Positions 1 to 64,000 of a stretch of 64,000 nucleotides of DNA are shown piece by piece. The position numbers and the translations under genes are program-made. Numbering within the stretch: the first letter of the stretch is position 1; each line of letters starts with the position of its first letter. The stretch is from Prosthecobacter sp. (GTDB lineage Bacteria; Verrucomicrobiota; Verrucomicrobiia; Verrucomicrobiales; Verrucomicrobiaceae). The stretch lies in assembly GCA_021733925.1 (NCBI GenBank), contig JAIPJY010000024.1, positions 38,318 to 102,317 on the forward strand, read 5' to 3'. The notes under the pieces are model-generated. The model saw only the letters and a list, made by a program, of their open reading frames with translations, did no database searches and had not been told where the DNA came from.

Positions 1-268
1 CTCCGGAGGTGACCAGATTGAGAAACTCCTCATTGTAATAGAGAACATTGCTGACGATCGGATCGTTGGCGATCACCTTCTGCCTGCCGACAGGCGCAGC
101 GGTCAGACCGCCTCCGCGCTTGGTGATAAAAATGTCATCGGCAAGGGCATTGAGCTTGGCGGCGTTGGCCAAGTCAACGTAGCCTTTGATCACGCTATAC
201 CCGTCAGATTCGATATTCTGACAGTGGGTTTTGATGCTGTCTTCGGACAATGTGCTGGTGAAGTTCAT
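1..268 (-). CDS. Phytanoyl-CoA dioxygenase-like protein, N-terminal part (cut by window edge)
   Basis: The open frame starts at an ATG at 268 and runs off the left edge, so only the first 89 residues are visible. It reads MNFTSTLSEDSIK, then a segment containing DGYSVIKGYVD and later NVLYYNEEFLNL. The 'DGY.VIKG' opening followed by an amphipathic helix is typical of the N-terminus of PhyH-type Fe(II)/2-oxoglutarate dioxygenases found in polysaccharide and natural-product loci. The metal ligands would lie outside the window, so activity cannot be judged. It follows the aminotransferase gene on the same strand with a gap of about 40 bases and probably belongs to the same transcript. The family call is by resemblance of the N-terminus only. 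Confidence 0.6.
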   Translation of the reverse strand, partial: MNFTSTLSEDSIKTHCQNIESDGYSVIKGYVDLANAAKLNALADDIFITKRGGGLTAAPVGRQKVIANDPIVSNVLYYNEEFLNLVTSG

Positions 269-311
269 CGTGTATTTTGGCTGAATGGTGGAGCTTGTTC
301 CAAGATGAAAG

Positions 312-1427
312 TCATTTGACCAGTCCGCGGATGATGTCGCACACACGCTCCAAATCAGCAACGCTGACACCGCTTCCAGTGGGCAGGCAAAAGAGTCTCT
401 GAACCAGCCTCTCGGTTTCCGGCAAGTTCCTGCCAGCTTCGGGATAAAGGCTCAGATAAGGCTCCATGCGATGGCAGCCCGGGAAAAAGTAGCGCCGGGC
501 AATGACTCCCTGCTCGTGAAGACGGCGAACCAGTTCGTCGCGGCTGATACCGGCAATCTCTGAGTCGAGCTCCACGACGATGTACTGGAAGTTGCATTTC
601 CCGGTCTCATCGTAAGACATCACGGTGAGTCCGGGCAGATCGGAAAGCCGTTCCCGATAGCGGTGATAATGCGCACGGTTGATGTCAATAAACTCATCCA
701 GGCTTTCCAAATTGGTGAGCCCCATGGCGGCGGAGACTTCGTTCATCTTGCCGTTTGTGCCGATGCTCTCCACCTGATCATAGCCGGTGAAGCCAAAGTT
801 TTTCATCCGGCGGAGCCGCAGGGCCAGATCGTCATTGTTGGTGGACACAATGCCGCCCTCCAGCGTGTTGATAAACTTGGTGGCATGGAAGCTGAAGACT
901 TCGGCGTCGCCGAAACCGCCGATCATGCGTCCGCCATCGGAGCAGGCGAAGGCATGGGCGGCATCAAACAAGAGCTTCAGGCCATGCCTGTCGGCGATTT
1001 GCTGCAGAGCCTCCACATTGCAGGCCCGCCCCCAGAGATGCACACCCATAATGGCCGTGGTTCGCGGCGTGATCAGCGCCTCGACCTTGGAAGGGTCAAT
1101 GTTGTGAGTGAGCGGATCAATGTCACAAAAGACAGGTGTGATCTGCTGCCACTGCAGGGCGTGAGCGGTTGCGATGAAGGTAAAGGAAGGAAGAATGACT
1201 TCGCCGGTGAGGCCAAGCGCACGGATGGCGATCTCCAGGCCAACGGTCGCGTTGCACATGGCCACACAGTGCCTGACGTCAAGCAGGCGGCTCATGGCAG
1301 CCTCGAATTCAAGCACGTATGGTCCGTCATTTGACAGCCATCGACGGTCATAGATGTCATTGACGCGCGCCAAGAACGCCTCACGAGAACCGATGTTGGG
1401 GCGACCAACATATAGTTTATCATTCAT
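312..1427 (-). CDS. DegT/DnrJ/EryC1-type sugar aminotransferase
   Basis: PLP-dependent aminotransferase of the family that converts 4-keto or 3-keto nucleotide sugars to amino sugars. The PLP lysine is Lys184 in the motif FSFHATKFINT, preceded by the FDAAHAF segment whose Asp contacts the pyridine nitrogen. The length of about 371 residues is normal. I chose the ATG at 1427; an in-frame TTG sits directly before it. It is the most downstream enzyme visible in a locus with RmlA and RmlB but no RmlC/RmlD, so the likely substrate is dTDP-4-keto-6-deoxyglucose or a 3-keto isomer, giving an amino-dideoxy sugar that the NeuD-like acyltransferase at 4072-4737 could acylate. The substrate is an inference; the family is clear. 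Confidence 0.9.
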   Translation of the reverse strand: MNDKLYVGRPNIGSREAFLARVNDIYDRRWLSNDGPYVLEFEAAMSRLLDVRHCVAMCNATVGLEIAIRALGLTGEVILPSFTFIATAHALQWQQITPVFCDIDPLTHNIDPSKVEALITPRTTAIMGVHLWGRACNVEALQQIADRHGLKLLFDAAHAFACSDGGRMIGGFGDAEVFSFHATKFINTLEGGIVSTNNDDLALRLRRMKNFGFTGYDQVESIGTNGKMNEVSAAMGLTNLESLDEFIDINRAHYHRYRERLSDLPGLTVMSYDETGKCNFQYIVVELDSEIAGISRDELVRRLHEQGVIARRYFFPGCHRMEPYLSLYPEAGRNLPETERLVQRLFCLPTGSGVSVADLERVCDIIRGLVK

Positions 1428-1452
1428 CAAGCTTGCCAGGTTGGTTTACCGT

Positions 1453-1471
1453 CCGGCCCGTGACGGGCCGG
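1453..1471 (-). terminator. GC-rich hairpin between two genes
   Basis: CCGGCCCG (1453-1460) and CGGGCCGG (1464-1471) form a perfect 8-bp stem with a TGA loop. It lies between the FkbM methyltransferase stop and the aminotransferase start. On the minus strand no T-run follows, so it is not a classical intrinsic terminator; it could be an attenuator, a 3' end stabiliser or a processing site. Confidence 0.45.
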
Positions 1472-1494
1472 CTCATGTGTTTGAACAGGAAGGA

Positions 1495-2205
1495 TTAATC
1501 TTTGCAGAACCTGATGTTGTAGAGTGATTTCTCCTTGGGGATGATGTGACGGCTTACTTCGCTGAAGCCAAAGCCGGTGAGCTTGCTCATCACCACCCCG
1601 AATTTTTCGCTCTCGATGTCTAGCTCAAAAAGAATTCCTTTCACATCCGGACCGGCCAGCGTGTCCGCAGCCCCTTCGATAAACTCAACTTCAGAGCCGT
1701 CGACATCGACCTTCAAGTAACGGGGCGGAGGCAGTCCTGCCGTTTTGATGAAGTCATCCAGGCGAATCACCTGGATTGTCTGCTTTTCCACCGGCTCAAA
1801 GATCAATGCCTGCTTGGAACCGGTATCGACGACCTTATGATGCCCGCCTTCCCAGGGCTGCCCGATGTCCATTGTGGCGGATGCATTCACATTTCCCACG
1901 GCCTTGTTGAAGGCGGTGACGCTGGAGCTGTCGAGGTTGTTCAGCTTGAGATTCTGCTCCAGGGCGCCGTAATTGCGGCTCTCCGGCTCAAAGGAATAGA
2001 CCTTCAGCTTTTTAAGCGCAGCATAGGTTGAGAATCTCCCCTCGCAGGCACCCAGATCGTAGAAGACTTCGCCGGCAGAGGCGTCATCAATGAAATCCAG
2101 GTTCTCGGTTTCATAATTCATCTGGGAGCAAAGCTCCAAAGATCTGTTTGAGGCGAGAAGGGTCATACTGACGCCACGCACAAGTCTTGTAACGGTTTTA
2201 TTCAT
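1495..2205 (-). CDS. FkbM family methyltransferase
   Basis: SAM-dependent O-methyltransferase of the FkbM type, often used to cap or decorate sugars and polyketides. The first SAM motif is FYDLGACEGRFS near residue 50, the acidic end of strand 2 is YSFEPESRNYGALEQN, and the characteristic family block KVDVDGSEVEFIEGA lies near residue 165. The length of 236 residues is typical. It sits between the PhyH-like gene and the aminotransferase on the same strand, consistent with methylation of a polysaccharide sugar. Acceptor unknown. Confidence 0.88.
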   Translation of the reverse strand: MNKTVTRLVRGVSMTLLASNRSLELCSQMNYETENLDFIDDASAGEVFYDLGACEGRFSTYAALKKLKVYSFEPESRNYGALEQNLKLNNLDSSSVTAFNKAVGNVNASATMDIGQPWEGGHHKVVDTGSKQALIFEPVEKQTIQVIRLDDFIKTAGLPPPRYLKVDVDGSEVEFIEGAADTLAGPDVKGILFELDIESEKFGVVMSKLTGFGFSEVSRHIIPKEKSLYNIRFCKD

Positions 2206-2243
2206 AATTATCGAAGGTTGCCGGCCAGGCGGAATTAACGGCT

Positions 2244-3065
2244 CTATGATTTGAATGCAAACGTCCTCTCCAGATCAGAAACCTGAGGGAAGCCGGGGGT
2301 GATGATGTCGTCTTTCGGTTTGTACAAATAGGTATGTGGATAGCGCCTCTTAATGAAAGACTCCTCCGCCAGATCATTGTAGCGGAAGTGACAGGACCAG
2401 CGGATGGAGGGAGTGGTGTTGTTTCCGGAACGATGGATGAGAAACGTGGAGAAAAGCAGGCCGTCGCCAGCGGACACCGGCACCGGGACAAATTCCTCCT
2501 CGGCGATGTCATCCACCACGCCAAAGCTCTCGTCGAGGCGGGTCGAAAGCAGACCGCGAAGATGGCTGCCAGGAACAATTTCCAACGCACCGAGAGGTTT
2601 GTCAATGTCCACCAAAGGCATCCACAGCACTAGGGAATTGAGGGAGCCCTGAATACTGCGCCAGTCCTGATGCGGGGGGGTCTTCCAATAGGCTTCTTTG
2701 GTTGCCAGTTGCCGGCTGTTAAAAAACAAAACAGGACGTGTGCTGATGCATGGCACCTCCATGCCATACGCCCTCATCAGCTCCACCACTCGTTCGTCAA
2801 TCCCCAGGCGATGCAGCGAGACCAGATGTTGTATATGCTTGCCGCAATTGATGAATGCCGCCTGATCCTCAGTAAAAAATCGATACAACGCGGATTCGAA
2901 CTCAGCCTCCGTTGGTGTGGAAACAGCCAGAGTCCCATGGCTCATCAACTGCCGAATGAACACGTCTTTGGCATCCTGGCGGACTTGTTCAACCTCATGG
3001 CGGGAGAAGAGCGAGGGAAGCAGCACAAACCCGTCTTTATTAAAAGCATCTTTATCAATATTCAT
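2244..3065 (-). CDS. Phytanoyl-CoA dioxygenase (PhyH) family protein
   Basis: Fe(II)/2-oxoglutarate-dependent dioxygenase. The facial triad is visible as His132 and Asp134 (PPHQDWRS) and His211 (LIHRSGNN), with a following Arg in the family position for the 2-oxoglutarate carboxylate (SIRWSCHF). The start is taken at the ATG giving MNIDKDAFNKDGF; an in-frame GTG ten codons upstream is possible, but the family normally begins at this helix. Second member of the family in the locus, after the partial gene at the left edge. Likely role is hydroxylation of a sugar or acyl substituent in the cell-surface glycan, by analogy with other polysaccharide clusters; no substrate can be read from the sequence. 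Confidence 0.88.
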   Translation of the reverse strand: MNIDKDAFNKDGFVLLPSLFSRHEVEQVRQDAKDVFIRQLMSHGTLAVSTPTEAEFESALYRFFTEDQAAFINCGKHIQHLVSLHRLGIDERVVELMRAYGMEVPCISTRPVLFFNSRQLATKEAYWKTPPHQDWRSIQGSLNSLVLWMPLVDIDKPLGALEIVPGSHLRGLLSTRLDESFGVVDDIAEEEFVPVPVSAGDGLLFSTFLIHRSGNNTTPSIRWSCHFRYNDLAEESFIKRRYPHTYLYKPKDDIITPGFPQVSDLERTFAFKS

Positions 3066-3113
3066 CAGATGTGTTTCACTTGTTGGTTGCTGCACTCGAA
3101 TTCACGGCCGGGA

Positions 3114-4061
3114 TCACTGGGTCTGAACGGCATAGCCGAAGCCTGTCTTCCCAAAACCGTTTCCATTGTAAAACATATGAAGTTTCCCTGCGACATCGAC
3201 GACATGCGGGTAGGCGACCATGAATGAATCCCAGCCATCAGGGCTCACGTCGATTCCTGCAGACTGGTCCTGGCGCTCCCATTTGATTCCATCCTGAGAA
3301 CGGGCAATTCCTATGCGGTAGCTGAGCAGCGAGTTATCCCGATAGTCTCGATGGCTCCTGTAGGAATACCACATCAAGTAGCCGTCTGGCTGCTTCAAAA
3401 CGGAAGCCCGTACAATCCCGCCTTCCTCATCGTTCGCATAGTCAATCGCAACGATGCCCTCTCTCCTCCAGTTGATGCCATCGGAGGATTCTGCGTATTT
3501 GAGATTATACCGCGGTTCGAGCTTGCCGTGAACGGTCACCCATTCCGTGCATGAGAGATACCAGTTACGCCAGATTCCGTTCTCAATGTGGATGCATGAA
3601 GTGGCGCAGAAAAACGGCTCTGAAGCCGTGCGGTCCATAATCGGCCCGTCATAAAGCTTGCGATATGTGTCTCCGTTGTCGTCGCTGACAGCCAGCCCTA
3701 TGGAATTGTGATAGGGAACTGTATTCCGCACATTCCACCCGATATAATACAGATACTTCAGGCCACCATGCGATAGAACCCATGACGGCATGATGCCACA
3801 ATCGTCAAATGATCCAGGGGTTCCAAGCTCCAAAATGGGAGTCTGGCAGACATTCAGGACTTCATTCGGCCTGGAAGAGGCCACATCAATGTAGCTTGTG
3901 CGACTCAGATTTCCCGCATCCCGGGTGCTGTAATAGATACGAAGCCTGCTCTCATCAAGAACGTCCACGGTAGGTATCTGCGCATGTGACTTCGCCCATG
4001 GCAGAGTGCCATCGACATTATAAATCAGCCCTTCTTTCCGCCACGTTTTTGAATTAATCAT
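3114..4061 (-). CDS. Five-bladed beta-propeller glycosidase-like protein
   Basis: About 315 residues from the ATG at 4061 (MINSKTWRKEG). An earlier in-frame start overlaps the upstream acyltransferase by 62 bases and looks less likely. Repeating blade motifs such as SIGLAVSDDNGDTY, LKYAESSDGINWRREG and RIGIARSQDGIKWERQD are typical of the GH43/GH32/GH130-like propeller superfamily ('S.DG..W'). There is no signal peptide, so it would act in the cytoplasm or be a structural or binding relative. It lies ten bases after the NeuD-like acyltransferase. In sugar loci such proteins are often annotated only as glycosyl hydrolase-like; I cannot identify catalytic acids with confidence. Confidence 0.7.
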   Translation of the reverse strand: MINSKTWRKEGLIYNVDGTLPWAKSHAQIPTVDVLDESRLRIYYSTRDAGNLSRTSYIDVASSRPNEVLNVCQTPILELGTPGSFDDCGIMPSWVLSHGGLKYLYYIGWNVRNTVPYHNSIGLAVSDDNGDTYRKLYDGPIMDRTASEPFFCATSCIHIENGIWRNWYLSCTEWVTVHGKLEPRYNLKYAESSDGINWRREGIVAIDYANDEEGGIVRASVLKQPDGYLMWYSYRSHRDYRDNSLLSYRIGIARSQDGIKWERQDQSAGIDVSPDGWDSFMVAYPHVVDVAGKLHMFYNGNGFGKTGFGYAVQTQ

Positions 4062-4071
4062 GACAGAAGGG

Positions 4072-4737
4072 TTAGGACCTGAGATCCATGCTGGAAATTT
4101 TTGCCTTTTCCGCGGGATTTCCTTTATAAACACCCCAGGCCTCGGTGCTGCGCATCACGGATGAGGCCATGGCAACAAAGGTGCCTTGTGCAATTGTCAG
4201 GCCGTCTCTGATGGTGGAATTGACTCCAAAGAAGCAGTTACGCTCAACCACACAGTGTCCTGACAACACCACATGGGATGTGAAAAAGGTATGATCGCCG
4301 ATGGTGCTGTGGTGGCCTATGTGATTGCCGCTCCACAGGACAACATTATCGCCGATTTGCACAAACGGCTGGATTGTGTTGTCTTCCAGAATGAAGCAGT
4401 TGCGACCGATTCGGACATTGCCAAACGACGTCGCCTTGGAACTCACGTAGCTGATCAAATCATAACCCAAGGCCACGATCTGATCGTAAACCTTTTCTCT
4501 CAGCGTGCTCATCTTCCTCGGAGCCATGGGAGCAAAGAAGGAAAACTCAGATGACGGCCAGTGCTCGGCCACCTGACTAAAGGGAACAACGGGCAGCCCT
4601 TCAAAGACAGGATCTCCTTGAGGCATGTATTCGTCGGAAACTGAAAATCCGATGACTTCATGCTCAGAATCAGTGCTCAGGTAATAATGAGCAAGTGAGG
4701 CAAAATCAGCCAGACCAAATATGATAACCTTAGCCAT
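4072..4737 (-). CDS. NeuD/PglD-type sugar O- or N-acyltransferase
   Basis: Hexapeptide-repeat acyltransferase of 221 residues. The N-terminal third (KVIIFGLADFASLAHYYL) is the small Rossmann-like PglD_N domain that binds the nucleotide sugar. The second half shows left-handed beta-helix hexapeptides, for example GNVRIGRNCFILEDN and NHIGHHSTIGDHTFF, with the His of the 'GHHS' turn in the position of the catalytic base. This architecture fits acetylation of a 4-amino-4,6-dideoxy sugar, matching the aminotransferase in the same locus. It begins eight bases after the methyltransferase stop. Confidence 0.87.
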   Translation of the reverse strand: MAKVIIFGLADFASLAHYYLSTDSEHEVIGFSVSDEYMPQGDPVFEGLPVVPFSQVAEHWPSSEFSFFAPMAPRKMSTLREKVYDQIVALGYDLISYVSSKATSFGNVRIGRNCFILEDNTIQPFVQIGDNVVLWSGNHIGHHSTIGDHTFFTSHVVLSGHCVVERNCFFGVNSTIRDGLTIAQGTFVAMASSVMRSTEAWGVYKGNPAEKAKISSMDLRS

Positions 4738-4745
4738 TCAAAAAT

Positions 4746-5396
4746 CTATTGGTTAGCAGTTTTGTAAATGTACACAGTGTATTCATATAGGCCGTAATCA
4801 TGACGCACGACAAAATGTCGGCTCAGTTTGCGACCGATCATTTCCGACATTGCGTCCATCGACAAATGGAAGAGATCGGGCCTTTCCCAATCGACGATTT
4901 TACTCATCACATTGAATGCCATCCCCTTGGCGGTCATCTCAAAAACCTTCACGAGCAATGTTTCGGTGAATTTGAGCATTTCTTCCTGCGAAAGACTCAG
5001 TTTTTCCGTGAGCACACCATTCATCACAACATAATCAAACGGGGGAACGGCGGGCTTGTCCGTTAAAATGTTGTTGCAGTAAAAGCTGCACTTTGGGTAT
5101 TTTTCGGAAGCAGTTTTGATGCAGCTTTCGGACACATCCATCCCGGAGTATTGAATCCAATCGCGCTTTGTCCTGCCGATATGATCCATGAGCTGCGCAG
5201 AGCCGCAGCCAAAATCCAGCAAAGTCGTCGTCTGGCCCACGCTGTCTTTCGGGATGATGCCGAGCATCACCTCATAACGTTTCAACACATCTGACTCTTT
5301 TGGCCAGTCGGCACCCCGAAATGTGTCGCCAAACTCCGCGAAGACCTTCTCATAATGCTCCGCAATAACGAGAGCACTTTGGATTTCATCTTGCAT
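4746..5396 (-). CDS. Class I SAM-dependent methyltransferase
   Basis: 216-residue methyltransferase. Motif I is LLDFGCGSAQLMDHI, followed by the acidic loop YSGMDVSESCIKTA and motif IV in PPFDYVVMNGVLTEKL. The short cap after the Rossmann core suggests a small-molecule substrate. It leads the six-gene downstream part of the polysaccharide locus after a 224-base gap. Whether it methylates a sugar, a lipid or something else cannot be read from the sequence. Confidence 0.8.
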   Translation of the reverse strand: MQDEIQSALVIAEHYEKVFAEFGDTFRGADWPKESDVLKRYEVMLGIIPKDSVGQTTTLLDFGCGSAQLMDHIGRTKRDWIQYSGMDVSESCIKTASEKYPKCSFYCNNILTDKPAVPPFDYVVMNGVLTEKLSLSQEEMLKFTETLLVKVFEMTAKGMAFNVMSKIVDWERPDLFHLSMDAMSEMIGRKLSRHFVVRHDYGLYEYTVYIYKTANQ

Positions 5397-5620
5397 TAAA
5401 TTTGATTATGAAAACACATTTTTAGCCAGGGATTGCACAGCCATGTAAAGCGCCATGCAGAAGAAGATTTTTTCACAGCGTCAGCGCTAAAGCAAGCGGC
5501 AAATTGGGCTCTTTCCAGCCCGCCTATGCAAGGCTTGTGCAAACGCGGGTAACGGCTGTTCTCCCCTGCCGTCTTGCATTCACGCCGACCTCCAGCGCAA
5601 CCGCAGTTGGCTGAATGATT
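5397..5620. other. Longest intergenic gap in the polysaccharide locus
   Basis: 224 bases between the wbqC stop and the methyltransferase start, both on the minus strand. I see no open frame, tRNA or strong hairpin. It probably holds the promoter or leader for the downstream genes, but no convincing -35/-10 pair stands out. Confidence 0.5.
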
Positions 5621-6355
5621 TCAAGAGTTATGTTTGGCAGACGAGGAGTCGCTGGCTTCGACCCAAAAAGTGTTTGCGGCCTGCCGCAGCAACTGCTGGG
5701 AGTTGTACATCATCAAATCGAGAATGGAAAGCACGGGACCTTCGTCAACCGCCGCTTCGAGCTGCAGATTATGCAGCTCAGGCTTGAGGAACTGGAGCTC
5801 CACCCCCGCTGTGCTAAACACGGGGGTGTCATACAAGTCGCGCCCCCCCGGCGGATTGACATAAACATCTGCCCCCTCCCTGAGGCAGATGTCGAGAATG
5901 CGGTGCTGGCCCTTCAGCTCCCCCTTGGGGTGAATGCTTGATGAGGGCACAAACTGCGTGGCCAGTCCCAACCATGCGGCTACCTCCTGCAAATTTTGGC
6001 TCAAAAACTGGGACAGATTTCCAGAGGCCGCGGACAAAAACGCCTGAAACAGCGGGAAAACTTCAGCGTAGCAGGGGGCCTTGGAATAGGTCGTTGAGAT
6101 GGTGCGCTCCAAAGTCCGCTTCCAACCATCATCGGGCTTGATGTCCAGCTCACATATCAACCGGTTCTGGCTGGCTCCGATCAATGGGAGGGTGAACCAT
6201 GCAGGGCCTTGAGTTGTGCGCAGGCGGTTCCGGTTGATCCAGCCTCGATTGATATAATTGACGTCATCCAAAAATACGAACCGGTCCGCGGCCGCCATCA
6301 GTTGGAAATAACCAATGTAAGGCAGAAAATAGGGCTGCATGACGGCGAGACGCAT
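5621..6355 (-). CDS. WbqC family protein
   Basis: 244 residues from the ATG at 6355, giving MRLAVMQPYFLPYIGYFQL, which is the canonical WbqC opening; the longer in-frame extension upstream would run into rmlA and is not supported. Other family blocks are FVFLDDVNYINRGWINRNR near residue 40 and VYVNPPGGRDLYDT in the last third. WbqC proteins occur in O-antigen and amino-sugar loci beside DegT aminotransferases; their biochemical role is poorly defined. It begins 11 bases after rmlA, so the two are very likely co-transcribed. Confidence 0.88.
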   Translation of the reverse strand: MRLAVMQPYFLPYIGYFQLMAAADRFVFLDDVNYINRGWINRNRLRTTQGPAWFTLPLIGASQNRLICELDIKPDDGWKRTLERTISTTYSKAPCYAEVFPLFQAFLSAASGNLSQFLSQNLQEVAAWLGLATQFVPSSSIHPKGELKGQHRILDICLREGADVYVNPPGGRDLYDTPVFSTAGVELQFLKPELHNLQLEAAVDEGPVLSILDLMMYNSQQLLRQAANTFWVEASDSSSAKHNS

Positions 6356-6366
6356 TTCGGTGTCTT

Positions 6367-7236
6367 TTAAATGGTGGAGGCGAGCCGAAGCAAATACTGG
6401 GAGTATGGATTCCCCCCCATCTCCGCAGCTGCTGCACACAGGTCAGCTTTGCCAATCCAGCCAGCCTGAAAGGCAATTTCCTCCAGGCAGGCCACCAGGT
6501 ATCCTTGATGTTCTTGAATGGTTCGGATGAACTGGGAGGCTTCAAGGAGCGATTCAAAAGTGCCGGTGTCCAGCCAGGTGTGTCCACGCCCAAGCTGCTC
6601 CACATGCAACCGGCCCCGCGTCAGATACTCCTGATTGATCGAGGTGATTTCAAGTTCGCCCCGGGCCGAAGGTTTGACAGCTTTCGCTATCGACACCACA
6701 TCACTGTCATAAAAATACAATCCGGTGACAGCGAAGTTGGATTTTGGGTGAGAGGGTTTTTCCTCGATGGATTTGGCATCCCCATTGGCATCAAATTCCA
6801 CCACACCAAAACGCTGAGGATCGTTCACCTGGTAGCCAAAAATGGTCGCACCGCTACGGCGTACCGCAGCGGCCTGGAGCTTGGGCGAGAAGCCCTGCCC
6901 ATAAAAGAGATTGTCTCCGAGAACGAGGGCCGTGCAGTCTCCCGCGATGAAGTCTTCTCCAATGAGAAATGCCTGCGCCAGACCTTCAGGACGCGGCTGT
7001 TCTGCAAAACTTAGTTTGATGCCAAAGCGTGAACCATCCCCCAGGAGGCGCTTGTAAAGGGGCAGGTCCTCCGGGGTCGATATCACTAGAATTTCGCGAA
7101 TCCCGGCGAGCATCAGCACCGAAAGAGGGTAGTAGATCATCGGCTTGTCATAAACGGGCAGCAACTGCTTGCTGACAGCCTGACTGACGGGACGCAAACG
7201 GGACCCGGATCCACCGGCGAGGAGAATGCCTTTCAT
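6367..7236 (-). CDS. rfbA: Glucose-1-phosphate thymidylyltransferase
   Basis: Makes dTDP-glucose from glucose-1-phosphate and dTTP, the first step of dTDP-sugar synthesis. The nucleotide-binding signature is [19 protein letters not shown] at residues 1-19, followed by [20 protein letters not shown]; the metal-binding [11 protein letters not shown] lies near residue 110 and [20 protein letters not shown] near residue 160. 289 residues, the usual length. It lies seven bases after rfbB on the same strand. Confidence 0.97.
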
Positions 7237-7243
7237 AGATGTA

Positions 7244-8323
7244 TTATGGGTGCTCGGTGGCCAGTTTTTTTTCAGCAGTGCCGATTCTCTGCAATCCTTG
7301 GCTGTTCTTCATCAAAATGTCCTGCCACCAGGACTGATGATCCAAATACCAAAGCACCGTCTCTCGAAATCCGTCCTCTCCCGCCACCATGGGCTGCCAG
7401 CCAAGCTCCGTGCGAATTTTTGACGAATCGATGGCATATCTCAGATCATGGCCGGGCCGGTCAGTGACAAAGGTGATGAGGTTTTCACTCGGGGAAGGAG
7501 GCTCGATCAATTCGTCCACGAGCTGGCAAAGCTTTCTGACCAACTCAAGATTGCTCCATTCATTGTTCCCTCCTACATTGTAAGTCTCTCCAACCCTTCC
7601 CTTTTCGAGGACCAGCCGCAGTGCTCTGCAGTGGTCTGACACAGCCAGCCAGTCGCGCACATTCTCGCCCTTACCGTAGACGGGGATCGGCTCACGCCGC
7701 AGGCATTTGAGGATGACCACAGGGATGAGCTTTTCGGGGAACTGGTATGGCCCGTAGTTGTTGGAGCAATTGGTTACCACGACGGGCAGACCATAGGTAT
7801 CGCGCCAGGCCCTGGCCAGGTGATCCGATGCAGCTTTGCTGGCGCTGTAGGGCGAATGCGGCTTGTACGGGGTTGTTTCTGTGAAACCGGGTTCTTCGGT
7901 TTTGAGTGAGCCGAAAACCTCATCGGTCGAAACATGGAGAAACCGGAAGTCCGTATGCTCATGGCCCTGCTTTGCCTGCCAGTGGCGCAGTGAAGACTGA
8001 AGCAGGTTGTAGGTGCCCATCACATTCGTGTGAATGAATTCCTGAGGGCCGTCAATCGAGCGATCCACATGGCTTTCAGCCGCCAGATGCATGACCGCAT
8101 TAATGCCAAACTGCTTGAAGACCGCCTCCACGGCTTCAGCGTTGTTGATGTCCGCTTTTACAAAATGGTGCCTGGAATGATCGAATACGCCCTCCAGCGA
8201 ACTTAGATTTCCCGCGTAAGTCAGCTTGTCGAGATTAATGATATCGTGGTCTGTTTCCAAAATCAGCTGGCGAACCAGATTGGCTCCAATAAAACCGGCC
8301 CCTCCTGTAACTAAGATGGTCAT
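7244..8323 (-). CDS. rfbB: dTDP-glucose 4,6-dehydratase
   Basis: Converts dTDP-glucose to dTDP-4-keto-6-deoxyglucose with bound NAD. The Rossmann motif GGAGFIG is at residues 7-13, the [12 protein letters not shown] block is near residue 80, the catalytic VSTDEVFG lies near residue 130, and the YSASK motif supplies Tyr and Lys. 359 residues, normal for extended SDR dehydratases. RmlC and RmlD are not present in this window, so rhamnose synthesis is not shown; the keto sugar is more likely used by the aminotransferase at 312-1427. Confidence 0.97.
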
Positions 8324-8379
8324 TAATCTGGTTCTATTTTGAATGGATCGTCGGCATGGCTTTCTTTTTCTCCATCAGG

Positions 8380-9336
8380 TCAGAGCCCACACGCTTGGGT
8401 TGCCCGGTAGAAATCCAGGGTGCGGGCAAGGCCTTCCTCCCACGAGACTGTCACTTGGTAGCCCAATGCTTTCTGGGCGGCACTGATATCAGCCAGCGAA
8501 TGCAGAACGTCTCCTGCACGTGCCGGTTCGAACGTTGGCTGCAGTTCCTGGCCAGTCAGCTGGTTGATGTCTTTCACGAGACGGAGCAGGTCAATGGAGT
8601 GCCCGGCGGCCACGTTGAAGACCCTGCCCGCGGCTGTCTCCGCAGGTGCCTCGGCGGCGAGCAGGTTCGCGGAGACGGCGTTGTCCACAAAGGTGAAATC
8701 ACGTGCCTGGCTGCCGTCACCAAAGATCACGGGAGGCTTGCCCTCCAGCATGAAAGTGCAGAACTTCGCGATCACACCGGAATAGGGCGAATCAAAAGCC
8801 TGGCGTGGACCGAAGATGTTGAAGTAGCGCAGAGCTATGGCTTCAAAGCCATAGAGCTGATAAAATAGCTGGCAGTAGCGCTCGCCACCATACTTTTGCA
8901 GCGCGTAGGGCGAAAGCGGCTGAACGGGCAGCCCTTCATGTTTTTCCGGGACGTCTGCGTTTCCGTAGATGGAGGACGAGGATGCAAACATCAGGCGCTT
9001 CACACCCGCATCGCGAGCGGCCAGCAGTACGTTCAGAGTGCCGTCCAAGTTTTGCGCATTGCTCTCAAGCGGCTCAGCGACTGAACGCGGCACCGAGGGA
9101 AGAGCCCCTTGATGAAACACCCAGTCAATACCAGGCATCAGCTTTGCCAGCAGGGCTTGATCGCGAATATCACCCTCGACGAGATCAATCTTATCCCCGG
9201 GCTGTTTCCAATGGAGGTTGGCGGGATTGCCAAGAGAGAGATTGTCCAGCACAGTGACTTCAGCACCTCTGCGACAGAGTGCCTCAGAAATGTGAGAGCC
9301 GATAAAACCTGCACCACCTGTGACGAGAGCTTTCAT
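8380..9336 (-). CDS. NAD-dependent nucleotide-sugar epimerase (UDP-GlcNAc/GlcNAcA 4-epimerase-like)
   Basis: Extended SDR enzyme of 318 residues. It starts [20 protein letters not shown], has SSSSIYGNA as the Ser/Thr catalytic block near residue 120 and YALQKYGGERYC as the Tyr-x-x-x-Lys motif, and ALRYFNIFGPRQ as the substrate-loop signature of GalE-like 4-epimerases. Its start overlaps the stop of the adjacent UDP-HexNAc dehydrogenase gene by four bases. The same pairing (TviB/TviC, WbpO/WbpP) makes UDP-GalNAcA from UDP-GlcNAc, and I infer that role here. An epimerase acting on a non-acetylated sugar cannot be excluded. Confidence 0.85.
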   Translation of the reverse strand: MKALVTGGAGFIGSHISEALCRRGAEVTVLDNLSLGNPANLHWKQPGDKIDLVEGDIRDQALLAKLMPGIDWVFHQGALPSVPRSVAEPLESNAQNLDGTLNVLLAARDAGVKRLMFASSSSIYGNADVPEKHEGLPVQPLSPYALQKYGGERYCQLFYQLYGFEAIALRYFNIFGPRQAFDSPYSGVIAKFCTFMLEGKPPVIFGDGSQARDFTFVDNAVSANLLAAEAPAETAAGRVFNVAAGHSIDLLRLVKDINQLTGQELQPTFEPARAGDVLHSLADISAAQKALGYQVTVSWEEGLARTLDFYRATQACGL

Positions 9337-10628
9337 GCTTTGAAATAATTGGGTTTACCCTTCATCAGGGCACTGAGCGCATTGCGTGAATCCACCACCA
9401 GCCGCGCATTTTCTGCGATGAGCGCCGCGTCCACCGCCTTGTGATTGGTGGCGACAAGCACGAGATCGTAATCTGCCAGCGTGCCTGCCGCCAGCGCCAC
9501 GCTCTCACGTCCAGCGAAATGGGCATGTTCACGTGAGGGGCGGATCACCGGCACGTGCGGGTCGTGGTAATCCACTTCCGCACCCTGCTGCTCCAGAAGA
9601 TCCCACAGCACGTAGGCCGGGCTTTCACGGTCATCATCCACGTTGGACTTGTAGGCGATGCCAATCATGAGGATGCGGCTGTCGCGGATGGTGAGGTGCA
9701 GCGAGGCCAGCGCCTCGCCCACACGCTGAATCACGTAGGCAGGCATGGCGGTGTTGACCTCGCCCGCCAGTTCGATGAAGCGAGTCTCCTGACCATATTC
9801 ACGAGCCTTCCAAGTGAGATAGAAGGGATCGATCGGAATGCAATGGCCTCCGAGTCCAGGCCCGGGATAAAAAGGCATGAAACCAAAGGGTTTCGTCTTG
9901 GCCGCATCGATCACATCCCAGATGTCGATACCCATGGCGGCATAGACGACCTTGAGTTCGTTCACCATGGCGATGTTAACTGCACGGAAAATGTTCTCTG
10001 TCAGTTTCACCGCCTCCGCCACACGGCAGGACTCCACCGGGACCAGCGTCTTGATCGCCCGGCCATACACATTCAACGCGTGCTTCAGACATTCAGGAGT
10101 GAAGCCACCGACGATTTTTGGAATCACCGCGACATCACTCTGCGGATTGCCCGGGTCCTCACGCTCTGGTGAGAAGGCGAGGTGAAAATCCACTCCCGCT
10201 TTCAGCTTGGAGCCCTCTTCCAGCACCTCTCGCAGTTCGGTGTCCGTTGTCCCCGGATAAGTGGTGGACTCCAATACCACCAACTGGCCGCGCTGGAGGT
10301 GGGGGGCGATGGCGCGACCGGTGCTCAGCACAAAGGTGAGGTCAGGTTCGCGGTGTTTCGCCAGCGGCGTGGGGACGCAGATGATGATGGCCTCACATTC
10401 GCAAATACGCGAAAAGTCCGAGGTGGCGGAAAAGCGTCCAGCTTCACGCTGCGCACGTACAGAGTCTGCTGAGATGTGCAGGATGTAGGTCTCTCCTGCG
10501 TCCAAGGCTTTGATTTTGGCGGAATCAATGTCGAATCCCAGCACGGTGCTGCCCGTCCGGGCAAACTGGAGGCTCAAAGGCAGGCCCACATAGCCCAAAC
10601 CGATGATGCCGATGGTGGATGACGTCAT
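9333..10628 (-). CDS. UDP-N-acetylhexosamine dehydrogenase
   Basis: NAD-dependent nucleotide-sugar 6-dehydrogenase of about 431 residues. The start is taken at the ATG at 10628 (MTSSTIGIIGLGYVGLPLS), because the Rossmann glycine motif normally lies within the first 20 residues; an in-frame start 25 codons earlier would add an unrelated hydrophobic leader. The catalytic cysteine is Cys263 in GLGGHCIPIDPF, and LTENIFRAVNIAMVNE gives the central helix. The sequence pattern is closer to the WbpA/WbpO/TviB group than to UDP-glucose dehydrogenase. First gene of the minus-strand run and divergent from the GT4 gene, so the 10629-10745 gap should hold promoters for both directions. Confidence 0.92.
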   Translation of the reverse strand: MTSSTIGIIGLGYVGLPLSLQFARTGSTVLGFDIDSAKIKALDAGETYILHISADSVRAQREAGRFSATSDFSRICECEAIIICVPTPLAKHREPDLTFVLSTGRAIAPHLQRGQLVVLESTTYPGTTDTELREVLEEGSKLKAGVDFHLAFSPEREDPGNPQSDVAVIPKIVGGFTPECLKHALNVYGRAIKTLVPVESCRVAEAVKLTENIFRAVNIAMVNELKVVYAAMGIDIWDVIDAAKTKPFGFMPFYPGPGLGGHCIPIDPFYLTWKAREYGQETRFIELAGEVNTAMPAYVIQRVGEALASLHLTIRDSRILMIGIAYKSNVDDDRESPAYVLWDLLEQQGAEVDYHDPHVPVIRPSREHAHFAGRESVALAAGTLADYDLVLVATNHKAVDAALIAENARLVVDSRNALSALMKGKPNYFKA

Positions 10629-10745
10629 GAAGAAGAGGGTTTTGGCAAATTCAAAAAGGGGATATGAAGGCAAGGCGGTTAGCATGCCAGAACTTTTTGC
10701 CAAAAAGAACCTTTATTTCACCTGCAGCAAAGGCAATGGAGCAGT

Positions 10746-11885
10746 GTGGACATCATAGCTGATTCGACCTTCCCCCAACGCATCTGGCGCATTGCCCACT
10801 CCGAAGCCTCCCTTGGCTGGGGAGGGCAGGAACACCGAATTTTGGCGGAAATAAACGGATTCCGCAGCCGCGGCAGCGAGGTCTGGCTGATCGCCCCCAT
10901 GGACAGCCAAATTTATCAACGCGCGAGTCAGGCTGGGGTGCCGGTGCTGGCCCAACGCTTCAATCAGCGCTACCTGCTGCCGTTTCACATCCTCAGACTT
11001 GCCTGGTGGCTGCATCGCCAGCGCATTGAGATTGTCAACCCACACAGTTCGCGGGACGGGTGGATGCTCACCATCGCTGCGCGCATCGCACGAGTGCCGC
11101 TGATCATCCGCAGCCGGCATTTTGATGTTCCCATTCCGAACAAATCGCTCAGCCGCCTGATTTATAAAGAGTGGAGTCATCATATCCTTACTACCAGTCC
11201 CAAGATTACTAGTTCACTGATTTCCACCTTTGATCTGGACCCGAATGGAATCACCACGCTGCCTACCGGTGTCGATCTCGAACGCTTCAAGCCGGAGGGG
11301 CCAAAAGCAGATTTCCCCGCACTTGCACTGCCCCCTCAGACGCCTCTCATCGGCATGATTACAGTGATTCGTGCCGCCAAAGGTATTCAGGTCTTGGCGG
11401 AAGCTGTTCATCTGCTCAAAACTCAGCACGGTATTGAAGTACACTGCATCATCGCAGGGGAGGGGCCGGCGCTCGAATATGTGAAGTCCGTGGTTTCACA
11501 GTTTTCGGTTGGGACACAATTCACCTTTTTAGGCCATCGGGAAGATGTGCCCGAAATCATGCGATCCCTCGACATCATCGCAATCCCCTCATTCCACGAA
11601 GCCATACCTCAGTCAGGCTTGCAATCCCTGGCAATGGGAGTTCCCGTCGTAGCCAGTGATGTGGGTGGCATTCCCAGCATTATCAGGCATGGTGAAACAG
11701 GTCGGCTCGTGCCACCGCATGATGCTGCTGCTCTTGCCGCCGCCATCCGTGAAACCTTGGAACAAAAGCTCCAAACTCAGGCCCTATGCCGCGCCGGGCA
11801 GCAGTTTGTCATGACTCATTGCAGTCTCGATGCAATGCTCGATCGACTGGATGCCATCTATCGTCAGCATCTCGGCGAGTGTTGA
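10746..11885 (+). CDS. GT4 family glycosyltransferase
   Basis: GT-B fold glycosyltransferase of 379 residues. The N-terminal domain contains SLGWGGQEHRILAEI near residue 20, the usual GT4 'GG.E' loop. The C-terminal nucleotide-sugar domain has FLGHREDVPEIMRSLDI, the EX7E-type block SFHEAIPQSGLQSLAMGVPVV and GGIPSIIRHGETG. It starts at a GTG with GGAG a few bases upstream. Divergent from the nucleotide-sugar genes and followed by an MsbA-type exporter, so it probably transfers a sugar onto a lipid-linked glycan or lipopolysaccharide core at the inner face of the cytoplasmic membrane. Confidence 0.92.
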   Translation: MDIIADSTFPQRIWRIAHSEASLGWGGQEHRILAEINGFRSRGSEVWLIAPMDSQIYQRASQAGVPVLAQRFNQRYLLPFHILRLAWWLHRQRIEIVNPHSSRDGWMLTIAARIARVPLIIRSRHFDVPIPNKSLSRLIYKEWSHHILTTSPKITSSLISTFDLDPNGITTLPTGVDLERFKPEGPKADFPALALPPQTPLIGMITVIRAAKGIQVLAEAVHLLKTQHGIEVHCIIAGEGPALEYVKSVVSQFSVGTQFTFLGHREDVPEIMRSLDIIAIPSFHEAIPQSGLQSLAMGVPVVASDVGGIPSIIRHGETGRLVPPHDAAALAAAIRETLEQKLQTQALCRAGQQFVMTHCSLDAMLDRLDAIYRQHLGEC

Positions 11886-11962
11886 GCCTTGTGCTGGTGG
11901 CATTCCATCAGCTAGTGTAATGAAGACTCCCAGCATTTCCCACCCCTGCTACATCATCGTTC

Positions 11963-13837
11963 ATGCACCATACGGAAGATCTTCAGTTCGCAGCCCTGGT
12001 AAAAAAAACGCTCACATCCATATGGAAGTATGTCGTTCCATATCGCGGCCGTTTCGCCTTGAGTGTCCTGCTTGGAATGCTCAGCGCTGTCTTCAATGGA
12101 TTCATGCTGATCGGGTTCCAGTTGATCTTCTCACTGGTTTTGAAAGGCAAAACCCGCACCCTGGGAGAGGGCACCGAACTGCCTTTGATTGGTGAAATCA
12201 ATCTGGCCAAGATGTTTGGGCTCGACGCTGACGCCCCGATTGGTCTGACCGGTGTCATGATCGCCTGCTCTTTCATTCCAGTGCTGATCTTTCTCCGCGG
12301 CTTCTTTGGTTACCTATCCAGTTACATGCAGGCGTGGGTCACAAGCAGGGTGGCCTATCAGCTTCGCAATGATGCCTTTCATTGCGTGATGCGGCAGTCT
12401 CCCGTCTTTTTCAATTCCGCCAAAACAGGCGAACTGATGCAGACGGTCACCAACCAGACTGCCACGGTCCAGCGCAACGCCATGCAGCTGATTCAAATTC
12501 TTGCGCAGCGCCCCTTGACCATCATTTCCATTTTGGTCGTTCTTTTTGCTCAGGATTGGCTTTTCACCCTCATGTCACTCGTCGTCTTCCCATTATGTCT
12601 CCTGCCGATCATTCGCATTGGTAAACGGGTGCGTAAATCCGGAGCGCGTGAGGAATATGACTCCAGAGAACTGATGGTGGCCATGCAGGAATCCTTTGCG
12701 GGCATCAGGCTGGTCAAAGCCTATGCCGGGGAAAAACACGCCGAGCAGCGCTTTGAACGCACCAACCTCAGCATGACTCGCAACATGGTGCGCTGGGCCA
12801 AAGCCGTCGAATTTGTCGGCCCCTGCGTGGAAACCATCGCCTCTCTGGGCATCGCCGCAGGATTGGTGTATGCGTGGGATCGCGGTCTTGAGGCGGAAAA
12901 TTTCTTCCTGCTCGTGATGGCTCTGACGCAGATCTATCCACCGGTGAAAGAACTGAGCCGTGTGCAGATGATGCTGCAAAAAACCACCGTCGCGGCAGGC
13001 ATGGTGTTTGAACTGCTTGAACGCACTCCTGACATTCTCGACGCGCCTGATGCGGTGGATGTGGGACGTTCGCGTGGTGAACTCGGCTTTGAAAACACCG
13101 CTCTTTTCTATCGTGAAACCAATGGAGATAAAAAGGAGGCTCCAGCTGTAACGAACATCAGCCTCAAGCTCGACCCAGGCAAATTTTACGCTCTCGTCGG
13201 CCGGAGCGGTGCCGGCAAAAGCACGCTCTTCTCCCTGCTGCTGCGCTTTTATGACCCCGATGAAGGTTCGGTCATGCTGGACGGCCGCGACATCCGCTCC
13301 ATCACGCAGAATTCGCTGCGCGCCAACATTGGCATCGTCAATCAGGACACCTATCTGTTTCACGACACCATCCGTGAAAACATCCGCTATGGCCGTCTGG
13401 ATGCCAGCGAGGCAGAAATCATCGCCGCTGCGAAAAAAGCGCATGCGCATGAATTCATCGAGCAGATCAGCAACGGCTATGATGCCATCGTCGGTGAAGG
13501 CGGGTGCAATCTTTCCGGCGGCCAGAAGCAGCGCATTTCCATCGCCCGTGCCATTTTGCGCGATGCGCCGGTCCTGCTGCTCGATGAAGCCACCTCAGCG
13601 CTCGACACTGAGAGCGAAAAAATCATTCAGGAGGCCATTCAAACCCTGTCTGCTGGTAAAACGGTCGTGGCCATCGCGCATCGGCTTTCGACGATTCTTG
13701 AAGCAGACCAAATCATTGTCATGGATCAGGGCCGCATCCTTGACCGCGGCACGCATGCGGAACTGCTGGGCCGTAATCCGGTGTATCAGAACCTCTACAA
13801 TCTCCAGTTCAGCGCTGATAACAAACATGATTCATGA
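11963..13837 (+). CDS. MsbA-type ABC exporter, fused permease and ATPase
   Basis: Half-transporter of 624 residues. The N-terminal ~330 residues hold about six membrane helices, with the coupling block AMQESFAGIRLVKAYAGE. The ATPase domain has Walker A GRSGAGKST near residue 415, signature LSGGQKQRISIARAIL near residue 515, Walker B VLLLDEATSALD and the switch His in VAIAHRLST. Sequence type and neighbours (glycosyltransferase upstream, polysaccharide genes nearby) suggest export of a lipid A core or another lipid-linked glycan. Its stop overlaps the start of the antiporter gene by four bases. Confidence 0.92.
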   Translation: MHHTEDLQFAALVKKTLTSIWKYVVPYRGRFALSVLLGMLSAVFNGFMLIGFQLIFSLVLKGKTRTLGEGTELPLIGEINLAKMFGLDADAPIGLTGVMIACSFIPVLIFLRGFFGYLSSYMQAWVTSRVAYQLRNDAFHCVMRQSPVFFNSAKTGELMQTVTNQTATVQRNAMQLIQILAQRPLTIISILVVLFAQDWLFTLMSLVVFPLCLLPIIRIGKRVRKSGAREEYDSRELMVAMQESFAGIRLVKAYAGEKHAEQRFERTNLSMTRNMVRWAKAVEFVGPCVETIASLGIAAGLVYAWDRGLEAENFFLLVMALTQIYPPVKELSRVQMMLQKTTVAAGMVFELLERTPDILDAPDAVDVGRSRGELGFENTALFYRETNGDKKEAPAVTNISLKLDPGKFYALVGRSGAGKSTLFSLLLRFYDPDEGSVMLDGRDIRSITQNSLRANIGIVNQDTYLFHDTIRENIRYGRLDASEAEIIAAAKKAHAHEFIEQISNGYDAIVGEGGCNLSGGQKQRISIARAILRDAPVLLLDEATSALDTESEKIIQEAIQTLSAGKTVVAIAHRLSTILEADQIIVMDQGRILDRGTHAELLGRNPVYQNLYNLQFSADNKHDS

Positions 13838-15531
13838 GTCCGGCGCTCGTCATAGCAGCGGCGGAGAGCATTCCGCCGCTATTTGCTTTGCTGGCACTGA
13901 TGCTGGCGGGAGTGGTCATGGTTTCGCTGCTGCTGCTGCGGCTGAGGCAGTCGATGCTGGCAGGCTATTTCATCTGCGGCGTTCTGATCGCGAACTCCGG
14001 CGTGCTGGCGCTGCTCGGCGGAGGTGAATCGCATGAGCAGGTCTCGCAGATGGCGGAGTTCGGCGTCGTGCTGCTCATGTTCACTCTGGGATTGGAATTC
14101 TCTCTTGGTGAGCTGCGCTTTCTGCGCCGGCTCGCGTTTGCAGGTGGCGGATGGCAGATGGGACTTTGCATGGCGGTGGTTGCTGCTGCTTCGACCGCGC
14201 TGCATTCTTCGTCCTGGCAGGGGGCCGTCCTATTATCCGTCGCACTCGCCATGAGTTCCACGGCGGTCAGTTTGAAGAGCTTTCAAGATCTCGGCCTCGA
14301 AGCCAGCCCCGGTGCACGCATGGCGCTGGCTGTGGCGATTTTTCAGGACCTGTTTATCATCGTCTTCTTTCTGTTCCTGCCTCTGCTCCTGCCGCACGAA
14401 GGTGCAGCCACGGCACTGATGCCTCGGCTTGGCTCGCTGGCTTTGCGTGGGGGTGCCTTTGTGGTTTTGGCGGGTGTAGCCGCGCGGTGGGTCATCCCGT
14501 GGCTGCTCAACGCGGTGACGCGCACGCGCAGCCGTGAGCTCTTCACGCTCTCGGTCATCGGCAGCTGCGTGGGCCTGGCTTTCGTCGGTGGTTTGCTGGG
14601 GCTCGGGCTCGCACTTGGAGCATTTGTTGCCGGACTCGCTGTCAGCGAATCCATCTTCAAGCACCGCATCCTGGCCGATGTGATGCCACTCAAGGATCTC
14701 TTCCTCACGCTCTTTTTTGTTTCCGTCGGCCTCATGATCGACGTCAAAGCCGCCATGGTTCTGTGGCTGCCTATTTGCACGCTCACAGCAGTGCTCATGC
14801 TCAGCAAAGCAGGACTCATCACCCTCATCGCACGTCGGCTCGGCCTTGCCCACAAGCAGTCACTCATGGCGGGCATTGGCCTGTGCAGTGCGGGGGAATT
14901 TTCGCTCGTCCTATTGCAGAATGCCGGGGGGGCTCATCTATGGAGCAATGACACGCAGCAGACACTCCTCGCGGCCAGTGCACTTTCCATGGGGCTCCTC
15001 CCTGCCCTGCTGAAATTCGGCATCCCACTCGGCGACTGGCTGGTCAAGCTTGGCTGGGGCCGTGGCAAGCCGGTCAAGGTCGATGGCGGCAACCTACGTC
15101 AGCGCATCAGCGGCCTCACTGACCACGCCATCATCTGCGGCCATGGTCCGGTGGGTGAAAAACTCAACAAAGCGCTGCTCGATTCCGGGGTGCGCACGCT
15201 CGTGGTCGAATTGAACGCGGATACCGTACATAAACTTCAGCGGCAAGGTCAGGCCGTGCTGTTTGCGGATGCCAGCCATGAAGAAACATGGGAACTTACC
15301 CAATTGAAAAATGCCCGCATGGTGGCCCTGACCTTCCCCGACGCCACAGTCAACGCCCAGGCTCTTGCCATGATCCGTGAGCATCGTCCCGATATCTCGG
15401 TGCTCGCCCGCGCACGTTTCAGCTCCGATGTGGAGCGCCTGAAGCGTCTCGGTGCCACGCAGGTCGTGAACGACGAGACTGAGGCCAGCCGAGCCATGGA
15501 GGATGCGGCGATCACTTTGCAGGGGGCTTGA
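13834..15531 (+). CDS. CPA2-type cation:proton antiporter with TrkA-N domain (KefB/YbaL-like)
   Basis: 565 residues. The first ~400 residues are strongly hydrophobic with the Na/H-exchanger pattern: MAEFGVVLLMFTLGLEFSL, SVALAMSSTAVSLKSFQDLG and KDLFLTLFFVSVGLMIDV are family landmarks. A cytoplasmic RCK/TrkA-N domain begins near residue 430 at HAIICGHGPVGEKL, a Rossmann GxGxxG-type site for NAD(H) or another nucleotide. Likely role is K+ or Na+ efflux against protons in the inner membrane. Translation is coupled to the exporter by a four-base overlap, but a functional link is not obvious. Confidence 0.9.
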   Translation: MSPALVIAAAESIPPLFALLALMLAGVVMVSLLLLRLRQSMLAGYFICGVLIANSGVLALLGGGESHEQVSQMAEFGVVLLMFTLGLEFSLGELRFLRRLAFAGGGWQMGLCMAVVAAASTALHSSSWQGAVLLSVALAMSSTAVSLKSFQDLGLEASPGARMALAVAIFQDLFIIVFFLFLPLLLPHEGAATALMPRLGSLALRGGAFVVLAGVAARWVIPWLLNAVTRTRSRELFTLSVIGSCVGLAFVGGLLGLGLALGAFVAGLAVSESIFKHRILADVMPLKDLFLTLFFVSVGLMIDVKAAMVLWLPICTLTAVLMLSKAGLITLIARRLGLAHKQSLMAGIGLCSAGEFSLVLLQNAGGAHLWSNDTQQTLLAASALSMGLLPALLKFGIPLGDWLVKLGWGRGKPVKVDGGNLRQRISGLTDHAIICGHGPVGEKLNKALLDSGVRTLVVELNADTVHKLQRQGQAVLFADASHEETWELTQLKNARMVALTFPDATVNAQALAMIREHRPDISVLARARFSSDVERLKRLGATQVVNDETEASRAMEDAAITLQGA

Positions 15532-15574
15532 GCATCATTTGCGCAGGCCTCCATACCGCCTAGTCTGAGGGCAA

Positions 15575-18376
15575 ATGTCCCAACGCCTTTTCCTCCTCGA
15601 CGGCATGGCGCTGCTTTACCGCGCGCACTTTGCCTTCATCAAAGCTCCCATCCGCACCAGCGACGGATTGAACACGTCTGCGCTCTACGGCTTTGCCAAC
15701 ACGCTGCTCGACATCCTGAAGAATCAGCAGCCCACGCATCTCGCCGTCGCATTGGATACTTCCGCGCCGACACCGCGCCATGAGATGTTCCCGGCTTACA
15801 AAGCGCAGCGTGAAGAGATGCCGGAGGACATCAGCATGGCCATCCCGCAGATCAAACGCCTGATGGAGGCCATGAATGTGCCCATCCTGGTACGCGATGG
15901 CTACGAGGCCGACGACATCATCGGCATCATGGCCAAACGCGCCGAGAAGGAAGGCATTGAGACCTTCATGGTCACACCGGACAAAGACTTCGGCCAGCTC
16001 GTCTCCGAGCATGTCAAAATCTACAAACCGGGCCGCTCCGGTGCTGATGTGGAAATCCTTGGTGTGAAGGAAATCTGTGAACGCTGGGGCATCGAACGCC
16101 CGGAGCAGGTCATCGACATCCTCGCGCTCATGGGAGACGCAGTCGATAACATTCCAGGCGTGAAAGGATTCGGCGAAAAAACCGCCACCGCACTCATCCA
16201 GCAGTTTGGCAGCGTCGAGAATCTCATCGCCAACACCGATAAGCTCAAAGGCAAGCAGCGTGAGAAGCTTGAAACCAGCAAGGAGGATGCGCTGCTCTCC
16301 AAGCAGCTCGCCACCATTTTCGTGAATGCGCCTTATGAAGCGCAGGTGGCCGATCTCGTCATCCAGCCACACAACGATGAAGCGCTGAAAGCCTTTTTCA
16401 CCGAGTTTGAATTCAATGCTCTCGGTCGTCGTGTTTACGGTGATGAGTTCAAAGCGGGTCGGGGGCGGAAAGCGGAACAGGCTGCCGGCCATTCGGCTGA
16501 AACACCGGCTGATGAGGATCTGTTTGCCGCGCCTGCCCCTGCGAAGCTCAGCAGCATTGCCGACACGCCGCATGTTTATCATCTCGCGCAAACGGCTGAT
16601 GAGCGTCAGAAGCTCATCGCACAGCTCACTGAGCTGAAGTCATTTTGCTTTGATCTCGAAACGACCGGGCTCGACCCACGTGACACGCAAATCGTTGGCA
16701 TCGCCTTTTCATGGCAGGTGCATGAGGGATGGTTCGTGCATTTCCCCCGCGAGAAAGTCGAAGCCAAGGCAGTGCTGGAGGAGTTCCGCGCCTTGCTCGT
16801 GCAGGAAGGCGTTGAGAAGATCGGTCACAATCTCAAGTTCGACCTCAGCGTGCTGCTCGCGCATGGCGTCGAGGTTCGCGGGCCGTATTTTGATTCCATG
16901 CTCGCACACTCGCTCATCGACCCAGATCAGCGCCACGGCATGGATTACCTCGCGGAATCGTATCTGCGCTACACGCCAGTACCGATCACCGCACTCATTG
17001 GCACGGAGAAGGATGATCTCTTCAGCCAGTCAACCATGGCCGATGTCGCGGCAGAGGATGCCCGCAAGGTGGCCGATTATGCCGCCGAGGATGCCGATGT
17101 GACGTGGCAGCTCGCCGCAAAAATGCGCTCTGAACTGAAAGAGCAGCAGTATGTCTTCGACACGGTCGAATGCCCCCTGCTGCCGGTGCTCACGAAGATG
17201 GAAAACTTCGGCGTTAAAATCGACGTGCAGGCGTTGCGCGAATACGGCGTCGAACTCGACAAGAAGGCGGCCGAACTGCAAAAACGCATTCAGGAAAATG
17301 CGGGAGGTCCCTTCAACCTGAACAGTCCCAAACAGTTGGGTGAAGTGTTGTTTGACCGCCTCAAGCTCAGCGAAAAACCGAAGAAAACCGCCACCGGCCA
17401 GTATCAGACGAATGAGCAGGTGCTGCAGTCCCTCATGGGATTGCATCCCATCATTCAGGATATTCTGGACTACCGTGAGGTCACCAAGCTCAACAACACC
17501 TACGTCGAAGCTTTGCCGCATGCCGTTTCACGCATCACCGGCCGGATTCACACCACCTTCCATCAGCTCATGGCCGCCACCGGCCGCATGGCGAGCAGTA
17601 ATCCGAACCTTCAAAACATCCCCATCCGCAGCGATCTTGGTCGTGAGATTCGCAAAGCTTTCGTCCCCGGCGAAGAAGGCTGGGTGCTGATGAGCGCGGA
17701 CTACTCGCAGATCGAGCTCCGAGTCATGGCAGCTCTCAGCGGTGATGAAGCCATGATTGAAGCCTTTGCCAACGGTCTCGACATTCATCAAGCCACCGCC
17801 GCCCGTGTCTATGGTGTGGAACTCGACGGCGTGCTGCCTGAAATGCGCCGCACCGCCAAGATGGTCAACTTCGGCATCATCTATGGAATCTCTGCGTTCG
17901 GACTGAGCCAGCGTCTCGGCATTCCTCGCGGCGAGGCAGCCACCATCATTGAGAACTACTTCAAGCAGTTCCCCGGTGTGAAGCGTTTCATGGAAAAGAT
18001 CGTCGAGGATGCCAAGAATTGCGGCTACGTCGAAACCCTCACTGGCCGCCGTCGCACGATCCGCGACATCACCAGTGGCAACGCCACTGTCCGCGGTGCT
18101 GCTGAGCGAGTCGCAATGAATACTCCCATCCAGGGCACTGCGGCCGACATGATCAAACTCGCGATGATCCACGTGGATGCTGCTTTGACGAAAGCAGGTT
18201 TGCAAACACGCATGCTGCTCCAGGTCCACGATGAACTTCTTTTCGAAATGCCTGATAGCGAAGTCGAACAAGCCCGGACGATCATCCTTGATGCGATGAG
18301 GAATGCGCTTCCGCTTAAAGGCGTGCCAGTGGAGGTCGAAGCTGGGACGGGATTGAACTGGCTGCAGGCGCATTGA
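15575..18376 (+). CDS. polA: DNA polymerase I
   Basis: Full-length three-domain polymerase of 933 residues. The 5' nuclease domain starts at LFLLDGMALLYRAHFAF and has YEADDIIG and the helix-hairpin-helix DAVDNIPGVKGFGEKTA. The 3'-5' proofreading domain near residues 340-500 keeps its acidic residues (FDLETTGLDP, GHNLKFDLSVL, YAAEDADVTW), so editing should be functional. The polymerase domain has motif A MSADYSQIELRV, motif B RRTAKMVNFGIIYG and motif C QVHDELLFEMP. GAGG lies just upstream of the ATG as a ribosome-binding site. It ends one base before the convergent oppC-like stop, leaving no room for a separate terminator. Confidence 0.98.
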   Translation: MSQRLFLLDGMALLYRAHFAFIKAPIRTSDGLNTSALYGFANTLLDILKNQQPTHLAVALDTSAPTPRHEMFPAYKAQREEMPEDISMAIPQIKRLMEAMNVPILVRDGYEADDIIGIMAKRAEKEGIETFMVTPDKDFGQLVSEHVKIYKPGRSGADVEILGVKEICERWGIERPEQVIDILALMGDAVDNIPGVKGFGEKTATALIQQFGSVENLIANTDKLKGKQREKLETSKEDALLSKQLATIFVNAPYEAQVADLVIQPHNDEALKAFFTEFEFNALGRRVYGDEFKAGRGRKAEQAAGHSAETPADEDLFAAPAPAKLSSIADTPHVYHLAQTADERQKLIAQLTELKSFCFDLETTGLDPRDTQIVGIAFSWQVHEGWFVHFPREKVEAKAVLEEFRALLVQEGVEKIGHNLKFDLSVLLAHGVEVRGPYFDSMLAHSLIDPDQRHGMDYLAESYLRYTPVPITALIGTEKDDLFSQSTMADVAAEDARKVADYAAEDADVTWQLAAKMRSELKEQQYVFDTVECPLLPVLTKMENFGVKIDVQALREYGVELDKKAAELQKRIQENAGGPFNLNSPKQLGEVLFDRLKLSEKPKKTATGQYQTNEQVLQSLMGLHPIIQDILDYREVTKLNNTYVEALPHAVSRITGRIHTTFHQLMAATGRMASSNPNLQNIPIRSDLGREIRKAFVPGEEGWVLMSADYSQIELRVMAALSGDEAMIEAFANGLDIHQATAARVYGVELDGVLPEMRRTAKMVNFGIIYGISAFGLSQRLGIPRGEAATIIENYFKQFPGVKRFMEKIVEDAKNCGYVETLTGRRRTIRDITSGNATVRGAAERVAMNTPIQGTAADMIKLAMIHVDAALTKAGLQTRMLLQVHDELLFEMPDSEVEQARTIILDAMRNALPLKGVPVEVEAGTGLNWLQAH

Positions 18377-18377
18377 T

Positions 18378-19364
18378 CTAGTCCCCACTCTTCGGATCAA
18401 AGGCATCGCGCAGACCGTCGCCGAGGAAGTTGAGGGCGAGGAGGCTGGCGGACATGAGGAGGGCGGGGAAAACGAGGAGCCACCATTTGCTTTCGAGCGG
18501 GTTGATGACCTGCGCGCCGTCCTTGAGCAGGGAGCCCCAGCTGGCGGCAGGGTCTTCGATGCCGAGACCGAGAAAGCTCAGAAAGGATTCGTCGAGGATG
18601 ACGGCGGGAATGGTGAGCGTGAGGTAGGTGAGGATGATGGTGCTCAGGTTGGGCAGCAGATGCCTGCGCAGCACGCCCCATGAGCTCTGGCCCATGGCAC
18701 GAGAGGCGGTGACAAAGGTCATCTCACGCAGCACGAGCACCTGACCGCGCACGATGCGCGCCATGGTGAGCCATTCGACGAGGCCAAGTGATACGATCAT
18801 CACCAGTACTTTGGAATAGGCCTTCAGCTCGCTGATGTTTGCAGCCAGATCAATCCAGTTTCGCGCCTCTGCTGCGAGACGCCAGCCGTCGATCCATTCC
18901 TTCACGTACTCATCGAGCGCGGCGATGAGAATCATGATGAAGAGAATGCGCGGCACGGATTGCAGCACTTCGACGGTGCGCATCATCACACCGTCGATCC
19001 GACCGCCTGCATAACCGCTGATCATGCCATAGAGCGTGCCAATGCCGAGGCTGATCAGCGCGCCGATCAATCCTACGCCGAGAGACACACGAGCACCGGA
19101 CAGCACTCTGTAGAGCATGTCCTGTCCGTTCACATCCGTGCCAAGCAGATGCAGCGCATGGGTTTCCACCGAACGCTGCAGCGGTGGCACAAACGAGGCG
19201 CTGCTGGTGCCTTTCAGTTCCTCCGGCAGCAGCATAGGCACGACGATGGCTATGAGTGACAAGCCTGCGAGAAAACCGAGCGCGATGAGCGCCGCGCGGT
19301 TGCGCTTCAGGATCTGCCAGCCGTCCGGCCGTGCGATGGATGCTGGAGCGGCGGCTTCAGGCAT
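18378..19364 (-). CDS. Peptide/oligopeptide ABC transporter permease, OppC/DppC type
   Basis: 328-residue inner-membrane permease with about six helices. The N-terminal helix LIALGFLAGLSLIAIVVPML and the HLLGTDVNGQDMLYRVLSGAR block are the OppC_N signature, and TASRAMGQSSWGVLRRHLLPN is the cytoplasmic coupling loop. There is an inserted polar stretch near residues 150-190 between two helices (EYVKEWIDGWRLAAEARNW). It overlaps the end of the oppB-type gene by eight bases. No substrate-binding protein or ATPase gene lies beside the pair in this window. Confidence 0.93.
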   Translation of the reverse strand: MPEAAAPASIARPDGWQILKRNRAALIALGFLAGLSLIAIVVPMLLPEELKGTSSASFVPPLQRSVETHALHLLGTDVNGQDMLYRVLSGARVSLGVGLIGALISLGIGTLYGMISGYAGGRIDGVMMRTVEVLQSVPRILFIMILIAALDEYVKEWIDGWRLAAEARNWIDLAANISELKAYSKVLVMIVSLGLVEWLTMARIVRGQVLVLREMTFVTASRAMGQSSWGVLRRHLLPNLSTIILTYLTLTIPAVILDESFLSFLGLGIEDPAASWGSLLKDGAQVINPLESKWWLLVFPALLMSASLLALNFLGDGLRDAFDPKSGD

Positions 19365-20277
19365 AGAGTTTGATGCGTTTGTCCAGCAGCGTGTAGATCA
19401 CGTCCACGAACAGGTTGAAGAGCACGAGCAGCATGCAGTAAACAATGACCGCACCGCCGAGCAGGAAGACATCGCGATTCTGAATCGAGTTTACGAAGAT
19501 CATGCCGGCCCCTGAGATGTTGAAGACGCTTTCGACGATCATCGAGCCGGTAAGCAGATGCGCGGCGAGCGGGCCGAGGAAAGTGATGACGGGCAGGATG
19601 GCCACCTTGATGGCGTGCCTGGCAACGGCCTGGGTTTCGGTGAGGCCCTTGGCGCGTGCGGTGCGCAGGAAGTCGCTTTTCAACACATCAAGCAGGCTGT
19701 TACGCATCAAGCGGGCGACGTAGGCGATGTAGGGAGCGGCGAGGCAGATCGCGGGCAGGATCATCTGTGAAACCGTGCCCCAGCCGCCGACCGGCAGCCA
19801 GCCGAGCCACAGGGCAAAGATGGCGATCAAAAACGGTCCGCTGATGAAGGAAGGAATCGAAATGGACAGCAGCGCCCCGAACATCGCCGAGCGGTCAATC
19901 CAGGTGTCCTTCTTCATTGCCGCGAGACTGCCAAGAAAAACACCGGCACAACTGGCGATCACGAAAGCCAGCGCTCCCAGCGCGAACGAATTCGGCATCT
20001 TCTGCCTCAGCAGTTCCGAGACACGCCAGTCGCGATAGCGCGTGGACACGCCCAGATCGAAGTGCGCAATGGCAGAAACATAGGCGAAGTACTGTTGTGA
20101 GACAGTGCCATCGAGATGATACCGGGCCAGCTTCGCTTTCATCACCTGGTCACTGATCACTTTGTCCGTGTCAAACGGCCCGCCTTTCGTGATCCGTGCG
20201 AGCACGAACGTGATCGAGATCACGCAGAAGATCACGATCACGCTGCTGAAGGCGCGGCGGAGGAGGAACGGAAGCAT
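19357..20277 (-). CDS. Peptide/oligopeptide ABC transporter permease, OppB/DppB type
   Basis: 306-residue inner-membrane permease. The N-terminal helix (FLLRRAFSSVIVIFCVIS) and the extracytoplasmic loop followed by RYRDWRVSELLRQKMPNSF are typical of OppB, and DFLRTARAKGLTETQAVARHA is the ATPase-coupling loop. Partner of the OppC-type permease that follows. The bases directly upstream of the start are a short tandem repeat rather than a recognisable ribosome-binding site, so expression may depend on read-through from the methyltransferase gene. Confidence 0.93.
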   Translation of the reverse strand: MLPFLLRRAFSSVIVIFCVISITFVLARITKGGPFDTDKVISDQVMKAKLARYHLDGTVSQQYFAYVSAIAHFDLGVSTRYRDWRVSELLRQKMPNSFALGALAFVIASCAGVFLGSLAAMKKDTWIDRSAMFGALLSISIPSFISGPFLIAIFALWLGWLPVGGWGTVSQMILPAICLAAPYIAYVARLMRNSLLDVLKSDFLRTARAKGLTETQAVARHAIKVAILPVITFLGPLAAHLLTGSMIVESVFNISGAGMIFVNSIQNRDVFLLGGAVIVYCMLLVLFNLFVDVIYTLLDKRIKLYA

Positions 20278-20278
20278 C

Positions 20279-20320
20279 GCGGAAATGTCGAACGCTGAAG
20301 GCGGAATGTCGAATGCTCAA
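20279..20320. repeat. Two imperfect tandem copies of a ~20-base unit
   Basis: GCGGAAATGTCGAACGCTGA (20279-20298) and GCGGAATGTCGAATGCTCAA (20301-20320) differ by one indel and a few substitutions. On the minus strand they read as CATTCGACATTCCGC-type words. The second copy contains the stop codon of the methyltransferase gene, and the first abuts the oppB start codon. The spacing and divergence suggest a dispersed intergenic repeat family rather than a coding repeat. Confidence 0.65.
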
Positions 20321-21177
20321 TCACCCAGCCACCATGCAAAGCTGCCGCTGGGAACGGGCAGGACGCCGGTCGCGCCACGGAGCTGCATTTCGCCATGCTC
20401 CACTTTGCCACCATTGCGGCCAAACTGCTGTTTGAGGAGGTGATGCAAAGAAATAGGCGTCAGTTCCGGCGTGTGGCAGGACAGCAGGACACCCAGAGGT
20501 TGGGGTGACATGAGCTTGCCGAGCAGTGAAAGGAGCGGTGGCAGGTCGTTTTCGATTTTGAAGACCTCGCCCTTCGCCCCCCGGCCATAGCTTGGTGGAT
20601 CGAGGATGAGCAGGTCGTACTGCCGGTCGCGGCGCAGTTCACGCTCCAGGAATTTGGTGACGTCATCCACAATCCAGCGGATCGGTTTTTCTTCGAGACC
20701 ATTGATGGCGGCATTCTTGCGCGCCCAATCAACCATGCCCTTTGAGGCGTCCACGTGGCACACCTCTGCCCCTGCATGCGCTGCTGCCAGCGTGCTGCCG
20801 CCGGAGTAGGCGAAGAGATTCAGCACCCGCGCAGGGCGGTTGTACCGCTTGGCATATTCCGTGCAGCCTTCGCGGATGCGCCGCCATTGATCACGCTGTT
20901 CGGGAAAGATGCCGAGGTGGCCGAAGTCGGTCGAGCTGAGCTGAAACTTTGTGCCATCGACCTCAATGGTCCATGTCTCGGGCAGTTTGTCGCGGCCACG
21001 CCATTGATTGCCGCCGTCGCGGAAGAAGGTGGCGGTCACTTTTTGCCAGTCGGCCTTGGCCAGTGTCTGCTGCCAGACTGCCTGGGCGCAGGGTCGTGAG
21101 AGCACGACGCTGCCAAAGCGCTCCAGTTTTTGAAATGAGCCGCTGTCGAGGAGTTCGTAACCGTTTGAATCAGCCAT
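20317..21177 (-). CDS. Class I SAM-dependent methyltransferase, RlmI/RlmK-like
   Basis: 286 residues. SAM motif I is LNLFAYSGGSTLAAAHAGA with the following acidic HVDASKGMVDWAR, and the catalytic region is LLILDPPSYGRG. This order and the FxYSGG/DPPSY pair are typical of the RlmI/RlmK family, which methylates 23S rRNA, but the N-terminal PUA domain of RlmI is absent, so the substrate is uncertain. It lies eight bases after gpsA on the same strand. Its final codons and stop fall at the edge of the tandem repeat at 20279-20320, so the natural C-terminus may have been altered. Confidence 0.83.
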   Translation of the reverse strand: MADSNGYELLDSGSFQKLERFGSVVLSRPCAQAVWQQTLAKADWQKVTATFFRDGGNQWRGRDKLPETWTIEVDGTKFQLSSTDFGHLGIFPEQRDQWRRIREGCTEYAKRYNRPARVLNLFAYSGGSTLAAAHAGAEVCHVDASKGMVDWARKNAAINGLEEKPIRWIVDDVTKFLERELRRDRQYDLLILDPPSYGRGAKGEVFKIENDLPPLLSLLGKLMSPQPLGVLLSCHTPELTPISLHHLLKQQFGRNGGKVEHGEMQLRGATGVLPVPSGSFAWWLGD

Positions 21178-21184
21178 GGGAAAA

Positions 21185-22186
21185 TTAATCGGCCTCTGGC
21201 CGTGGATCGCGTGAAAGCAGGGCTTTCATGCCCTCCTTGGGGGATTTGCCTTGATACAGCACGGCGTTGATCTCGTCGAGCAGCGGCATGCGCACGCCAC
21301 TGGCCTGGGCGGCCCGGTGCATGCTGGCGGTGTTCGGAACGCCCTCGGCGACCATGCGCGTGCTGGCGATGATCTCATCCAGAGGCCGCCCCTGACCAAG
21401 CATGACGCCGACACGATGATTTCGGCTGTGTGTCGAGTAGCAGGTGCCCATAAGATCCCCCACACCGCTGAGGCCATAAAAAGTCTCTACCTTGCCGCCT
21501 TCAGCCACGCCGAGGCGCACCATTTCAGCCAGCGCTCGGGTGACGAGAGCGGCGAGGGTGTTGTCACCAAGTTTCAAGCCATGGGCGATGCCCGAAGCGA
21601 TGGCGTAGGGGTTTTTCATCGCGCCTGCCCATTCGGCGCCGATGATGTCGTCGGTGGTGTAGGTGCGAAAGAATGGCAGCGTGAAGCATGACTGCACCGC
21701 TTTGGCGATTTCTTCATCCGCACAGGCCACGACAGCAGCGGTGGCCAGCTGACGCGCCACTTCTTCGGCGTGATTGGGACCCGTCAGCACCGCCAGCGGA
21801 ACGCCGGGAATGGACTCACCGATGATCTCGCTCATGCGGTGGCCTGTTTCGAGTTCGATGCCTTTGGAACAGGAGATGAGCACGCGAGCCTTAGAAGCCG
21901 CCTGGCTTTGGGCGACGAGTTCCGCCGTGCCACGCATCGCCTTGGAAGGGATCACAAACACGAGCATGTCCGCAGGCTGCAAAGCAGCCAGATCGGCGGT
22001 GACAGTGATCTCGGGCGAGAGTTCCAGATCCGGCAAGTAGCGGACATTGCGGCGGGTGTCGCGGATCTGCGCCATGAGTTCGGCATCGCGCCCCCAGAAC
22101 TGCACGTTCAGCCCGCGCAAAGAAAGCAATGAGGCAAGTGCGGTGCCCCAACTGCCAGCACCGATGACTGTGGCGGACTGAATCAT
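21185..22186 (-). CDS. gpsA: Glycerol-3-phosphate dehydrogenase [NAD(P)+]
   Basis: Reduces dihydroxyacetone phosphate to sn-glycerol-3-phosphate for phospholipid synthesis. The NAD-binding motif is VIGAGSWGTALASLLSLRG at the N-terminus, LISCSKGIE and VLTGPNHAEEVAR are in the middle, and the catalytic lysine region GAEWAGAMKNPYAIASGIAHG and GLSGVGDLMGTCYSTHSRN are intact. 333 residues, normal. Overlaps plsY by four bases, so the two phospholipid precursor enzymes are translationally coupled. Confidence 0.97.
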   Translation of the reverse strand: MIQSATVIGAGSWGTALASLLSLRGLNVQFWGRDAELMAQIRDTRRNVRYLPDLELSPEITVTADLAALQPADMLVFVIPSKAMRGTAELVAQSQAASKARVLISCSKGIELETGHRMSEIIGESIPGVPLAVLTGPNHAEEVARQLATAAVVACADEEIAKAVQSCFTLPFFRTYTTDDIIGAEWAGAMKNPYAIASGIAHGLKLGDNTLAALVTRALAEMVRLGVAEGGKVETFYGLSGVGDLMGTCYSTHSRNHRVGVMLGQGRPLDEIIASTRMVAEGVPNTASMHRAAQASGVRMPLLDEINAVLYQGKSPKEGMKALLSRDPRPEAD

Positions 22187-22833
22187 GGCTGCGGCTTCTT
22201 TTTGGTGAAGGCCTTGCTCTCCGTGCCTGCAATCAAGCGCTGGATGTTTGAGCGATGCCGGATGAAGGCGAGGATCATTACCACGATGCCAAAGCCGAGC
22301 AGCACGAAATCCCAGTGCCCCTCACGCCACATTTGAGTGGCCATTGCCGTCGGCACGCCGACCGCCGCCGCCAGTGAACCGAGTGAGACATAACGAAAGG
22401 CGAAGAGGAAGGTGAGAAAGCCGATCCAGCCGCCGATCATCCCGGCCAGAGAGATTCCCAAAAGCACGCCACCGGTGGTCGCGATGCCTTTGCCTCCTTT
22501 GAAGCCGAGCCAGAAGGTGAACATGTGGCCGATCACGGCGGCGAAACCGGCCAGCACTTTGCCCAATGAGACCATTTCGGGAGCTGCGCCAGTCTGTACG
22601 ATCCAGCCTGCCGCCAGCCAGACGGGCAGCCAGCCTTTGAGCATGTCGAGAAGGAACACCGGGATGCCGATCCCCTTCCCCAATACGCGGATGGCATTGG
22701 TGGCACCGATGTTGCCGCTGCCGTGCTGGCGGATGTCGATGCCTTTCAGGCGGCCGGCGAGATAGCCGAACGGCACTGAGCCGCAAAGATAGCCGCAGGC
22801 GATGCTGAGGAGTGTGGCGGTGGTTGTGGTCAT
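22183..22833 (-). CDS. plsY: Glycerol-3-phosphate acyltransferase
   Basis: Integral membrane acyl-phosphate:glycerol-3-phosphate acyltransferase of 216 residues. Its three conserved loops are visible: GSVPFGYLAGRLKGIDIRQHGSGNIGATNA near residues 19-48, the glycine-rich FWLGFKGGKGIATTGGVLLG in the middle, and a polar RHRSNIQRLIAGTE near the C-terminus. About six membrane helices. It supplies lysophosphatidate using the glycerol-3-phosphate made by the overlapping gpsA. Confidence 0.96.
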   Translation of the reverse strand: MTTTTATLLSIACGYLCGSVPFGYLAGRLKGIDIRQHGSGNIGATNAIRVLGKGIGIPVFLLDMLKGWLPVWLAAGWIVQTGAAPEMVSLGKVLAGFAAVIGHMFTFWLGFKGGKGIATTGGVLLGISLAGMIGGWIGFLTFLFAFRYVSLGSLAAAVGVPTAMATQMWREGHWDFVLLGFGIVVMILAFIRHRSNIQRLIAGTESKAFTKKKPQP

Positions 22834-22907
22834 GGCGTGATCAGGCTCCTAGTAGCCGAATTCAGCCTGCTCTGGCAAGCTTTTCATCGGTCCGAAACCG
22901 CCTGAGG

Positions 22908-25577
22908 TCAGTTCGCCCCGTACTTTTCTTTCAGATACTGCACGGTTTCATCCGCCGTATCGGCCTGAATCATCACCAAATCTCCCGCCTGCGCGGATTC
23001 CAAGGCCAAATCGACCGCCTTTAAATGGCCGAGAATGGACTCGACGCGCCGGGTGCGTGGGGCATTTTCCAAGCCGGTGGCGATGAGTTTCATGATCTCG
23101 CCTGATTCACGACCGCGCACATAGTCACCTTCGTAAAGCCAGGCTTCGTCAAATTCTGCGCTCAGCATGCGACCTTGCTCGATGATGTCGCTGTCACGGC
23201 GGTCTCCAGCGGAGCTGTAAACGACGATGCGGCGCGGATTGGTGAACTGACGCAGACCGTCGAGCAGGGCGCGGAGGGCGTCCACATTGTGTCCGTAATC
23301 AACGATGACGGTGATGCCTTTCAAATCGAGCACGTTGAAGCGACCGGCGTTTTGGTCGAGGCTGGGGACAAAGGTGCGTGCGCCCTGACGAATGAGGTCG
23401 TCGTCCATGCCCAGCGCCCAGGCCGCAGCCACAGCGGCGAGGGTGTTTTCGACCTGAAAGCCGATGCGCCCGCCGTGAGTGAGTGGGATTTCGCCCAGGA
23501 GCATGAACACATCCTCGACGGGTCCGGTGGCTCGGATGATGTGACCCTCACGAACATAAATGGCACGCTCACCCTGAATACGATGGCGGACGATGACGGC
23601 GCACTCGCCATCCAGGGCGAAGAAGATCGTCTTGCGCGGATAGGTTTCTGCCATTTTCACGACGAGCGGGTCAGCGGCGTTCAGGACGGCGCTGCCCTGA
23701 GCCGACACGGCGGCGACGATGCACTGCTTCACCTCGGCCAACTGCTCGGGAGTGTCGATATCATTGATGCCAAGATGGTCGCCGGCTCCGATGTTGGTGA
23801 CGATGGCGACATCGCAGTGATCAAAGGCCAGACCTTCGCGCAAAATGCCGCCTCGGGCGGTTTCCAGGACGGCAGCGTCGCACAGAGGGTAGGACAGGAT
23901 GCTGCGAGCGCTCTTGGGGCCGCTGCAGTCACCACTGTCGATCATGCGCGAACCGACAAAAACACCGTCTGTGCTCGTCATGCCGACGCGCCAGTTGTTT
24001 TGAGTCAGCAGATGCGCAATGAAGCGGGTCGTGGTGGTTTTGCCATTCACCCCTGTCACGGCGACGATGGGGATGCGGCCACGGCATTCGGGGGCAAACA
24101 TGGTGTCGATCACCGCCTTTCCCACGGGACGCGGCTCGCCTTCCGAAGGATACAGGTGCATGCGCAGTCCCGGGCGTGCATTGAGTTCAATGATGACGCC
24201 GTTGCGCGGGCTCAGGGGCTGCGTGATGTCGGGGGCGATCATGTCGAGACCGCAGATGTCGAGACCGACCATCTGCGCAGCTTCGACGGCGGCGGCGCAA
24301 ATCGTGGGATGCACCTCGGCGGTGCAATCGACGGCAGTGCCGCCGGTGCTGAGGTTCGCGTTGCGGCGGATGAGGATCGTCCGTTCTTTTTCCGGAATTG
24401 ATTCAGGTGTGAGCCCCTGCTCAGCCAGCACGCCAATGGCCACGGCATCAATGCGAATGCGACTCAGGGCGGCGGCGTGGTCGGCAGCACGGCGTGGGTC
24501 GCGGTTCTTTTCGGCAATGAGTTCCTGAATAGTCTGCTCGCCATCACCGATGACATGCGCAGGATAGCGGCGTGAAACGGCAATGAGTTGACGTCCGATC
24601 ACGAGGACGCGGTAATCCTCCCCCTCGGCAAACTGCTCCACAATGACCGACCGGCTTTCCTCCCTGGCGGCTTCATAGGCGGTAATGACCTGCTCCCGGG
24701 TGTACAAGTTCAAAGCGACGCCACGGCCTTGGTTCCCGTCCAACGGTTTCACGACCACGGGCAGGCCGATTTCGTTGGCGGCGGCCCAGGCATCCTCGGC
24801 ATTCTTGACGGGGCGGCCCTGCGGCACCGGCAGGCCGATTTCATTGAGCATCCTGCGGGTGAAGTCTTTGTCCTGCACGATGTCTTCGGCAATCGCGCTC
24901 GTCTGACTGGTGGCAGCGGCGAGGATCTTCTTTTGCTTCGAGCCCCAGCCAAGCTGGACCAGGCTGCCTTCGGTGAGGCGGCTCACGGGAATACCACGCA
25001 GGCGGGCGGCATCCACCATGGCCCGGGTGCTGGGCCCGAGGCAGACACTTTGGGCAAGTTCGCTCAGTTCCGTGATGGCCGCATTCACGTCCATGGTCTG
25101 GCCGAATAGCGCGGCGTCGATCAAACGACGGGCGAGTTCAAAGGCGGCGCGAGCGACGGTTTCATCATCAAACTGGGTGATGATGCGAAAGGTCAGCGGC
25201 TGCGAACTGGGCATCACCTTGCCAAAGATCACCTGAAGATCGGAGCGGCTTTGCAAGTGCAGCGTGATGGACTGCAGCAGGGCGGCGAGGGCATCCGCCT
25301 GTGGTGTGACGCAGGTTTCGCTGAGCTGGGGCTCCAGTGCCGGCAGCCAGGAGAGCAGCCAGGAACGCCAGTTCGTGACATGGTCGGTCAGTTCGGGAAA
25401 CTCCACTCTGCATTCCAGAACGGTCTCTCGGGCCCAGAGATTCGGGCCGCGCAGCGCAAGGATTTTGCGAACGATGGAGGAACGGAGTTCGCAGGATGGA
25501 GCGGGGATGGACAAGCAGGAGATGGAACGCGCGGAATTGTCCACAGACCTGCGGGAGTTCAAGGGAAACCTCGACAT
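22908..25577 (-). CDS. cphA: Cyanophycin synthetase, long form
   Basis: Polymerises aspartate and arginine into cyanophycin using ATP. 889 residues in three parts: an N-terminal domain opening at ILALRGPNLWARETVLE, an ATP-grasp domain (about residues 200-490) with GLPVVVKPLDGNQGRGVALN and VIIELNARPGLRMHLYP, and a Mur-ligase-like domain with P-loop GVNGKTTTTRF at about residue 509, ETARGGILREGL and the C-terminal lobe VIVDYGHNVDALRALLDGL. The start is uncertain: the family usually begins close to 'ILALRGPN', and the ATG used here adds about 40 residues. Divergent from the ABC exporter at 25661. Confidence 0.94.
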   Translation of the reverse strand: MSRFPLNSRRSVDNSARSISCLSIPAPSCELRSSIVRKILALRGPNLWARETVLECRVEFPELTDHVTNWRSWLLSWLPALEPQLSETCVTPQADALAALLQSITLHLQSRSDLQVIFGKVMPSSQPLTFRIITQFDDETVARAAFELARRLIDAALFGQTMDVNAAITELSELAQSVCLGPSTRAMVDAARLRGIPVSRLTEGSLVQLGWGSKQKKILAAATSQTSAIAEDIVQDKDFTRRMLNEIGLPVPQGRPVKNAEDAWAAANEIGLPVVVKPLDGNQGRGVALNLYTREQVITAYEAAREESRSVIVEQFAEGEDYRVLVIGRQLIAVSRRYPAHVIGDGEQTIQELIAEKNRDPRRAADHAAALSRIRIDAVAIGVLAEQGLTPESIPEKERTILIRRNANLSTGGTAVDCTAEVHPTICAAAVEAAQMVGLDICGLDMIAPDITQPLSPRNGVIIELNARPGLRMHLYPSEGEPRPVGKAVIDTMFAPECRGRIPIVAVTGVNGKTTTTRFIAHLLTQNNWRVGMTSTDGVFVGSRMIDSGDCSGPKSARSILSYPLCDAAVLETARGGILREGLAFDHCDVAIVTNIGAGDHLGINDIDTPEQLAEVKQCIVAAVSAQGSAVLNAADPLVVKMAETYPRKTIFFALDGECAVIVRHRIQGERAIYVREGHIIRATGPVEDVFMLLGEIPLTHGGRIGFQVENTLAAVAAAWALGMDDDLIRQGARTFVPSLDQNAGRFNVLDLKGITVIVDYGHNVDALRALLDGLRQFTNPRRIVVYSSAGDRRDSDIIEQGRMLSAEFDEAWLYEGDYVRGRESGEIMKLIATGLENAPRTRRVESILGHLKAVDLALESAQAGDLVMIQADTADETVQYLKEKYGAN

Positions 25578-25660
25578 GGAGCACTAAATAAGATGGCCCT
25601 GGCATTCCTGCACTGAGAGTTGGGGAATTAACCGACCCGGTTTGACAAGCTCAAGTAACA

Positions 25661-27916
25661 TTGGACTATCGGCGGCTTTCACAATCCGCCTCCACTTTGC
25701 CGCGCCCCCTCTTCCAAGACCTTTCCGACCTCCTGCTTCAGCATGCCGAATCCCAACTGGCATCTGGAGAGCGCATGGTCGCACATCTGATGACGGATTT
25801 GGACGCAGGCCTGCATTTCAGACATGGACTGATCTTGCTGACCAACACGCGTCTGCTGCATTTTGAGGATGCAGGCAGCAGCCATCCGCACTTCAGCGAG
25901 TGGAAGCTGGCAGATCTGAAAGAGTTCAATCTGGAGGAAATGGGAGCGACTATTGCGCTGCACCTCACGGGCAATGGCACTCTTATTGGCCAATGGCGGG
26001 TGACTTCCGGCTGCCTGCGCCAGGCGGAGGCATTTCTGGCACGGTTTCGCGAGCAGCGCCGAACTCCAAGCGGTGAGGACACTGGCGCAGTCGCCCGCGA
26101 CCATGAGATTGAGGAGGATGGGGAGGAAGTTTTTGCCGCTGAAGATGCCGAGGGGGACATCCCGCCCGGAAAGCCGCTGCTGCGCCTGCTGAGCTTTGCC
26201 CGGCCATGGTATCGGCTGCTGTTTCTCGGGCTGACGCTCACCCTGGCGAGCACCGGGGCGCAGATGATCGCCCCCTGGCTCACCATGTCGCTGGTGGATG
26301 ATGTGCTGATCCCGATGCAAAGCCAGACGGAGCAGGTGCATGTGCATCTGGTGTATGTTTTCATCACTGAACTGGCGCTTGCCGCGTTGCTGACCTGGGC
26401 GCTGAACTGGGGAAAAACTTTCGTGGTGGCACGCATTGCCGAACATGTGACCAGCCGCATGCGGCGGGAGACGTTTGAACATCTGCAGCGGCTTTCACTC
26501 ACCTACTTCAACCGCAAGCGCACGGGCGACCTCATTTCACGTATTGGATCGGACACGGAGCATCTCTCCCTGTTCATCTCGGTGAATTTCATCGACTTCT
26601 TTTGTGATGTGCTGCAGTTCATTTTCACGGCGATCATTTTATTCAGCATCAATCCGCTCCTTGCTGTGGCCGCATTGGGTCCGGTGCCCATCGTCGCGTG
26701 GCTGGTGCAGCGAGTGCGCGAGCATCTGCGCGGTGGGTTTGCAGCTGCCAGCCGTGCGGGCAGCCAGCTCACCAGCGTGCTGGCTGACACGATTCCCGGC
26801 GTGCGCGTGGTCAAGGCCTTCGCGCAGGAAAAGCGCGAGATTGAGCGCTTCCGCGTGGCGGACAAGCACATCTTTGACACCAATGACCGCGTGAACAAGA
26901 CCTGGTCGTTCTTCACGCCGATGATCAAACTGCTGACGGATCTTGGACTTCTGATCGTGTGGGCGGTCGGTGCGTGGAGCGTGGCGCATGACAGCATCAC
27001 GGTGGGGGTGCTGACCGGCTTTGTTCTTTACATCAGCAGCTTCTACGAGCGCATGGACTCGATGAGCCGCTTCACCGCATCCATGCAGCGGGCAGCCGCC
27101 AGTGCGCACCGCGTTTTTGACGTGCTGGATGTGAAGCCGGACGTGCCGGCGCAGCGCAATGCGATCAAAGTGGGCCGCCTGCGTGGCGAGATCGAGTTTC
27201 GTGATGTGAAGTTCCGCTATGGCTCGCGTGAGATCATTCGCGGCATCAGTTTGAAAATCGCGCCGGGTGAGATGGTAGGGTTTGTGGGACCGAGCGGCGC
27301 AGGCAAAACAACGCTGGTAAACCTGGCCTGCCGCTTCTTCGAGGTGAGCGAAGGCGCGGTGCTAGTGGACGGCGTCAATTTGAGTGACGTCGATGTGATG
27401 GACTACCGTAAAAACCTCGGACTGGTTTTGCAGGAGCCGTATCTCTTTTATGGGACCATCGCGGAAAACATCGCCTATGGAAAACCGGAGGCGACGCGGG
27501 CCGAAATCGTCGCGGCAGCGCGTGCGGCGCGTTCGCATGATTTTATCATGCGGCTGCCGGACGCTTATGATTCCATGGTCGGCGAGCGTGGGCAGCAGCT
27601 CTCCGGTGGCGAGCGTCAGCGTATCAGCATCGCGCGGGCACTGCTTGTCGATCCAGCCATTTTGATCCTGGATGAGGCCACGTCCTCCGTGGATACCGAA
27701 ACGGAGCGCGAGATCCAAGCGGCGCTGGATCATCTCGTGAAAGGGCGCACCACGATCGCCATCGCTCATCGTCTGGGCACTTTGCGCAAGGCCAGCCGGC
27801 TGGTGGTGATCGAGGAGGGCCGCATCAAGGAAATTGGATCGCATGAGGAACTACTGGAGCGCAGCGGCACCTATGCGCGTCTGCACCAGGCCATGCTGGA
27901 GGTGGCCCACGCATGA
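25661..27916 (+). CDS. Cyanophycin-locus ABC exporter with N-terminal extra domain
   Basis: Fused permease/ATPase of up to 751 residues. About 150 residues precede the usual six-helix core and look like a small beta-rich domain (FRHGLILLTNTRLLHFED resembles bacterial PH-like folds), followed by an acidic linker. The ATPase has Walker A GPSGAGKTT near residue 545, signature LSGGERQRISIARALL, Walker B LILDEATSSVD and switch VAIAHR-type AIAHRLGT. The start is uncertain: the longest frame begins at a TTG with no clear ribosome-binding site, while the ATG at 25775 has GGAG five bases upstream but would trim the domain. Lies between the two cyanophycin synthetase genes and overlaps the DUF1854 gene by four bases. 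Confidence 0.9.
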   Translation: MDYRRLSQSASTLPRPLFQDLSDLLLQHAESQLASGERMVAHLMTDLDAGLHFRHGLILLTNTRLLHFEDAGSSHPHFSEWKLADLKEFNLEEMGATIALHLTGNGTLIGQWRVTSGCLRQAEAFLARFREQRRTPSGEDTGAVARDHEIEEDGEEVFAAEDAEGDIPPGKPLLRLLSFARPWYRLLFLGLTLTLASTGAQMIAPWLTMSLVDDVLIPMQSQTEQVHVHLVYVFITELALAALLTWALNWGKTFVVARIAEHVTSRMRRETFEHLQRLSLTYFNRKRTGDLISRIGSDTEHLSLFISVNFIDFFCDVLQFIFTAIILFSINPLLAVAALGPVPIVAWLVQRVREHLRGGFAAASRAGSQLTSVLADTIPGVRVVKAFAQEKREIERFRVADKHIFDTNDRVNKTWSFFTPMIKLLTDLGLLIVWAVGAWSVAHDSITVGVLTGFVLYISSFYERMDSMSRFTASMQRAAASAHRVFDVLDVKPDVPAQRNAIKVGRLRGEIEFRDVKFRYGSREIIRGISLKIAPGEMVGFVGPSGAGKTTLVNLACRFFEVSEGAVLVDGVNLSDVDVMDYRKNLGLVLQEPYLFYGTIAENIAYGKPEATRAEIVAAARAARSHDFIMRLPDAYDSMVGERGQQLSGGERQRISIARALLVDPAILILDEATSSVDTETEREIQAALDHLVKGRTTIAIAHRLGTLRKASRLVVIEEGRIKEIGSHEELLERSGTYARLHQAMLEVAHA

Positions 27917-28392
27917 GCACGCCGCAGCCACAGAGCATCGAATTTGCCAGGGATGACCAGGGCCGCCTGGTGCTCGTGGACAATGACGGCGTGCGGCATG
28001 TGAATGTGCATCCCGCCAAACTCTTTCCGCTGACCGAGAAAGACCACTGGATTTCCATCCAGTCCGAAGGTGCGCGTGAAATTCTGTGCATCGAGGATCC
28101 GCAGAGCCTGCCCGAGCCCTCGCGCTCTCTGCTGCTCGACGCGCTGGCCCGGCGCGACTTTGTTCCCATCATTCAGGTGATCCACCGCATCGTGCGTCTG
28201 GCGGACGGCCATGAATGGCATGTCACCACGGACCGTGGTGACACCCGCTTTGAAGTGGAGACGGATGAAAGCATCCAGCCGCTCGGCCACGGGCGCCTGG
28301 TCGTTGTTGACCGCCGCAACACACGCTACCTTATTCCCAATGTCGCCAGCCTGGACCGCGTCAGCAAACGCAAGCTGGAGCACTACTACTGA
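27913..28392 (+). CDS. DUF1854 family protein
   Basis: 159 residues, no signal peptide or membrane segment. It reads as an opening beta-rich part (DQGRLVLVDNDGVRHVNVHPAKLFPLT) followed by RDFVPIIQVIHRIVRL and HVTTDRGDTRFEVETDE. The pattern 'V.V.R.FP...P...ISI..' is that of DUF1854 proteins that accompany an ABC transporter in cyanophycin gene clusters. Start overlaps the transporter stop by four bases, so the products are probably made together. Molecular role unknown; a transporter accessory or regulator is the natural guess. Confidence 0.85.
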   Translation: MSTPQPQSIEFARDDQGRLVLVDNDGVRHVNVHPAKLFPLTEKDHWISIQSEGAREILCIEDPQSLPEPSRSLLLDALARRDFVPIIQVIHRIVRLADGHEWHVTTDRGDTRFEVETDESIQPLGHGRLVVVDRRNTRYLIPNVASLDRVSKRKLEHYY

Positions 28393-28394
28393 CC

Positions 28395-28529
28395 TTGAAC
28401 TCTGTTCACACCCCGCCCGCCACGGCTCCGCGTATCGGTTCGCTCGATGTCTATCGTGGCATCGTGATGTTCCTGCTCGGTCTGCGTCGGCACCTCCCGC
28501 GTGGCGTCATGCAGCCGCCCTCGGCATAG
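28395..28529 (+). pseudogene. Remnant of a DUF5009/HGSNAT-like membrane acyltransferase gene
   Basis: Starting at a TTG three bases after the DUF1854 stop, the frame reads to RIGSLDVYRGIVMFLL, which matches the N-terminal 'R..SLD.YRG..MFLM' signature of DUF5009/heparan-alpha-glucosaminide N-acetyltransferase-like membrane proteins (normally about 350-450 residues). After MFLL the sequence becomes GLRRHLPRGV with no membrane character and stops at 28529. Only about 20 codons of recognisable gene remain before the convergent cphA' stop at 28539. I infer a decayed or deleted gene; an assembly error is possible. Confidence 0.55.
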
Positions 28530-28538
28530 ACGCTCTGG

Positions 28539-30698
28539 TCAACCGTAACTGCTCAACCCCTCGACCATGGTCTGATCCGCCAGTCCATAGGTCCATGCGG
28601 CTCCGACGGCTGCGAGGACGTTGTGAACATTAAAGGAAAAATGACCGGTGAGCGGCATGGCCACATCACTAAGTGCACACAGACGGCGTGCCTTGTCGCC
28701 TTCGGCAAGATAAACCGAGTCATCCTGCACGAAGACAGTACGCCCGCCTTTCGCCCGATGGGCGATGACAACAGGATTATCCGCCACATGCGAGATAAAC
28801 AGTACGCTGCACCGGCAGTGCTCTGACTCCGCCATGCCAGCCACGAAAACATCATCGGCATTGAGCACGGCGATGCCCTCCGGCAGCACGACGTCCACCA
28901 CGCAGCGCTTCACCTTGGTCATCTGCTCCATGGTGTCGATGTAGCCGAGACCCAGGTGTTCGGTGCCGACATTGAGCACCACGCCGATCTGGCACTGGTC
29001 ATAGCCGAGGCCTTCGAGGAGAATTGATTCAGCACTGCTCTCGCAGATGGCGATTTCCGTCCATGGATGCAGCAGAACTCCGTGCGTGCCGCTGGTGCGG
29101 TCACCTGTCTTCGTGGGGGCGCAGCGCTCGCCAAACTGCAGCCCACCGCTGTGACACACACCGAGAAATTTTCCGGTGGCTTTCATCAGATGCGCCAGCA
29201 GCCGGGTGGTGGTGGTCTTGCCATGGGTGCCTGTGATGCCTATCACAGGAATGCGGCCGTTTTTTCCGGCGGCGAACATCATGTTGATGATTGCTTCGCC
29301 CACGGGCCGCACCTCCCCAGTAGCCGGCCGCAGGTGCATGATGAGCCCAGGGCTGGCATTCAGTTCTACAATGGCACCGCCCTGGTCTTCGAGGGGTTTG
29401 CTGATGTCCGTGCACACCACATCCACCCCACATATGTCCAGCCCAGCCACCTGCGCGGCGATGGTGACGTGGTCACGGTTGCGCGGATGAACCAGGCCGG
29501 TGACTTCGGTGGACCAGTTGGCAAAGCGCGAGATCAGCACCCGTTCGCCGGCATTGGGAATCGAATCCGGCTGGTAGTCTTGCTTTTCCAACTCGGAGAG
29601 GATCGCGGGATCCCATTCTTCGGTGTCAATTTTGGACCATGGGCAGAAATCACTCACGCCGCGGAGAGGATTGGTGTTCAGCTGGGAATCCACGAGCACG
29701 GCGATCGTGTCGTTGCCATTGCCCGTGACGACCGCGTGATCACCGCGACTTGCCGCGATCAGTTCTCCGCCGACGACCAGCAGACGGTGGTCGTTGCCGG
29801 GAATGAAGCGCTCCACCATCACCCCATCACCTTCGGTCATGGCGGTTTGAAATGCGCTCTCCACTTGTTCACGAGTTGTGAGATTGATGAACACGCCACG
29901 CCCATGGTTCGCATCCTGAGGTTTCACCACCACGGGAGTGCCGATGTCCTCCGCAGCCTCCCAGGCGTCGTCAGGATTGGCAACGACACGCCCTTCAGGC
30001 ACGGGAACCCCGGCTTTACTTAACAAGGTGCGCGTCAGATCTTTGTCCTGAACGATGTGCTCCGCGATGGCTCCGGTGCGGTCGGTTTCCGCCGTCCAGA
30101 TGCGCCGCTGGTTCACTCCCTGCCCTAGCTGCACCAGGCTGCGGCCCTCCCGAAGTCGCCGACATGGAATGCCACGCGCTTCAGCTGCAGCGATGATGGC
30201 ATTCGTGCTTGGCCCGAGTGCGTTGCGGTCCACCACGCGTTTCATGCGCGCCACAGCGTCTGCAATGTCATATTCCTTGCCGGCATACCCTGCTAGCAGG
30301 ATCTCGCGTGCCTCGCGCATGCAAGCTTCAGCAACGACCTCATCCAAATACTCGATGACGACTTTGTACAGGCCCTCCACACAGGTCTCCCGCGCTTTTC
30401 CAAAGCCGACGGCGTGTCCGGCCAAGGTCTGCAACTCGAGTGTCACATGCTCCAGAATGTGCCCCGGCCAGGTGCCGGTGTCGAGCCGCTGAAAAAAGCC
30501 GCCGCGCTCCCCAATGCTGCAACGGTGCTCAATCATGCCGGGGAACCACGTTTTGAGCTGATCGGCAAAACCGGGCACGATATCGGATGAGGTGTCCTTG
30601 AGTCCACCCAAGTCTACCCAGGCTTCGAGCACAGCATCGTTCGTCCAGATGTTGGGTCCGCGGAGAAAGTGGATTTCACGAATGTCGAGATCGGTCAT
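28539..30698 (-). CDS. Cyanophycin synthetase, short form (CphA'-like)
   Basis: 719 residues. The N-terminal domain (IHFLRGPNIWTNDAVLEAWV), the ATP-grasp domain (GTPVVVKPQDANHGRGVFIN, AIVELNASPGLIMHLRP) and the Mur-ligase-like central domain with an intact P-loop GTHGKTTTTRL at about residue 490 are all present. The protein ends at NVLAAVGAAWTYGL plus a few residues, so the C-terminal Mur-ligase lobe seen in the long copy (about 165 residues) is missing. A length near 720 matches the short CphA' class known to accompany a long CphA in some Proteobacteria, so this is probably the natural end rather than a truncation. Its start is divergent from the MBL gene. Confidence 0.88.
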   Translation of the reverse strand: MTDLDIREIHFLRGPNIWTNDAVLEAWVDLGGLKDTSSDIVPGFADQLKTWFPGMIEHRCSIGERGGFFQRLDTGTWPGHILEHVTLELQTLAGHAVGFGKARETCVEGLYKVVIEYLDEVVAEACMREAREILLAGYAGKEYDIADAVARMKRVVDRNALGPSTNAIIAAAEARGIPCRRLREGRSLVQLGQGVNQRRIWTAETDRTGAIAEHIVQDKDLTRTLLSKAGVPVPEGRVVANPDDAWEAAEDIGTPVVVKPQDANHGRGVFINLTTREQVESAFQTAMTEGDGVMVERFIPGNDHRLLVVGGELIAASRGDHAVVTGNGNDTIAVLVDSQLNTNPLRGVSDFCPWSKIDTEEWDPAILSELEKQDYQPDSIPNAGERVLISRFANWSTEVTGLVHPRNRDHVTIAAQVAGLDICGVDVVCTDISKPLEDQGGAIVELNASPGLIMHLRPATGEVRPVGEAIINMMFAAGKNGRIPVIGITGTHGKTTTTRLLAHLMKATGKFLGVCHSGGLQFGERCAPTKTGDRTSGTHGVLLHPWTEIAICESSAESILLEGLGYDQCQIGVVLNVGTEHLGLGYIDTMEQMTKVKRCVVDVVLPEGIAVLNADDVFVAGMAESEHCRCSVLFISHVADNPVVIAHRAKGGRTVFVQDDSVYLAEGDKARRLCALSDVAMPLTGHFSFNVHNVLAAVGAAWTYGLADQTMVEGLSSYG

Positions 30699-30829
30699 GG
30701 AGCGCCGATGTTACTTGTGAGTCTGCAGGTGGCAAGAACTCGCCGCTGGCAGTTCACGCTTTGTCTGGCGCATGAATCGGTGGCACATAGCCCTTGCCTT
30801 CGCCGTCAGAACGCCTTGAATCGCTACCC

Positions 30830-31654
30830 ATGCTGCTCCCCCTCGAAGACCTGTTCAATGATGTGATCGCCAAGTCCATGCGTGGCCTGGGCCTGAACGA
30901 TGCCGCTCTTGCCGCCCTTTCCGGCGCCAGTGTCGAAGACATTGCCAATGCCAAGTCCGGCAAGGTGGATGACCTCGTACTGCGCAAAATCGCCCCCCAC
31001 CTGCAGCTCGAAGGCTTGTCACTGGTGGCGATGGCGCACAATGAATGGCGCCCGCTCTCCGTCAACGTGTCCGGCCTGGAACAGTTCAACACCACGTACC
31101 ATGACATGACGGTGAATGCGTATCTCGTCTGGGACACAGAAACGAAAAATGCGGTCGCTTTCGACACTGGGTCGGATGCCTCCCCGATGATCAACTTTAT
31201 CCACAAGAAGGGGCTCAATCTCAGCCTCATCTTCCTCACGCACACGCATCCCGATCACATCCTCGATCTCGCCAAATTATCCGCCGATGGCGCCGTCACC
31301 GCCTTTGTGAATGAGAAGGAATCCTGCCCCGGCGCGAAAACCTTCAAGCTCAGCGAGACCGAGTCATGGGAATCCGGTGGGCTGCGCATCGAGGCACGCA
31401 GCACCTGGGGCCATTCGAAGGGCGGCATCACTTATCTCGTTAGCGGTTTGAAGCACCCCATCGCCATCGTGGGAGACGCCCTCTTCGCCTCCAGCATGGG
31501 CGGTGGGATGGTTTCATACGCCGATGCTCTTGCCACCAACCGGAAGGAAATCTTCACTCTGCCCGACAACACAGTCCTCTGCCCCGGCCACGGCCCCATG
31601 ACGACGGTCGGTGAAGAAAAAGCCCACAATCCGTTTTATCCTGAGTTCAAATAA
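30830..31654 (+). CDS. MBL-fold metallo-hydrolase with N-terminal helical domain
   Basis: About 274 residues from the ATG at 30830; an in-frame TTG 12 codons earlier is a weaker start. The first ~60 residues are helical and resemble a small helix-turn-helix (LNDAALAALSGASVEDIANA, then KIAPHLQL). The hydrolase core follows with ligands His138, His140, Asp142 and His143 in THTHPDH, then STWGHSKGG, VGDALFASSMGG and the terminal LCPGHGPMT histidine, a glyoxalase II-like set. Cytoplasmic. Followed after 22 bases by the oxidoreductase gene, probably co-transcribed. Substrate unknown; a thioester such as a glutathione or CoA conjugate is plausible. Confidence 0.85.
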   Translation: MLLPLEDLFNDVIAKSMRGLGLNDAALAALSGASVEDIANAKSGKVDDLVLRKIAPHLQLEGLSLVAMAHNEWRPLSVNVSGLEQFNTTYHDMTVNAYLVWDTETKNAVAFDTGSDASPMINFIHKKGLNLSLIFLTHTHPDHILDLAKLSADGAVTAFVNEKESCPGAKTFKLSETESWESGGLRIEARSTWGHSKGGITYLVSGLKHPIAIVGDALFASSMGGGMVSYADALATNRKEIFTLPDNTVLCPGHGPMTTVGEEKAHNPFYPEFK

Positions 31655-31676
31655 TTCTCAACCAGCCCAACCCATC

Positions 31677-32561
31677 ATGTCTCAAACCGTTGCTTTTGTC
31701 GGAGTCGGTAAAATGGGGGCCAACATGGCCCGCCGCCTCAAAGATTGTGGATATAATGTCACAGCTGTCCTTGATGTGAACACCCAGGCCGCCGCCGATC
31801 TTGCCACTGAGCTCGGCTGCAAGGCCTGCACCAAGCTCGCGGACGTCACCGCCGCTGCCGATGTCATTTTCACCGTCGTCACCAACGATGCGGCCATGCG
31901 CGGCATCTTTTTTGGCAGCGAGGACAACCTGCTCATGAACGCTAGCGGCAAGGTCTTCGTCAACTGCGCCACGCTATCTCCTGCGATCCACCGCGAAGTC
32001 TATGCGGCTGCCACCGCAGTCGGCGCGCACAGCCTGGAAGCCTGCATGGCCTCCTCCATCAGTCATGCACGTGAGGGGAAACTCTACCTGATGCTGGCTG
32101 GTGACGAAGCCACCTACCAACGGGTGCAGACCATGATCGAGCAGATGAGCATGAACCTCCGTTTCATTGGAGGTCCGGGCAGTGCGGCGGAAGTCAAAGC
32201 GCTCGTCAACATGGTCATGAACATCAACACCGCGGGTCTCGCAGAAGGTCTGGGTCTCGCCGCCGCCCTCGGTCACGATCTGGACATGATTCGCGAGGTC
32301 TTCAGCCAGACCGGAGCCAATTCACGGGTGCTGGAAACTGACAGCGCCGACATGGTGGCCCGTGAGCACGACTGCTGGTTCTCCGCCGAGCACGCCGCCA
32401 AGGACAGCGGCATCGCCGCAGATGTTGCGCAGAGCGTCGGACTGCATCTTCCGCTCAACGATGCCACCAAGGCGCAGTATGAGAAGATGGTCGCGCTGGG
32501 TCTCGGCGCGCTCGATAAATCAGGCATCGCCGAACTGACGTTCAAAGGACGGCATGCGTAA
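31677..32561 (+). CDS. NAD(P)-dependent 3-hydroxyisobutyrate dehydrogenase-family oxidoreductase
   Basis: 295 residues from the ATG at 31677 (MSQTVAFVGVGKMGANMARR), chosen because the Rossmann motif should lie near the N-terminus and because longer starts overlap the upstream gene. Family landmarks are VFTVVTNDAAMRG, the substrate-binding SLEACMASSISHAREG (in place of DAPVSGG), and the catalytic-lysine helix AEVKALVNMVMNINTAGLAEG. Members reduce short 3-hydroxy or 2-keto acids such as tartronate semialdehyde or succinate semialdehyde; the altered substrate motif leaves specificity open. Confidence 0.88.
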   Translation: MSQTVAFVGVGKMGANMARRLKDCGYNVTAVLDVNTQAAADLATELGCKACTKLADVTAAADVIFTVVTNDAAMRGIFFGSEDNLLMNASGKVFVNCATLSPAIHREVYAAATAVGAHSLEACMASSISHAREGKLYLMLAGDEATYQRVQTMIEQMSMNLRFIGGPGSAAEVKALVNMVMNINTAGLAEGLGLAAALGHDLDMIREVFSQTGANSRVLETDSADMVAREHDCWFSAEHAAKDSGIAADVAQSVGLHLPLNDATKAQYEKMVALGLGALDKSGIAELTFKGRHA

Positions 32562-32594
32562 TTAGAGCACTTGCACTGCAACTGAAGTTCTCCC

Positions 32595-32619
32595 TGCCCA
32601 GTTGCGGCGCAACTGGGCA
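32595..32619. terminator. Perfect 11-bp hairpin between convergent genes
   Basis: TGCCCAGTTGC (32595-32605) and GCAACTGGGCA (32609-32619) pair perfectly around a GGC loop. It sits between the convergent ends of the oxidoreductase (stop 32561) and the 897-residue protein gene (stop 32623). There is little T-run on either side (ACTTTACT on the plus strand), but the position and perfect stem favour a bidirectional terminator. Confidence 0.75.
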
Positions 32620-32622
32620 ACT

Positions 32623-35316
32623 TTACTGCGGCGATTCGCCCACTTTCAAAACTTCCAGTTTCTTGCCCACTTTGTGGCGCTGCAGTTCACGTCCGCCGCT
32701 GGAGGTCTTGATGATCAGGGTTTGACCGATGCGGCCGGGGATCATGGCCTCTTCGCCCGCTTCCAAGGATCGCACAAACAGTTCATTATCCGCCCCGGGT
32801 GAAAGCCCAAAAATACGCACCGCGCCTGTGTGGTTGTTGGTGATGACGACGTCAGAGGGATCGCCAGTGTTGGGTGGTGGTTTGGCGGCAGTCGCGGACG
32901 CAGGCAGAGGCTTGAGCGGCGGCATGCTGGAGTTTTCAGGTCTGGGCTCCGCACGCATGGCTGGCGGTGCTGAAGCGGGTGCGCTGATAGGAGGGGCTTT
33001 GGCGCTGATGAAGGCAGGCTCTTTGATTTCAGTGGCATTGGCCGCGTTGGCGAGACGTTTCGGTTCCTTCGCCGCACCGCAGTCGAATTGATCGAGCAAT
33101 TCCTCACGGCGCACCTCCAGCGGCAGATCGCGGTATGTTTTCAAGGAACGCTCACGGCGCTTGAGATCATCTATTTCAGGCGTGCTGAATGTGGCGGGAT
33201 CAAAGGGTGCTGTGCGCTGGCGGTCGAGCGCTTCAAACTCGGTGGCGAGCACACCCCGGCGTTGCAATTTGAGGTTCAGATCCGTCTGCGCAGCTCCTGC
33301 ATCACGATTAAACTGGTTCTGCAGATTGGCGATGTTGGCGCCCATTTGCACATTCTGGTTTTGAATAACCTGCATCTGCTGACGGATCTGCTGAATTTCC
33401 ACCTGATGCTGCTGGATCTCCACCAGGAGAGCCTGCGAGCCCGCAGCCGGCTGCTGCATGCCGGGACGCATGCCTGGTTTGGTTGTTGGTGATTCCGGCA
33501 TCTGCTGCTGTGCCGCAGCCTGCAGATTCACCTGGTCTTGCGCCATGCAAACGGAGATCTGCTGCAGCCTTCCATTCAGCGCCTGCAACTGCACGGCGTT
33601 CGCCTGTTGCTGCTGCGTGAATCCGACCACCTGAATACGATACTGCTGGTCAAACTGGTTCACCGTGGCTTGCAGCGTCTGAATATCGGGATCGAGTGCG
33701 GCCACCTCCCTGCTGATCGAAGTCTGACGCTCTGCCAGACGTGCGACCTCGGCGTTGCGCTTTTCCGTGATGCCCGCCATCAGGGTGTTGCGCGCGGCAT
33801 CCTCCGCAGCTTTGAGTTTGCCGTATTCGGCGGTGACTTGATCACGTGCCTTCGCGCACTCGGCTTGAAGGTCACCCTTGAAGGCCGAGAGCAGATCGCT
33901 CTCCAGCAGCACAGCATCACCTGCACCCACTTGATCCTGCCAAGGTCCTTTGATCAAACCGAGCCCAATGCCACAGACATACGCCGTGTCCTTCGCTGCC
34001 TGAGTGGCCGGACGATTTGAATAATGATTCTGCGCCAGTGAGCGCATCTCACGGGCAGCCTGCGCCGGCTGATGCAGGCACAGGTTCATCCAGAGCCGCG
34101 CCTCACAGGCACGGTCCCAGGTGGTGCTGTCGCTTTTCTTGCCAATCGCCGCCGCGAGGCTCTGCTGCGCTGAGGCGTAATCTCCCGCACTGAGCAATGC
34201 GAGCGCGCTGGCGTAGTTCACGCTGCAATCTTTGGCATCTGCCTTCATCGCATGCTGATAGGCACGCTCGGCTGCGGCCTTGGCCTGTGCCGAAGCCCCC
34301 CAGCCTTCGTTCAGCATCGCACGCACATAGCCATGCAGGAGTTCGTTGCATGGCTTGAGTTCAAAGATGACGTCTCCATCCTTGTCGCACTTCACCGTCA
34401 GCTCCCCGGTAAACGGCTCGCACTCGGGGGCATCGATGGCGACAGTGTAACTGCCCTCCGCGAGGTCCTTTGCGTTGTATTCGCCCTTGGCATTCGTCAC
34501 GAAAGGCTGGTTGAGCGGCGTGGGAAGATTTCCTGAAGGCTGGAGGACGAGCCGAGCATTCGCCACCGGCAGCCGCGCATCATTCGCCCGGTCTTTGCCA
34601 CTGCTGATGAGTTTGACGACGAGCATGGCAAGTTCGCACTTGTCCCGTTTGGGAGGTGTTTTTGAGAGGAGAAAATCGTGAACGTATTCAAGCGTTCCCT
34701 GCGGCACTGTGAAGCCGCGTCCGGCATCTTCCGGCCCAAATCCAGCTGCCGTCACACGATACGCATAATCGGCAGGCGGCAGATTTTTGATCTCATAGTA
34801 ACCGCCTGGTGAACTGGCCGTGGCAGTTGCCACCACCTTGCCACCTTGACTCGTCAGAAGTTCCACTTTTGATCCGGGCAATGGCCCGAGGTTGTCACCT
34901 TTTTCTGTTTGGCCATATACACGGCCATGCACGGCAGGCTGGACAATATTTGACTGCGCCGGAGCACTCGCGGTCTTGGGTTCACGTGTGAGGAGAAAAT
35001 CATGCACAAACTCGCGCGTGTCCTGGGGCATGGCAAAGCCGCGCATCTCATCCTCTTCGCGGAATCCAGCCGCAGAGACCTTGTAGCGATACGCCCCCAC
35101 CGCCAGCGTGGCGATCTGGTAGTAGCCGTACTCGTTTGTCGTCACCGTTGACGCCGCACCACCTGATTCAGCCTTCAATTCGATCTTCGCATGGGCCACC
35201 GGGCCGAGGTTTTCACCTCTCTCATCCTGACCGTAGACACGGCCGTGTACACTGCCATCCGCCGCATGCAGCAGCGGTGCAGCCAGGAGAATGAAAAGAG
35301 GCAGGAGCGTTTTCAT
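32623..35316 (-). CDS. Large exported protein: tandem CarboxypepD-reg repeats, TPR-like region, coiled coil
   Basis: 897 residues with a cleavable signal peptide (MKTLLPLFILLAAPLLHAADG). Two long near-identical repeats follow: GSVHGRVYGQDERGENLGP and AVHGRVYGQTEKGDNLGP, each ending in YVHDFLL or FVHDFLL, with the GYYQI/YEI...Y.VTAAGF pattern of carboxypeptidase regulatory-like beta-sandwich domains. A third, more diverged copy spans about residues 225-320. Residues ~330-480 look TPR-like, ~500-690 are Gln/Ala-rich coiled coil, and a basic beta-rich tail follows a proline-rich linker. No known enzyme domain. It overlaps the upstream gene by four bases, so the pair is probably made together for the periplasm or cell surface. 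Confidence 0.75.
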   Translation of the reverse strand: MKTLLPLFILLAAPLLHAADGSVHGRVYGQDERGENLGPVAHAKIELKAESGGAASTVTTNEYGYYQIATLAVGAYRYKVSAAGFREEDEMRGFAMPQDTREFVHDFLLTREPKTASAPAQSNIVQPAVHGRVYGQTEKGDNLGPLPGSKVELLTSQGGKVVATATASSPGGYYEIKNLPPADYAYRVTAAGFGPEDAGRGFTVPQGTLEYVHDFLLSKTPPKRDKCELAMLVVKLISSGKDRANDARLPVANARLVLQPSGNLPTPLNQPFVTNAKGEYNAKDLAEGSYTVAIDAPECEPFTGELTVKCDKDGDVIFELKPCNELLHGYVRAMLNEGWGASAQAKAAAERAYQHAMKADAKDCSVNYASALALLSAGDYASAQQSLAAAIGKKSDSTTWDRACEARLWMNLCLHQPAQAAREMRSLAQNHYSNRPATQAAKDTAYVCGIGLGLIKGPWQDQVGAGDAVLLESDLLSAFKGDLQAECAKARDQVTAEYGKLKAAEDAARNTLMAGITEKRNAEVARLAERQTSISREVAALDPDIQTLQATVNQFDQQYRIQVVGFTQQQQANAVQLQALNGRLQQISVCMAQDQVNLQAAAQQQMPESPTTKPGMRPGMQQPAAGSQALLVEIQQHQVEIQQIRQQMQVIQNQNVQMGANIANLQNQFNRDAGAAQTDLNLKLQRRGVLATEFEALDRQRTAPFDPATFSTPEIDDLKRRERSLKTYRDLPLEVRREELLDQFDCGAAKEPKRLANAANATEIKEPAFISAKAPPISAPASAPPAMRAEPRPENSSMPPLKPLPASATAAKPPPNTGDPSDVVITNNHTGAVRIFGLSPGADNELFVRSLEAGEEAMIPGRIGQTLIIKTSSGGRELQRHKVGKKLEVLKVGESPQ

Positions 35317-38042
35317 GGCGTGTTGTCAGGGACGAGGCGGACTCCGAGCACACTCACGGCGTCCGTCGCATCCGTGGTGTTGAGCGTGACCATGTAGGTA
35401 AGCGTGACATACATCGTGCCTGTGCCCGCCTGCACAGCATAGGCGGCTGGATTGAACGGCGGCGCGGCAAAGGAATAACTCGCGCCATTCACTGGATCGA
35501 GCGGATAGCCGACAAAGTTGTTCGCGGCCATGCGGTCAAAACGCAGCGGCATGTCCACCAGCAGCAGCGGCTGGGTCTTGGCCAGTGGGGCCGCTGGCAC
35601 CAAGCTGGTGGTTTGCAGTGTGAAGAACGGCTGAGCACTGAAGGGCAGAGGCATCACATTGCCAGCCAGATTACGCCGGATCGGGCCGCTGCTCAGCTCA
35701 GCACGTGCAAGCACCTGGGCCGTGGTAGCGGGCAATGAGCCGCCCACGAATGCAATGTACGCCACGGCACGCAAGCCATTGGCGGCCGCAGGCAGAGGCA
35801 CCAGTCCTTCAAAGCGAACTGTGATCATTTCACCGCCGCTGCCGGTAGGACGTGCCGCTGTGCTCCACGCGGGCAGTGTGACCGCCCCGGGGATGTTTTC
35901 GTGACTGGCAAACAGCAAACCAAAGTGGCTGCCGTGCTCGGCGGTGAGGCTCCACGCATTGCGGATCGCCAGCGGGTCGGCCAAGGACATGCCCTTCCAT
36001 TTCAAAAACGGCGGCGTCACTGCCGGAGTGACCTGAAAACTCGGCGCAGGCGCATTGCCGGGACCGAAGGGCGGCAGAATGCCCCCGCGTTTCAGCCCTA
36101 TATTGGCGGTCGTTGTGCCAGCCGGAAACAAGGGCAGCAGCGAACCATTGGCCGCAGTAATGACATTCCCCAAAGGTCCCAGCGCGGTGACACGTGGCTG
36201 TACATAAAGGTAGAGTGCCTCGGCGGAACCCGCAGTCAGCAGACCGGCAATCGCGGCACGATTGATCGGCGGCATCACAACGCTCGTGAACCCAGGAAAA
36301 ACACCGATTTTGGTCGCCATGGGGGTGATCAGCACTGGTGCGGCTTTGTGGGGAAGCACGGCAAATAAATCGACCCGCCAGGAAGTGATGTTGGAAGTGT
36401 TGCCTCCCACACTCCAGTTCACCGTCACCGCATCGCCATCACACACAATCGGTGTGGTTGGGGCGATGCGCACGCCGCTGATCAGCGGTGCTGCGGGCGG
36501 CGGCAGCGGCAGGAGCAGCTGTGCCAGCGCGTTGAGCAGAAACAGCAGGCCACCACCTGGAGGCGGCAGGCCTCCCGGAAGTACTGTGCGTATGGGTGGA
36601 AGCAAGGGAGGCGGTGGCAGCGGGGGGATTGGCGGGACGATTACAAGAGGCGGCAATGGAGGCGGTTCAGGGGGCAGCACAGCGGCGGCGGCATCTCCCG
36701 GCAATGTCATGCCTGACTTCCATACCGGCACCTCAGCGGCAGTGGCCGTGGGTCGCATCAGATCTCCTGCCTCATTAAAATAGGCCGCAGGTGTCAGCCA
36801 GAGCTCAGGCAGTGTTTTTTTGTCGGCCGGCTGCGCCTCACTGTCATAGACCACCTGACCATCAGTCTCGATTTTTACACTCTGCAGTTGCGCACGGTCT
36901 GGAATTTTGTTCGTGGCCGCACCGCTGCCAATGATGCCTACGCCCGGAGCGCTCAAGGATTCCTTGGTCAGCGGATTCATCGCCAGTTCAAACGCGGCCA
37001 GATCATAGAGCTGCGGCTCATTGGCATCTCGCAGGGGGTCCATCTCTGATGACAGCAGGAATTTCCGCGCACCTGCCACGAGATAGACCGGATTGCGCGT
37101 GCCCTGCTGCGGCCCTTTGCCACCCGTGAGCGTGATGCGCAGGTTCTCCACCTTGGTGCCCGCCGGTGGCGCAGGATTCAAAGCCTCATCGCTTTCCTCA
37201 AACCATGGCACCGCACCCACGACACGCCCGCTCAGAGCGCGGACCAGCGCATGCTCCGTCTTCAACTCTGCCTCCTGATCATCGGTTAGATTCGTCGCGT
37301 TTGTCTTGGCCTCATACTCCGGCAGCATCTGCATGAGGCTGGCACGGCTCGATGCCAGTTTCTCCTGCGCCCGCGCATCCGCCAGACCGTTCGCGGCAAA
37401 GAGTTTGCCATTCACTTCGATGCGATACCCCGCCAGCACCCAGTCGCTGCGCCCCTGCGAGGCAAAGCCGATGCGCTGCAAATCGCCACACTTCACATCT
37501 GCCAGCAATTGCTGCGAAGTTCGCAGTGCATCCAGTCCGCCATCATCGCCTTTGGCGGAAAACTCAAACGTCGCCATCTGCCCAGGCTGAATGGAATCCG
37601 CCATGCCTTCCAGCGATGACTTGTGCGGGAACGCAGCAAACGACGGCTCGCGCCTCACTCCGCCCAGCGGATACAGGCGCAACGGAAAACCGAGTCCCAG
37701 GTGTACATCCACCGGCTCGCTCAGCGCGGTGCCAGCGGTGCCGACTCCCAACGTGATCTTGATCGACTCCACCGGCTCATCTGGCGGCAACGAGCCTTTC
37801 TCAAAGGGCGTGCGAGGCAGCCCCTCATCCTTAACCGGCACATCCACTTCCTCACCTAAAGGTGCGGTGGCCGCAGGTTGCTTGGACGAGGTCGCCTTGG
37901 CCAGCAACGACGGATCCACCTTCGTCACATACAGCGCCCCAGCACCGATCACGCCTCCGAGAAGAAGGCCCATGAACAGCTTGCCCCATCCAGAGGGAGG
38001 CTTGGCAGAAGATGCTGGATCATCATGGTAAGCGTCGCTCAT
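35313..38042 (-). CDS. Large membrane-anchored protein with duplicated beta domain and polyproline linker
   Basis: 909 residues, not recognised. A single N-terminal helix (KLFMGLLLGGVIGAGALYV) anchors it after a cytoplasmic ~20-residue head. Two related stretches, VESIKITLGVGTAG and VENLRITLTGGKGP, each lead into a beta-rich unit and suggest an internal duplication. A striking Pro/Leu-rich linker near residues 450-525 contains repeated PPLPP and PPPLLPP and separates them from a C-terminal half with Ig-like patterns (IVCDGDAVTVNWSVGG). Leading gene of the two-gene unit with the 897-residue exported protein. Probably a cell-envelope protein; function unknown. Confidence 0.65.
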   Translation of the reverse strand: MSDAYHDDPASSAKPPSGWGKLFMGLLLGGVIGAGALYVTKVDPSLLAKATSSKQPAATAPLGEEVDVPVKDEGLPRTPFEKGSLPPDEPVESIKITLGVGTAGTALSEPVDVHLGLGFPLRLYPLGGVRREPSFAAFPHKSSLEGMADSIQPGQMATFEFSAKGDDGGLDALRTSQQLLADVKCGDLQRIGFASQGRSDWVLAGYRIEVNGKLFAANGLADARAQEKLASSRASLMQMLPEYEAKTNATNLTDDQEAELKTEHALVRALSGRVVGAVPWFEESDEALNPAPPAGTKVENLRITLTGGKGPQQGTRNPVYLVAGARKFLLSSEMDPLRDANEPQLYDLAAFELAMNPLTKESLSAPGVGIIGSGAATNKIPDRAQLQSVKIETDGQVVYDSEAQPADKKTLPELWLTPAAYFNEAGDLMRPTATAAEVPVWKSGMTLPGDAAAAVLPPEPPPLPPLVIVPPIPPLPPPPLLPPIRTVLPGGLPPPGGGLLFLLNALAQLLLPLPPPAAPLISGVRIAPTTPIVCDGDAVTVNWSVGGNTSNITSWRVDLFAVLPHKAAPVLITPMATKIGVFPGFTSVVMPPINRAAIAGLLTAGSAEALYLYVQPRVTALGPLGNVITAANGSLLPLFPAGTTTANIGLKRGGILPPFGPGNAPAPSFQVTPAVTPPFLKWKGMSLADPLAIRNAWSLTAEHGSHFGLLFASHENIPGAVTLPAWSTAARPTGSGGEMITVRFEGLVPLPAAANGLRAVAYIAFVGGSLPATTAQVLARAELSSGPIRRNLAGNVMPLPFSAQPFFTLQTTSLVPAAPLAKTQPLLLVDMPLRFDRMAANNFVGYPLDPVNGASYSFAAPPFNPAAYAVQAGTGTMYVTLTYMVTLNTTDATDAVSVLGVRLVPDNTP

Positions 38043-38092
38043 GGTATTTTCAGGGATTGATTCTGCCTGACACCCTACAGACCAACCTGCAC

Positions 38093-38138
38093 GGGATTGG
38101 TTCGATATTAGCGCCTAGCGTGGCGCGGGCGCAATCCC
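38093..38138 (-). terminator. Two-tier inverted repeat after the DUF1501 gene
   Basis: GGGATTG (38093-38099) pairs with CAATCCC (38132-38138), and inside it GCGCC (38111-38115) pairs with GGCGC (38122-38126) around a six-base loop. It lies in the 100-base gap between the DUF1501 stop and the start of the 909-residue gene on the minus strand. No T-run follows. It could end the ECF-led operon or structure the leader of the next gene. Confidence 0.4.
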
Positions 38139-38142
38139 AATC

Positions 38143-39537
38143 TTAGGCCAGAATCCCCTTCGCAACTTCGCCACTCACGTTCGTCAGCCGGAAATTTCGG
38201 CCACCGTACGAGTAGGTGAGCTTGGTGTGATCAAGGCCGAGCAGGTGCAGCATCGTCGCGTGCCAGTCGTGAATGTGCATCGGATTCAGTTCAGCCTTGT
38301 GGCCTACTTCATCCGTCGCGCCATAGGTCAGGCCGCCCTTCACACCTCCGCCGGCCATCCAGATGGAGTAGCCCTTGTGATTATGATCGCGGCCGTCACC
38401 GCTCTGCGCATAGGGCGTGCGGCCAAACTCGCCGGCCCAGACGACAAGGGTGTCCTTGAGCATTCCGCGTGATTTTAAATCTGACAGCAGAGCGGCAATC
38501 GGCTGATCGGTGGCGGCGCAGTTCGTGGTCAGCAGCTCGCGCAAACGGTTGTGATGATCCCAGTTTCCCGGCGAGGCGATCTCGATGAACCGCACTCCCG
38601 CCTCAGCCATGCGCCGCGCGAGGAGGCACTGCCGCGCGAATTGATCCTTCCCCTGCCCGATGCCGTAGAGTTTCAGAATGTGCGCAGGCTCGCTGCGAAG
38701 ATCGAGGACGTCGGGCACCTCGCTCTGCATGCGAAAGGCGAGCTCGAAGGATTCGATCGCTCCTTCGATCTCAGGGTGAAAGCCATCGCGCTCCAGCTTG
38801 TGCTCGTTCAGGCCGCGAATGAGGTCGAGCTGGGCGCGCTGCAAATCACGCGGCAGGGCGGGCACGATGTTTTTCATTGGCGGCCCGGGAGCCGCATCCT
38901 TTTTCAACAGCGCCGCATAGAGCTCCGGCAGTTGCGACCCGCCGATCCGCGTGCCCTGGCAGATGGCGGGTAGAAAGGCACTGCCGTAGTTCTGCGCGCC
39001 GCCATTGTCCGCCGGCGGATTCAGCGTGATGAAGCCAGGCAGGTTTTCATTCTCCGTGCCGAGACCGTAGAGCGTCCACGCGCCGATGGAAGGCCGCACA
39101 AACTGAAAACTACCCGTGTGCATCTGCCCGAAGGCCTGCGCGTGGTTCGGCAGATCGGTGTGCATGGAATTGATGATGCACAGCTCGTCCGCATGCTGCG
39201 CGAGCTTGGGGTACAGCGTGGTCATCCACTGCCCTGATTTGCCGAAATGTTTGAGGGGGTAAACTGGGCCAAAGAGCTTGGCTCCCGCCGAGTCGCGGCC
39301 CAGGGTCGCGGTCTGGCCGTCGCGTTTGATGAGCTCCGGCTTGTGATCAAACAGGTCCACATGCGAGGGACCGCCGCGCATGGTGAGGAAGATCACGCGC
39401 TTCGCTCTCGCTGCAAAATGAGGCTGCTTCGAGGCAAGACCGCCCTTTGCCTGCGCCAGAGCTGAAAAGGCCAGCCAGCCGATGCCGGACGATAGTGTCG
39501 TCAGCATCTCACGGCGGGAAAACGGGGATGGGTTCAT
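38143..39537 (-). CDS. DUF1501 (sulfatase-fold) protein, Tat-exported
   Basis: 464 residues. The N-terminus FSRREMLTTLSSGIGWLAFSALAQA carries a twin-arginine signal. The body shows the DUF1501 landmarks: VIFLTMRGGPSHVDLFDHKP near residue 50, GSFQFVRPSIGAWTLYGLG, and the C-terminal WAGEFGRTPYAQSGDGRDHN and MHIHDWHATMLHLLGLD. The family belongs to the alkaline phosphatase/sulfatase superfamily but its reaction is unproven. In Planctomycetes and Verrucomicrobia it is nearly always paired with a PSCyt1/DUF1549/DUF1553 protein, as here. Overlaps the propeller gene by four bases, last gene of the six-gene ECF operon. Confidence 0.93.
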   Translation of the reverse strand: MNPSPFSRREMLTTLSSGIGWLAFSALAQAKGGLASKQPHFAARAKRVIFLTMRGGPSHVDLFDHKPELIKRDGQTATLGRDSAGAKLFGPVYPLKHFGKSGQWMTTLYPKLAQHADELCIINSMHTDLPNHAQAFGQMHTGSFQFVRPSIGAWTLYGLGTENENLPGFITLNPPADNGGAQNYGSAFLPAICQGTRIGGSQLPELYAALLKKDAAPGPPMKNIVPALPRDLQRAQLDLIRGLNEHKLERDGFHPEIEGAIESFELAFRMQSEVPDVLDLRSEPAHILKLYGIGQGKDQFARQCLLARRMAEAGVRFIEIASPGNWDHHNRLRELLTTNCAATDQPIAALLSDLKSRGMLKDTLVVWAGEFGRTPYAQSGDGRDHNHKGYSIWMAGGGVKGGLTYGATDEVGHKAELNPMHIHDWHATMLHLLGLDHTKLTYSYGGRNFRLTNVSGEVAKGILA

Positions 39538-40931
39538 GGTGTTGAATTTGTGCCGGCGGGTTTGAGTTTTGGATCATCCAGATCCAGGCGGTACAGAATC
39601 TGATTGTAGTCGTAACGCGGCGTTGGGGCGGCGTGATCGGCGAACTGCATCGTGTACGTACCTTCAAAAAACAGGACAGGCGAACCATCCGGCGTGAAAT
39701 CAGGATGCAGACGCGGATTGTAGAAGGTGTAGTTCTCGTGAGTGAGGATCTTTACCGCGCGTCCCCAGGGGCCTGTGGGCGCATCAGCCTCCGCATACCA
39801 GATTTCGCCAAAGGCAGACGGCTTGCCGAAGTTCTGCATGAACACGGTGACCCAGCGCTTGCGGAAGCCATTCCACGCGATGGAGCCGCTGTGGGGTTTG
39901 ACCGCGTCTCCGCCATCGTCGGAAACCAAAGTCTCCTGCGGCTTCAGCACCTCCCAGGTGGAGGAGTCCTGCCAGGCCTCGAAGGTGGCAGGGCAGCGCA
40001 GTGTCGGCAGCGGATTGCCAAACAGCACCCACTCCTTGCCATGCGCATCCTTCCACAAAGCGGGATGACCTTCCGGCATGGGTGTTTGTCTGGGGGTAGA
40101 GGCGGACTTGGTCCAAAGCACATGCACGATTTCAAAGCTGCGGGTGTCATCATTCCAAACGCACAGGCCGGACTCATAGGCATCCATGGGCGCCTTGATC
40201 TTCACATAGGAACCCACCAGACGTGCGGTTCCGCTTTTGTCGGGCAGGCTCACATAAGCCGAGACCCAGGTGGGTCCGCTGCCAGGCATCTTGGCCACGC
40301 CCCGGACCTTGCCTTTCTCATCGGTGAAGTAGTCCAGCTTCAACCGCAGCGGCGGCTCCAGGGAGGCCAGAGGCTGCGTCGCCGTGGTGGCGCTGCTCAT
40401 GTCAAAAATGCCCAGCGGATAGCCGGGCAGGATGGTGTCTCCCCAGGCCCAGAAAAGGCGTCCACCATGCACCGCATTTTGAACGCTGTCAGAGCCCATG
40501 ATGCCGGAATCTTTCCACTCCAGCTCGTTGCCGAGGCGTTGGCTTTCCGCGAACAATCCGCCGCCAGTGAGGCGCCCCATGCGGCGTGCGATGTTGGTGC
40601 GCGTCACCTCCACACGCAGGGTTTTGCCGGGTTCAGGCGTCAGGCGGACACCACGCATGCCGAAGCCATCCTTGGGCACCTCGTACCCATGGCCGATGAC
40701 ATCAAACCATGTCGGCGTTCCCATGAGCTCCGGTGCATCAAAGGCAATGACTCCCGCATTGTCGGAGATGAAGCGCAGATGATGCGTGGTTCGCAGCTCA
40801 ATGAGCGGCACCGGCCAGCCGCTGCCGGACTCCACCACCTCGATGCGGCAAAGCGACGATGGCCCGGCGGCTGCGCCAGCGATGGAAGTCAGCAGAAGCA
40901 GGCAGGATAAAAGCGTGAGTCGCGCAGTCAT
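39534..40931 (-). CDS. Exported propeller-like protein (DUF4185/GH-like)
   Basis: 465 residues with a signal peptide (LTLLSCLLLLTSIAGAAAGPS). After a ~120-residue beta domain (RIEVVESGSGWPVPLIELRTTHH), the sequence has ELEWKDSGIMGSDSVQNAVHGG, LFWAWGDTILPGY and repeated W-containing blades, and near the end GEIWYAEADAPTGPWGRA and ENYTFYNPRLHPDFTPDG, which is the five-bladed propeller pattern of DUF4185 and related glycosidase-like proteins. Likely periplasmic. It lies 15 bases after the cytochrome gene, so a polysaccharide-binding or degrading function beside the cytochrome/DUF1501 pair is a reasonable inference; catalytic residues are not assignable by eye. Confidence 0.7.
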   Translation of the reverse strand: MTARLTLLSCLLLLTSIAGAAAGPSSLCRIEVVESGSGWPVPLIELRTTHHLRFISDNAGVIAFDAPELMGTPTWFDVIGHGYEVPKDGFGMRGVRLTPEPGKTLRVEVTRTNIARRMGRLTGGGLFAESQRLGNELEWKDSGIMGSDSVQNAVHGGRLFWAWGDTILPGYPLGIFDMSSATTATQPLASLEPPLRLKLDYFTDEKGKVRGVAKMPGSGPTWVSAYVSLPDKSGTARLVGSYVKIKAPMDAYESGLCVWNDDTRSFEIVHVLWTKSASTPRQTPMPEGHPALWKDAHGKEWVLFGNPLPTLRCPATFEAWQDSSTWEVLKPQETLVSDDGGDAVKPHSGSIAWNGFRKRWVTVFMQNFGKPSAFGEIWYAEADAPTGPWGRAVKILTHENYTFYNPRLHPDFTPDGSPVLFFEGTYTMQFADHAAPTPRYDYNQILYRLDLDDPKLKPAGTNSTP

Positions 40932-40946
40932 GGGAAAATGAAGAAG

Positions 40947-43328
40947 TCAGTCCGCCATCCGAAACTCCGCGCTGGCGAGCAGCGACTGGCAGAATGCGAG
41001 CAGCAGTTTCAGGTCGTCTGTGGATCGCGTGCGGAAGAATTTCTCGGCGAGCGCGGCCTCCTTCGCATCCGGCATGCGATTGAAGCAAATCTGAAACGCG
41101 GCCTGCACCGGGTTGGGCGATGATTGGATTCGCTTCGCCAGTGCCGCCGCCTGCTCCTGCACAAACGGACCGTTGAGAAGATACAGCGCCTGCAGCGGCA
41201 CGTTCGTCACATCGCGGTCACCGGTGACGAGGTTGGGGTTCGCCATGTCAAACTGCTCCAGCACATCAGGCAGATGATCCCGCAGCACCGGCAGATAGAT
41301 CGAGCGACGCTTCGAGCCATCGAGGTCAGACGGCAGTTTCGTATTGAAGCCGATGAGTGACACCGACTGCCCATCCAGTTCCGCCACAAGGGATCCCGGT
41401 CTGCGCGAAGTGTCCAGCACGCCCGCGACGGCGAGCATGGAATCGCGAATGACCTCCGCGTCGAGACGACGTCTGTTTGCGCGCCAGAGCAGGCGGTTAT
41501 CCGGGTCTTGGTTGAAGGCCGCTCTTCGATGTGTGGACGCCTGCCGGTAAGTCTCTGACATCACGATCTCCTTGATCAGCTTCTTCACTGACCATCCGCC
41601 GTCCATGAGGCGAAGCGCGAGGTGATCGAGCAGCTCAGGATGGCTCGGCCGCTCGCCGCTGAAGCCGAAGTTATCGACCGTGCGTAGGATTCCCGCACCA
41701 AACAAATGCCGCCACACACGGTTTGCCATCACGCGGGCGGTGAGCGGATTTTCACGACTGACGAGCCACTGGGCCAGTTCAAGCCGTCCGCTTTGCACCT
41801 TCGGAAGGGCAGCATTAATTCCCATGACCACAGGAAAGCCACGCGGCACAGGCTTCACCGGATGCGCGATCTCGCCACGATCATAAAGCTGCGAATCCTG
41901 GATGCGTTTCGCATCCTGCACGCCCATGCACAAGGGCAGAGCATGCCCCTGATCATCCACGGTCTCAAGCTGCCCCTCAATGCCGCCGCGAGTCCACAGG
42001 ATGCGGATGGCGGTGGTGAGGATCTTGTGAAACTCGCCGCTGATATCGCGCCCTTCCACTTTCGCTTTGGCGATGTACACTTTCTGCGCGATCTCCTCGG
42101 CATTCAGCTTTGCCAGATCGTTCTTGAGCTGCTTAACGCGATCCGCCGTCACCGGTCGGTTCGGGATCATCTGTCCCGGCAGTTCGGGTAGGTGGATGAG
42201 ATGGCCGTGGTTGTTGTTCTCCGAGTCGATCCAGTTTCCGTAGAAGGTCTGCGTGCTTTTGAAGATGCCCGCCAGTGCGTAGTAGTCCTCCATTCTGAAG
42301 GGCTCGGTCTTGTGGTCGTGGCAACGGGCACAGGCGACTGAGCTGGCGAGCACCGCACGAGTCACGGTATCGAGTTGCTCGTCGGCCACATCCGCCGCGA
42401 ACTGCGCTGGGTTCATTTCATTGAGTCCCTTCGCACCGAGAGCGAGAAAACTCGTGGCAATGAGCAGCCGCGCGCGCTCTGCAGCTCCCTGTGCCGGAAG
42501 GAGGTCGCCCGCGATCTGCTCGGTAATGAAGCGGTCGAAAGGCACATCCGCATTCACAGCGTCGATGACGTAATCACGATAACGCCACGCATGTGGAAAG
42601 GTCAGGTTGGACTCGCGCCCATTGGATTCCGCATAGCGCGCCACATCCAGCCAGTGGCGGCCCCAGCGCTCGCCGAAGCGCGGACTGCGCAGGAGGTCAT
42701 CCACCGTGGCCTCCAATTTCTCCATGGAAAACTCCGCCGCCTGCTCCGGTGTCGGCGGCAGGCCGATGAGATCGAGATACAATCGGCGCAGCACCACCAC
42801 CGGCTCCGCAGCAGGCGCGGGTTCAAGACCATGCTCCTTCAACTTTGCGCGGATGAATCCATCAATCGTACCGGTGACCTGCTTTGGTTTTTGATAGCTC
42901 CAGAATTTCCTGCCTGACTCCACATCCACGGGCGGACGCTCAGCCGTCTTCAACGCGGATTCACGAGGATCAGCCGCTCCTGTCTTGATCCAGGTTTCAA
43001 AGTCCGCGATGACCGCGTCCGAAAGTCTCGCCTTCTTCGGTGGCATTTCGAGATCAGGGTCGCTGTGCTTGATCGCTGCGAACAGCAGGCTCTTCGTCGC
43101 ATCCCCCGGCACCACAGCAGGGCCGGTATCGCCACCGCTGCGAATGCCCTGTTTCGTGTCCAAGGTCAGTCCGCCTTTCGATTTGCCAGACTCCACCGAA
43201 TGGCATTCGTAGCACTGCTTCACCAGCACCGGGCGGATCTTCGTTTCGAAAAACGCAGCGTCTTCACCTGCCACCGCGCTTTGCACGATGCCGGTGAAAA
43301 CAAAGATCAGGATCAAAGATTGCTTCAT
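40947..43328 (-). CDS. PSCyt1/DUF1549/DUF1553 planctomycete-type cytochrome protein
   Basis: 793 residues with a signal peptide (ILIFVFTGIVQSAVA). The PSCyt1 domain at the N-terminus has one c-heme site, Cys39-x-x-Cys42-His43 (VKQCYECHSVESGK). DUF1549 follows (PVVVLRRLYLDLIGLPPTPE, RHWLDVARYAESNG), and DUF1553 occupies the C-terminal third (NPLTARVMANRVWRHLFGAG, RPSHPELLDHLALRLMDGGW, VPLQALYLLNGPFVQEQA). Periplasmic. Proteins of this build occur by the dozen in Planctomycetes and Verrucomicrobia with a DUF1501 partner and are thought to take part in polysaccharide breakdown, but the reaction is unknown. Overlaps the lipoprotein gene by four bases. Confidence 0.94.
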   Translation of the reverse strand: MKQSLILIFVFTGIVQSAVAGEDAAFFETKIRPVLVKQCYECHSVESGKSKGGLTLDTKQGIRSGGDTGPAVVPGDATKSLLFAAIKHSDPDLEMPPKKARLSDAVIADFETWIKTGAADPRESALKTAERPPVDVESGRKFWSYQKPKQVTGTIDGFIRAKLKEHGLEPAPAAEPVVVLRRLYLDLIGLPPTPEQAAEFSMEKLEATVDDLLRSPRFGERWGRHWLDVARYAESNGRESNLTFPHAWRYRDYVIDAVNADVPFDRFITEQIAGDLLPAQGAAERARLLIATSFLALGAKGLNEMNPAQFAADVADEQLDTVTRAVLASSVACARCHDHKTEPFRMEDYYALAGIFKSTQTFYGNWIDSENNNHGHLIHLPELPGQMIPNRPVTADRVKQLKNDLAKLNAEEIAQKVYIAKAKVEGRDISGEFHKILTTAIRILWTRGGIEGQLETVDDQGHALPLCMGVQDAKRIQDSQLYDRGEIAHPVKPVPRGFPVVMGINAALPKVQSGRLELAQWLVSRENPLTARVMANRVWRHLFGAGILRTVDNFGFSGERPSHPELLDHLALRLMDGGWSVKKLIKEIVMSETYRQASTHRRAAFNQDPDNRLLWRANRRRLDAEVIRDSMLAVAGVLDTSRRPGSLVAELDGQSVSLIGFNTKLPSDLDGSKRRSIYLPVLRDHLPDVLEQFDMANPNLVTGDRDVTNVPLQALYLLNGPFVQEQAAALAKRIQSSPNPVQAAFQICFNRMPDAKEAALAEKFFRTRSTDDLKLLLAFCQSLLASAEFRMAD

Positions 43329-44818
43329 GGGTTTGTTCCCTTCGTGGGTTCAGGCTTGCGTTCGCTCAGCCAGTCAAACGTGGCGGCAGCCGGCCACTGG
43401 CTGCTGAGGCTGTGCTTCCCGTTCTCAGCAGACCACAGCATCCAGCATGGCGCATGGGTCTTCTCATCCAGCGCAGCAAAGGTCAGCTCGGTGGCCGATT
43501 TCCATGCGGGAACGGTTTCGCAGCTCCAGCCAGGATGCGGAGCGGAGATGATTACCGTCTTGCCACTGCTCACTTCCACCACCGCCACAGCATCCGTCGC
43601 CGCTTCGACCACGGCAACGAGTTTGCCATCGGGCGAGACAACCATGTAATTGAGGTCTGTCGGCAAATCGCCCGGTGTGGTCGGAATGGTGCTCAGTGAC
43701 CGGCCATCTGCAGCGATGAGATGCAGCAGCGGCTCTAGCTTCGGCCTTGATTCGACCACCGGCAGTGTGATGGGCTGGCTGGCAAACAAGATTCTCCCGT
43801 CAGGCAGTGGATGCAGTGCCGCGCGCTCCGGCATGAGGGCCAAAGCAAGAAGCCTGGCCTCTGGCAAACGATCTGGTGCCTCGACCTTGATTCGAGCACC
43901 CTCCGGCCGGCTTTCATGGGAGGGTTTCATCAGCGCGCCAGACTCCTGCAGGACCGTGATTTGCTGAATACTCTGCAGGCTGTCCTTGGGCTGACCGAGC
44001 GACTTGGTGAAGACCAGCGTGCGCCCTTCCGGCATCCATTGAAAGCCACCCGATGAAATTTGCTGTGCGACGAGGAGGCTCGTCTTCCCATCGAGCGAAT
44101 TCACCCGAAGATCGGGAGCTTCATTGTCCTCATTTAATTGAAGAAAGGCGACCGCGTCGTGCTTCGGGGAAATTTTGGGCATGAGCGGCAGTTCCAGCAA
44201 ACCCCAGGCGATGCCTTGCGGCGATGTCTCGGTGGGCTGATCGAGTTTGACGACACAAAGCTCAAACACAGAAAATATGCCGCGTGCATCATCGAGTTCG
44301 GCCATGATTTTTTCACCCTGAGGCAGCTTGCGAAGCACCTTCTCCACATCGGCACGCTGACGCTCGTAAAGCACCCACAGCCCCGAGAGAAACACACTCT
44401 TGTCATGCCCTGGCATCAGCGCCTGCAGACCGTTGACAGGGCCGGGATCTTTAATCCGGGCAATCTCAAATTCCAGCGTTGGCAACACCATGGGCAGCCA
44501 TGCTTCGATGCGCTCTGATTCTTGGGAGGAAATCAGCTTTTTCGTTTCTTCCCACGTACGCACATGCCGTTTGCGTGAGCACACAAAGCCGGTGCCGTCC
44601 GGCAGCCACGCGAGCGTTTTGACCAGCCAGTCTTCGATGGAAGCCCCCCCGAGCAAGGGCTCGCCCAGCCTCCCGTCCGCCTTCACGAGATGCAGGTGAT
44701 CATTCACCGCCACAATGGCCCGATCACCTTTAGGCGACCACCAGATGCGCTCCTCCGGGTAACAACCGCAGAGCCACAGGGCTACCAGCAGGCAGACGCA
44801 ACGGGCCAGAATTTTCAT
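43325..44818 (-). CDS. Lipoprotein, probable WD40/PD40-like beta-propeller
   Basis: 497 residues. The N-terminus MKILARCVCLLVALWLCGC is a lipoprotein signal with the lipobox cysteine in LCGC. Repeats such as ERIWWSPKGDRAIVAVND, KTLAWLPDGTGFVCSRK, GFQWMPEGRTLVFTKS, GRILFASQPITLPV and YMVVSPDGKLVAVVEA fit TolB/PD40 propeller blades ('W.PDG..L'). Likely outer-membrane or periplasmic. It sits between the putative anti-sigma factor and the cytochrome gene with four-base overlaps on both sides, so it may be a sensor or scaffold for the operon. Sequence does not name a ligand. Confidence 0.72.
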   Translation of the reverse strand: MKILARCVCLLVALWLCGCYPEERIWWSPKGDRAIVAVNDHLHLVKADGRLGEPLLGGASIEDWLVKTLAWLPDGTGFVCSRKRHVRTWEETKKLISSQESERIEAWLPMVLPTLEFEIARIKDPGPVNGLQALMPGHDKSVFLSGLWVLYERQRADVEKVLRKLPQGEKIMAELDDARGIFSVFELCVVKLDQPTETSPQGIAWGLLELPLMPKISPKHDAVAFLQLNEDNEAPDLRVNSLDGKTSLLVAQQISSGGFQWMPEGRTLVFTKSLGQPKDSLQSIQQITVLQESGALMKPSHESRPEGARIKVEAPDRLPEARLLALALMPERAALHPLPDGRILFASQPITLPVVESRPKLEPLLHLIAADGRSLSTIPTTPGDLPTDLNYMVVSPDGKLVAVVEAATDAVAVVEVSSGKTVIISAPHPGWSCETVPAWKSATELTFAALDEKTHAPCWMLWSAENGKHSLSSQWPAAATFDWLSERKPEPTKGTNP

Positions 44819-45285
44819 GGCCTCACCTCCTTCTCAGCAATGTCCACCCGCACCACCTGCATGCCGCTGCTGAGCGGATCAAGCGCCATGCGATACCGCG
44901 CCCACGGGCTGTCTTTGCGCGGAGTGACCGATGCCACATTCGCTATGACGGAAGCCTCGGGACGCGTGCTCCCCGCATAAAAACCACCCGCCGCTGTGAG
45001 TGAGGAAAACGCCATCACTGCCGCAGCTTTCAGCCACAGCGGCGACGCCCATTTACGCCGTGCCTCGCGCACCGGTTTTATTTCCGCCTGAGAAAAAACG
45101 CGCACACACTCAGGATGCCGCGCCACGACTTCACCCGTGAGCCGCAGCACTTCCACAATGCGCGCTGCGTCCGCACGCGCGGCAGGATTTGTGACCAGAT
45201 AGGTCTCCAGCAGATCCGCCACCTCCGGAGGCAGTTCGCCAGAGTGTTGGTCGATGACCAAGGCATGCAGGGATTCAGGTTTCAT
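44815..45285 (-). CDS. Putative anti-sigma factor (single-pass membrane protein)
   Basis: 156 residues. A cytoplasmic N-terminal helical part (LEEVADLLETYL-like PEVADLLETYLVTNPAARA) resembles the anti-sigma 'zinc-finger' region without the Cys/His set. One membrane helix follows (WLKAAAVMAFSSLTAAGGFYA, about residues 85-105) and a short periplasmic tail. The start overlaps the stop of the ECF sigma gene by four bases, which is the usual arrangement for a sigma/anti-sigma pair. Identification rests mainly on position and topology. Confidence 0.68.
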   Translation of the reverse strand: MKPESLHALVIDQHSGELPPEVADLLETYLVTNPAARADAARIVEVLRLTGEVVARHPECVRVFSQAEIKPVREARRKWASPLWLKAAAVMAFSSLTAAGGFYAGSTRPEASVIANVASVTPRKDSPWARYRMALDPLSSGMQVVRVDIAEKEVRP

Positions 45286-45803
45286 AAAGTTGATGGGTTG
45301 AGTTCAGATTCAAGCCGATGGCGCACTTCCGCGACTGCATGGTGCAACCGCGAGCGCACGGTGCCGATGGGGATGCCGAGACTCTCAGCGATTTCGGCAT
45401 ACGAAAGGCTGTGCGAGAACCGCAGTTCCAAGATCTCCCGCTGGAGTGGCTCCAGCGCCGAGATCGTCTCGCGTGCTGCGTTGATGCGATCATCCGCCAC
45501 AGGCGCGGCCACCTCCGCAGCCGCTGGATCGAAAGGCAGCACGTTGTCCACTGCACGTGCCGCCCATGCCGCCTGGCTCAGGTGCCGTGCAATGCCAAAC
45601 AGGTAGCCGCGCGCACACTTCGGCGATTTCCCGTCGCGCATCCCGCGCGCCATCTGCAAAAACGTCTCCTGCACCAGATCCTGCACACAATCACCGCCGC
45701 CATGCCGCCGTGCAAAGTAGCGCGCGAGATCCCCCGCGCTCTCCGTGAAGAGGCGTTCGAGCAAGGGAGGATCATCTGGTATTTCCACGTGGGTTGAGAG
45801 CAA
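45282..45803 (-). CDS. ECF-type RNA polymerase sigma factor
   Basis: 173 residues. Region 2 is CVQDLVQETFLQMARGM followed by ARGYLFGIARHLSQ; region 4 is LEPLQREILELRFSHSLSYAEIAESLGIP with the helix-turn-helix GTVRSRLHHAVAEV. The start is uncertain: the longest frame begins at TTG at 45803, and a GTG at 45788 is also possible; neither has a clear ribosome-binding site. It heads a minus-strand operon (anti-sigma, lipoprotein, PSCyt1/DUF1549/DUF1553, propeller, DUF1501) whose joins are mostly four-base overlaps, so it probably controls that operon itself. Confidence 0.92.
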   Translation of the reverse strand: MLSTHVEIPDDPPLLERLFTESAGDLARYFARRHGGGDCVQDLVQETFLQMARGMRDGKSPKCARGYLFGIARHLSQAAWAARAVDNVLPFDPAAAEVAAPVADDRINAARETISALEPLQREILELRFSHSLSYAEIAESLGIPIGTVRSRLHHAVAEVRHRLESELNPSTL

Positions 45804-45835
45804 ATCACAGACTGCAGACGCAGCCTATCATCTCC

Positions 45836-45863
45836 CACGTGCTTCTTTCGATGCAAAAGGTTC
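45836..45863 (-). promoter_or_regulatory. Possible ECF-type promoter ahead of the sigma-factor operon
   Basis: On the minus strand GAACC (45863-45859) is followed 18 bases later by ACGTG, reminiscent of the GAAC...CGT(C) pairs used by many ECF factors. The spacing is slightly long and the -10 match is imperfect, so this is only a candidate for autoregulation. Confidence 0.25.
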
Positions 45864-45911
45864 GCAGAAATCGATTTTATTTTTCGGCAGCGTTCCTGCT
45901 ACCGCGATGAC

Positions 45912-47165
45912 TCACGCCGGGAGCTGACTCTTCACCACGCCCATGCTGGCGGCAAACTTGACCATGACGAAGTCTCGCGCCTTCTCAGCCTTGGCCTTCG
46001 ATCCGGCAGGGTCTTTTGCCATCGCCAGCACGCTTGCGGCGACGCGTTCCAGTTCGTCTTCCTTGTCGAGATCAAAGAGCCAGTCGTTCAGGCCGATGTC
46101 ACGCCACATGTAGCCTTTGCTCGTCTGCTCGGCCCAGCGGCAGACGATGGCGGGGATGCCGTTGCCGATGCACATGATGGGGCTGTGCATCTCATGCCCA
46201 AACAGTCCTGCACTGCGGCGGTAGGTGCTGATGGCCTCATCCGTGAGCCAGTAGTTCTCGCGCCAGACCACACGTGACTTCACGTCCTCCGGCAGCTTGT
46301 CATAGAGCATGTCCTTGCCGATTTGCATCTGCGTCTTGTCCTCCGGGCAGAGGAGAATTTTGAGGTCGGTGTTTTTGATCACGCTCACGATGGCGTCCAG
46401 CAGCGGTTTGCCATCATGGTCTTTCATCGCCTCGTTGCGGGCGTGCTTCTTCTCATCCAGCGCCGCCTTCTTTTCCGGCAGCGTCCAGTACGGCGTGTTG
46501 CGCATGCGCGGAATGCAGCAGAGGAATTTGCCATGCTCCAGCCCGTGCTCCTTAAGGAAGGCCACGGCCTTCGCATCATCCTTCAAGTCCACCGCAAAGG
46601 CGCCGTCGGGGCCGAACTCCATGCGCGGGCAGGTGCAGCCCATTTTCTTCGCCAGTTCCAGCGACACCGAGTCACGGAAATAGACGAACTTCGCACCGCT
46701 GAGCACGTCGATGGTTTGCACCGGCTGCTTGGTCTTGTCCTTGATGGTCCTTGGATTCTGCTGGCCTGAAAACGTGATGCCGTATACGCCGTAAGGCTTG
46801 CCTGTTGCCTGACTCCACTTCACCACATCCGCCTGAGCCACCAGGGAGGGCCCGGAACCGTGGAGCAGGAAGTCGCATTCCTCGAAGGACTTCTTCACAT
46901 CCTCTCCCTGGATCACCTTGACCTTGGGGAAACGCGCCGCCAGCATCTCTCCCACGCCGTTGTCCAGCTTGCTCGGCCACAGCCGCACCTCCACGTCTGG
47001 CAGATGCTTTTCCAGCAGAGCCAGCACACCCGGCGTATGCGCGATGTCGCCGATGTTCACCGTCTGCCACGAGGAGCGCAGAATGAGGCGCTTGGGCTTT
47101 TCAGCAGCGATGGCGGAGATGAAGGGCAGTGCGGCGGCGGTATGGATGAAATGGCGGCGGTTCAT
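45912..47165 (-). CDS. Polysaccharide pyruvyl transferase-like protein with Tat signal
   Basis: About 417 residues from the ATG at 47165 ([21 protein letters not shown]), a twin-arginine type leader. The longer frame from 47225 hides this leader and reaches into the divergent gene, so the shorter start is preferred. The core begins [23 protein letters not shown], the 'NIGD' opening of polysaccharide pyruvyl transferases, and later blocks include [34 protein letters not shown] and [19 protein letters not shown]. Known members act in the cytoplasm on glycans; a predicted exported member is unusual. The protein may be a non-enzymatic relative or act on envelope polysaccharide. It is 108 bases from the ECF sigma gene and on the same strand. 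Confidence 0.78.
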
Positions 47166-47288
47166 GGGTGATTGGCAGACGATGCGGTTTGTCTGTAAAG
47201 GGAACGTAAATTGACTGCCACTCATTCATGCATCTTGCCATCGGCAATTCCCGATGCGCATAATAAGGAAATATCATTGGAGGCCGCC

Positions 47289-50200
47289 ATGTACCACCGA
47301 ATCATTCTCTCCCTCGCTCTCGTTCAAACTTTGACGGCCACGCCGGTCGATGACGCGGAGGTGCTGCTGCAACGCCAACGCTATGCTGAGGCAGCTACCA
47401 AGCTGAATGATGCCGTCATCACCGCTTCTGCTGATGCGGGCTATGCACACTACCTTCGCGGCGTTGCCCGCGCGGAATCGAACCAATATGCCGCAGCTAT
47501 CACCGACTGCGACGCCATTCCCGTCGGGCATGCCTGGCAGCGCAAGGCGTTGTTCTTGAAAGCGCAGTGCATGGGAGAATTGAAACGCCATCAGGAAGCA
47601 GAGTTGATTTACAGCGCCGAGGCCACACGCCTGTTTGCAACGACGCGCAAAGAAAAGCTGGCGGAGGCGCTCGTCGCGCTGGCCCAGGAGATCACCAAAC
47701 CAGCCGTGCCAGGCCAAAGCGTGAGCAGCGATGCACAGACCAAAGCGCTGGATCTTTATCGCAAAGCACTGGAGCTCGAAACCGGCCCAAAGATGCGCGA
47801 ACAACTCTTGTTTCAGACCGTGGTCAGCGTGCGCGACTTGAAGCAACGCGACGAACTGTCACAGGCCTGCGATGCCTACCTGCGTGAGTTTGATCCTGAC
47901 TGGCGCGGACTCATTGGCAGCACGCCTCCGACCTCTGCCGCGAAGGAAGCGGGTGTGCACCTCTGGGATGTGCGCCAGATGCTCATCGAAGGCATGCTAC
48001 AGGCAGGGGGTGCCGCTGCAGCACGCCGCCATGCCGAGGATGTTTTGACCTTGTGGAAATCCAAGGCTCCGGCCGCTGGTACGAAACCGGATAGTGGAGA
48101 CATCGAGTGGCAGGTCTGCCGTAGTTTTGGGGCGCTAACCGTTCAGCCTATCAATTCAGCGCAACTGCCGCAGTCCAGCAATGCCATGCAGCAAGGCACT
48201 CAGGTTATGCAGCAGAACGAGCGAGTTACCACGATTGCATCCTCAGATCTAGCAAAGCACACCGCCAGCCTGCGGCAGTTTTTGAAGGTACATCCCACCC
48301 ACTCCAGATCAGCGGAGGCGGCCTTCACACTGATCCAGGTGCTGACTTCGCAAGGCAAAAGCGAGGAAGCCGTGGAGGCATGCACAGCCCTGTATGACCG
48401 CGCCGACTGGCCCCCCCCTGCGGAGAACGAAGCGGACAAGCGCACGCCCGCCGAGCGCCTCGAATCCTGGCGACAAATGGCGTTTTTCCAGATCGGCGCG
48501 CTGCGCTTTGCCACGCGGAAGTATCCGCAGGCCATTGAGCAATGGCGCGCCTACATTGCCAAACATCCAGACGGCAGTCTGTGGCAGCAAGCCCAAGCAC
48601 GCATCATGGAGGCCGAGTTTCAGCTCTGTCTCGACGCCGTGGCAACCAGCAACCGCGAGGAGGCCGCGAAGCGTTTCGACGCCTTCATCACCGCACATCC
48701 ACTGGATGCGCGCTGCGCACAGCTTCTGTTTTTAAATGGGCAGTGGTATTTCACAGCGGCACAGGAACTCGCCAAAAAGGAGGCAGGCAAACCACGCTCC
48801 CCGGAGCTCACCACGCTGTTTGAGAATGCCATCGCCGAATGGGCCCGCCTGATCATCAAGAATCCGCAGAGCGAGGAGGCATCTCTGGCACTCTATCGCA
48901 CCGGCATCATCCAGGCCGAACACCTTGACCGGCATGAGGAGGCGCTGAACACCTTTCAGCGGCTCACCTGGGGCGGCTGGAAGCAGCTGGCCGCCGAACG
49001 CGCGGCCATGATGCCGCAGCGCTCGCTGGCGCTGCGCACACCGCGCACTTTCCGCAGCAATGAAACTGCCCAGGTGCGTGTGAATGTGCGCAACATCGAA
49101 AAGCTCAAGGTCTCGCGCTACATTCTGAATCTCGAAGATTTTTTCCGCAGCCGTCATCGCCTTGATGGTGAGTCTGGCATCGGCTCTCTCGACATCGATT
49201 TGATCCAGCCGGACAAAACATGGGAGGTGAACGTCGAAGGCTACACCCGGCTCAAACCCATCGAGCAAGCCATCGACGTGCCGTTTGAAGGCACCCAACC
49301 GGGTGTCTGCCTCATTCGCGTCGAAGGCGAAGACTGGCAGGCCAGCACGATTGTGATCCGCAGCGACATTGATCTTATCGTGCAGTCCGCGTGGACTGAG
49401 GCGCTTGTGTTTGTGCAGGACCGCGTCAAAGGCACGGCCGTGGTAGATGCGGAGGTGCTGCTCAGCAACGGCAAGGAAATCCTTGGCCAGGGCCGCACGG
49501 GCAAGGACGGCGTGTTCCGCCTTCGCGGCGAAATGATCCGCGCCACCGCAGATCTCTGTGCCTACGTGCGCAGTGAGGCCGGCGTGGCCATTCAGCGCCT
49601 CAATCTGCGCGGCATGACGCAGGAGATCACTGGTGGAGGCACAGACCGCACTGCCGTGGAGCTCTCACGGCGAGGCTACCTCTACACCGACAAGTCCGCC
49701 TACCGGGCTGGCGACGTCGTCCACTTTCGTGGCATCATCCGCGATGTGAAGGACGGAGCATACAGCGTTCCCGTCGGCCGCGAGTACGAGATCAGCATCA
49801 CCGACGACCATAAGCGTGTCTTGCGCCGCATGAAGTCAAAACTCAGCGACTTCGGAACCTTCACCCACAGTATTCCCCTGCCCGCATCCACCCCCATAGG
49901 CAGCTACCACATCACCGCAAAGGCGGTGGAGGGCGATGAAACGCATGAAGCCTGGTTCGAGGTGCAGGAGTTCGAGATCGCCGAGATCACCGCTGTGATC
50001 GAGACGAAACCTGATGCGGTTTTCCGGGGTGACCACGTCGAAGGCACGCTGCGGGTGAACTACTCCTGGGGAGCCCCCCTGGTGGATGAACCCGTGCGTC
50101 TGCGCATGCCAGACGGACGTCTGTTGGAAGGCAAAACCGACGCAACAGGCACCTACTCTTTCGCGCAGGAGACCACCGCCTTTCAGCAAGGGGAATACAT

Positions 50201-53200
50201 CCGCTTCTCCGCGGATCTGCCCGCACGCCGTCGCAGCGCCAATCATGTGGTGAGCCTGCTCCGGGCTGGCGTTCAACTCGTGTGGGATCGTCTGCCAGAA
50301 CCCGCACTCACCGGCGAGCCTTCACTCATTCGCGTCAAGTCGCTCGATCATCGTGGCAAACCCACGGCGGCGACGGTCAAGATCACACTCTCGCGTCTCG
50401 ACAATCAACCGCAGAACCCAGTTCTCTCCGGCTTGCCCGGTCTGGTGTACATTCCAAATGCGAGCGCACCGACGCGCGTTGCTGAGTTCACAGTGCAAAC
50501 GGATGCCACCACGGGACTCGGCAGCTCAGAAGTGGTTCTGCAATCGGCCATGCAGCACGAGCTTGTGGCTCAAACCACCGATGCACGTGGCAACGTCGTT
50601 GAAAGCAAGGCCTACCTCAAGGTCTCCGGCCCTGAAGATACGACGAAGCTGCGCCTGTTCAGCGACCAAAAGGAAATCAATGAAGGCAGCACGCTCAAAA
50701 TCGATGCTCACAGCCGCATCGCCGCACCGTTGGCGCTCGTCACACTCGCTGGCGAAGACATGATCGAGCACCGCATCATCAAGCTGGGCGTCGGTCACAA
50801 TGAACTGCCAATCGACATTGCCGCCGTGCACTGGCCGCAGTTTGAGGTCAGCGTCTCCTGCCTCGACGGCGACAAACTGCACAGCAGTCATCGCGGCTTT
50901 TTGGTAAAACGCCCGCTCAAGATTGAAATCCAAACACCGGCCCAACCCGTCCAACTCGGAGAGACCACCGAAATCACCCTCACCACCACTGACGCCAATG
51001 GCAACCCTGTTGCCGCAGAGCTCAGCCTCGCGCTCGCCAGCTCTGCGCTGTTTGCACAGTACTCTGACGACACCGAAAACATTGACGACTATTTTCACGG
51101 CAGCCTGCGTCAGGCAAACAGCCTGCGCACAGGCAGCAACGCCGGCTTCCAGCACCGCGCATCCTCCCAGCTCCTCACCAAGGATGAATCCGGCAACGTT
51201 ATCGACATCGCAGACGGCGCGCAGTCCCACATCGATCAACTGCGTCAGATGGAGCAAAGAGAGCGCAGCGTGTGGTATCAGCAGGCGGCGGCTGGCGAGC
51301 AGCGTGCGCGGTCAGGTGCGGGCAACTTGTTCTCAAGCGTTGACGAATTGCTGGTGCAGCCGCAGGGGCAAACGTTGACCACTATAGGCAGTGGCATGCA
51401 TGTGAATTTCGGCAGCCTCATCTCGAGTAACAGCCTGAACGTATCTGGCGGAGGCCATCTCCTAGTCGCCAATACTTCCGGCCCTCCCACATTGACAGGG
51501 AATCTTTCTTTAACAGGTGCCGCTGCGAATGATCCATTTGGCGGTGGCCCAATCACAGCCGGAAACCGATCCGGGGGTTATAGTATCAATGTCAACAGCA
51601 TTGACATGATGATCGGCTCGGGCTTCTCAAACGCAGGTTCCCGATCCAATGGCCAGCCCTTTGCCCCAGACGCGCAGTGGCATTGCCCGCTCGTGACCGA
51701 TGCCTCAGGTAAAGTAAAAGTGACTCTGACTGCACCGGGCACAGCGGGCGCGTGGCGTTTGTCGAGCCGTGGCTGCACGGTTACGACGCAGGTGGGACAA
51801 GCCGAGAAGGAGATGACAACCAAGTCGGAGTTCATGGCTGAAATGCGAATGCCCATCGCGCTGGTTTCAGGCGACACCTTCACACCGCGCCTGCTGCTGC
51901 ACGGTGCGCCAGATAATGAGACTACCGCACAGGTCACCTTTGAAACCGCAGGCACCCCGAAAGAGCAAACGCGCTCTGTCACGCTCAAACCTCAGGGCTC
52001 CGCTGAAGTGGTGTTTGATCCTGTCAAAGCCCCCGACATGCCGGGCCTGAGCATCGCCTCGGTATCCATCAAGACAGCAAAAAACACCCGCGTTCTGTCA
52101 TCAAATTTCATGGTGCTGCCCTACGGTGAATCAGCCACCAGCCATGCGCTGAAGCTCGTTTCGGCTCCTGGAGAAACAGCCATCGCTGGGGTGCCCTCTC
52201 AGCAGCTCTTGATCTCCACTTTCTCCTCGCCTCTGACGTTGCTGCAATCCATGGGACATTCTTCACAAACTGCCGCGAGCAGACTTCTGAGCCATGTGTC
52301 TGCGGCACGTGCCAGCAAACCTACGGATGAAAGCCCAATCCGCCTGCTCATCGCTGAACTTCAGATCACTCAGCAGGATGGCGGCTGGACATGGCAGGAT
52401 GTCAAATGGCAGCGCGACAGCGTCGTGACGAGTCTCGGCTTGTGGGCGCTGGTGGAGGCAAGAGCGCTCGGCTTTGATGTCGAAGACAGCACGATCAAAG
52501 CAGCAACGGCTTATCTGAAGAAGGCCCTGGCGATCATTCCACCCGATGAGCCGGACAAAGCGGCCATCATCCTGCACGCACTGGCTTGTGTGAATGAGGC
52601 GGACTTCTCCGTGGCCAACCGGATGTATCGCGACCGAGTGAAGCTGAATGATCCGGCACTCGCATGGCTGGCTGCCGCCTTTCAGCGCATGAACCGCATT
52701 GATGAAGCGAAGGAGCTGCTCAAGGCGCTCGAAGCAAAACCCACGTGGACTGGCAGCAAAACCACCTCCCGGCTCAGCAGTGAAGACGACACGGCGGCCA
52801 TCATCCTTTATGCTGCGGCGAAGACCCTGCCCGGCTCTGCATTGGCAAAGAAGGCCGCGGACGACCTGCTGCAGCAGCTTGGCGTGACACTGGGAGCTGA
52901 CTCCGCCCTGCAGGGGCTTTGGACAGCCGCGCTGACGGAGCACTTCATCAGCAGCGGCATGCACCAGACTCCGCAGGCGGAAGAAATGAAGCTGACGCTG
53001 AATGGTGAACAGCGGGCAGTCGGCAATGGCGAAGTCATTCGCATTCCCACACCCAAGGCAGGCGCCGACGGCAAGTTCAAACTCAACTTGGACTACAAGA
53101 CCGACAAGGCCACGCCCATCATTGTTTCGACCTTCATCAACGAGAAAGCCATTGATCCGAAGGCTCCCTCGGTGGGGTCATTGCCGACGGTGGCCAAACG

Positions 53201-55409
53201 CTCATGGCTGCATGAAGGCCTGCGGCATCATGACAAGCCCTTGCAGGCTGATAGCACTTCGCCGGTAAACGTCGCGGCGTATGGGCAGCGCCTGCGCGTG
53301 CGTTTGGTATTGAAAGCCCCGAAGCAGAAGCAGAACGGCTACGTCATCATTGATGAACCGCTTCCGGGCGGCTGCATGTTTGTCCCGGGCTCGCTGTCGG
53401 CGGAACTGGCCCGTGTGGAGCAGCTTCCAGGCATGCTGCGGCTGTGGTTCATCCCAGGTACTTTTACTGAAGATGAGCAGCTCAGCTATGAGTTGATGGC
53501 CTTATACCCTGGCACTTACCGCATCGCCCACACACGCGTGAGCGATGCCTGTCGCCTGGAAAGATTCAACGCCGGCCCCGAGGGCAGGCTGACGATCCTC
53601 GCCCCAGGCAAGCCTTCCACTGATCCGTATGTGATGAACGGCTTCGAGAGACTGGAACTGGCAGAACTGCTGTTCAATGAAGACGCGCTCGAAGAAGCAC
53701 GCACGCACCTTGAAGTTCTGCGCAGCGATGCCGAGGCGATGAAATACCACGAACGCGACATCGCTCGCATGCTGCTGTGGATTCACACCTCACGCGATGG
53801 CATGGACGCGAAGCAGGTCGTGGAGTTGTTTGAAGCGCTGAGCGAGCGCCATCCTGACATCGTCATCCCCTTCGACAAAATCTTGAAGGTGGCCGCAGCC
53901 TACCGGCAGTTGGGAGAATTTGAACGCGCGTGGCTGGTGTATCGCGCCACCATGGAGAGCAGCTTTGTCAGTGATGCGGGCGTGAGCGCGGCACTGGAAA
54001 CCGCAGGGGATTTCCCCGGCAGCGCGGAGCATCAGATCAGCCTGTGGATGGAATACCCGGATGGCACGGACGGCTTGCTGGCCTTATTCAGTCTGGCACA
54101 GCGCTTTCAAGAATTCGCCGCCAATCCCACCACGGTGCCGCTGCGGCCCGGCGCGGTGAAGTGGACGAAGAACCAGCTTCTGGAGCGCAGCCGCAATCTG
54201 CTGCGTCGCTTCGTGACTCTGCATGCCAAGGATGAACTGGCGGACGATGCGGCCTTCAGCCTGGCCAATGTGTTCTTTGATCTCAAGGACTACGCCAGCG
54301 TGGTGCAAACTGCCGGGAACGCCGCGACGACGTTCACGAAAAGCACCTTCCTCAACAACTTCCACTACATGACGGCGCTGGGCCGCTTCTGGCAGTATCA
54401 GTTTCCCGAGGCGCTCGCCGCCGCCGCACCCGTGGCCGCAGGCAGCAGCGATGACGCGCCCAATGCGCGCTACATCACCGCGCAGATTTACCACGCCCAG
54501 GGCAAATTTGCCGAGGCGGTGCGCTGGTATGAGAAGGTGAAGGACGAGTTTGATGACGCCAGCGAATCCATCGCCATGCTGCAGGAGAAAAGTGTGAAGC
54601 TTCCCTTTGCCACGAGCACACGACCCGGCCAACCGGTGAAAGTGGAGCTGGAGCACCGCAATGTGAAGGAAGCCGTGCTGCTCATCTACCGGGTGGATTT
54701 GATGAAGTTGCAGGAGCGTCAAAAAGACCTCAGCAGCGTCGGCAGTGTGAATCTCTCCGGCATCACCCCGCAGGCGGAGATGAAGGTTCCTTTGGGGAAC
54801 GGCATGGACTACGCCTGGAACAAGCGCACGATCGAGCTGCCGCTGAAGGACGAAGGCGCCTATCTGGTGATCTGCCGTGGCGACTCCCAGATGACCAGCA
54901 GTCTGGTGCTGATCACCACACTGGACATGGAGGTGCATGAGGACGCCCAGAATGGTGCCGTGCGAGTGCAGGTGCGTGACAGCATACGCAAAGCCTATGT
55001 CGCTGATGCCGAAATCGCCGCCTATGACACCAGCGGAGCCGCGCAGCCGCAGAAGGGCCGCACCGATCCGCGTGGTGCCTTCAATGCTTCCGGCATCCAC
55101 GGTCAGGCCGTCATTGTTGTGAAGCTTGGAGACTCCCGCTACGCGGTCTATCGCAGCCGCGGCAATCTGATGCCGCTGATTGCGGGTGTTACCCTGGATA
55201 ATGCAGCGAACCAACCTCCGTCCGCTCCTGCTCCCGCCCAGCAAGGCCGCAGTCTCCCGGGTCACGGCAAAGTCACCGGCAAGGATGCCTATCTCTTCAA
55301 CGTGCGCGGCAAGCTGGACGCCAACAACTTGGACAACCGCAATGCTTGGTCTGAGAAGCTCAAAAACGAAGGCAAGGGGGTCAAGGCCGAGAAGGCCTTC
55401 AAGAAATAA
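47289..55409 (+). CDS. Giant TPR/alpha-2-macroglobulin family protein lacking the thioester
   Basis: 2706 residues from the ATG at 47289 (MYHRIILSLALVQTLTATP), chosen for its signal peptide and a GGAGG six bases upstream. Order: TPR-like helices (~30-560); MG-type beta domains (FRSNETAQVRVNVRN ~580); MG2 with RRGYLYTDKSAYRAGDVVHF (~795); a Gly/Ser/Asn-rich insert (~1258-1457) where the bait region should be; A2M core FAPDAQWHCPLVTDASGKV; helical thioester-type domain. The usual GCxEQ is replaced by GHSSQ, with His1657 in the cysteine position, so no covalent thioester can form. After a receptor-like domain (NVAAYGQRLRVRLVL) a second TPR block (~2118-2437) and a second MG-like domain follow. 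Probably a periplasmic protease trap or structural relative. Confidence 0.9.
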   Translation: MYHRIILSLALVQTLTATPVDDAEVLLQRQRYAEAATKLNDAVITASADAGYAHYLRGVARAESNQYAAAITDCDAIPVGHAWQRKALFLKAQCMGELKRHQEAELIYSAEATRLFATTRKEKLAEALVALAQEITKPAVPGQSVSSDAQTKALDLYRKALELETGPKMREQLLFQTVVSVRDLKQRDELSQACDAYLREFDPDWRGLIGSTPPTSAAKEAGVHLWDVRQMLIEGMLQAGGAAAARRHAEDVLTLWKSKAPAAGTKPDSGDIEWQVCRSFGALTVQPINSAQLPQSSNAMQQGTQVMQQNERVTTIASSDLAKHTASLRQFLKVHPTHSRSAEAAFTLIQVLTSQGKSEEAVEACTALYDRADWPPPAENEADKRTPAERLESWRQMAFFQIGALRFATRKYPQAIEQWRAYIAKHPDGSLWQQAQARIMEAEFQLCLDAVATSNREEAAKRFDAFITAHPLDARCAQLLFLNGQWYFTAAQELAKKEAGKPRSPELTTLFENAIAEWARLIIKNPQSEEASLALYRTGIIQAEHLDRHEEALNTFQRLTWGGWKQLAAERAAMMPQRSLALRTPRTFRSNETAQVRVNVRNIEKLKVSRYILNLEDFFRSRHRLDGESGIGSLDIDLIQPDKTWEVNVEGYTRLKPIEQAIDVPFEGTQPGVCLIRVEGEDWQASTIVIRSDIDLIVQSAWTEALVFVQDRVKGTAVVDAEVLLSNGKEILGQGRTGKDGVFRLRGEMIRATADLCAYVRSEAGVAIQRLNLRGMTQEITGGGTDRTAVELSRRGYLYTDKSAYRAGDVVHFRGIIRDVKDGAYSVPVGREYEISITDDHKRVLRRMKSKLSDFGTFTHSIPLPASTPIGSYHITAKAVEGDETHEAWFEVQEFEIAEITAVIETKPDAVFRGDHVEGTLRVNYSWGAPLVDEPVRLRMPDGRLLEGKTDATGTYSFAQETTAFQQGEYIRFSADLPARRRSANHVVSLLRAGVQLVWDRLPEPALTGEPSLIRVKSLDHRGKPTAATVKITLSRLDNQPQNPVLSGLPGLVYIPNASAPTRVAEFTVQTDATTGLGSSEVVLQSAMQHELVAQTTDARGNVVESKAYLKVSGPEDTTKLRLFSDQKEINEGSTLKIDAHSRIAAPLALVTLAGEDMIEHRIIKLGVGHNELPIDIAAVHWPQFEVSVSCLDGDKLHSSHRGFLVKRPLKIEIQTPAQPVQLGETTEITLTTTDANGNPVAAELSLALASSALFAQYSDDTENIDDYFHGSLRQANSLRTGSNAGFQHRASSQLLTKDESGNVIDIADGAQSHIDQLRQMEQRERSVWYQQAAAGEQRARSGAGNLFSSVDELLVQPQGQTLTTIGSGMHVNFGSLISSNSLNVSGGGHLLVANTSGPPTLTGNLSLTGAAANDPFGGGPITAGNRSGGYSINVNSIDMMIGSGFSNAGSRSNGQPFAPDAQWHCPLVTDASGKVKVTLTAPGTAGAWRLSSRGCTVTTQVGQAEKEMTTKSEFMAEMRMPIALVSGDTFTPRLLLHGAPDNETTAQVTFETAGTPKEQTRSVTLKPQGSAEVVFDPVKAPDMPGLSIASVSIKTAKNTRVLSSNFMVLPYGESATSHALKLVSAPGETAIAGVPSQQLLISTFSSPLTLLQSMGHSSQTAASRLLSHVSAARASKPTDESPIRLLIAELQITQQDGGWTWQDVKWQRDSVVTSLGLWALVEARALGFDVEDSTIKAATAYLKKALAIIPPDEPDKAAIILHALACVNEADFSVANRMYRDRVKLNDPALAWLAAAFQRMNRIDEAKELLKALEAKPTWTGSKTTSRLSSEDDTAAIILYAAAKTLPGSALAKKAADDLLQQLGVTLGADSALQGLWTAALTEHFISSGMHQTPQAEEMKLTLNGEQRAVGNGEVIRIPTPKAGADGKFKLNLDYKTDKATPIIVSTFINEKAIDPKAPSVGSLPTVAKRSWLHEGLRHHDKPLQADSTSPVNVAAYGQRLRVRLVLKAPKQKQNGYVIIDEPLPGGCMFVPGSLSAELARVEQLPGMLRLWFIPGTFTEDEQLSYELMALYPGTYRIAHTRVSDACRLERFNAGPEGRLTILAPGKPSTDPYVMNGFERLELAELLFNEDALEEARTHLEVLRSDAEAMKYHERDIARMLLWIHTSRDGMDAKQVVELFEALSERHPDIVIPFDKILKVAAAYRQLGEFERAWLVYRATMESSFVSDAGVSAALETAGDFPGSAEHQISLWMEYPDGTDGLLALFSLAQRFQEFAANPTTVPLRPGAVKWTKNQLLERSRNLLRRFVTLHAKDELADDAAFSLANVFFDLKDYASVVQTAGNAATTFTKSTFLNNFHYMTALGRFWQYQFPEALAAAAPVAAGSSDDAPNARYITAQIYHAQGKFAEAVRWYEKVKDEFDDASESIAMLQEKSVKLPFATSTRPGQPVKVELEHRNVKEAVLLIYRVDLMKLQERQKDLSSVGSVNLSGITPQAEMKVPLGNGMDYAWNKRTIELPLKDEGAYLVICRGDSQMTSSLVLITTLDMEVHEDAQNGAVRVQVRDSIRKAYVADAEIAAYDTSGAAQPQKGRTDPRGAFNASGIHGQAVIVVKLGDSRYAVYRSRGNLMPLIAGVTLDNAANQPPSAPAPAQQGRSLPGHGKVTGKDAYLFNVRGKLDANNLDNRNAWSEKLKNEGKGVKAEKAFKK

Positions 55410-55456
55410 GTACATCTCCCCATTGCATGCTCATCATCCTGAGTTCTGTTTCACCC

Positions 55457-55915
55457 ATGCACCGCCACTGGTATTCTTTTCTCTGCATTCTGGTCCTCGC
55501 ATCCTGCGCCACCCCACCCGATTCGGAAACCAAGCCGATGGGTGAGAATGTGCTGAGCAAGGAGGAGATCCATGCAGCCAAGACCGGCCCCGTCGATTTC
55601 ACGACGCATGTGAAGCCGGTGCTGGAAGCGAAATGTGTGATGTGCCACAACCGCGATGCGCTGCCCGGTCATGGGAGTCTCGAAAACCGCAAGGAAGCGG
55701 TTCGCTCTGGGGCGCTGGGTGCCTACATCGTGCCCGGGCATCCGGAGATCAGCCTGCTCGTGGCAAATGTGAAGACCGCTCATCAACACGCCAGCGTCAT
55801 GCCGGCTGTGGGCGAACGTTTGACGAAAGATGAATACGCGATCCTGACGAAGTGGGTCAAGGAAGGCGCGCAGTGGCCTGCGGGCAAAGCGGGCACGCTG
55901 AAGATCATTCGGTAA
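55457..55915 (+). CDS. Small c-type cytochrome lipoprotein (PSCyt1-like)
   Basis: 152 residues. The start is the ATG at 55457 (MHRHWYSFLCILVLASC), which gives a lipoprotein signal with lipobox LASC and the lipidated Cys17; an ATG ten codons upstream is possible. One heme site Cys60-Val-Met-Cys63-His64 (KCVMCHNRD) lies in a PSCyt1-like domain with SLENRKEAVRSG and IVPGHPEISLLVANV downstream, and the ligand-like KDEYAILTKWVKEGAQWP at the end. Likely anchored in the outer or inner membrane facing the periplasm as an electron carrier. It follows the A2M gene by 47 bases; a link to it is not evident. Confidence 0.85.
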   Translation: MHRHWYSFLCILVLASCATPPDSETKPMGENVLSKEEIHAAKTGPVDFTTHVKPVLEAKCVMCHNRDALPGHGSLENRKEAVRSGALGAYIVPGHPEISLLVANVKTAHQHASVMPAVGERLTKDEYAILTKWVKEGAQWPAGKAGTLKIIR

Positions 55916-55985
55916 TCAGAATTTCCGATCCCGGGCATTCGCAATTCGTCTTGGCCCCTCGGACCGGTCATGCTCTACTGGCCGC

Positions 55986-57122
55986 ATGGCAGACCATCGC
56001 GCCCTCATTTCGAATCCCGCAGACCTGAAGCCCTCCACCGCCTGGAACGAGACGGTCTGGGCCTACACGAGCGAGGAGGAACTCGTCGATCACACCACGA
56101 AGGCGCGCCTCTGCGTGGCCACGCTGCTGCCGTTCAAAGACAAGAAGCCTGACTGGGAGGGGTTCACAAAAAGTGTGCGCTGGATGCAGCAGTGCGCCGC
56201 GCATTACGGAGTGGAGATGGTCTTTGTGCTCAATGCGGACACCGGCTACATCTTTGATCTCAGCAATGAATTGTATGCTGAGGTACTGAAGCGCTTCCGA
56301 GCGGAGTTTCCGGAGCAGCGTTTCATCGCAGGTGTGACGGCACGCGGTGCGGAGAATGACACTGAGTTCAAAGCCGAGCGCTACTGGCCGCTGCTGGACA
56401 TCGCGCAGGAGCATGACAACTGCGAGATGATGATCATGACCAGCAAGCTGCTCAACACGCTGGAGAACGAGCCGCGCCGCGACGCCTACTTTCAAATTGC
56501 CGAGCATCTCATCCGCCCCGGCCTCGCGCATGCGCTGGAGCCTTCCTTCGTGCCCTGGGCCACGCCCTTTGATCCGTGGTTGTTCCATGAGATCGCGCTG
56601 CACCCGAGCTATGTGGGTGGCAAGGTGAGCACGCTGGATGAGCCGCACTTCCATTACTGGGCTGCCATGTGCAAAGGCCTGACCCTGCCCTCCTCCCCGC
56701 ACAGCGGGGACGACTACGGCATCGCTACCGCGATCAAGCTCGGCCTGCCATTGCTCATCGGCGCTGGCGTCAGCGCCTGCCCGCTCATCTGCGCCGCACG
56801 CGACATGTGGCTGCTTGACAGCGTGGCCGACAAGAAATTCAAGACCGGCACCGGCCGCTTTGACACCCGTGTCTATAAACTCTTCGAAGCCTTCCAGTCC
56901 TTCGAAGACCTCGTCTTCCGCCTGGATGATCGCATGAGTGCCTCGCCCTACAAGCACAGCACAGCGCACGTGCTGCACCAGCTTGGCCTCATTAAGTCCC
57001 CTGAAGCACATCCCGACTGCAAAGACCTGCGTGGGGCGGATGAAGCCGCGCGCATGACTGAAGCGATGCGCAGACCGAAGCGCTTGGCGCAGAAGCTGGG
57101 GATTCCGTTGTTTGGGGAGTGA
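55986..57122 (+). CDS. Dihydrodipicolinate synthase-family TIM-barrel protein
   Basis: 378 residues, longer than DapA (about 290). Landmarks are LCVATLLPFKDKKPDWEGF near residue 40, HYGVEMVFVLNADTGYIF in place of the DapA GTTGE loop, FIAGVTARGAENDTE, and YVGGKVSTLDEPHFHYW, whose Lys matches the Schiff-base lysine of the class I aldolase/DapA family. The changed tyrosine region and C-terminal extension indicate a substrate other than pyruvate plus aspartate semialdehyde. Members of this longer group are found in Verrucomicrobia and Planctomycetes without a known reaction. No partner genes adjoin it that reveal the pathway. Confidence 0.82.
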   Translation: MADHRALISNPADLKPSTAWNETVWAYTSEEELVDHTTKARLCVATLLPFKDKKPDWEGFTKSVRWMQQCAAHYGVEMVFVLNADTGYIFDLSNELYAEVLKRFRAEFPEQRFIAGVTARGAENDTEFKAERYWPLLDIAQEHDNCEMMIMTSKLLNTLENEPRRDAYFQIAEHLIRPGLAHALEPSFVPWATPFDPWLFHEIALHPSYVGGKVSTLDEPHFHYWAAMCKGLTLPSSPHSGDDYGIATAIKLGLPLLIGAGVSACPLICAARDMWLLDSVADKKFKTGTGRFDTRVYKLFEAFQSFEDLVFRLDDRMSASPYKHSTAHVLHQLGLIKSPEAHPDCKDLRGADEAARMTEAMRRPKRLAQKLGIPLFGE

Positions 57123-57178
57123 TCTGAGCCTTGTCAGAACGCTTCTAATTTATTAGCTCCGATTCAGCGCTCTCCTGC

Positions 57179-57427
57179 TCACAATGAAGCCAGCTTGACC
57201 CACCAATGCACGTAACTTTCGATCGGTTGCTTCAGAGCCGTATGATCATGCAGCCAGCTCATTGGCGCGTAAAATGTCATAACAGGCTTTTGCATGGATG
57301 ATTTTGCATGAAGCTTTTCAACAGCAAAGATGACCGGCCCAATGCTGAGCATATAGAGCACCGGCAACAACAAGAGCACGAAGATGGCCGTGCTGTCAGA
57401 GCCGCGTCGTGGTGAGTCCTCATTCAT
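57179..57427 (-). CDS. Small single-pass membrane protein
   Basis: 82 residues, not assignable to a named family. A polar head is followed by one helix (IFVLLLLPVLYMLSIGPVIFA, about residues 15-35) and a tail rich in Trp, Tyr and His (MTFYAPMSWLHDHTALKQP, ESYVHWWVKL). Short proteins with 'YLLSIGP' helix and 'Y.PL..L.....L' tail are common beside housekeeping genes in PVC bacteria. The start lies two bases after the folP stop, so it is likely to be translated from the same transcript. Confidence 0.6.
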   Translation of the reverse strand: MNEDSPRRGSDSTAIFVLLLLPVLYMLSIGPVIFAVEKLHAKSSMQKPVMTFYAPMSWLHDHTALKQPIESYVHWWVKLASL

Positions 57428-57429
57428 AA

Positions 57430-58284
57430 CTACGTGACGTTACTGCCACCTGCTTCCAAAATCGCCTCCATCATACGCAGCGCTTCCCGGTTCGGCTTCA
57501 CATCATGCACACGCACGATGCGCGCCCCATGCTCACGCGCATAAGCGCTGAGGGCGATGGTGGGCCAGAAGCGGTCTTCCATGGCTTCAGAGTGCATGAC
57601 GCGTGCGATCATGGATTTGCGTGAGACGCCGACGAGCAGAGGCCGCTGCGTGCAGAGGTGAGGCAGTTCACGCATGAGGGTGAGGTTGTGCTCCAGGGTT
57701 TTGCCGAAGCCGAAACCGGGATCGAGCACGATGCGCTCGGGCGCGATGCCTTCGTTTTCGAGCACGCGCAGGCGGCTTTCAAAGTAGTCCCGCACGGCGG
57801 CGACGACATCGTCGTACTGCGGGTGGGCCTGCATGGTCTGCGGCGAGCCGGTCATGTGCATGACGACGATGCCCGCCTTGGATTCCGCGGCGACGCGCGG
57901 CATGGCGGCATCGCCACGCAGGCCGGTGACGTCGTTGATGATGTCGGCTCCGGCATCCAGTGCGGCACGTGCGACGGCCGCCTTCATGGTGTCGATGGAA
58001 ATGAGCGCTTTTGTCTGCGAGCGCACGGCACGGATTACGGGCAGCACGCGGCGGAGTTCCTCCGTTTCATCCACGGGCTCGGCTCCCGGGCGGGTGGATT
58101 CGCCGCCAATGTCGAGAATGTCCGCACCTTCCGCCAGCAGCGTGAAGGCATGCTCCACGGCGCGGCCGGGATCGTTGAAGCGGCCGCCGTCGGAAAAGCT
58201 GTCGGGCGTGACGTTGACGATGCCCATGATGAGGCCGCGATGGGTGAGATCGAGATCGTGGTTGCCGAATTGCCAGCGGAACAT
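57430..58284 (-). CDS. folP: Dihydropteroate synthase
   Basis: Joins 6-hydroxymethyl-dihydropterin pyrophosphate with p-aminobenzoate in folate synthesis. 284 residues. The N-terminal loop GIVNVTPDSFSDGGRF is intact, as are DIGGESTRPGAEPVDETEE, SIDTMKAAVARAALDAGADIINDVTGL, VVMHMTGSPQTMQ and VLDPGFGFGKTLEHN, which are the pterin and phosphate sites. Cytoplasmic TIM barrel. It stands divergent from the coiled-coil gene at 58411. Confidence 0.97.
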   Translation of the reverse strand: MFRWQFGNHDLDLTHRGLIMGIVNVTPDSFSDGGRFNDPGRAVEHAFTLLAEGADILDIGGESTRPGAEPVDETEELRRVLPVIRAVRSQTKALISIDTMKAAVARAALDAGADIINDVTGLRGDAAMPRVAAESKAGIVVMHMTGSPQTMQAHPQYDDVVAAVRDYFESRLRVLENEGIAPERIVLDPGFGFGKTLEHNLTLMRELPHLCTQRPLLVGVSRKSMIARVMHSEAMEDRFWPTIALSAYAREHGARIVRVHDVKPNREALRMMEAILEAGGSNVT

Positions 58285-58410
58285 GGTTGGTGCGGGCGGC
58301 TCTGCCCGGTGCCGTGTATGTTGAATTGGATCAGGGCTGCGCCAAGTGGAAAAGTACGCTGAAAATCAGCGGGCGACATTGCCCGCGCCACTTTCCCGTT
58401 GCATGGTTTG

Positions 58411-59865
58411 ATGATGAAGCTCAACCCGGCCACCCTGCTGATCATCCTCCTCGCGCTCGGAGGTGCGGCGGCGTTGTTCATGGTGGAAACCAAACCGGAA
58501 ACACCGCCTGCGGTCGCAGTGAAGCCGGTAGCGGCTCCCATCGACGTCACCAACAGCGCCGTAGAAGATCTCAAGAAGCAGATCATCCTGCTGGAAGGTC
58601 AGATCGAATATCTTCAGGGTCAGAATGACGCCCTGAAGGATGAGAATGCGCAGATGATTCAGAAGCTCGGCATGCTGGGCATGAAGGACGCGCCGAAGAT
58701 GACGCTGAAGGATGAAGACGATGTGGCGCCGGACTTTGTGGGCATGGGATTGGAGATGATGAAAATGCGCAAGCTGCATGCACTGCCTCTGGTGACGACG
58801 TCGGTGAGCCAGGAGGAAGTGGAAAATGTGATCCTGACCTGGCTGAAACGCCAGCAGCCGAATGAAGAGGGAAAGAAACTCGCGCGCGGTCTCGCGGCTC
58901 TGGGCTGGATTCCTGAAGCAATTGATCCGCTGCCAATGCGCGCCGCGCTGCTGGCCCGCCAGTTGGGCGGATGGTATGACGATGAGTCGGAAACGATGTT
59001 CACGATTGATCCCTCCACGGCTTCCGGCCCTGCGGTGACCTCGAACGAACCTTTGGGAATCGCCTATGGCCAGTTGCTGCGCGAATACGGCGGCATTTTG
59101 TATCAACCGGAGCATGGCCCCATGAAGACCGACATGCGGCTGGCGCGGGATTCATTGATCGCAGGCGATGCGGCGCTGACGCGTTTCCTGCATTCGCTGC
59201 AAAACCCGGCTTCCGAGTTGAAGGATGATCTGCCTGCGGAAGATCCGGATCATCCAATCAATCAGGTGCCCATGCCGGCTTATCTGCGCGAACTGGCGCT
59301 GTTTCCCTTCAACCGGGGTTTTGATTTTGCCCAGACGCTGCACAGCGCCGGCAATTTTGCCCAGCTCAATGCCGCCTACAGCCGCCCGCCCATCAGCACG
59401 GCGGAGGTCATTGAGCCGGAAATGTATCTTGATCCCGAACGCCTCGATCCAGTCGAAATCCAACTGGATGAGGTGAAGCTCAAGGGCGTGCTGCCGTTTC
59501 TCGATGACTGCCTGGGCAAATTTGCGTGCGTGACCGCTCTGCGCACTTACAACACCGATGAAGACGCGGCACTCGGCGCACGCGGACTGGTGGCAGATCG
59601 CCTGCTGGCCTGGGTGGCGGATGGTGGTGCCAAGCGTGACCACGCCGCATGGCAGACGCTGTTCATGGACAAGTCCTCCGCCGATGCGTTTTACAAGGCG
59701 ATGCTCAGCTCGTTGAAACACCGCTACGAAACCAAGGGCGAAAGCGAATTCACCGCGCAGGGCCGGTTTGTCAGCCTGCTGCGCAATCGCGGCGACGCGG
59801 GTGTGGTGTTGATTGAAGCGGCCAGCGAGGAAGCCAGGGCCGCATTGAAACTATTGATGAAGTGA
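58411..59865 (+). CDS. Membrane-anchored coiled-coil protein of unknown function
   Basis: About 484 residues; start taken at the paired ATG codons at 58411/58414 ([17 protein letters not shown]), with an earlier in-frame TTG possible. One N-terminal helix (residues ~7-27), then a coiled coil ([21 protein letters not shown] and [18 protein letters not shown]) and a helical periplasmic domain with acidic, Leu-rich blocks such as [21 protein letters not shown] and [20 protein letters not shown]. No recognisable enzyme motif. The stop overlaps the acylphosphatase start region, so they form a translationally coupled pair. Confidence 0.65.
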
Positions 59866-60143
59866 TGACCGCAAAAAATGTTCTCTATTCAGGCCGCGTC
59901 CAAGGCGTGGGCTTTCGCTACAGCACGAAGCGCATCGCCTCGGGCTTTGATGTAACTGGGTGGATCAAAAACCTGCCCGATGGTCGCGTGGAACTGCTGG
60001 CGCAGGCATTGGAGGCCGATGAATTGGAAGCCTTCCTGGAAGACATCCAGCAGAGCAGCCTGGGCTCTCACATCAAGCAGCGCGAGGTCATCCCCATTGC
60101 CGCACAGCCAAACTTGCGCGGATTCAGCATTCTGCGTGATTAA
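59865..60143 (+). CDS. Acylphosphatase
   Basis: About 92 residues. [18 protein letters not shown] holds the catalytic arginine within 'GRVQGVGFR', and [19 protein letters not shown] gives the catalytic asparagine in 'GW.KN..DGRVE'. Hydrolyses acyl phosphates such as carbamoyl phosphate or 1,3-bisphosphoglycerate in the cytoplasm. The ATG at 59865 is used; a GTG one codon earlier is possible. Its start overlaps the stop of the preceding gene, and it is followed by the ABC ATPase after 15 bases. Confidence 0.95.
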
Positions 60144-60158
60144 CTTGTCCCAACCCTT

Positions 60159-61022
60159 ATGAGCGCCACGCCCGCTGTTTCCGTCAACCATCTGACCAAG
60201 GTCTTCAAAGGCCACCTTGGCAAAGGTGCCTTTCGCGCCGTGCATGATGTGTCATTCACGGTGGAAGCCGGAGAGGTCTATGGCCTCATCGGTCCCAATG
60301 GTTCCGGCAAGTCCACCACGATGAAGGCCATCCTGGGCCTGCTCAACCCGACCGAAGGAGACACCCGAATCTTCGGCATCCCGAGCATGGAAGTAGCCAG
60401 CCGCCGCAGCGTGGGCTTCCTGCCTGAGAACCCGTATTTCTACAAGCACCTGAACGGACGCGAGACCCTGCACTTTTATGGCAAGCTGTGCGGCATGAGC
60501 GGTGACCAATTGAAATCCCGTGCGGAGGAAATGCTGGCGCTGACTGGGCTCGAAGATGCGGCAACGCGGCGTGTGGGCGGCTATTCCAAAGGCATGCTGC
60601 AACGGCTCGGCCTGGCGCAGGCCTTGATCCATGAGCCGCAGTTGCTCGTGCTGGATGAACCCACCGCAGGCGTGGACCCTTCCGGCTCGCGCATCATCCG
60701 GGACCTGATCATCGAGTTCCGCTCTCGCGGCATTACGGTGCTGGTGACTTCGCATCTGCTGGAGCAGATGCAGGAGGTGTGTGACCGCGTGGGCATCATG
60801 GCGCACGGGCGCATGGTGCGTGAAGGACGGCTTGATGAACTGATCGCTGTGGAAAATCAAACCGAGTTGGTTTTTGAAAACGCCTCCCCTGACCTGCTGG
60901 CCAAGATTGATGCCTTGGTGAAGGCCGAAGGCGGCGGCACACGTCTGCTGCGCAGCGGCCACCCACGCACGACGCTGGAACGCCTGTTCATTGAAGCCAC
61001 CAACGAACCGAAAAAACCATGA
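60159..61022 (+). CDS. ABC-2 type exporter, ATP-binding subunit
   Basis: 287 residues. VNHLTKVFKGHLG opens the domain; Walker A is GPNGSGKST near residue 47, signature GGYSKGMLQRLGLAQALIH near residue 145, Walker B LLVLDEPTAGVDPSGSR and the switch His in VLVTSHLLEQMQEV. A C-terminal ~75-residue extension (ELVFENASPDLLAKI) follows the ATPase, as in other drug/lipid exporters of the ABC-2 class. Its stop overlaps the permease start by four bases. Confidence 0.95.
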   Translation: MSATPAVSVNHLTKVFKGHLGKGAFRAVHDVSFTVEAGEVYGLIGPNGSGKSTTMKAILGLLNPTEGDTRIFGIPSMEVASRRSVGFLPENPYFYKHLNGRETLHFYGKLCGMSGDQLKSRAEEMLALTGLEDAATRRVGGYSKGMLQRLGLAQALIHEPQLLVLDEPTAGVDPSGSRIIRDLIIEFRSRGITVLVTSHLLEQMQEVCDRVGIMAHGRMVREGRLDELIAVENQTELVFENASPDLLAKIDALVKAEGGGTRLLRSGHPRTTLERLFIEATNEPKKP

Positions 61023-61942
61023 GCCAAGCCTCCTCAAGTTCTGCTCCCGCCTCCGTGGCTCCGGTGCGCTTCTCGCCCCGGCGCGTGTGGACGCTGGCCT
61101 ATGCGACGATGACGCAGCTCATGCGCATGAAAATCCTGCCCTTTCTGCTGCTCTTCTGCGCGCTGGTGGCGGCCATGGGTTTTGGCTTTTCCGTGATCAA
61201 TCCCGAGCAGCAGCTCAGCCAGTTCAAAACCATGTCCCTGGGCGTCCTGCAGGTTTTTAGCCTGGTGTTCGGCATTGTCGCCACCGCCCTGCTGCTGCCA
61301 AAAGACCTGGAGGACCGGACACTTTACACGATCCTGTCCAAGCCTGTGCCGCGTTTTGACTACCTTCTGGGAAAGCTGATCGGCGTGCTGATGCTCATCG
61401 CTTCAGGGCTGATCATCATTGATGCCGTGCTGAGTCTGATCTTATGGCTGCAGCAGTCCATGCTGTTCAACGCTGCCGTATCCCAGTTGCACACAGAAAA
61501 CCAAGATACACCCGAAGCGGTGGCGCAGATACGCGAAATCGTGGCCAGACAGGGGCTCACTTGGAATCTGCACTGGGCAGTGTGGGCCATCTTCCTGAAG
61601 GCCTCCTTGGTGACGACAGTGGCACTGCTGCTCTCCTGCATCGCGAGTTCGACATTGTTCACCATCGTCATCACCTTTTGCATCACCATCATCGGCCATG
61701 GTCATGCGATGATCCGCGAATTCATTTTCCAGCCTAATCTGGGGAGCACTGCCACTCGCATCGGAACTTTCATACTGGCCGCGATCTGCCCGGACCTGGC
61801 GCAATTTGACGTCGTCGACAGCGTGGCCAACGGCGAGATCGTGCCTTGGGCAGCGGTGTATGAAATGACCGGCATCGCTGCTCTCTACATGACGGTTTAC
61901 CTCTTCGTCACTCACCTTGTTTTTGTGGAGAAGGAACTATGA
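61019..61942 (+). CDS. ABC-2 type exporter, permease subunit
   Basis: 307 residues with about six membrane helices: ILPFLLLFCALVAAMGFGFSVI, GVLQVFSLVFGIVATALLLP, LIGVLMLIASGLIIIDAVLS, ASLVTTVALLLSCIASSTLF, IVITFCITIIGHGHAM and the C-terminal IAALYMTVYLFVTHLVF. The cytoplasmic KDLEDRTLYTILSKPVPRFDYLLGK loop after the second helix is the family contact with the ATPase ('K....G...LL.KP'). Partner of the ATPase at 60159. The stop lies seven bases before the left inverted repeat of the inserted GxxExxY cassette. Confidence 0.9.
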   Translation: MSQASSSSAPASVAPVRFSPRRVWTLAYATMTQLMRMKILPFLLLFCALVAAMGFGFSVINPEQQLSQFKTMSLGVLQVFSLVFGIVATALLLPKDLEDRTLYTILSKPVPRFDYLLGKLIGVLMLIASGLIIIDAVLSLILWLQQSMLFNAAVSQLHTENQDTPEAVAQIREIVARQGLTWNLHWAVWAIFLKASLVTTVALLLSCIASSTLFTIVITFCITIIGHGHAMIREFIFQPNLGSTATRIGTFILAAICPDLAQFDVVDSVANGEIVPWAAVYEMTGIAALYMTVYLFVTHLVFVEKEL

Positions 61943-61948
61943 GTGGAT

Positions 61949-61969
61949 GGCCGCAAAAAAGCGCAAAAA
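61949..61969 (+). repeat. Left inverted repeat of the GxxExxY cassette
   Basis: 21 bases opening GGCCGC and ending GCGCAAAAA. It starts seven bases after the permease stop and overlaps one of the possible early starts of the GxxExxY frame (ATG at 61947). Confidence 0.75.
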
Positions 61970-61985
61970 CGAACCAAAAAAACAG

Positions 61986-62393
61986 ATGATGAACCAGATC
62001 AAAAAAGATCCTGTTTTTGAACTGTGTGATGTGGTGAGAGAAGTTGCATTTGCGATTCATCGTTATCATGGGCCGGGGCATCTGGAGAAGATTTATGAAA
62101 ACGCTCTCACAAATCGCCTGCGAAAGCTGGGGCACAAGGTGGAGTCGCAAAAGCCGATGCAGGTCAGAGACGAGGACGGCACACTTCTCGGCGACTTCTT
62201 TGCCGACCTCGTCGTGGATGACTTTCTCATCTTGGAACTCAAAGCCGTAAGGGCCATTGTGAGCGAGCATGTGGCACAGCTCCTCGGTTACATGCGCAGC
62301 TCATCTCAGGAACATGGTCTCCTCCTTAACTTTGGGGCCAGTCGCTTCTTCATCAAAAAGTTCATCCTCTCCGAGTCTCTGGCTGAACTCTGA
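61986..62393 (+). CDS. GxxExxY protein (predicted PD-(D/E)XK nuclease fold)
   Basis: About 136 residues from the paired ATG at 61986/61989; the ATG at 61947 would start inside the left repeat. The family motif is Gly31-x-x-Glu34-x-x-Tyr37 in GHLEKIYENAL. The nuclease-like triad is Asp74 in FFADLVVDD and Glu84-Leu-Lys86 in ILELKAVRA, the D-x9-ExK spacing of PD-(D/E)XK enzymes. The family (PDDEXK_3 type) is often present in several copies per PVC genome and its biology is undefined. The gene lies inside the inverted repeats at 61949-61969 and 62404-62424. Confidence 0.92.
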   Translation: MMNQIKKDPVFELCDVVREVAFAIHRYHGPGHLEKIYENALTNRLRKLGHKVESQKPMQVRDEDGTLLGDFFADLVVDDFLILELKAVRAIVSEHVAQLLGYMRSSSQEHGLLLNFGASRFFIKKFILSESLAEL

Positions 62394-62403
62394 TTTTTTC
62401 ATC

Positions 62404-62424
62404 TTTTTGCGCCTCTTTGCGGCC
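62404..62424 (-). repeat. Right inverted repeat of the GxxExxY cassette
   Basis: TTTTTGCGCCTCTTTGCGGC plus C on the plus strand; its reverse complement matches the left repeat at 19 of 21 positions. It ends 14 bases before the start of the following gene. Confidence 0.75.
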
Positions 62425-62438
62425 AACAATCTCCCCTC

Positions 62439-63233
62439 ATGAAACGAAAACTCCAGGCTGCCGCCGTGCTGCTGATCTTTGGTGTGCTGAAACTGCCGCT
62501 GGAGCAGCGGGTGACGCATGATCTGCGCGCGATGCATCTGGTGGATGAGCCTCTGCATCTGGGGGTAAAAGGAAACATGGGGCAGATGGGCCTCGCGGCA
62601 GCGTTCGGCGGATTGCGCGGGCTGATCGCCACCATTTTCCAACTGCGCGCCCACGTGGAGTTCACGCGGGTGAACTGGGCGCAGGTGGACAAATACTATG
62701 GGTTTGTGACGGAGCTCCAGCCGCGCATTGCCCGCTACTGGGAGGAAGCGTCATGGCAGATGGCCTACAACGCGGCTTCGTACTACCTCTACAACAAGGA
62801 GCTGAAACCGGCGCTGCGTGGAAGCTTGTACCATGACTATGTGAAGCGCGGCACCGACATCCTGGAAGAAGGATTGAAGCTCATGCCCGACAACCCGCGC
62901 CTGTGGCAAAAACTGGGTGAACTGCACTGGGCCCGCAGCAAGGACTTCAAGGCGTCAGGTGATGCCTACTGGAATTCCTTTCAGCACGGCGGCCTGAATT
63001 TCTCCGAGCGCTTCGCTGGCTTTGCCTATGCGCAGTCAAACGACCCGGCCTCATGGGCCAAGGGATATGCCATTTTGAAAAGACTCTATGACGAGAAGAA
63101 GACCACGCCGGGCTTGATCGAATTCCTGAAGATGCTGGAACACAACCTCCACATCCCTGCGGCTCAGCGTATTCCGGATGCAGGCCCGGTCAGATCGACG
63201 CCCGACCCTCAGGCCGGACCCCAACGGCAATAG
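62439..63233 (+). CDS. Conserved PVC protein following an ABC exporter, TPR-like
   Basis: 264 residues. One N-terminal helix (LQAAAVLLIFGVLKLPL) anchors it; the second segment GQMGLAAAFGGLRGLIATIFQ is hydrophobic. Then helical repeats with WAQVDKYYGFVTELQPRIARYW, ASWQMAYNAASYYLYNKEL and EEGLKLMPDNPRLWQKLGELHW, a TPR-like pattern with aromatic pairs. I do not know the function. Its usual place directly after an ABC-2 ATPase/permease pair makes it a candidate subunit or regulator of that exporter; here the GxxExxY cassette separates them. Confidence 0.72.
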   Translation: MKRKLQAAAVLLIFGVLKLPLEQRVTHDLRAMHLVDEPLHLGVKGNMGQMGLAAAFGGLRGLIATIFQLRAHVEFTRVNWAQVDKYYGFVTELQPRIARYWEEASWQMAYNAASYYLYNKELKPALRGSLYHDYVKRGTDILEEGLKLMPDNPRLWQKLGELHWARSKDFKASGDAYWNSFQHGGLNFSERFAGFAYAQSNDPASWAKGYAILKRLYDEKKTTPGLIEFLKMLEHNLHIPAAQRIPDAGPVRSTPDPQAGPQRQ

Positions 63234-63251
63234 GCTGGCAGCCTAGCTTGG

Positions 63252-63283
63252 TTGACATTCGACAATTCCGGGTGAATTTTCAC
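63252..63283 (+). promoter_or_regulatory. Candidate rex promoter with palindromic operator
   Basis: TTGACA (63252-63257) fits a -35 box, and a weak AATTTT at -10 spacing is covered by the palindrome GTGAATTTTCAC (63272-63283), 13 bases before the ATG. The half-sites GTGAA/TTCAC match those of Rex operators (TTGTGAA...TTCACAA), but the spacer is two bases shorter than usual, so autoregulation is only suggested. CATTCGACAATTCCG at 63256-63270 also resembles the repeat at 20279-20320. Confidence 0.4.
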
Positions 63284-63296
63284 ATTGTTCCAACCA

Positions 63297-63914
63297 ATGC
63301 CAGCCAAAAGAGACATTCCCCGCAAGTCGATCTACCGCCTGTCGATCTACCAGCGCTGCCTGCAGCGTCTGCGTGAGAACCAGGTGGACACCGTTTCCTC
63401 TGCCGCCTTGGCAAAGGCTGCTGGGGTGAAATCCACGCAATTGCGCAAAGATCTGGCCTACTTCGGTCAGCTTGGCACCCGGGGTCTGGGATACAATGTG
63501 GACATCCTCAGTGGCACGATCGGGGATGTGCTGGGGCAAAACAAGCTGCAACCCGTCATCCTGGTCGGCGTCGGCAATCTCGGCTCCGCGCTGCTGCGCT
63601 ATGGCGGCTTTCGCAAAGAGGGATTCGAAGTCGCGGCGGCGTTTGATCTCGCACCGCGTAAAATTCCTCAGGTAAACGTGCCTGTGCTGGGAATGACAGA
63701 AATGGCCGAGTTCATCCGCCGTCAGAATGTAAAAATGGCCATCCTCACCGTGCCTGCCAGCAACGCCCAGTCTGTGGTCAATGATCTGGTGCAGCATGGC
63801 ATCCAAGCCATCCTGAACTTCTCACCCACCGTGCTCGATGTGCCGGAGCATGTCGTGGTGAACAGCGTCGATCTGGCCGTGGAGCTGGAGAATCTGAGCT
63901 ACTTCATCCGCTGA
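63297..63914 (+). CDS. rex: Redox-sensing transcriptional repressor Rex
   Basis: About 205 residues from the ATG at 63297 (MPAKRDIPRKSIYRLSIYQ); an in-frame TTG four codons earlier is less likely. The N-terminal winged helix has VSSAALAKAAGVKSTQLRKDLAYFGQ, the canonical Rex recognition block with GTRGLGYNV. The Rossmann NAD(H)-binding domain has VGVGNLGSALLRYGGF, followed by AAAFDLAPRK, VLGMTEMAEFIRRQNVKMAILTVPA and GIQAILNFSPT, and ends with VNSVDLAVELENLSYF. It senses the NADH/NAD+ ratio and represses respiratory or fermentative genes; a possible operator lies just upstream of its own start. Confidence 0.97.
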   Translation: MPAKRDIPRKSIYRLSIYQRCLQRLRENQVDTVSSAALAKAAGVKSTQLRKDLAYFGQLGTRGLGYNVDILSGTIGDVLGQNKLQPVILVGVGNLGSALLRYGGFRKEGFEVAAAFDLAPRKIPQVNVPVLGMTEMAEFIRRQNVKMAILTVPASNAQSVVNDLVQHGIQAILNFSPTVLDVPEHVVVNSVDLAVELENLSYFIR

Positions 63915-63972
63915 TTGCTGGGCTCACTGCCGCTGAGAATGAATTGAAGCAAACGCGCTGCGTCATGCGTTG

Positions 63973-64000
63973 ATGTCGGACTCCCATCCCGACCATCCAC
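63973..64000 (+). CDS. Possible start of a gene cut by the right edge
   Basis: ATG TCG GAC TCC CAT CCC GAC CAT CCA (MSDSHPDHP) runs open to the end of the window, about 58 bases after the rex stop. Too short to assign; it may be a real N-terminus or chance. Confidence 0.25.

Follow-up and report, generated by a model that had tools for sequence, protein, structure and literature searches.

A GxxExxY nuclease gene between inverted word-run arms at an operon junction of Prosthecobacter sp.: a candidate gene-bearing palindromic element

How did a small nuclease gene come to lie between two genes of an operon, and what are the inverted repeats on either side of it? We addressed this question in a 64,000-nt stretch of Prosthecobacter sp. 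DNA (the window; its genome is called G000). Here, the operon order is ABC ATPase, ABC-2 permease, insert and TPR-like gene, the gene of the insert having the sense of the operon (Table 1). The permease stop codon is at 61940-61942, and the ATG of the TPR-like gene is at 62439. A preliminary description had seen in the insert a self-contained, mobile or homing-like cassette comparable to intervening sequences (IVS). Scanning 61000-64000 with Rfam, we obtained zero matches, and the site is a permease/TPR junction, not rRNA. The TPR-like gene product had no Pfam or NCBIfam match at 0.001.

Table 1. Features of the insert and its junction in the window
Feature	Position	Strand	Basis
Left ATGA copy, permease gene end; in empty genomes the same ATGA is permease stop and next start	61939..61942	+	
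Inserted segment, 496 nt, missing from the empty junction	61943..62438	+	Alignment of 30 orthologous junctions
Left arm TGGCCGCAAAAAAGCGCAAAAA, CGCAAAA words	61948..61969	+	Inverted pair with score and null model
GxxExxY PD-(D/E)XK nuclease gene, 135 aa	61986..62393	+	PF13366, TIGR04256, AlphaFold2 model, dN/dS
Right arm, inverted copy, minus-strand reading TGGCCGCAAAGAGGCGCAAAAA	62404..62425	-	Inverted pair with score and null model
Right ATGA copy, start of the downstream TPR-like gene	62439..62442	+	Sequence and junction alignment

The two arms are 22 nt each and complementary at 20 of 22 positions; the 21-base inverted repeats with 19 of 21 matches described earlier are this pair less one base. 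The right 21-mer does end 14 bases ahead of the ATG at 62439, but the left one stands six bases past the permease stop and not seven, as had been stated. A single open frame lies between the arms (61948-61969 and 62404-62425), so that the gene would form the loop if the arms paired as a stem, in agreement with the earlier proposal. The inverted-match score of this pair is 17. None of 2000 Markov-resampled flank pairs reached this value (maximum 15), and it was reached at 4 of 1500 random window positions, all within the locus itself (62007-62081). At the filled junctions described below, the left arm drifts between genomes G000, G022 and G036 and the right arm stays. Thus, once inserted, the arms appear to be free of visible pairing selection.

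Searching the TPR-like protein in 48 genomes of the genus, we found a match in 44, and 30 junctions were fetched and read. Three of the 30 were filled (G000, G022 and G036, with arms and gene in each), one retained the right end only, and 26 were without the element. A tight junction of the form ...GA(A/G)(C/T)T-ATGA... was present in 20 of the 30, in which a single ATGA serves as permease stop and next start (4-bp overlap). The closest sister species is empty, the junction in G009 and others reading GAACT-ATGA-AACG. Six more distant genomes have different short junctions and also miss the element. In G047, where the right end alone remains, a deletion presumably ran from the GAACT of the permease to the GAACT preceding the nuclease stop. 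The idea of a discrete cassette with an empty site in sister species was therefore borne out; far from always carrying the cassette, the orthologous junction is usually empty. As ATGA stands on either side of the insert in G000, both the permease and the TPR-like gene are intact. This ATGA duplication is suggestive of a target duplication, but the pair could be maintained by selection, since stop and start codons are required at the junction.

We built a tree from the permease and the TPR protein of 23 genomes, omitting G010 for its short permease. Filled and empty genomes are interleaved within one 11-genome clade (support 100/99): the filled G000 is sister to the empty G009 (96/92), and the empty G030 comes next (97/97). 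All 12 tree genomes beyond this clade are empty, and at least three state changes are required. Among the filled genomes, nucleotide identity of the nuclease gene was 77.9, 78.9 and 83.7%, compared with 82.1-83.0% for the TPR gene and 84.3-88.3% for the permease. The nuclease dS (1.41, 1.25 and 0.89) was equal to or higher than the TPR dS (0.79, 0.85 and 0.79). Element and flanks having diverged by similar amounts, the insertion at the window site appears old, and a recent arrival in G000 would not fit this divergence. A single insertion with several exact losses and repeated insertions at one site both fit. The homing-like part of the earlier proposal thus found no support as far as recent homing at the window site is concerned, the element being as diverged as its flanks.

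The protein of the insert matched PF13366 (7.6e-30, 104.1 bits; cut-off 22) and TIGR04256 GxxExxY (2.1e-31, 108.7 bits; cut-off 35). In Pfam, PF13366 was its sole match, with no PF05635, and neither Pfam nor NCBIfam gave a match to DDE, HUH, serine or tyrosine transposase families. It has the PD-(D/E)XK core fold with D...ExK, and the AlphaFold2 model of the 135-aa protein has a mean pLDDT of 89.6. The triad Asp74, Glu84 and Lys86 is present as described before (numbering from the ATG at 61986). Across 45 aligned sequences, D74 and K86 do not vary, and conservation of E84 is 90% or higher. An earlier in-frame ATG, at 61947, abuts the left arm; G022 and G036 have no ATG at this position, so a start at 61986 is likelier. 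The dN/dS of the gene at the window site is 0.07-0.08, which suggests that purifying selection has kept the protein working. PADLOC returned a weak match to PDC-M36A (2.8e-4). Searching by sequence, we found no relatives of solved structure at E up to 1, and PHROGs gave no match for the three proteins submitted. With L082 as query, a relative occurred in only 8 of 72,556 plasmid records, too few for comparison. Two further frames were seen in the genus: in G041:C2:460237-460560, a GxxExxY domain lies within an 839-codon open frame, and in G000:C88 (L001, 985-1968), a 276-aa frame with two GxxExxY domains lies inside a perfect 37-nt inverted repeat.

We then asked how general the arms are around GxxExxY genes, counting a local inverted match score of at least 13 within 400 nt per side of the gene. 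Matching arms were present at 60 of 75 genus loci, compared with 2 of 75 when the downstream side was reversed; 75 of 750 foreign pairings passed, some with common words. These loci are a non-random set of 77, of which two were dropped for short flanks: eight from the window genome, 29 best per genome, and 40 that were mostly high-scoring among the matches listed. After adding 20 lower-scoring loci, 62 of 95 were arm-bearing. Both L001 and L002 were scored armless among the 75 loci, although the perfect 37-nt pair surrounds L001/L008 and a hairpin adjoins L002. One subfamily was followed across phyla, with record titles naming Verrucomicrobia, Planctomycetota, Kiritimatiellae, Lentisphaerae, Desulfobacter, Armatimonadetes, Nitrospirae, Acidobacteria and others; arms were found at 70 of the 76 loci assessed (of 80), compared with 3 of 76 reversed. 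That arms accompany any gene was rejected, as none of 23 TPR gene flanks reached the threshold. At 35 of 75 loci the gene has a complete hairpin next to it, on both sides in 13 cases and on one side in the others (1 of 75 in the mirror control).

Each arm repeats a short word, for example ACGGAA, ACGAAA, GCAGAG, CAGGATT, CACTAAT or CGCAAAA, with a period of 9 (autocorrelation, z 23.7, 106 arms) and weaker periods of 10 and 11. For an arm/protein tree, we used 106 loci (score 14, arm length 60, no stop) drawn from the 75 genus loci and 70 of the 80 cross-phylum loci. Arm similarity fell with protein distance (Spearman -0.48), and none of 500 permutations was as low (lowest -0.20). Thus, in these comparisons the arm words follow the protein clades, an association that may arise from linkage alone.

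The D-(E/D)xK triad is retained in 61 of 62 arm-bearing copies, compared with 15 of 33 armless copies, among the 95 loci. Of the 19 copies with a broken triad, 18 are armless, the sole arm-bearing one being L382. All the broken copies begin with DLPH.../LPHL... and seem to form a single lineage, probably a captured relative that has lost its catalytic function. Since the broken triads represent one lineage or event, the Fisher value of 1.4e-9 is not independent evidence; as far as the sequences tell, arms and predicted activity appear to go together. This lineage (L007, at G000:C12:12086-12433, and L372-L389) has E34, E84, K86, Q98 and Y102 replaced, is armless but for the copy named above, and has many members in the genus.

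Checking the strand of the neighbours, for which the longest open frame of at least 130 codons was taken as a proxy, we found both on the gene strand compared with both opposite at a ratio of 51:3 among the 77 genus loci. Among the 80 cross-phylum GxxExxY loci, the corresponding ratio was 45:6. The simplest reading of this sense orientation in operons would be that the genes have no promoter room and live on read-through.

Nucleases of the window type (at least 59% identity) were found at 13 sites, spread over 10 of the 48 genomes. Relatives in G008 (L261), G012 (L258) and G019 (L259) lie between other genes, and their arms repeat the same word or a related one. In the window genome, the arm pattern had 37 matches at up to 3 mismatches, compared with 2 for the reversed pattern, and six gene-less facing pairs were found (C2, C14, C33, C65, C66 and C88). 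Three gene-less hairpins, of the window word class and a second class, fold with much greater stability than shuffled sequences (z -4.3 to -10.1). Across the genus there were 366 matches to the arm pattern, compared with 40 for the control. The median per genome was 16 with a window-type gene (n=10) and 2 without it (n=38; Mann-Whitney p 4.6e-4, computed without kinship correction); the gene is absent from 5 of 10 arm-rich genomes. The concern that the 21-mers might occur everywhere regardless of GxxExxY genes therefore held in part, as they also occur away from such genes, with six strict facing pairs among them. Of the self-contained cassette, the cassette stands, but self-contained does not, because hairpins with the same arms are found in the genome without the gene. 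Such hairpins have the look expected of a non-autonomous relative, and the cassette thus becomes the gene-bearing member of a hairpin family. The window genome also holds seven tandem ACGGAT-word hairpins at G000:C55:10715-11334 (L328-L334), spaced mostly 99 nt apart, and a similar 104-nt array at C85:1688-1912.

Searching the joined flanks of 12 elements in six near relatives, we found clear presence/absence differences for three GxxExxY elements (L002, L003 and L004), one gene-less (L017) and two four-helix elements (L074 and L078). L037 and L038 were conserved in the genomes read, and L001, L013 and L073 were ambiguous. Hairpin L029 persists in G009 and G029, but G030 and G015 have a different hairpin (GAGCTTTAGCTCG...) in its place (L245, L246). 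None of the 12 elements compared in the six relatives gave a clean, base-exact target duplication; away from the window site, the intergenic sequence around the insert differs in empty genomes, so no base-exact exchange is seen.

The likeness to intervening sequences suggested in the preliminary description proved apt, for four-helix IVS-type genes share this layout in the genus and in other phyla. Nine PF05635 (23S IVP) domains are present in the window genome. At genus four-helix loci, inverted arms were found in 34 of 38 (reversed 2 of 38, foreign 49 of 380), with periods of 7, 10 and 14. The family was present in 18 of 20 genomes reached through other phyla, where arms, built mainly of heptamers, were found at 25 of 27 loci with sufficient flank (reversed 3, foreign 11 of 270). 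Both neighbours on the gene strand, compared with both opposite, stood at 34:0 in the 38 genus loci and 15:1 in 30 cross-phylum loci. By class, the arm words have a period of about 9 bp around the nucleases, and of 7 or 10 bp around the four-helix genes. Rfam found no rRNA in 68 four-helix loci, only four tRNAs. Loci L070-L078, L298-L326 and L342-L371 are such 23S-IVP genes outside rRNA, with 7-bp or 10-bp word arms, lying sense in operons. At L078 (1385-2005), the right arm apparently is now N-terminal coding sequence of the downstream gene, with the start codon within the arm.

We consider it somewhat more probable than the contrary that the window cassette represents a REPIN/RAYT-like palindromic mobile element in its gene-bearing form, with a RecB/Cas4-like PD-(D/E)XK nuclease as its cognate enzyme. 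Its ends would be the inverted arms of a short word every ~9-11 bp, and its loop a promoterless GxxExxY gene. Such an element would enter operons at stop/start junctions in sense orientation, leaving the neighbours unharmed, and its nuclease would be expressed by read-through. The nuclease may recognise the words of its own arms, probably as single strand or hairpin, and then cut. By analogy with RAYT/REPIN, this cutting would spread the gene-bearing element and, in trans, the gene-less hairpins; copies may later disappear, in some cases by an exact loss bounded by the flanking ATGA repeats. The proposal draws together what we observe: arms, empty and filled sites, gene-less hairpins, the word/protein association, sense orientation, purifying selection and intact triads. 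Against a mobile element stand a possible target duplication at the window site alone, the drift of the left arm there after insertion, a sense bias atypical of DNA transposons, and the half of the arm-rich genomes (5 of 10) without a window-type gene. Four-helix loci show this layout although no nuclease is known in them, so the enzyme might be a passenger in both classes.

That the cassette instead acts at the RNA level, in the manner of an IVS, we hold to be unlikely, if worth keeping in mind. Its stem would be cut in the transcript, separating the cistrons, and the protein would be accessory in the GxxExxY and four-helix classes alike. RNase III cuts 23S IVS stems (PMC4990558, in the sections consulted), and both the strong sense orientation (51:3, 45:6 and, for four-helix loci, 34:0) and the presence of four-helix genes in the same architecture would suit this reading. 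However, the gene-less hairpins also lie outside such transcripts, the two arms of one locus drift apart, and the need for read-through expression would also account for the sense bias. A homing-type cycle, in which the nuclease cuts the empty junction and repair copies the element in, would give repeated gain and loss at one site, as the interleaved filled and empty states of the well-supported 11-genome clade suggest (G000 being sister to G009 at 96/92); the element dS (1.41, 1.25), if anything above that of the flank (0.79, 0.85), is also what independent, diverged insertions would give. Yet similarity among the filled copies does not exceed that of their flanks, hence no recent spread took place at the window site; a single ancient insertion, exactly lost several times, fits equally, and the same subfamily sits at unrelated sites. 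We regard this cycle as rather improbable.

We give a similarly low rating to a resident regulatory or defence nuclease, whose arms would be autoregulatory or mRNA-stability structures and whose distribution would reflect ordinary gene loss and lateral transfer. The purifying selection (dN/dS 0.07-0.08) and the weak PADLOC match (PDC-M36A, 2.8e-4) are consistent with such a role, but the exact empty site, one subfamily at different loci, gene-less hairpins with the same words, and genes that have a complete hairpin on either side argue against it. As for an inverted repeat arising by chance or as a plain terminator, the null models, the reversed and foreign pairings and the control gene flanks contradict it and no point in its support was found; its probability is negligible.

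The mobile-element reading can be set beside known systems. In REPIN/RAYT, inverted word pairs occur as gene-less intergenic hairpins, with a cognate gene lying between such palindromes or between terminal inverted repeats (PMC3116915; PMC3733652; sections consulted). Like these REPtrons and TIRtrons, the window family has gene-less inverted doublets and a flanked cognate gene, and complete hairpins stand beside GxxExxY genes as REPINs do beside RAYT genes. Unlike them, its enzyme is PD-(D/E)XK and not an HUH tyrosine transposase, its arms are word runs every ~9-11 bp, and its genes are sense-oriented in operons. The 23S IVS, the origin of which is called unclear, is a short cassette with a terminal inverted-repeat stem and a small gene in the loop (PMC4990558, same sections). 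The window insert shares this plan, but its site is a gene junction in an mRNA, and its product is a nuclease and not a PF05635 four-helix protein. With insertion sequences and MITEs, it has in common terminal inverted repeats, gene-less derivatives and a possible 4-bp target duplication; in contrast to them, the window protein has no match to a known transposase, the sense bias of the family is strong, and its arms vary between protein clades within one common layout. Rpn/transposase_31 proteins are multi-copy PD-(D/E)XK nucleases linked to DNA mobility (PMC5350276, in part). The window family is likewise multi-copy PD-(D/E)XK, but of another Pfam family, the window protein matching PF13366 alone. 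To our knowledge, no paired arms of this kind surround Rpn/transposase_31 genes. Beggiatoaceae carry intergenic runs of a 7-bp word, TAACTGA, of unexplained origin (PMC4679880, in part), resembling the 7-bp word runs of the four-helix arms; the consulted sections of that paper describe direct repeats and mention no four-helix genes, and a link to the four-helix class is our proposal. In the literature searched, GxxExxY proteins are mentioned in passing. A search covering mostly papers open without subscription found none linking GxxExxY to arms or describing such an element, and six arm words looked up in published literature gave nothing related.

More tentatively, at a confidence short of even, we propose that bacterial mobile DNA includes an unrecognised super-class of sense operon cassettes with inverted periodic-word arms, that its two enzymes are the GxxExxY nucleases and the 23S-IVS four-helix proteins, and that each sheds gene-less hairpins. 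In this scheme, the 23S IVS and TAACTGA-type heptamers would be particular instances, and the nuclease would represent a novel type of mobilising enzyme, one reading iterated words. If these proposals are true, a family labelled only 'GxxExxY protein' would gain a role as the enzyme of palindromic mobile elements across many phyla, with arm words and cognate enzymes that are directly testable in vitro. The scattered intergenic hairpins and tandem words of these genomes would be explained, and the 23S intervening sequences would gain a large set of non-rRNA relatives.
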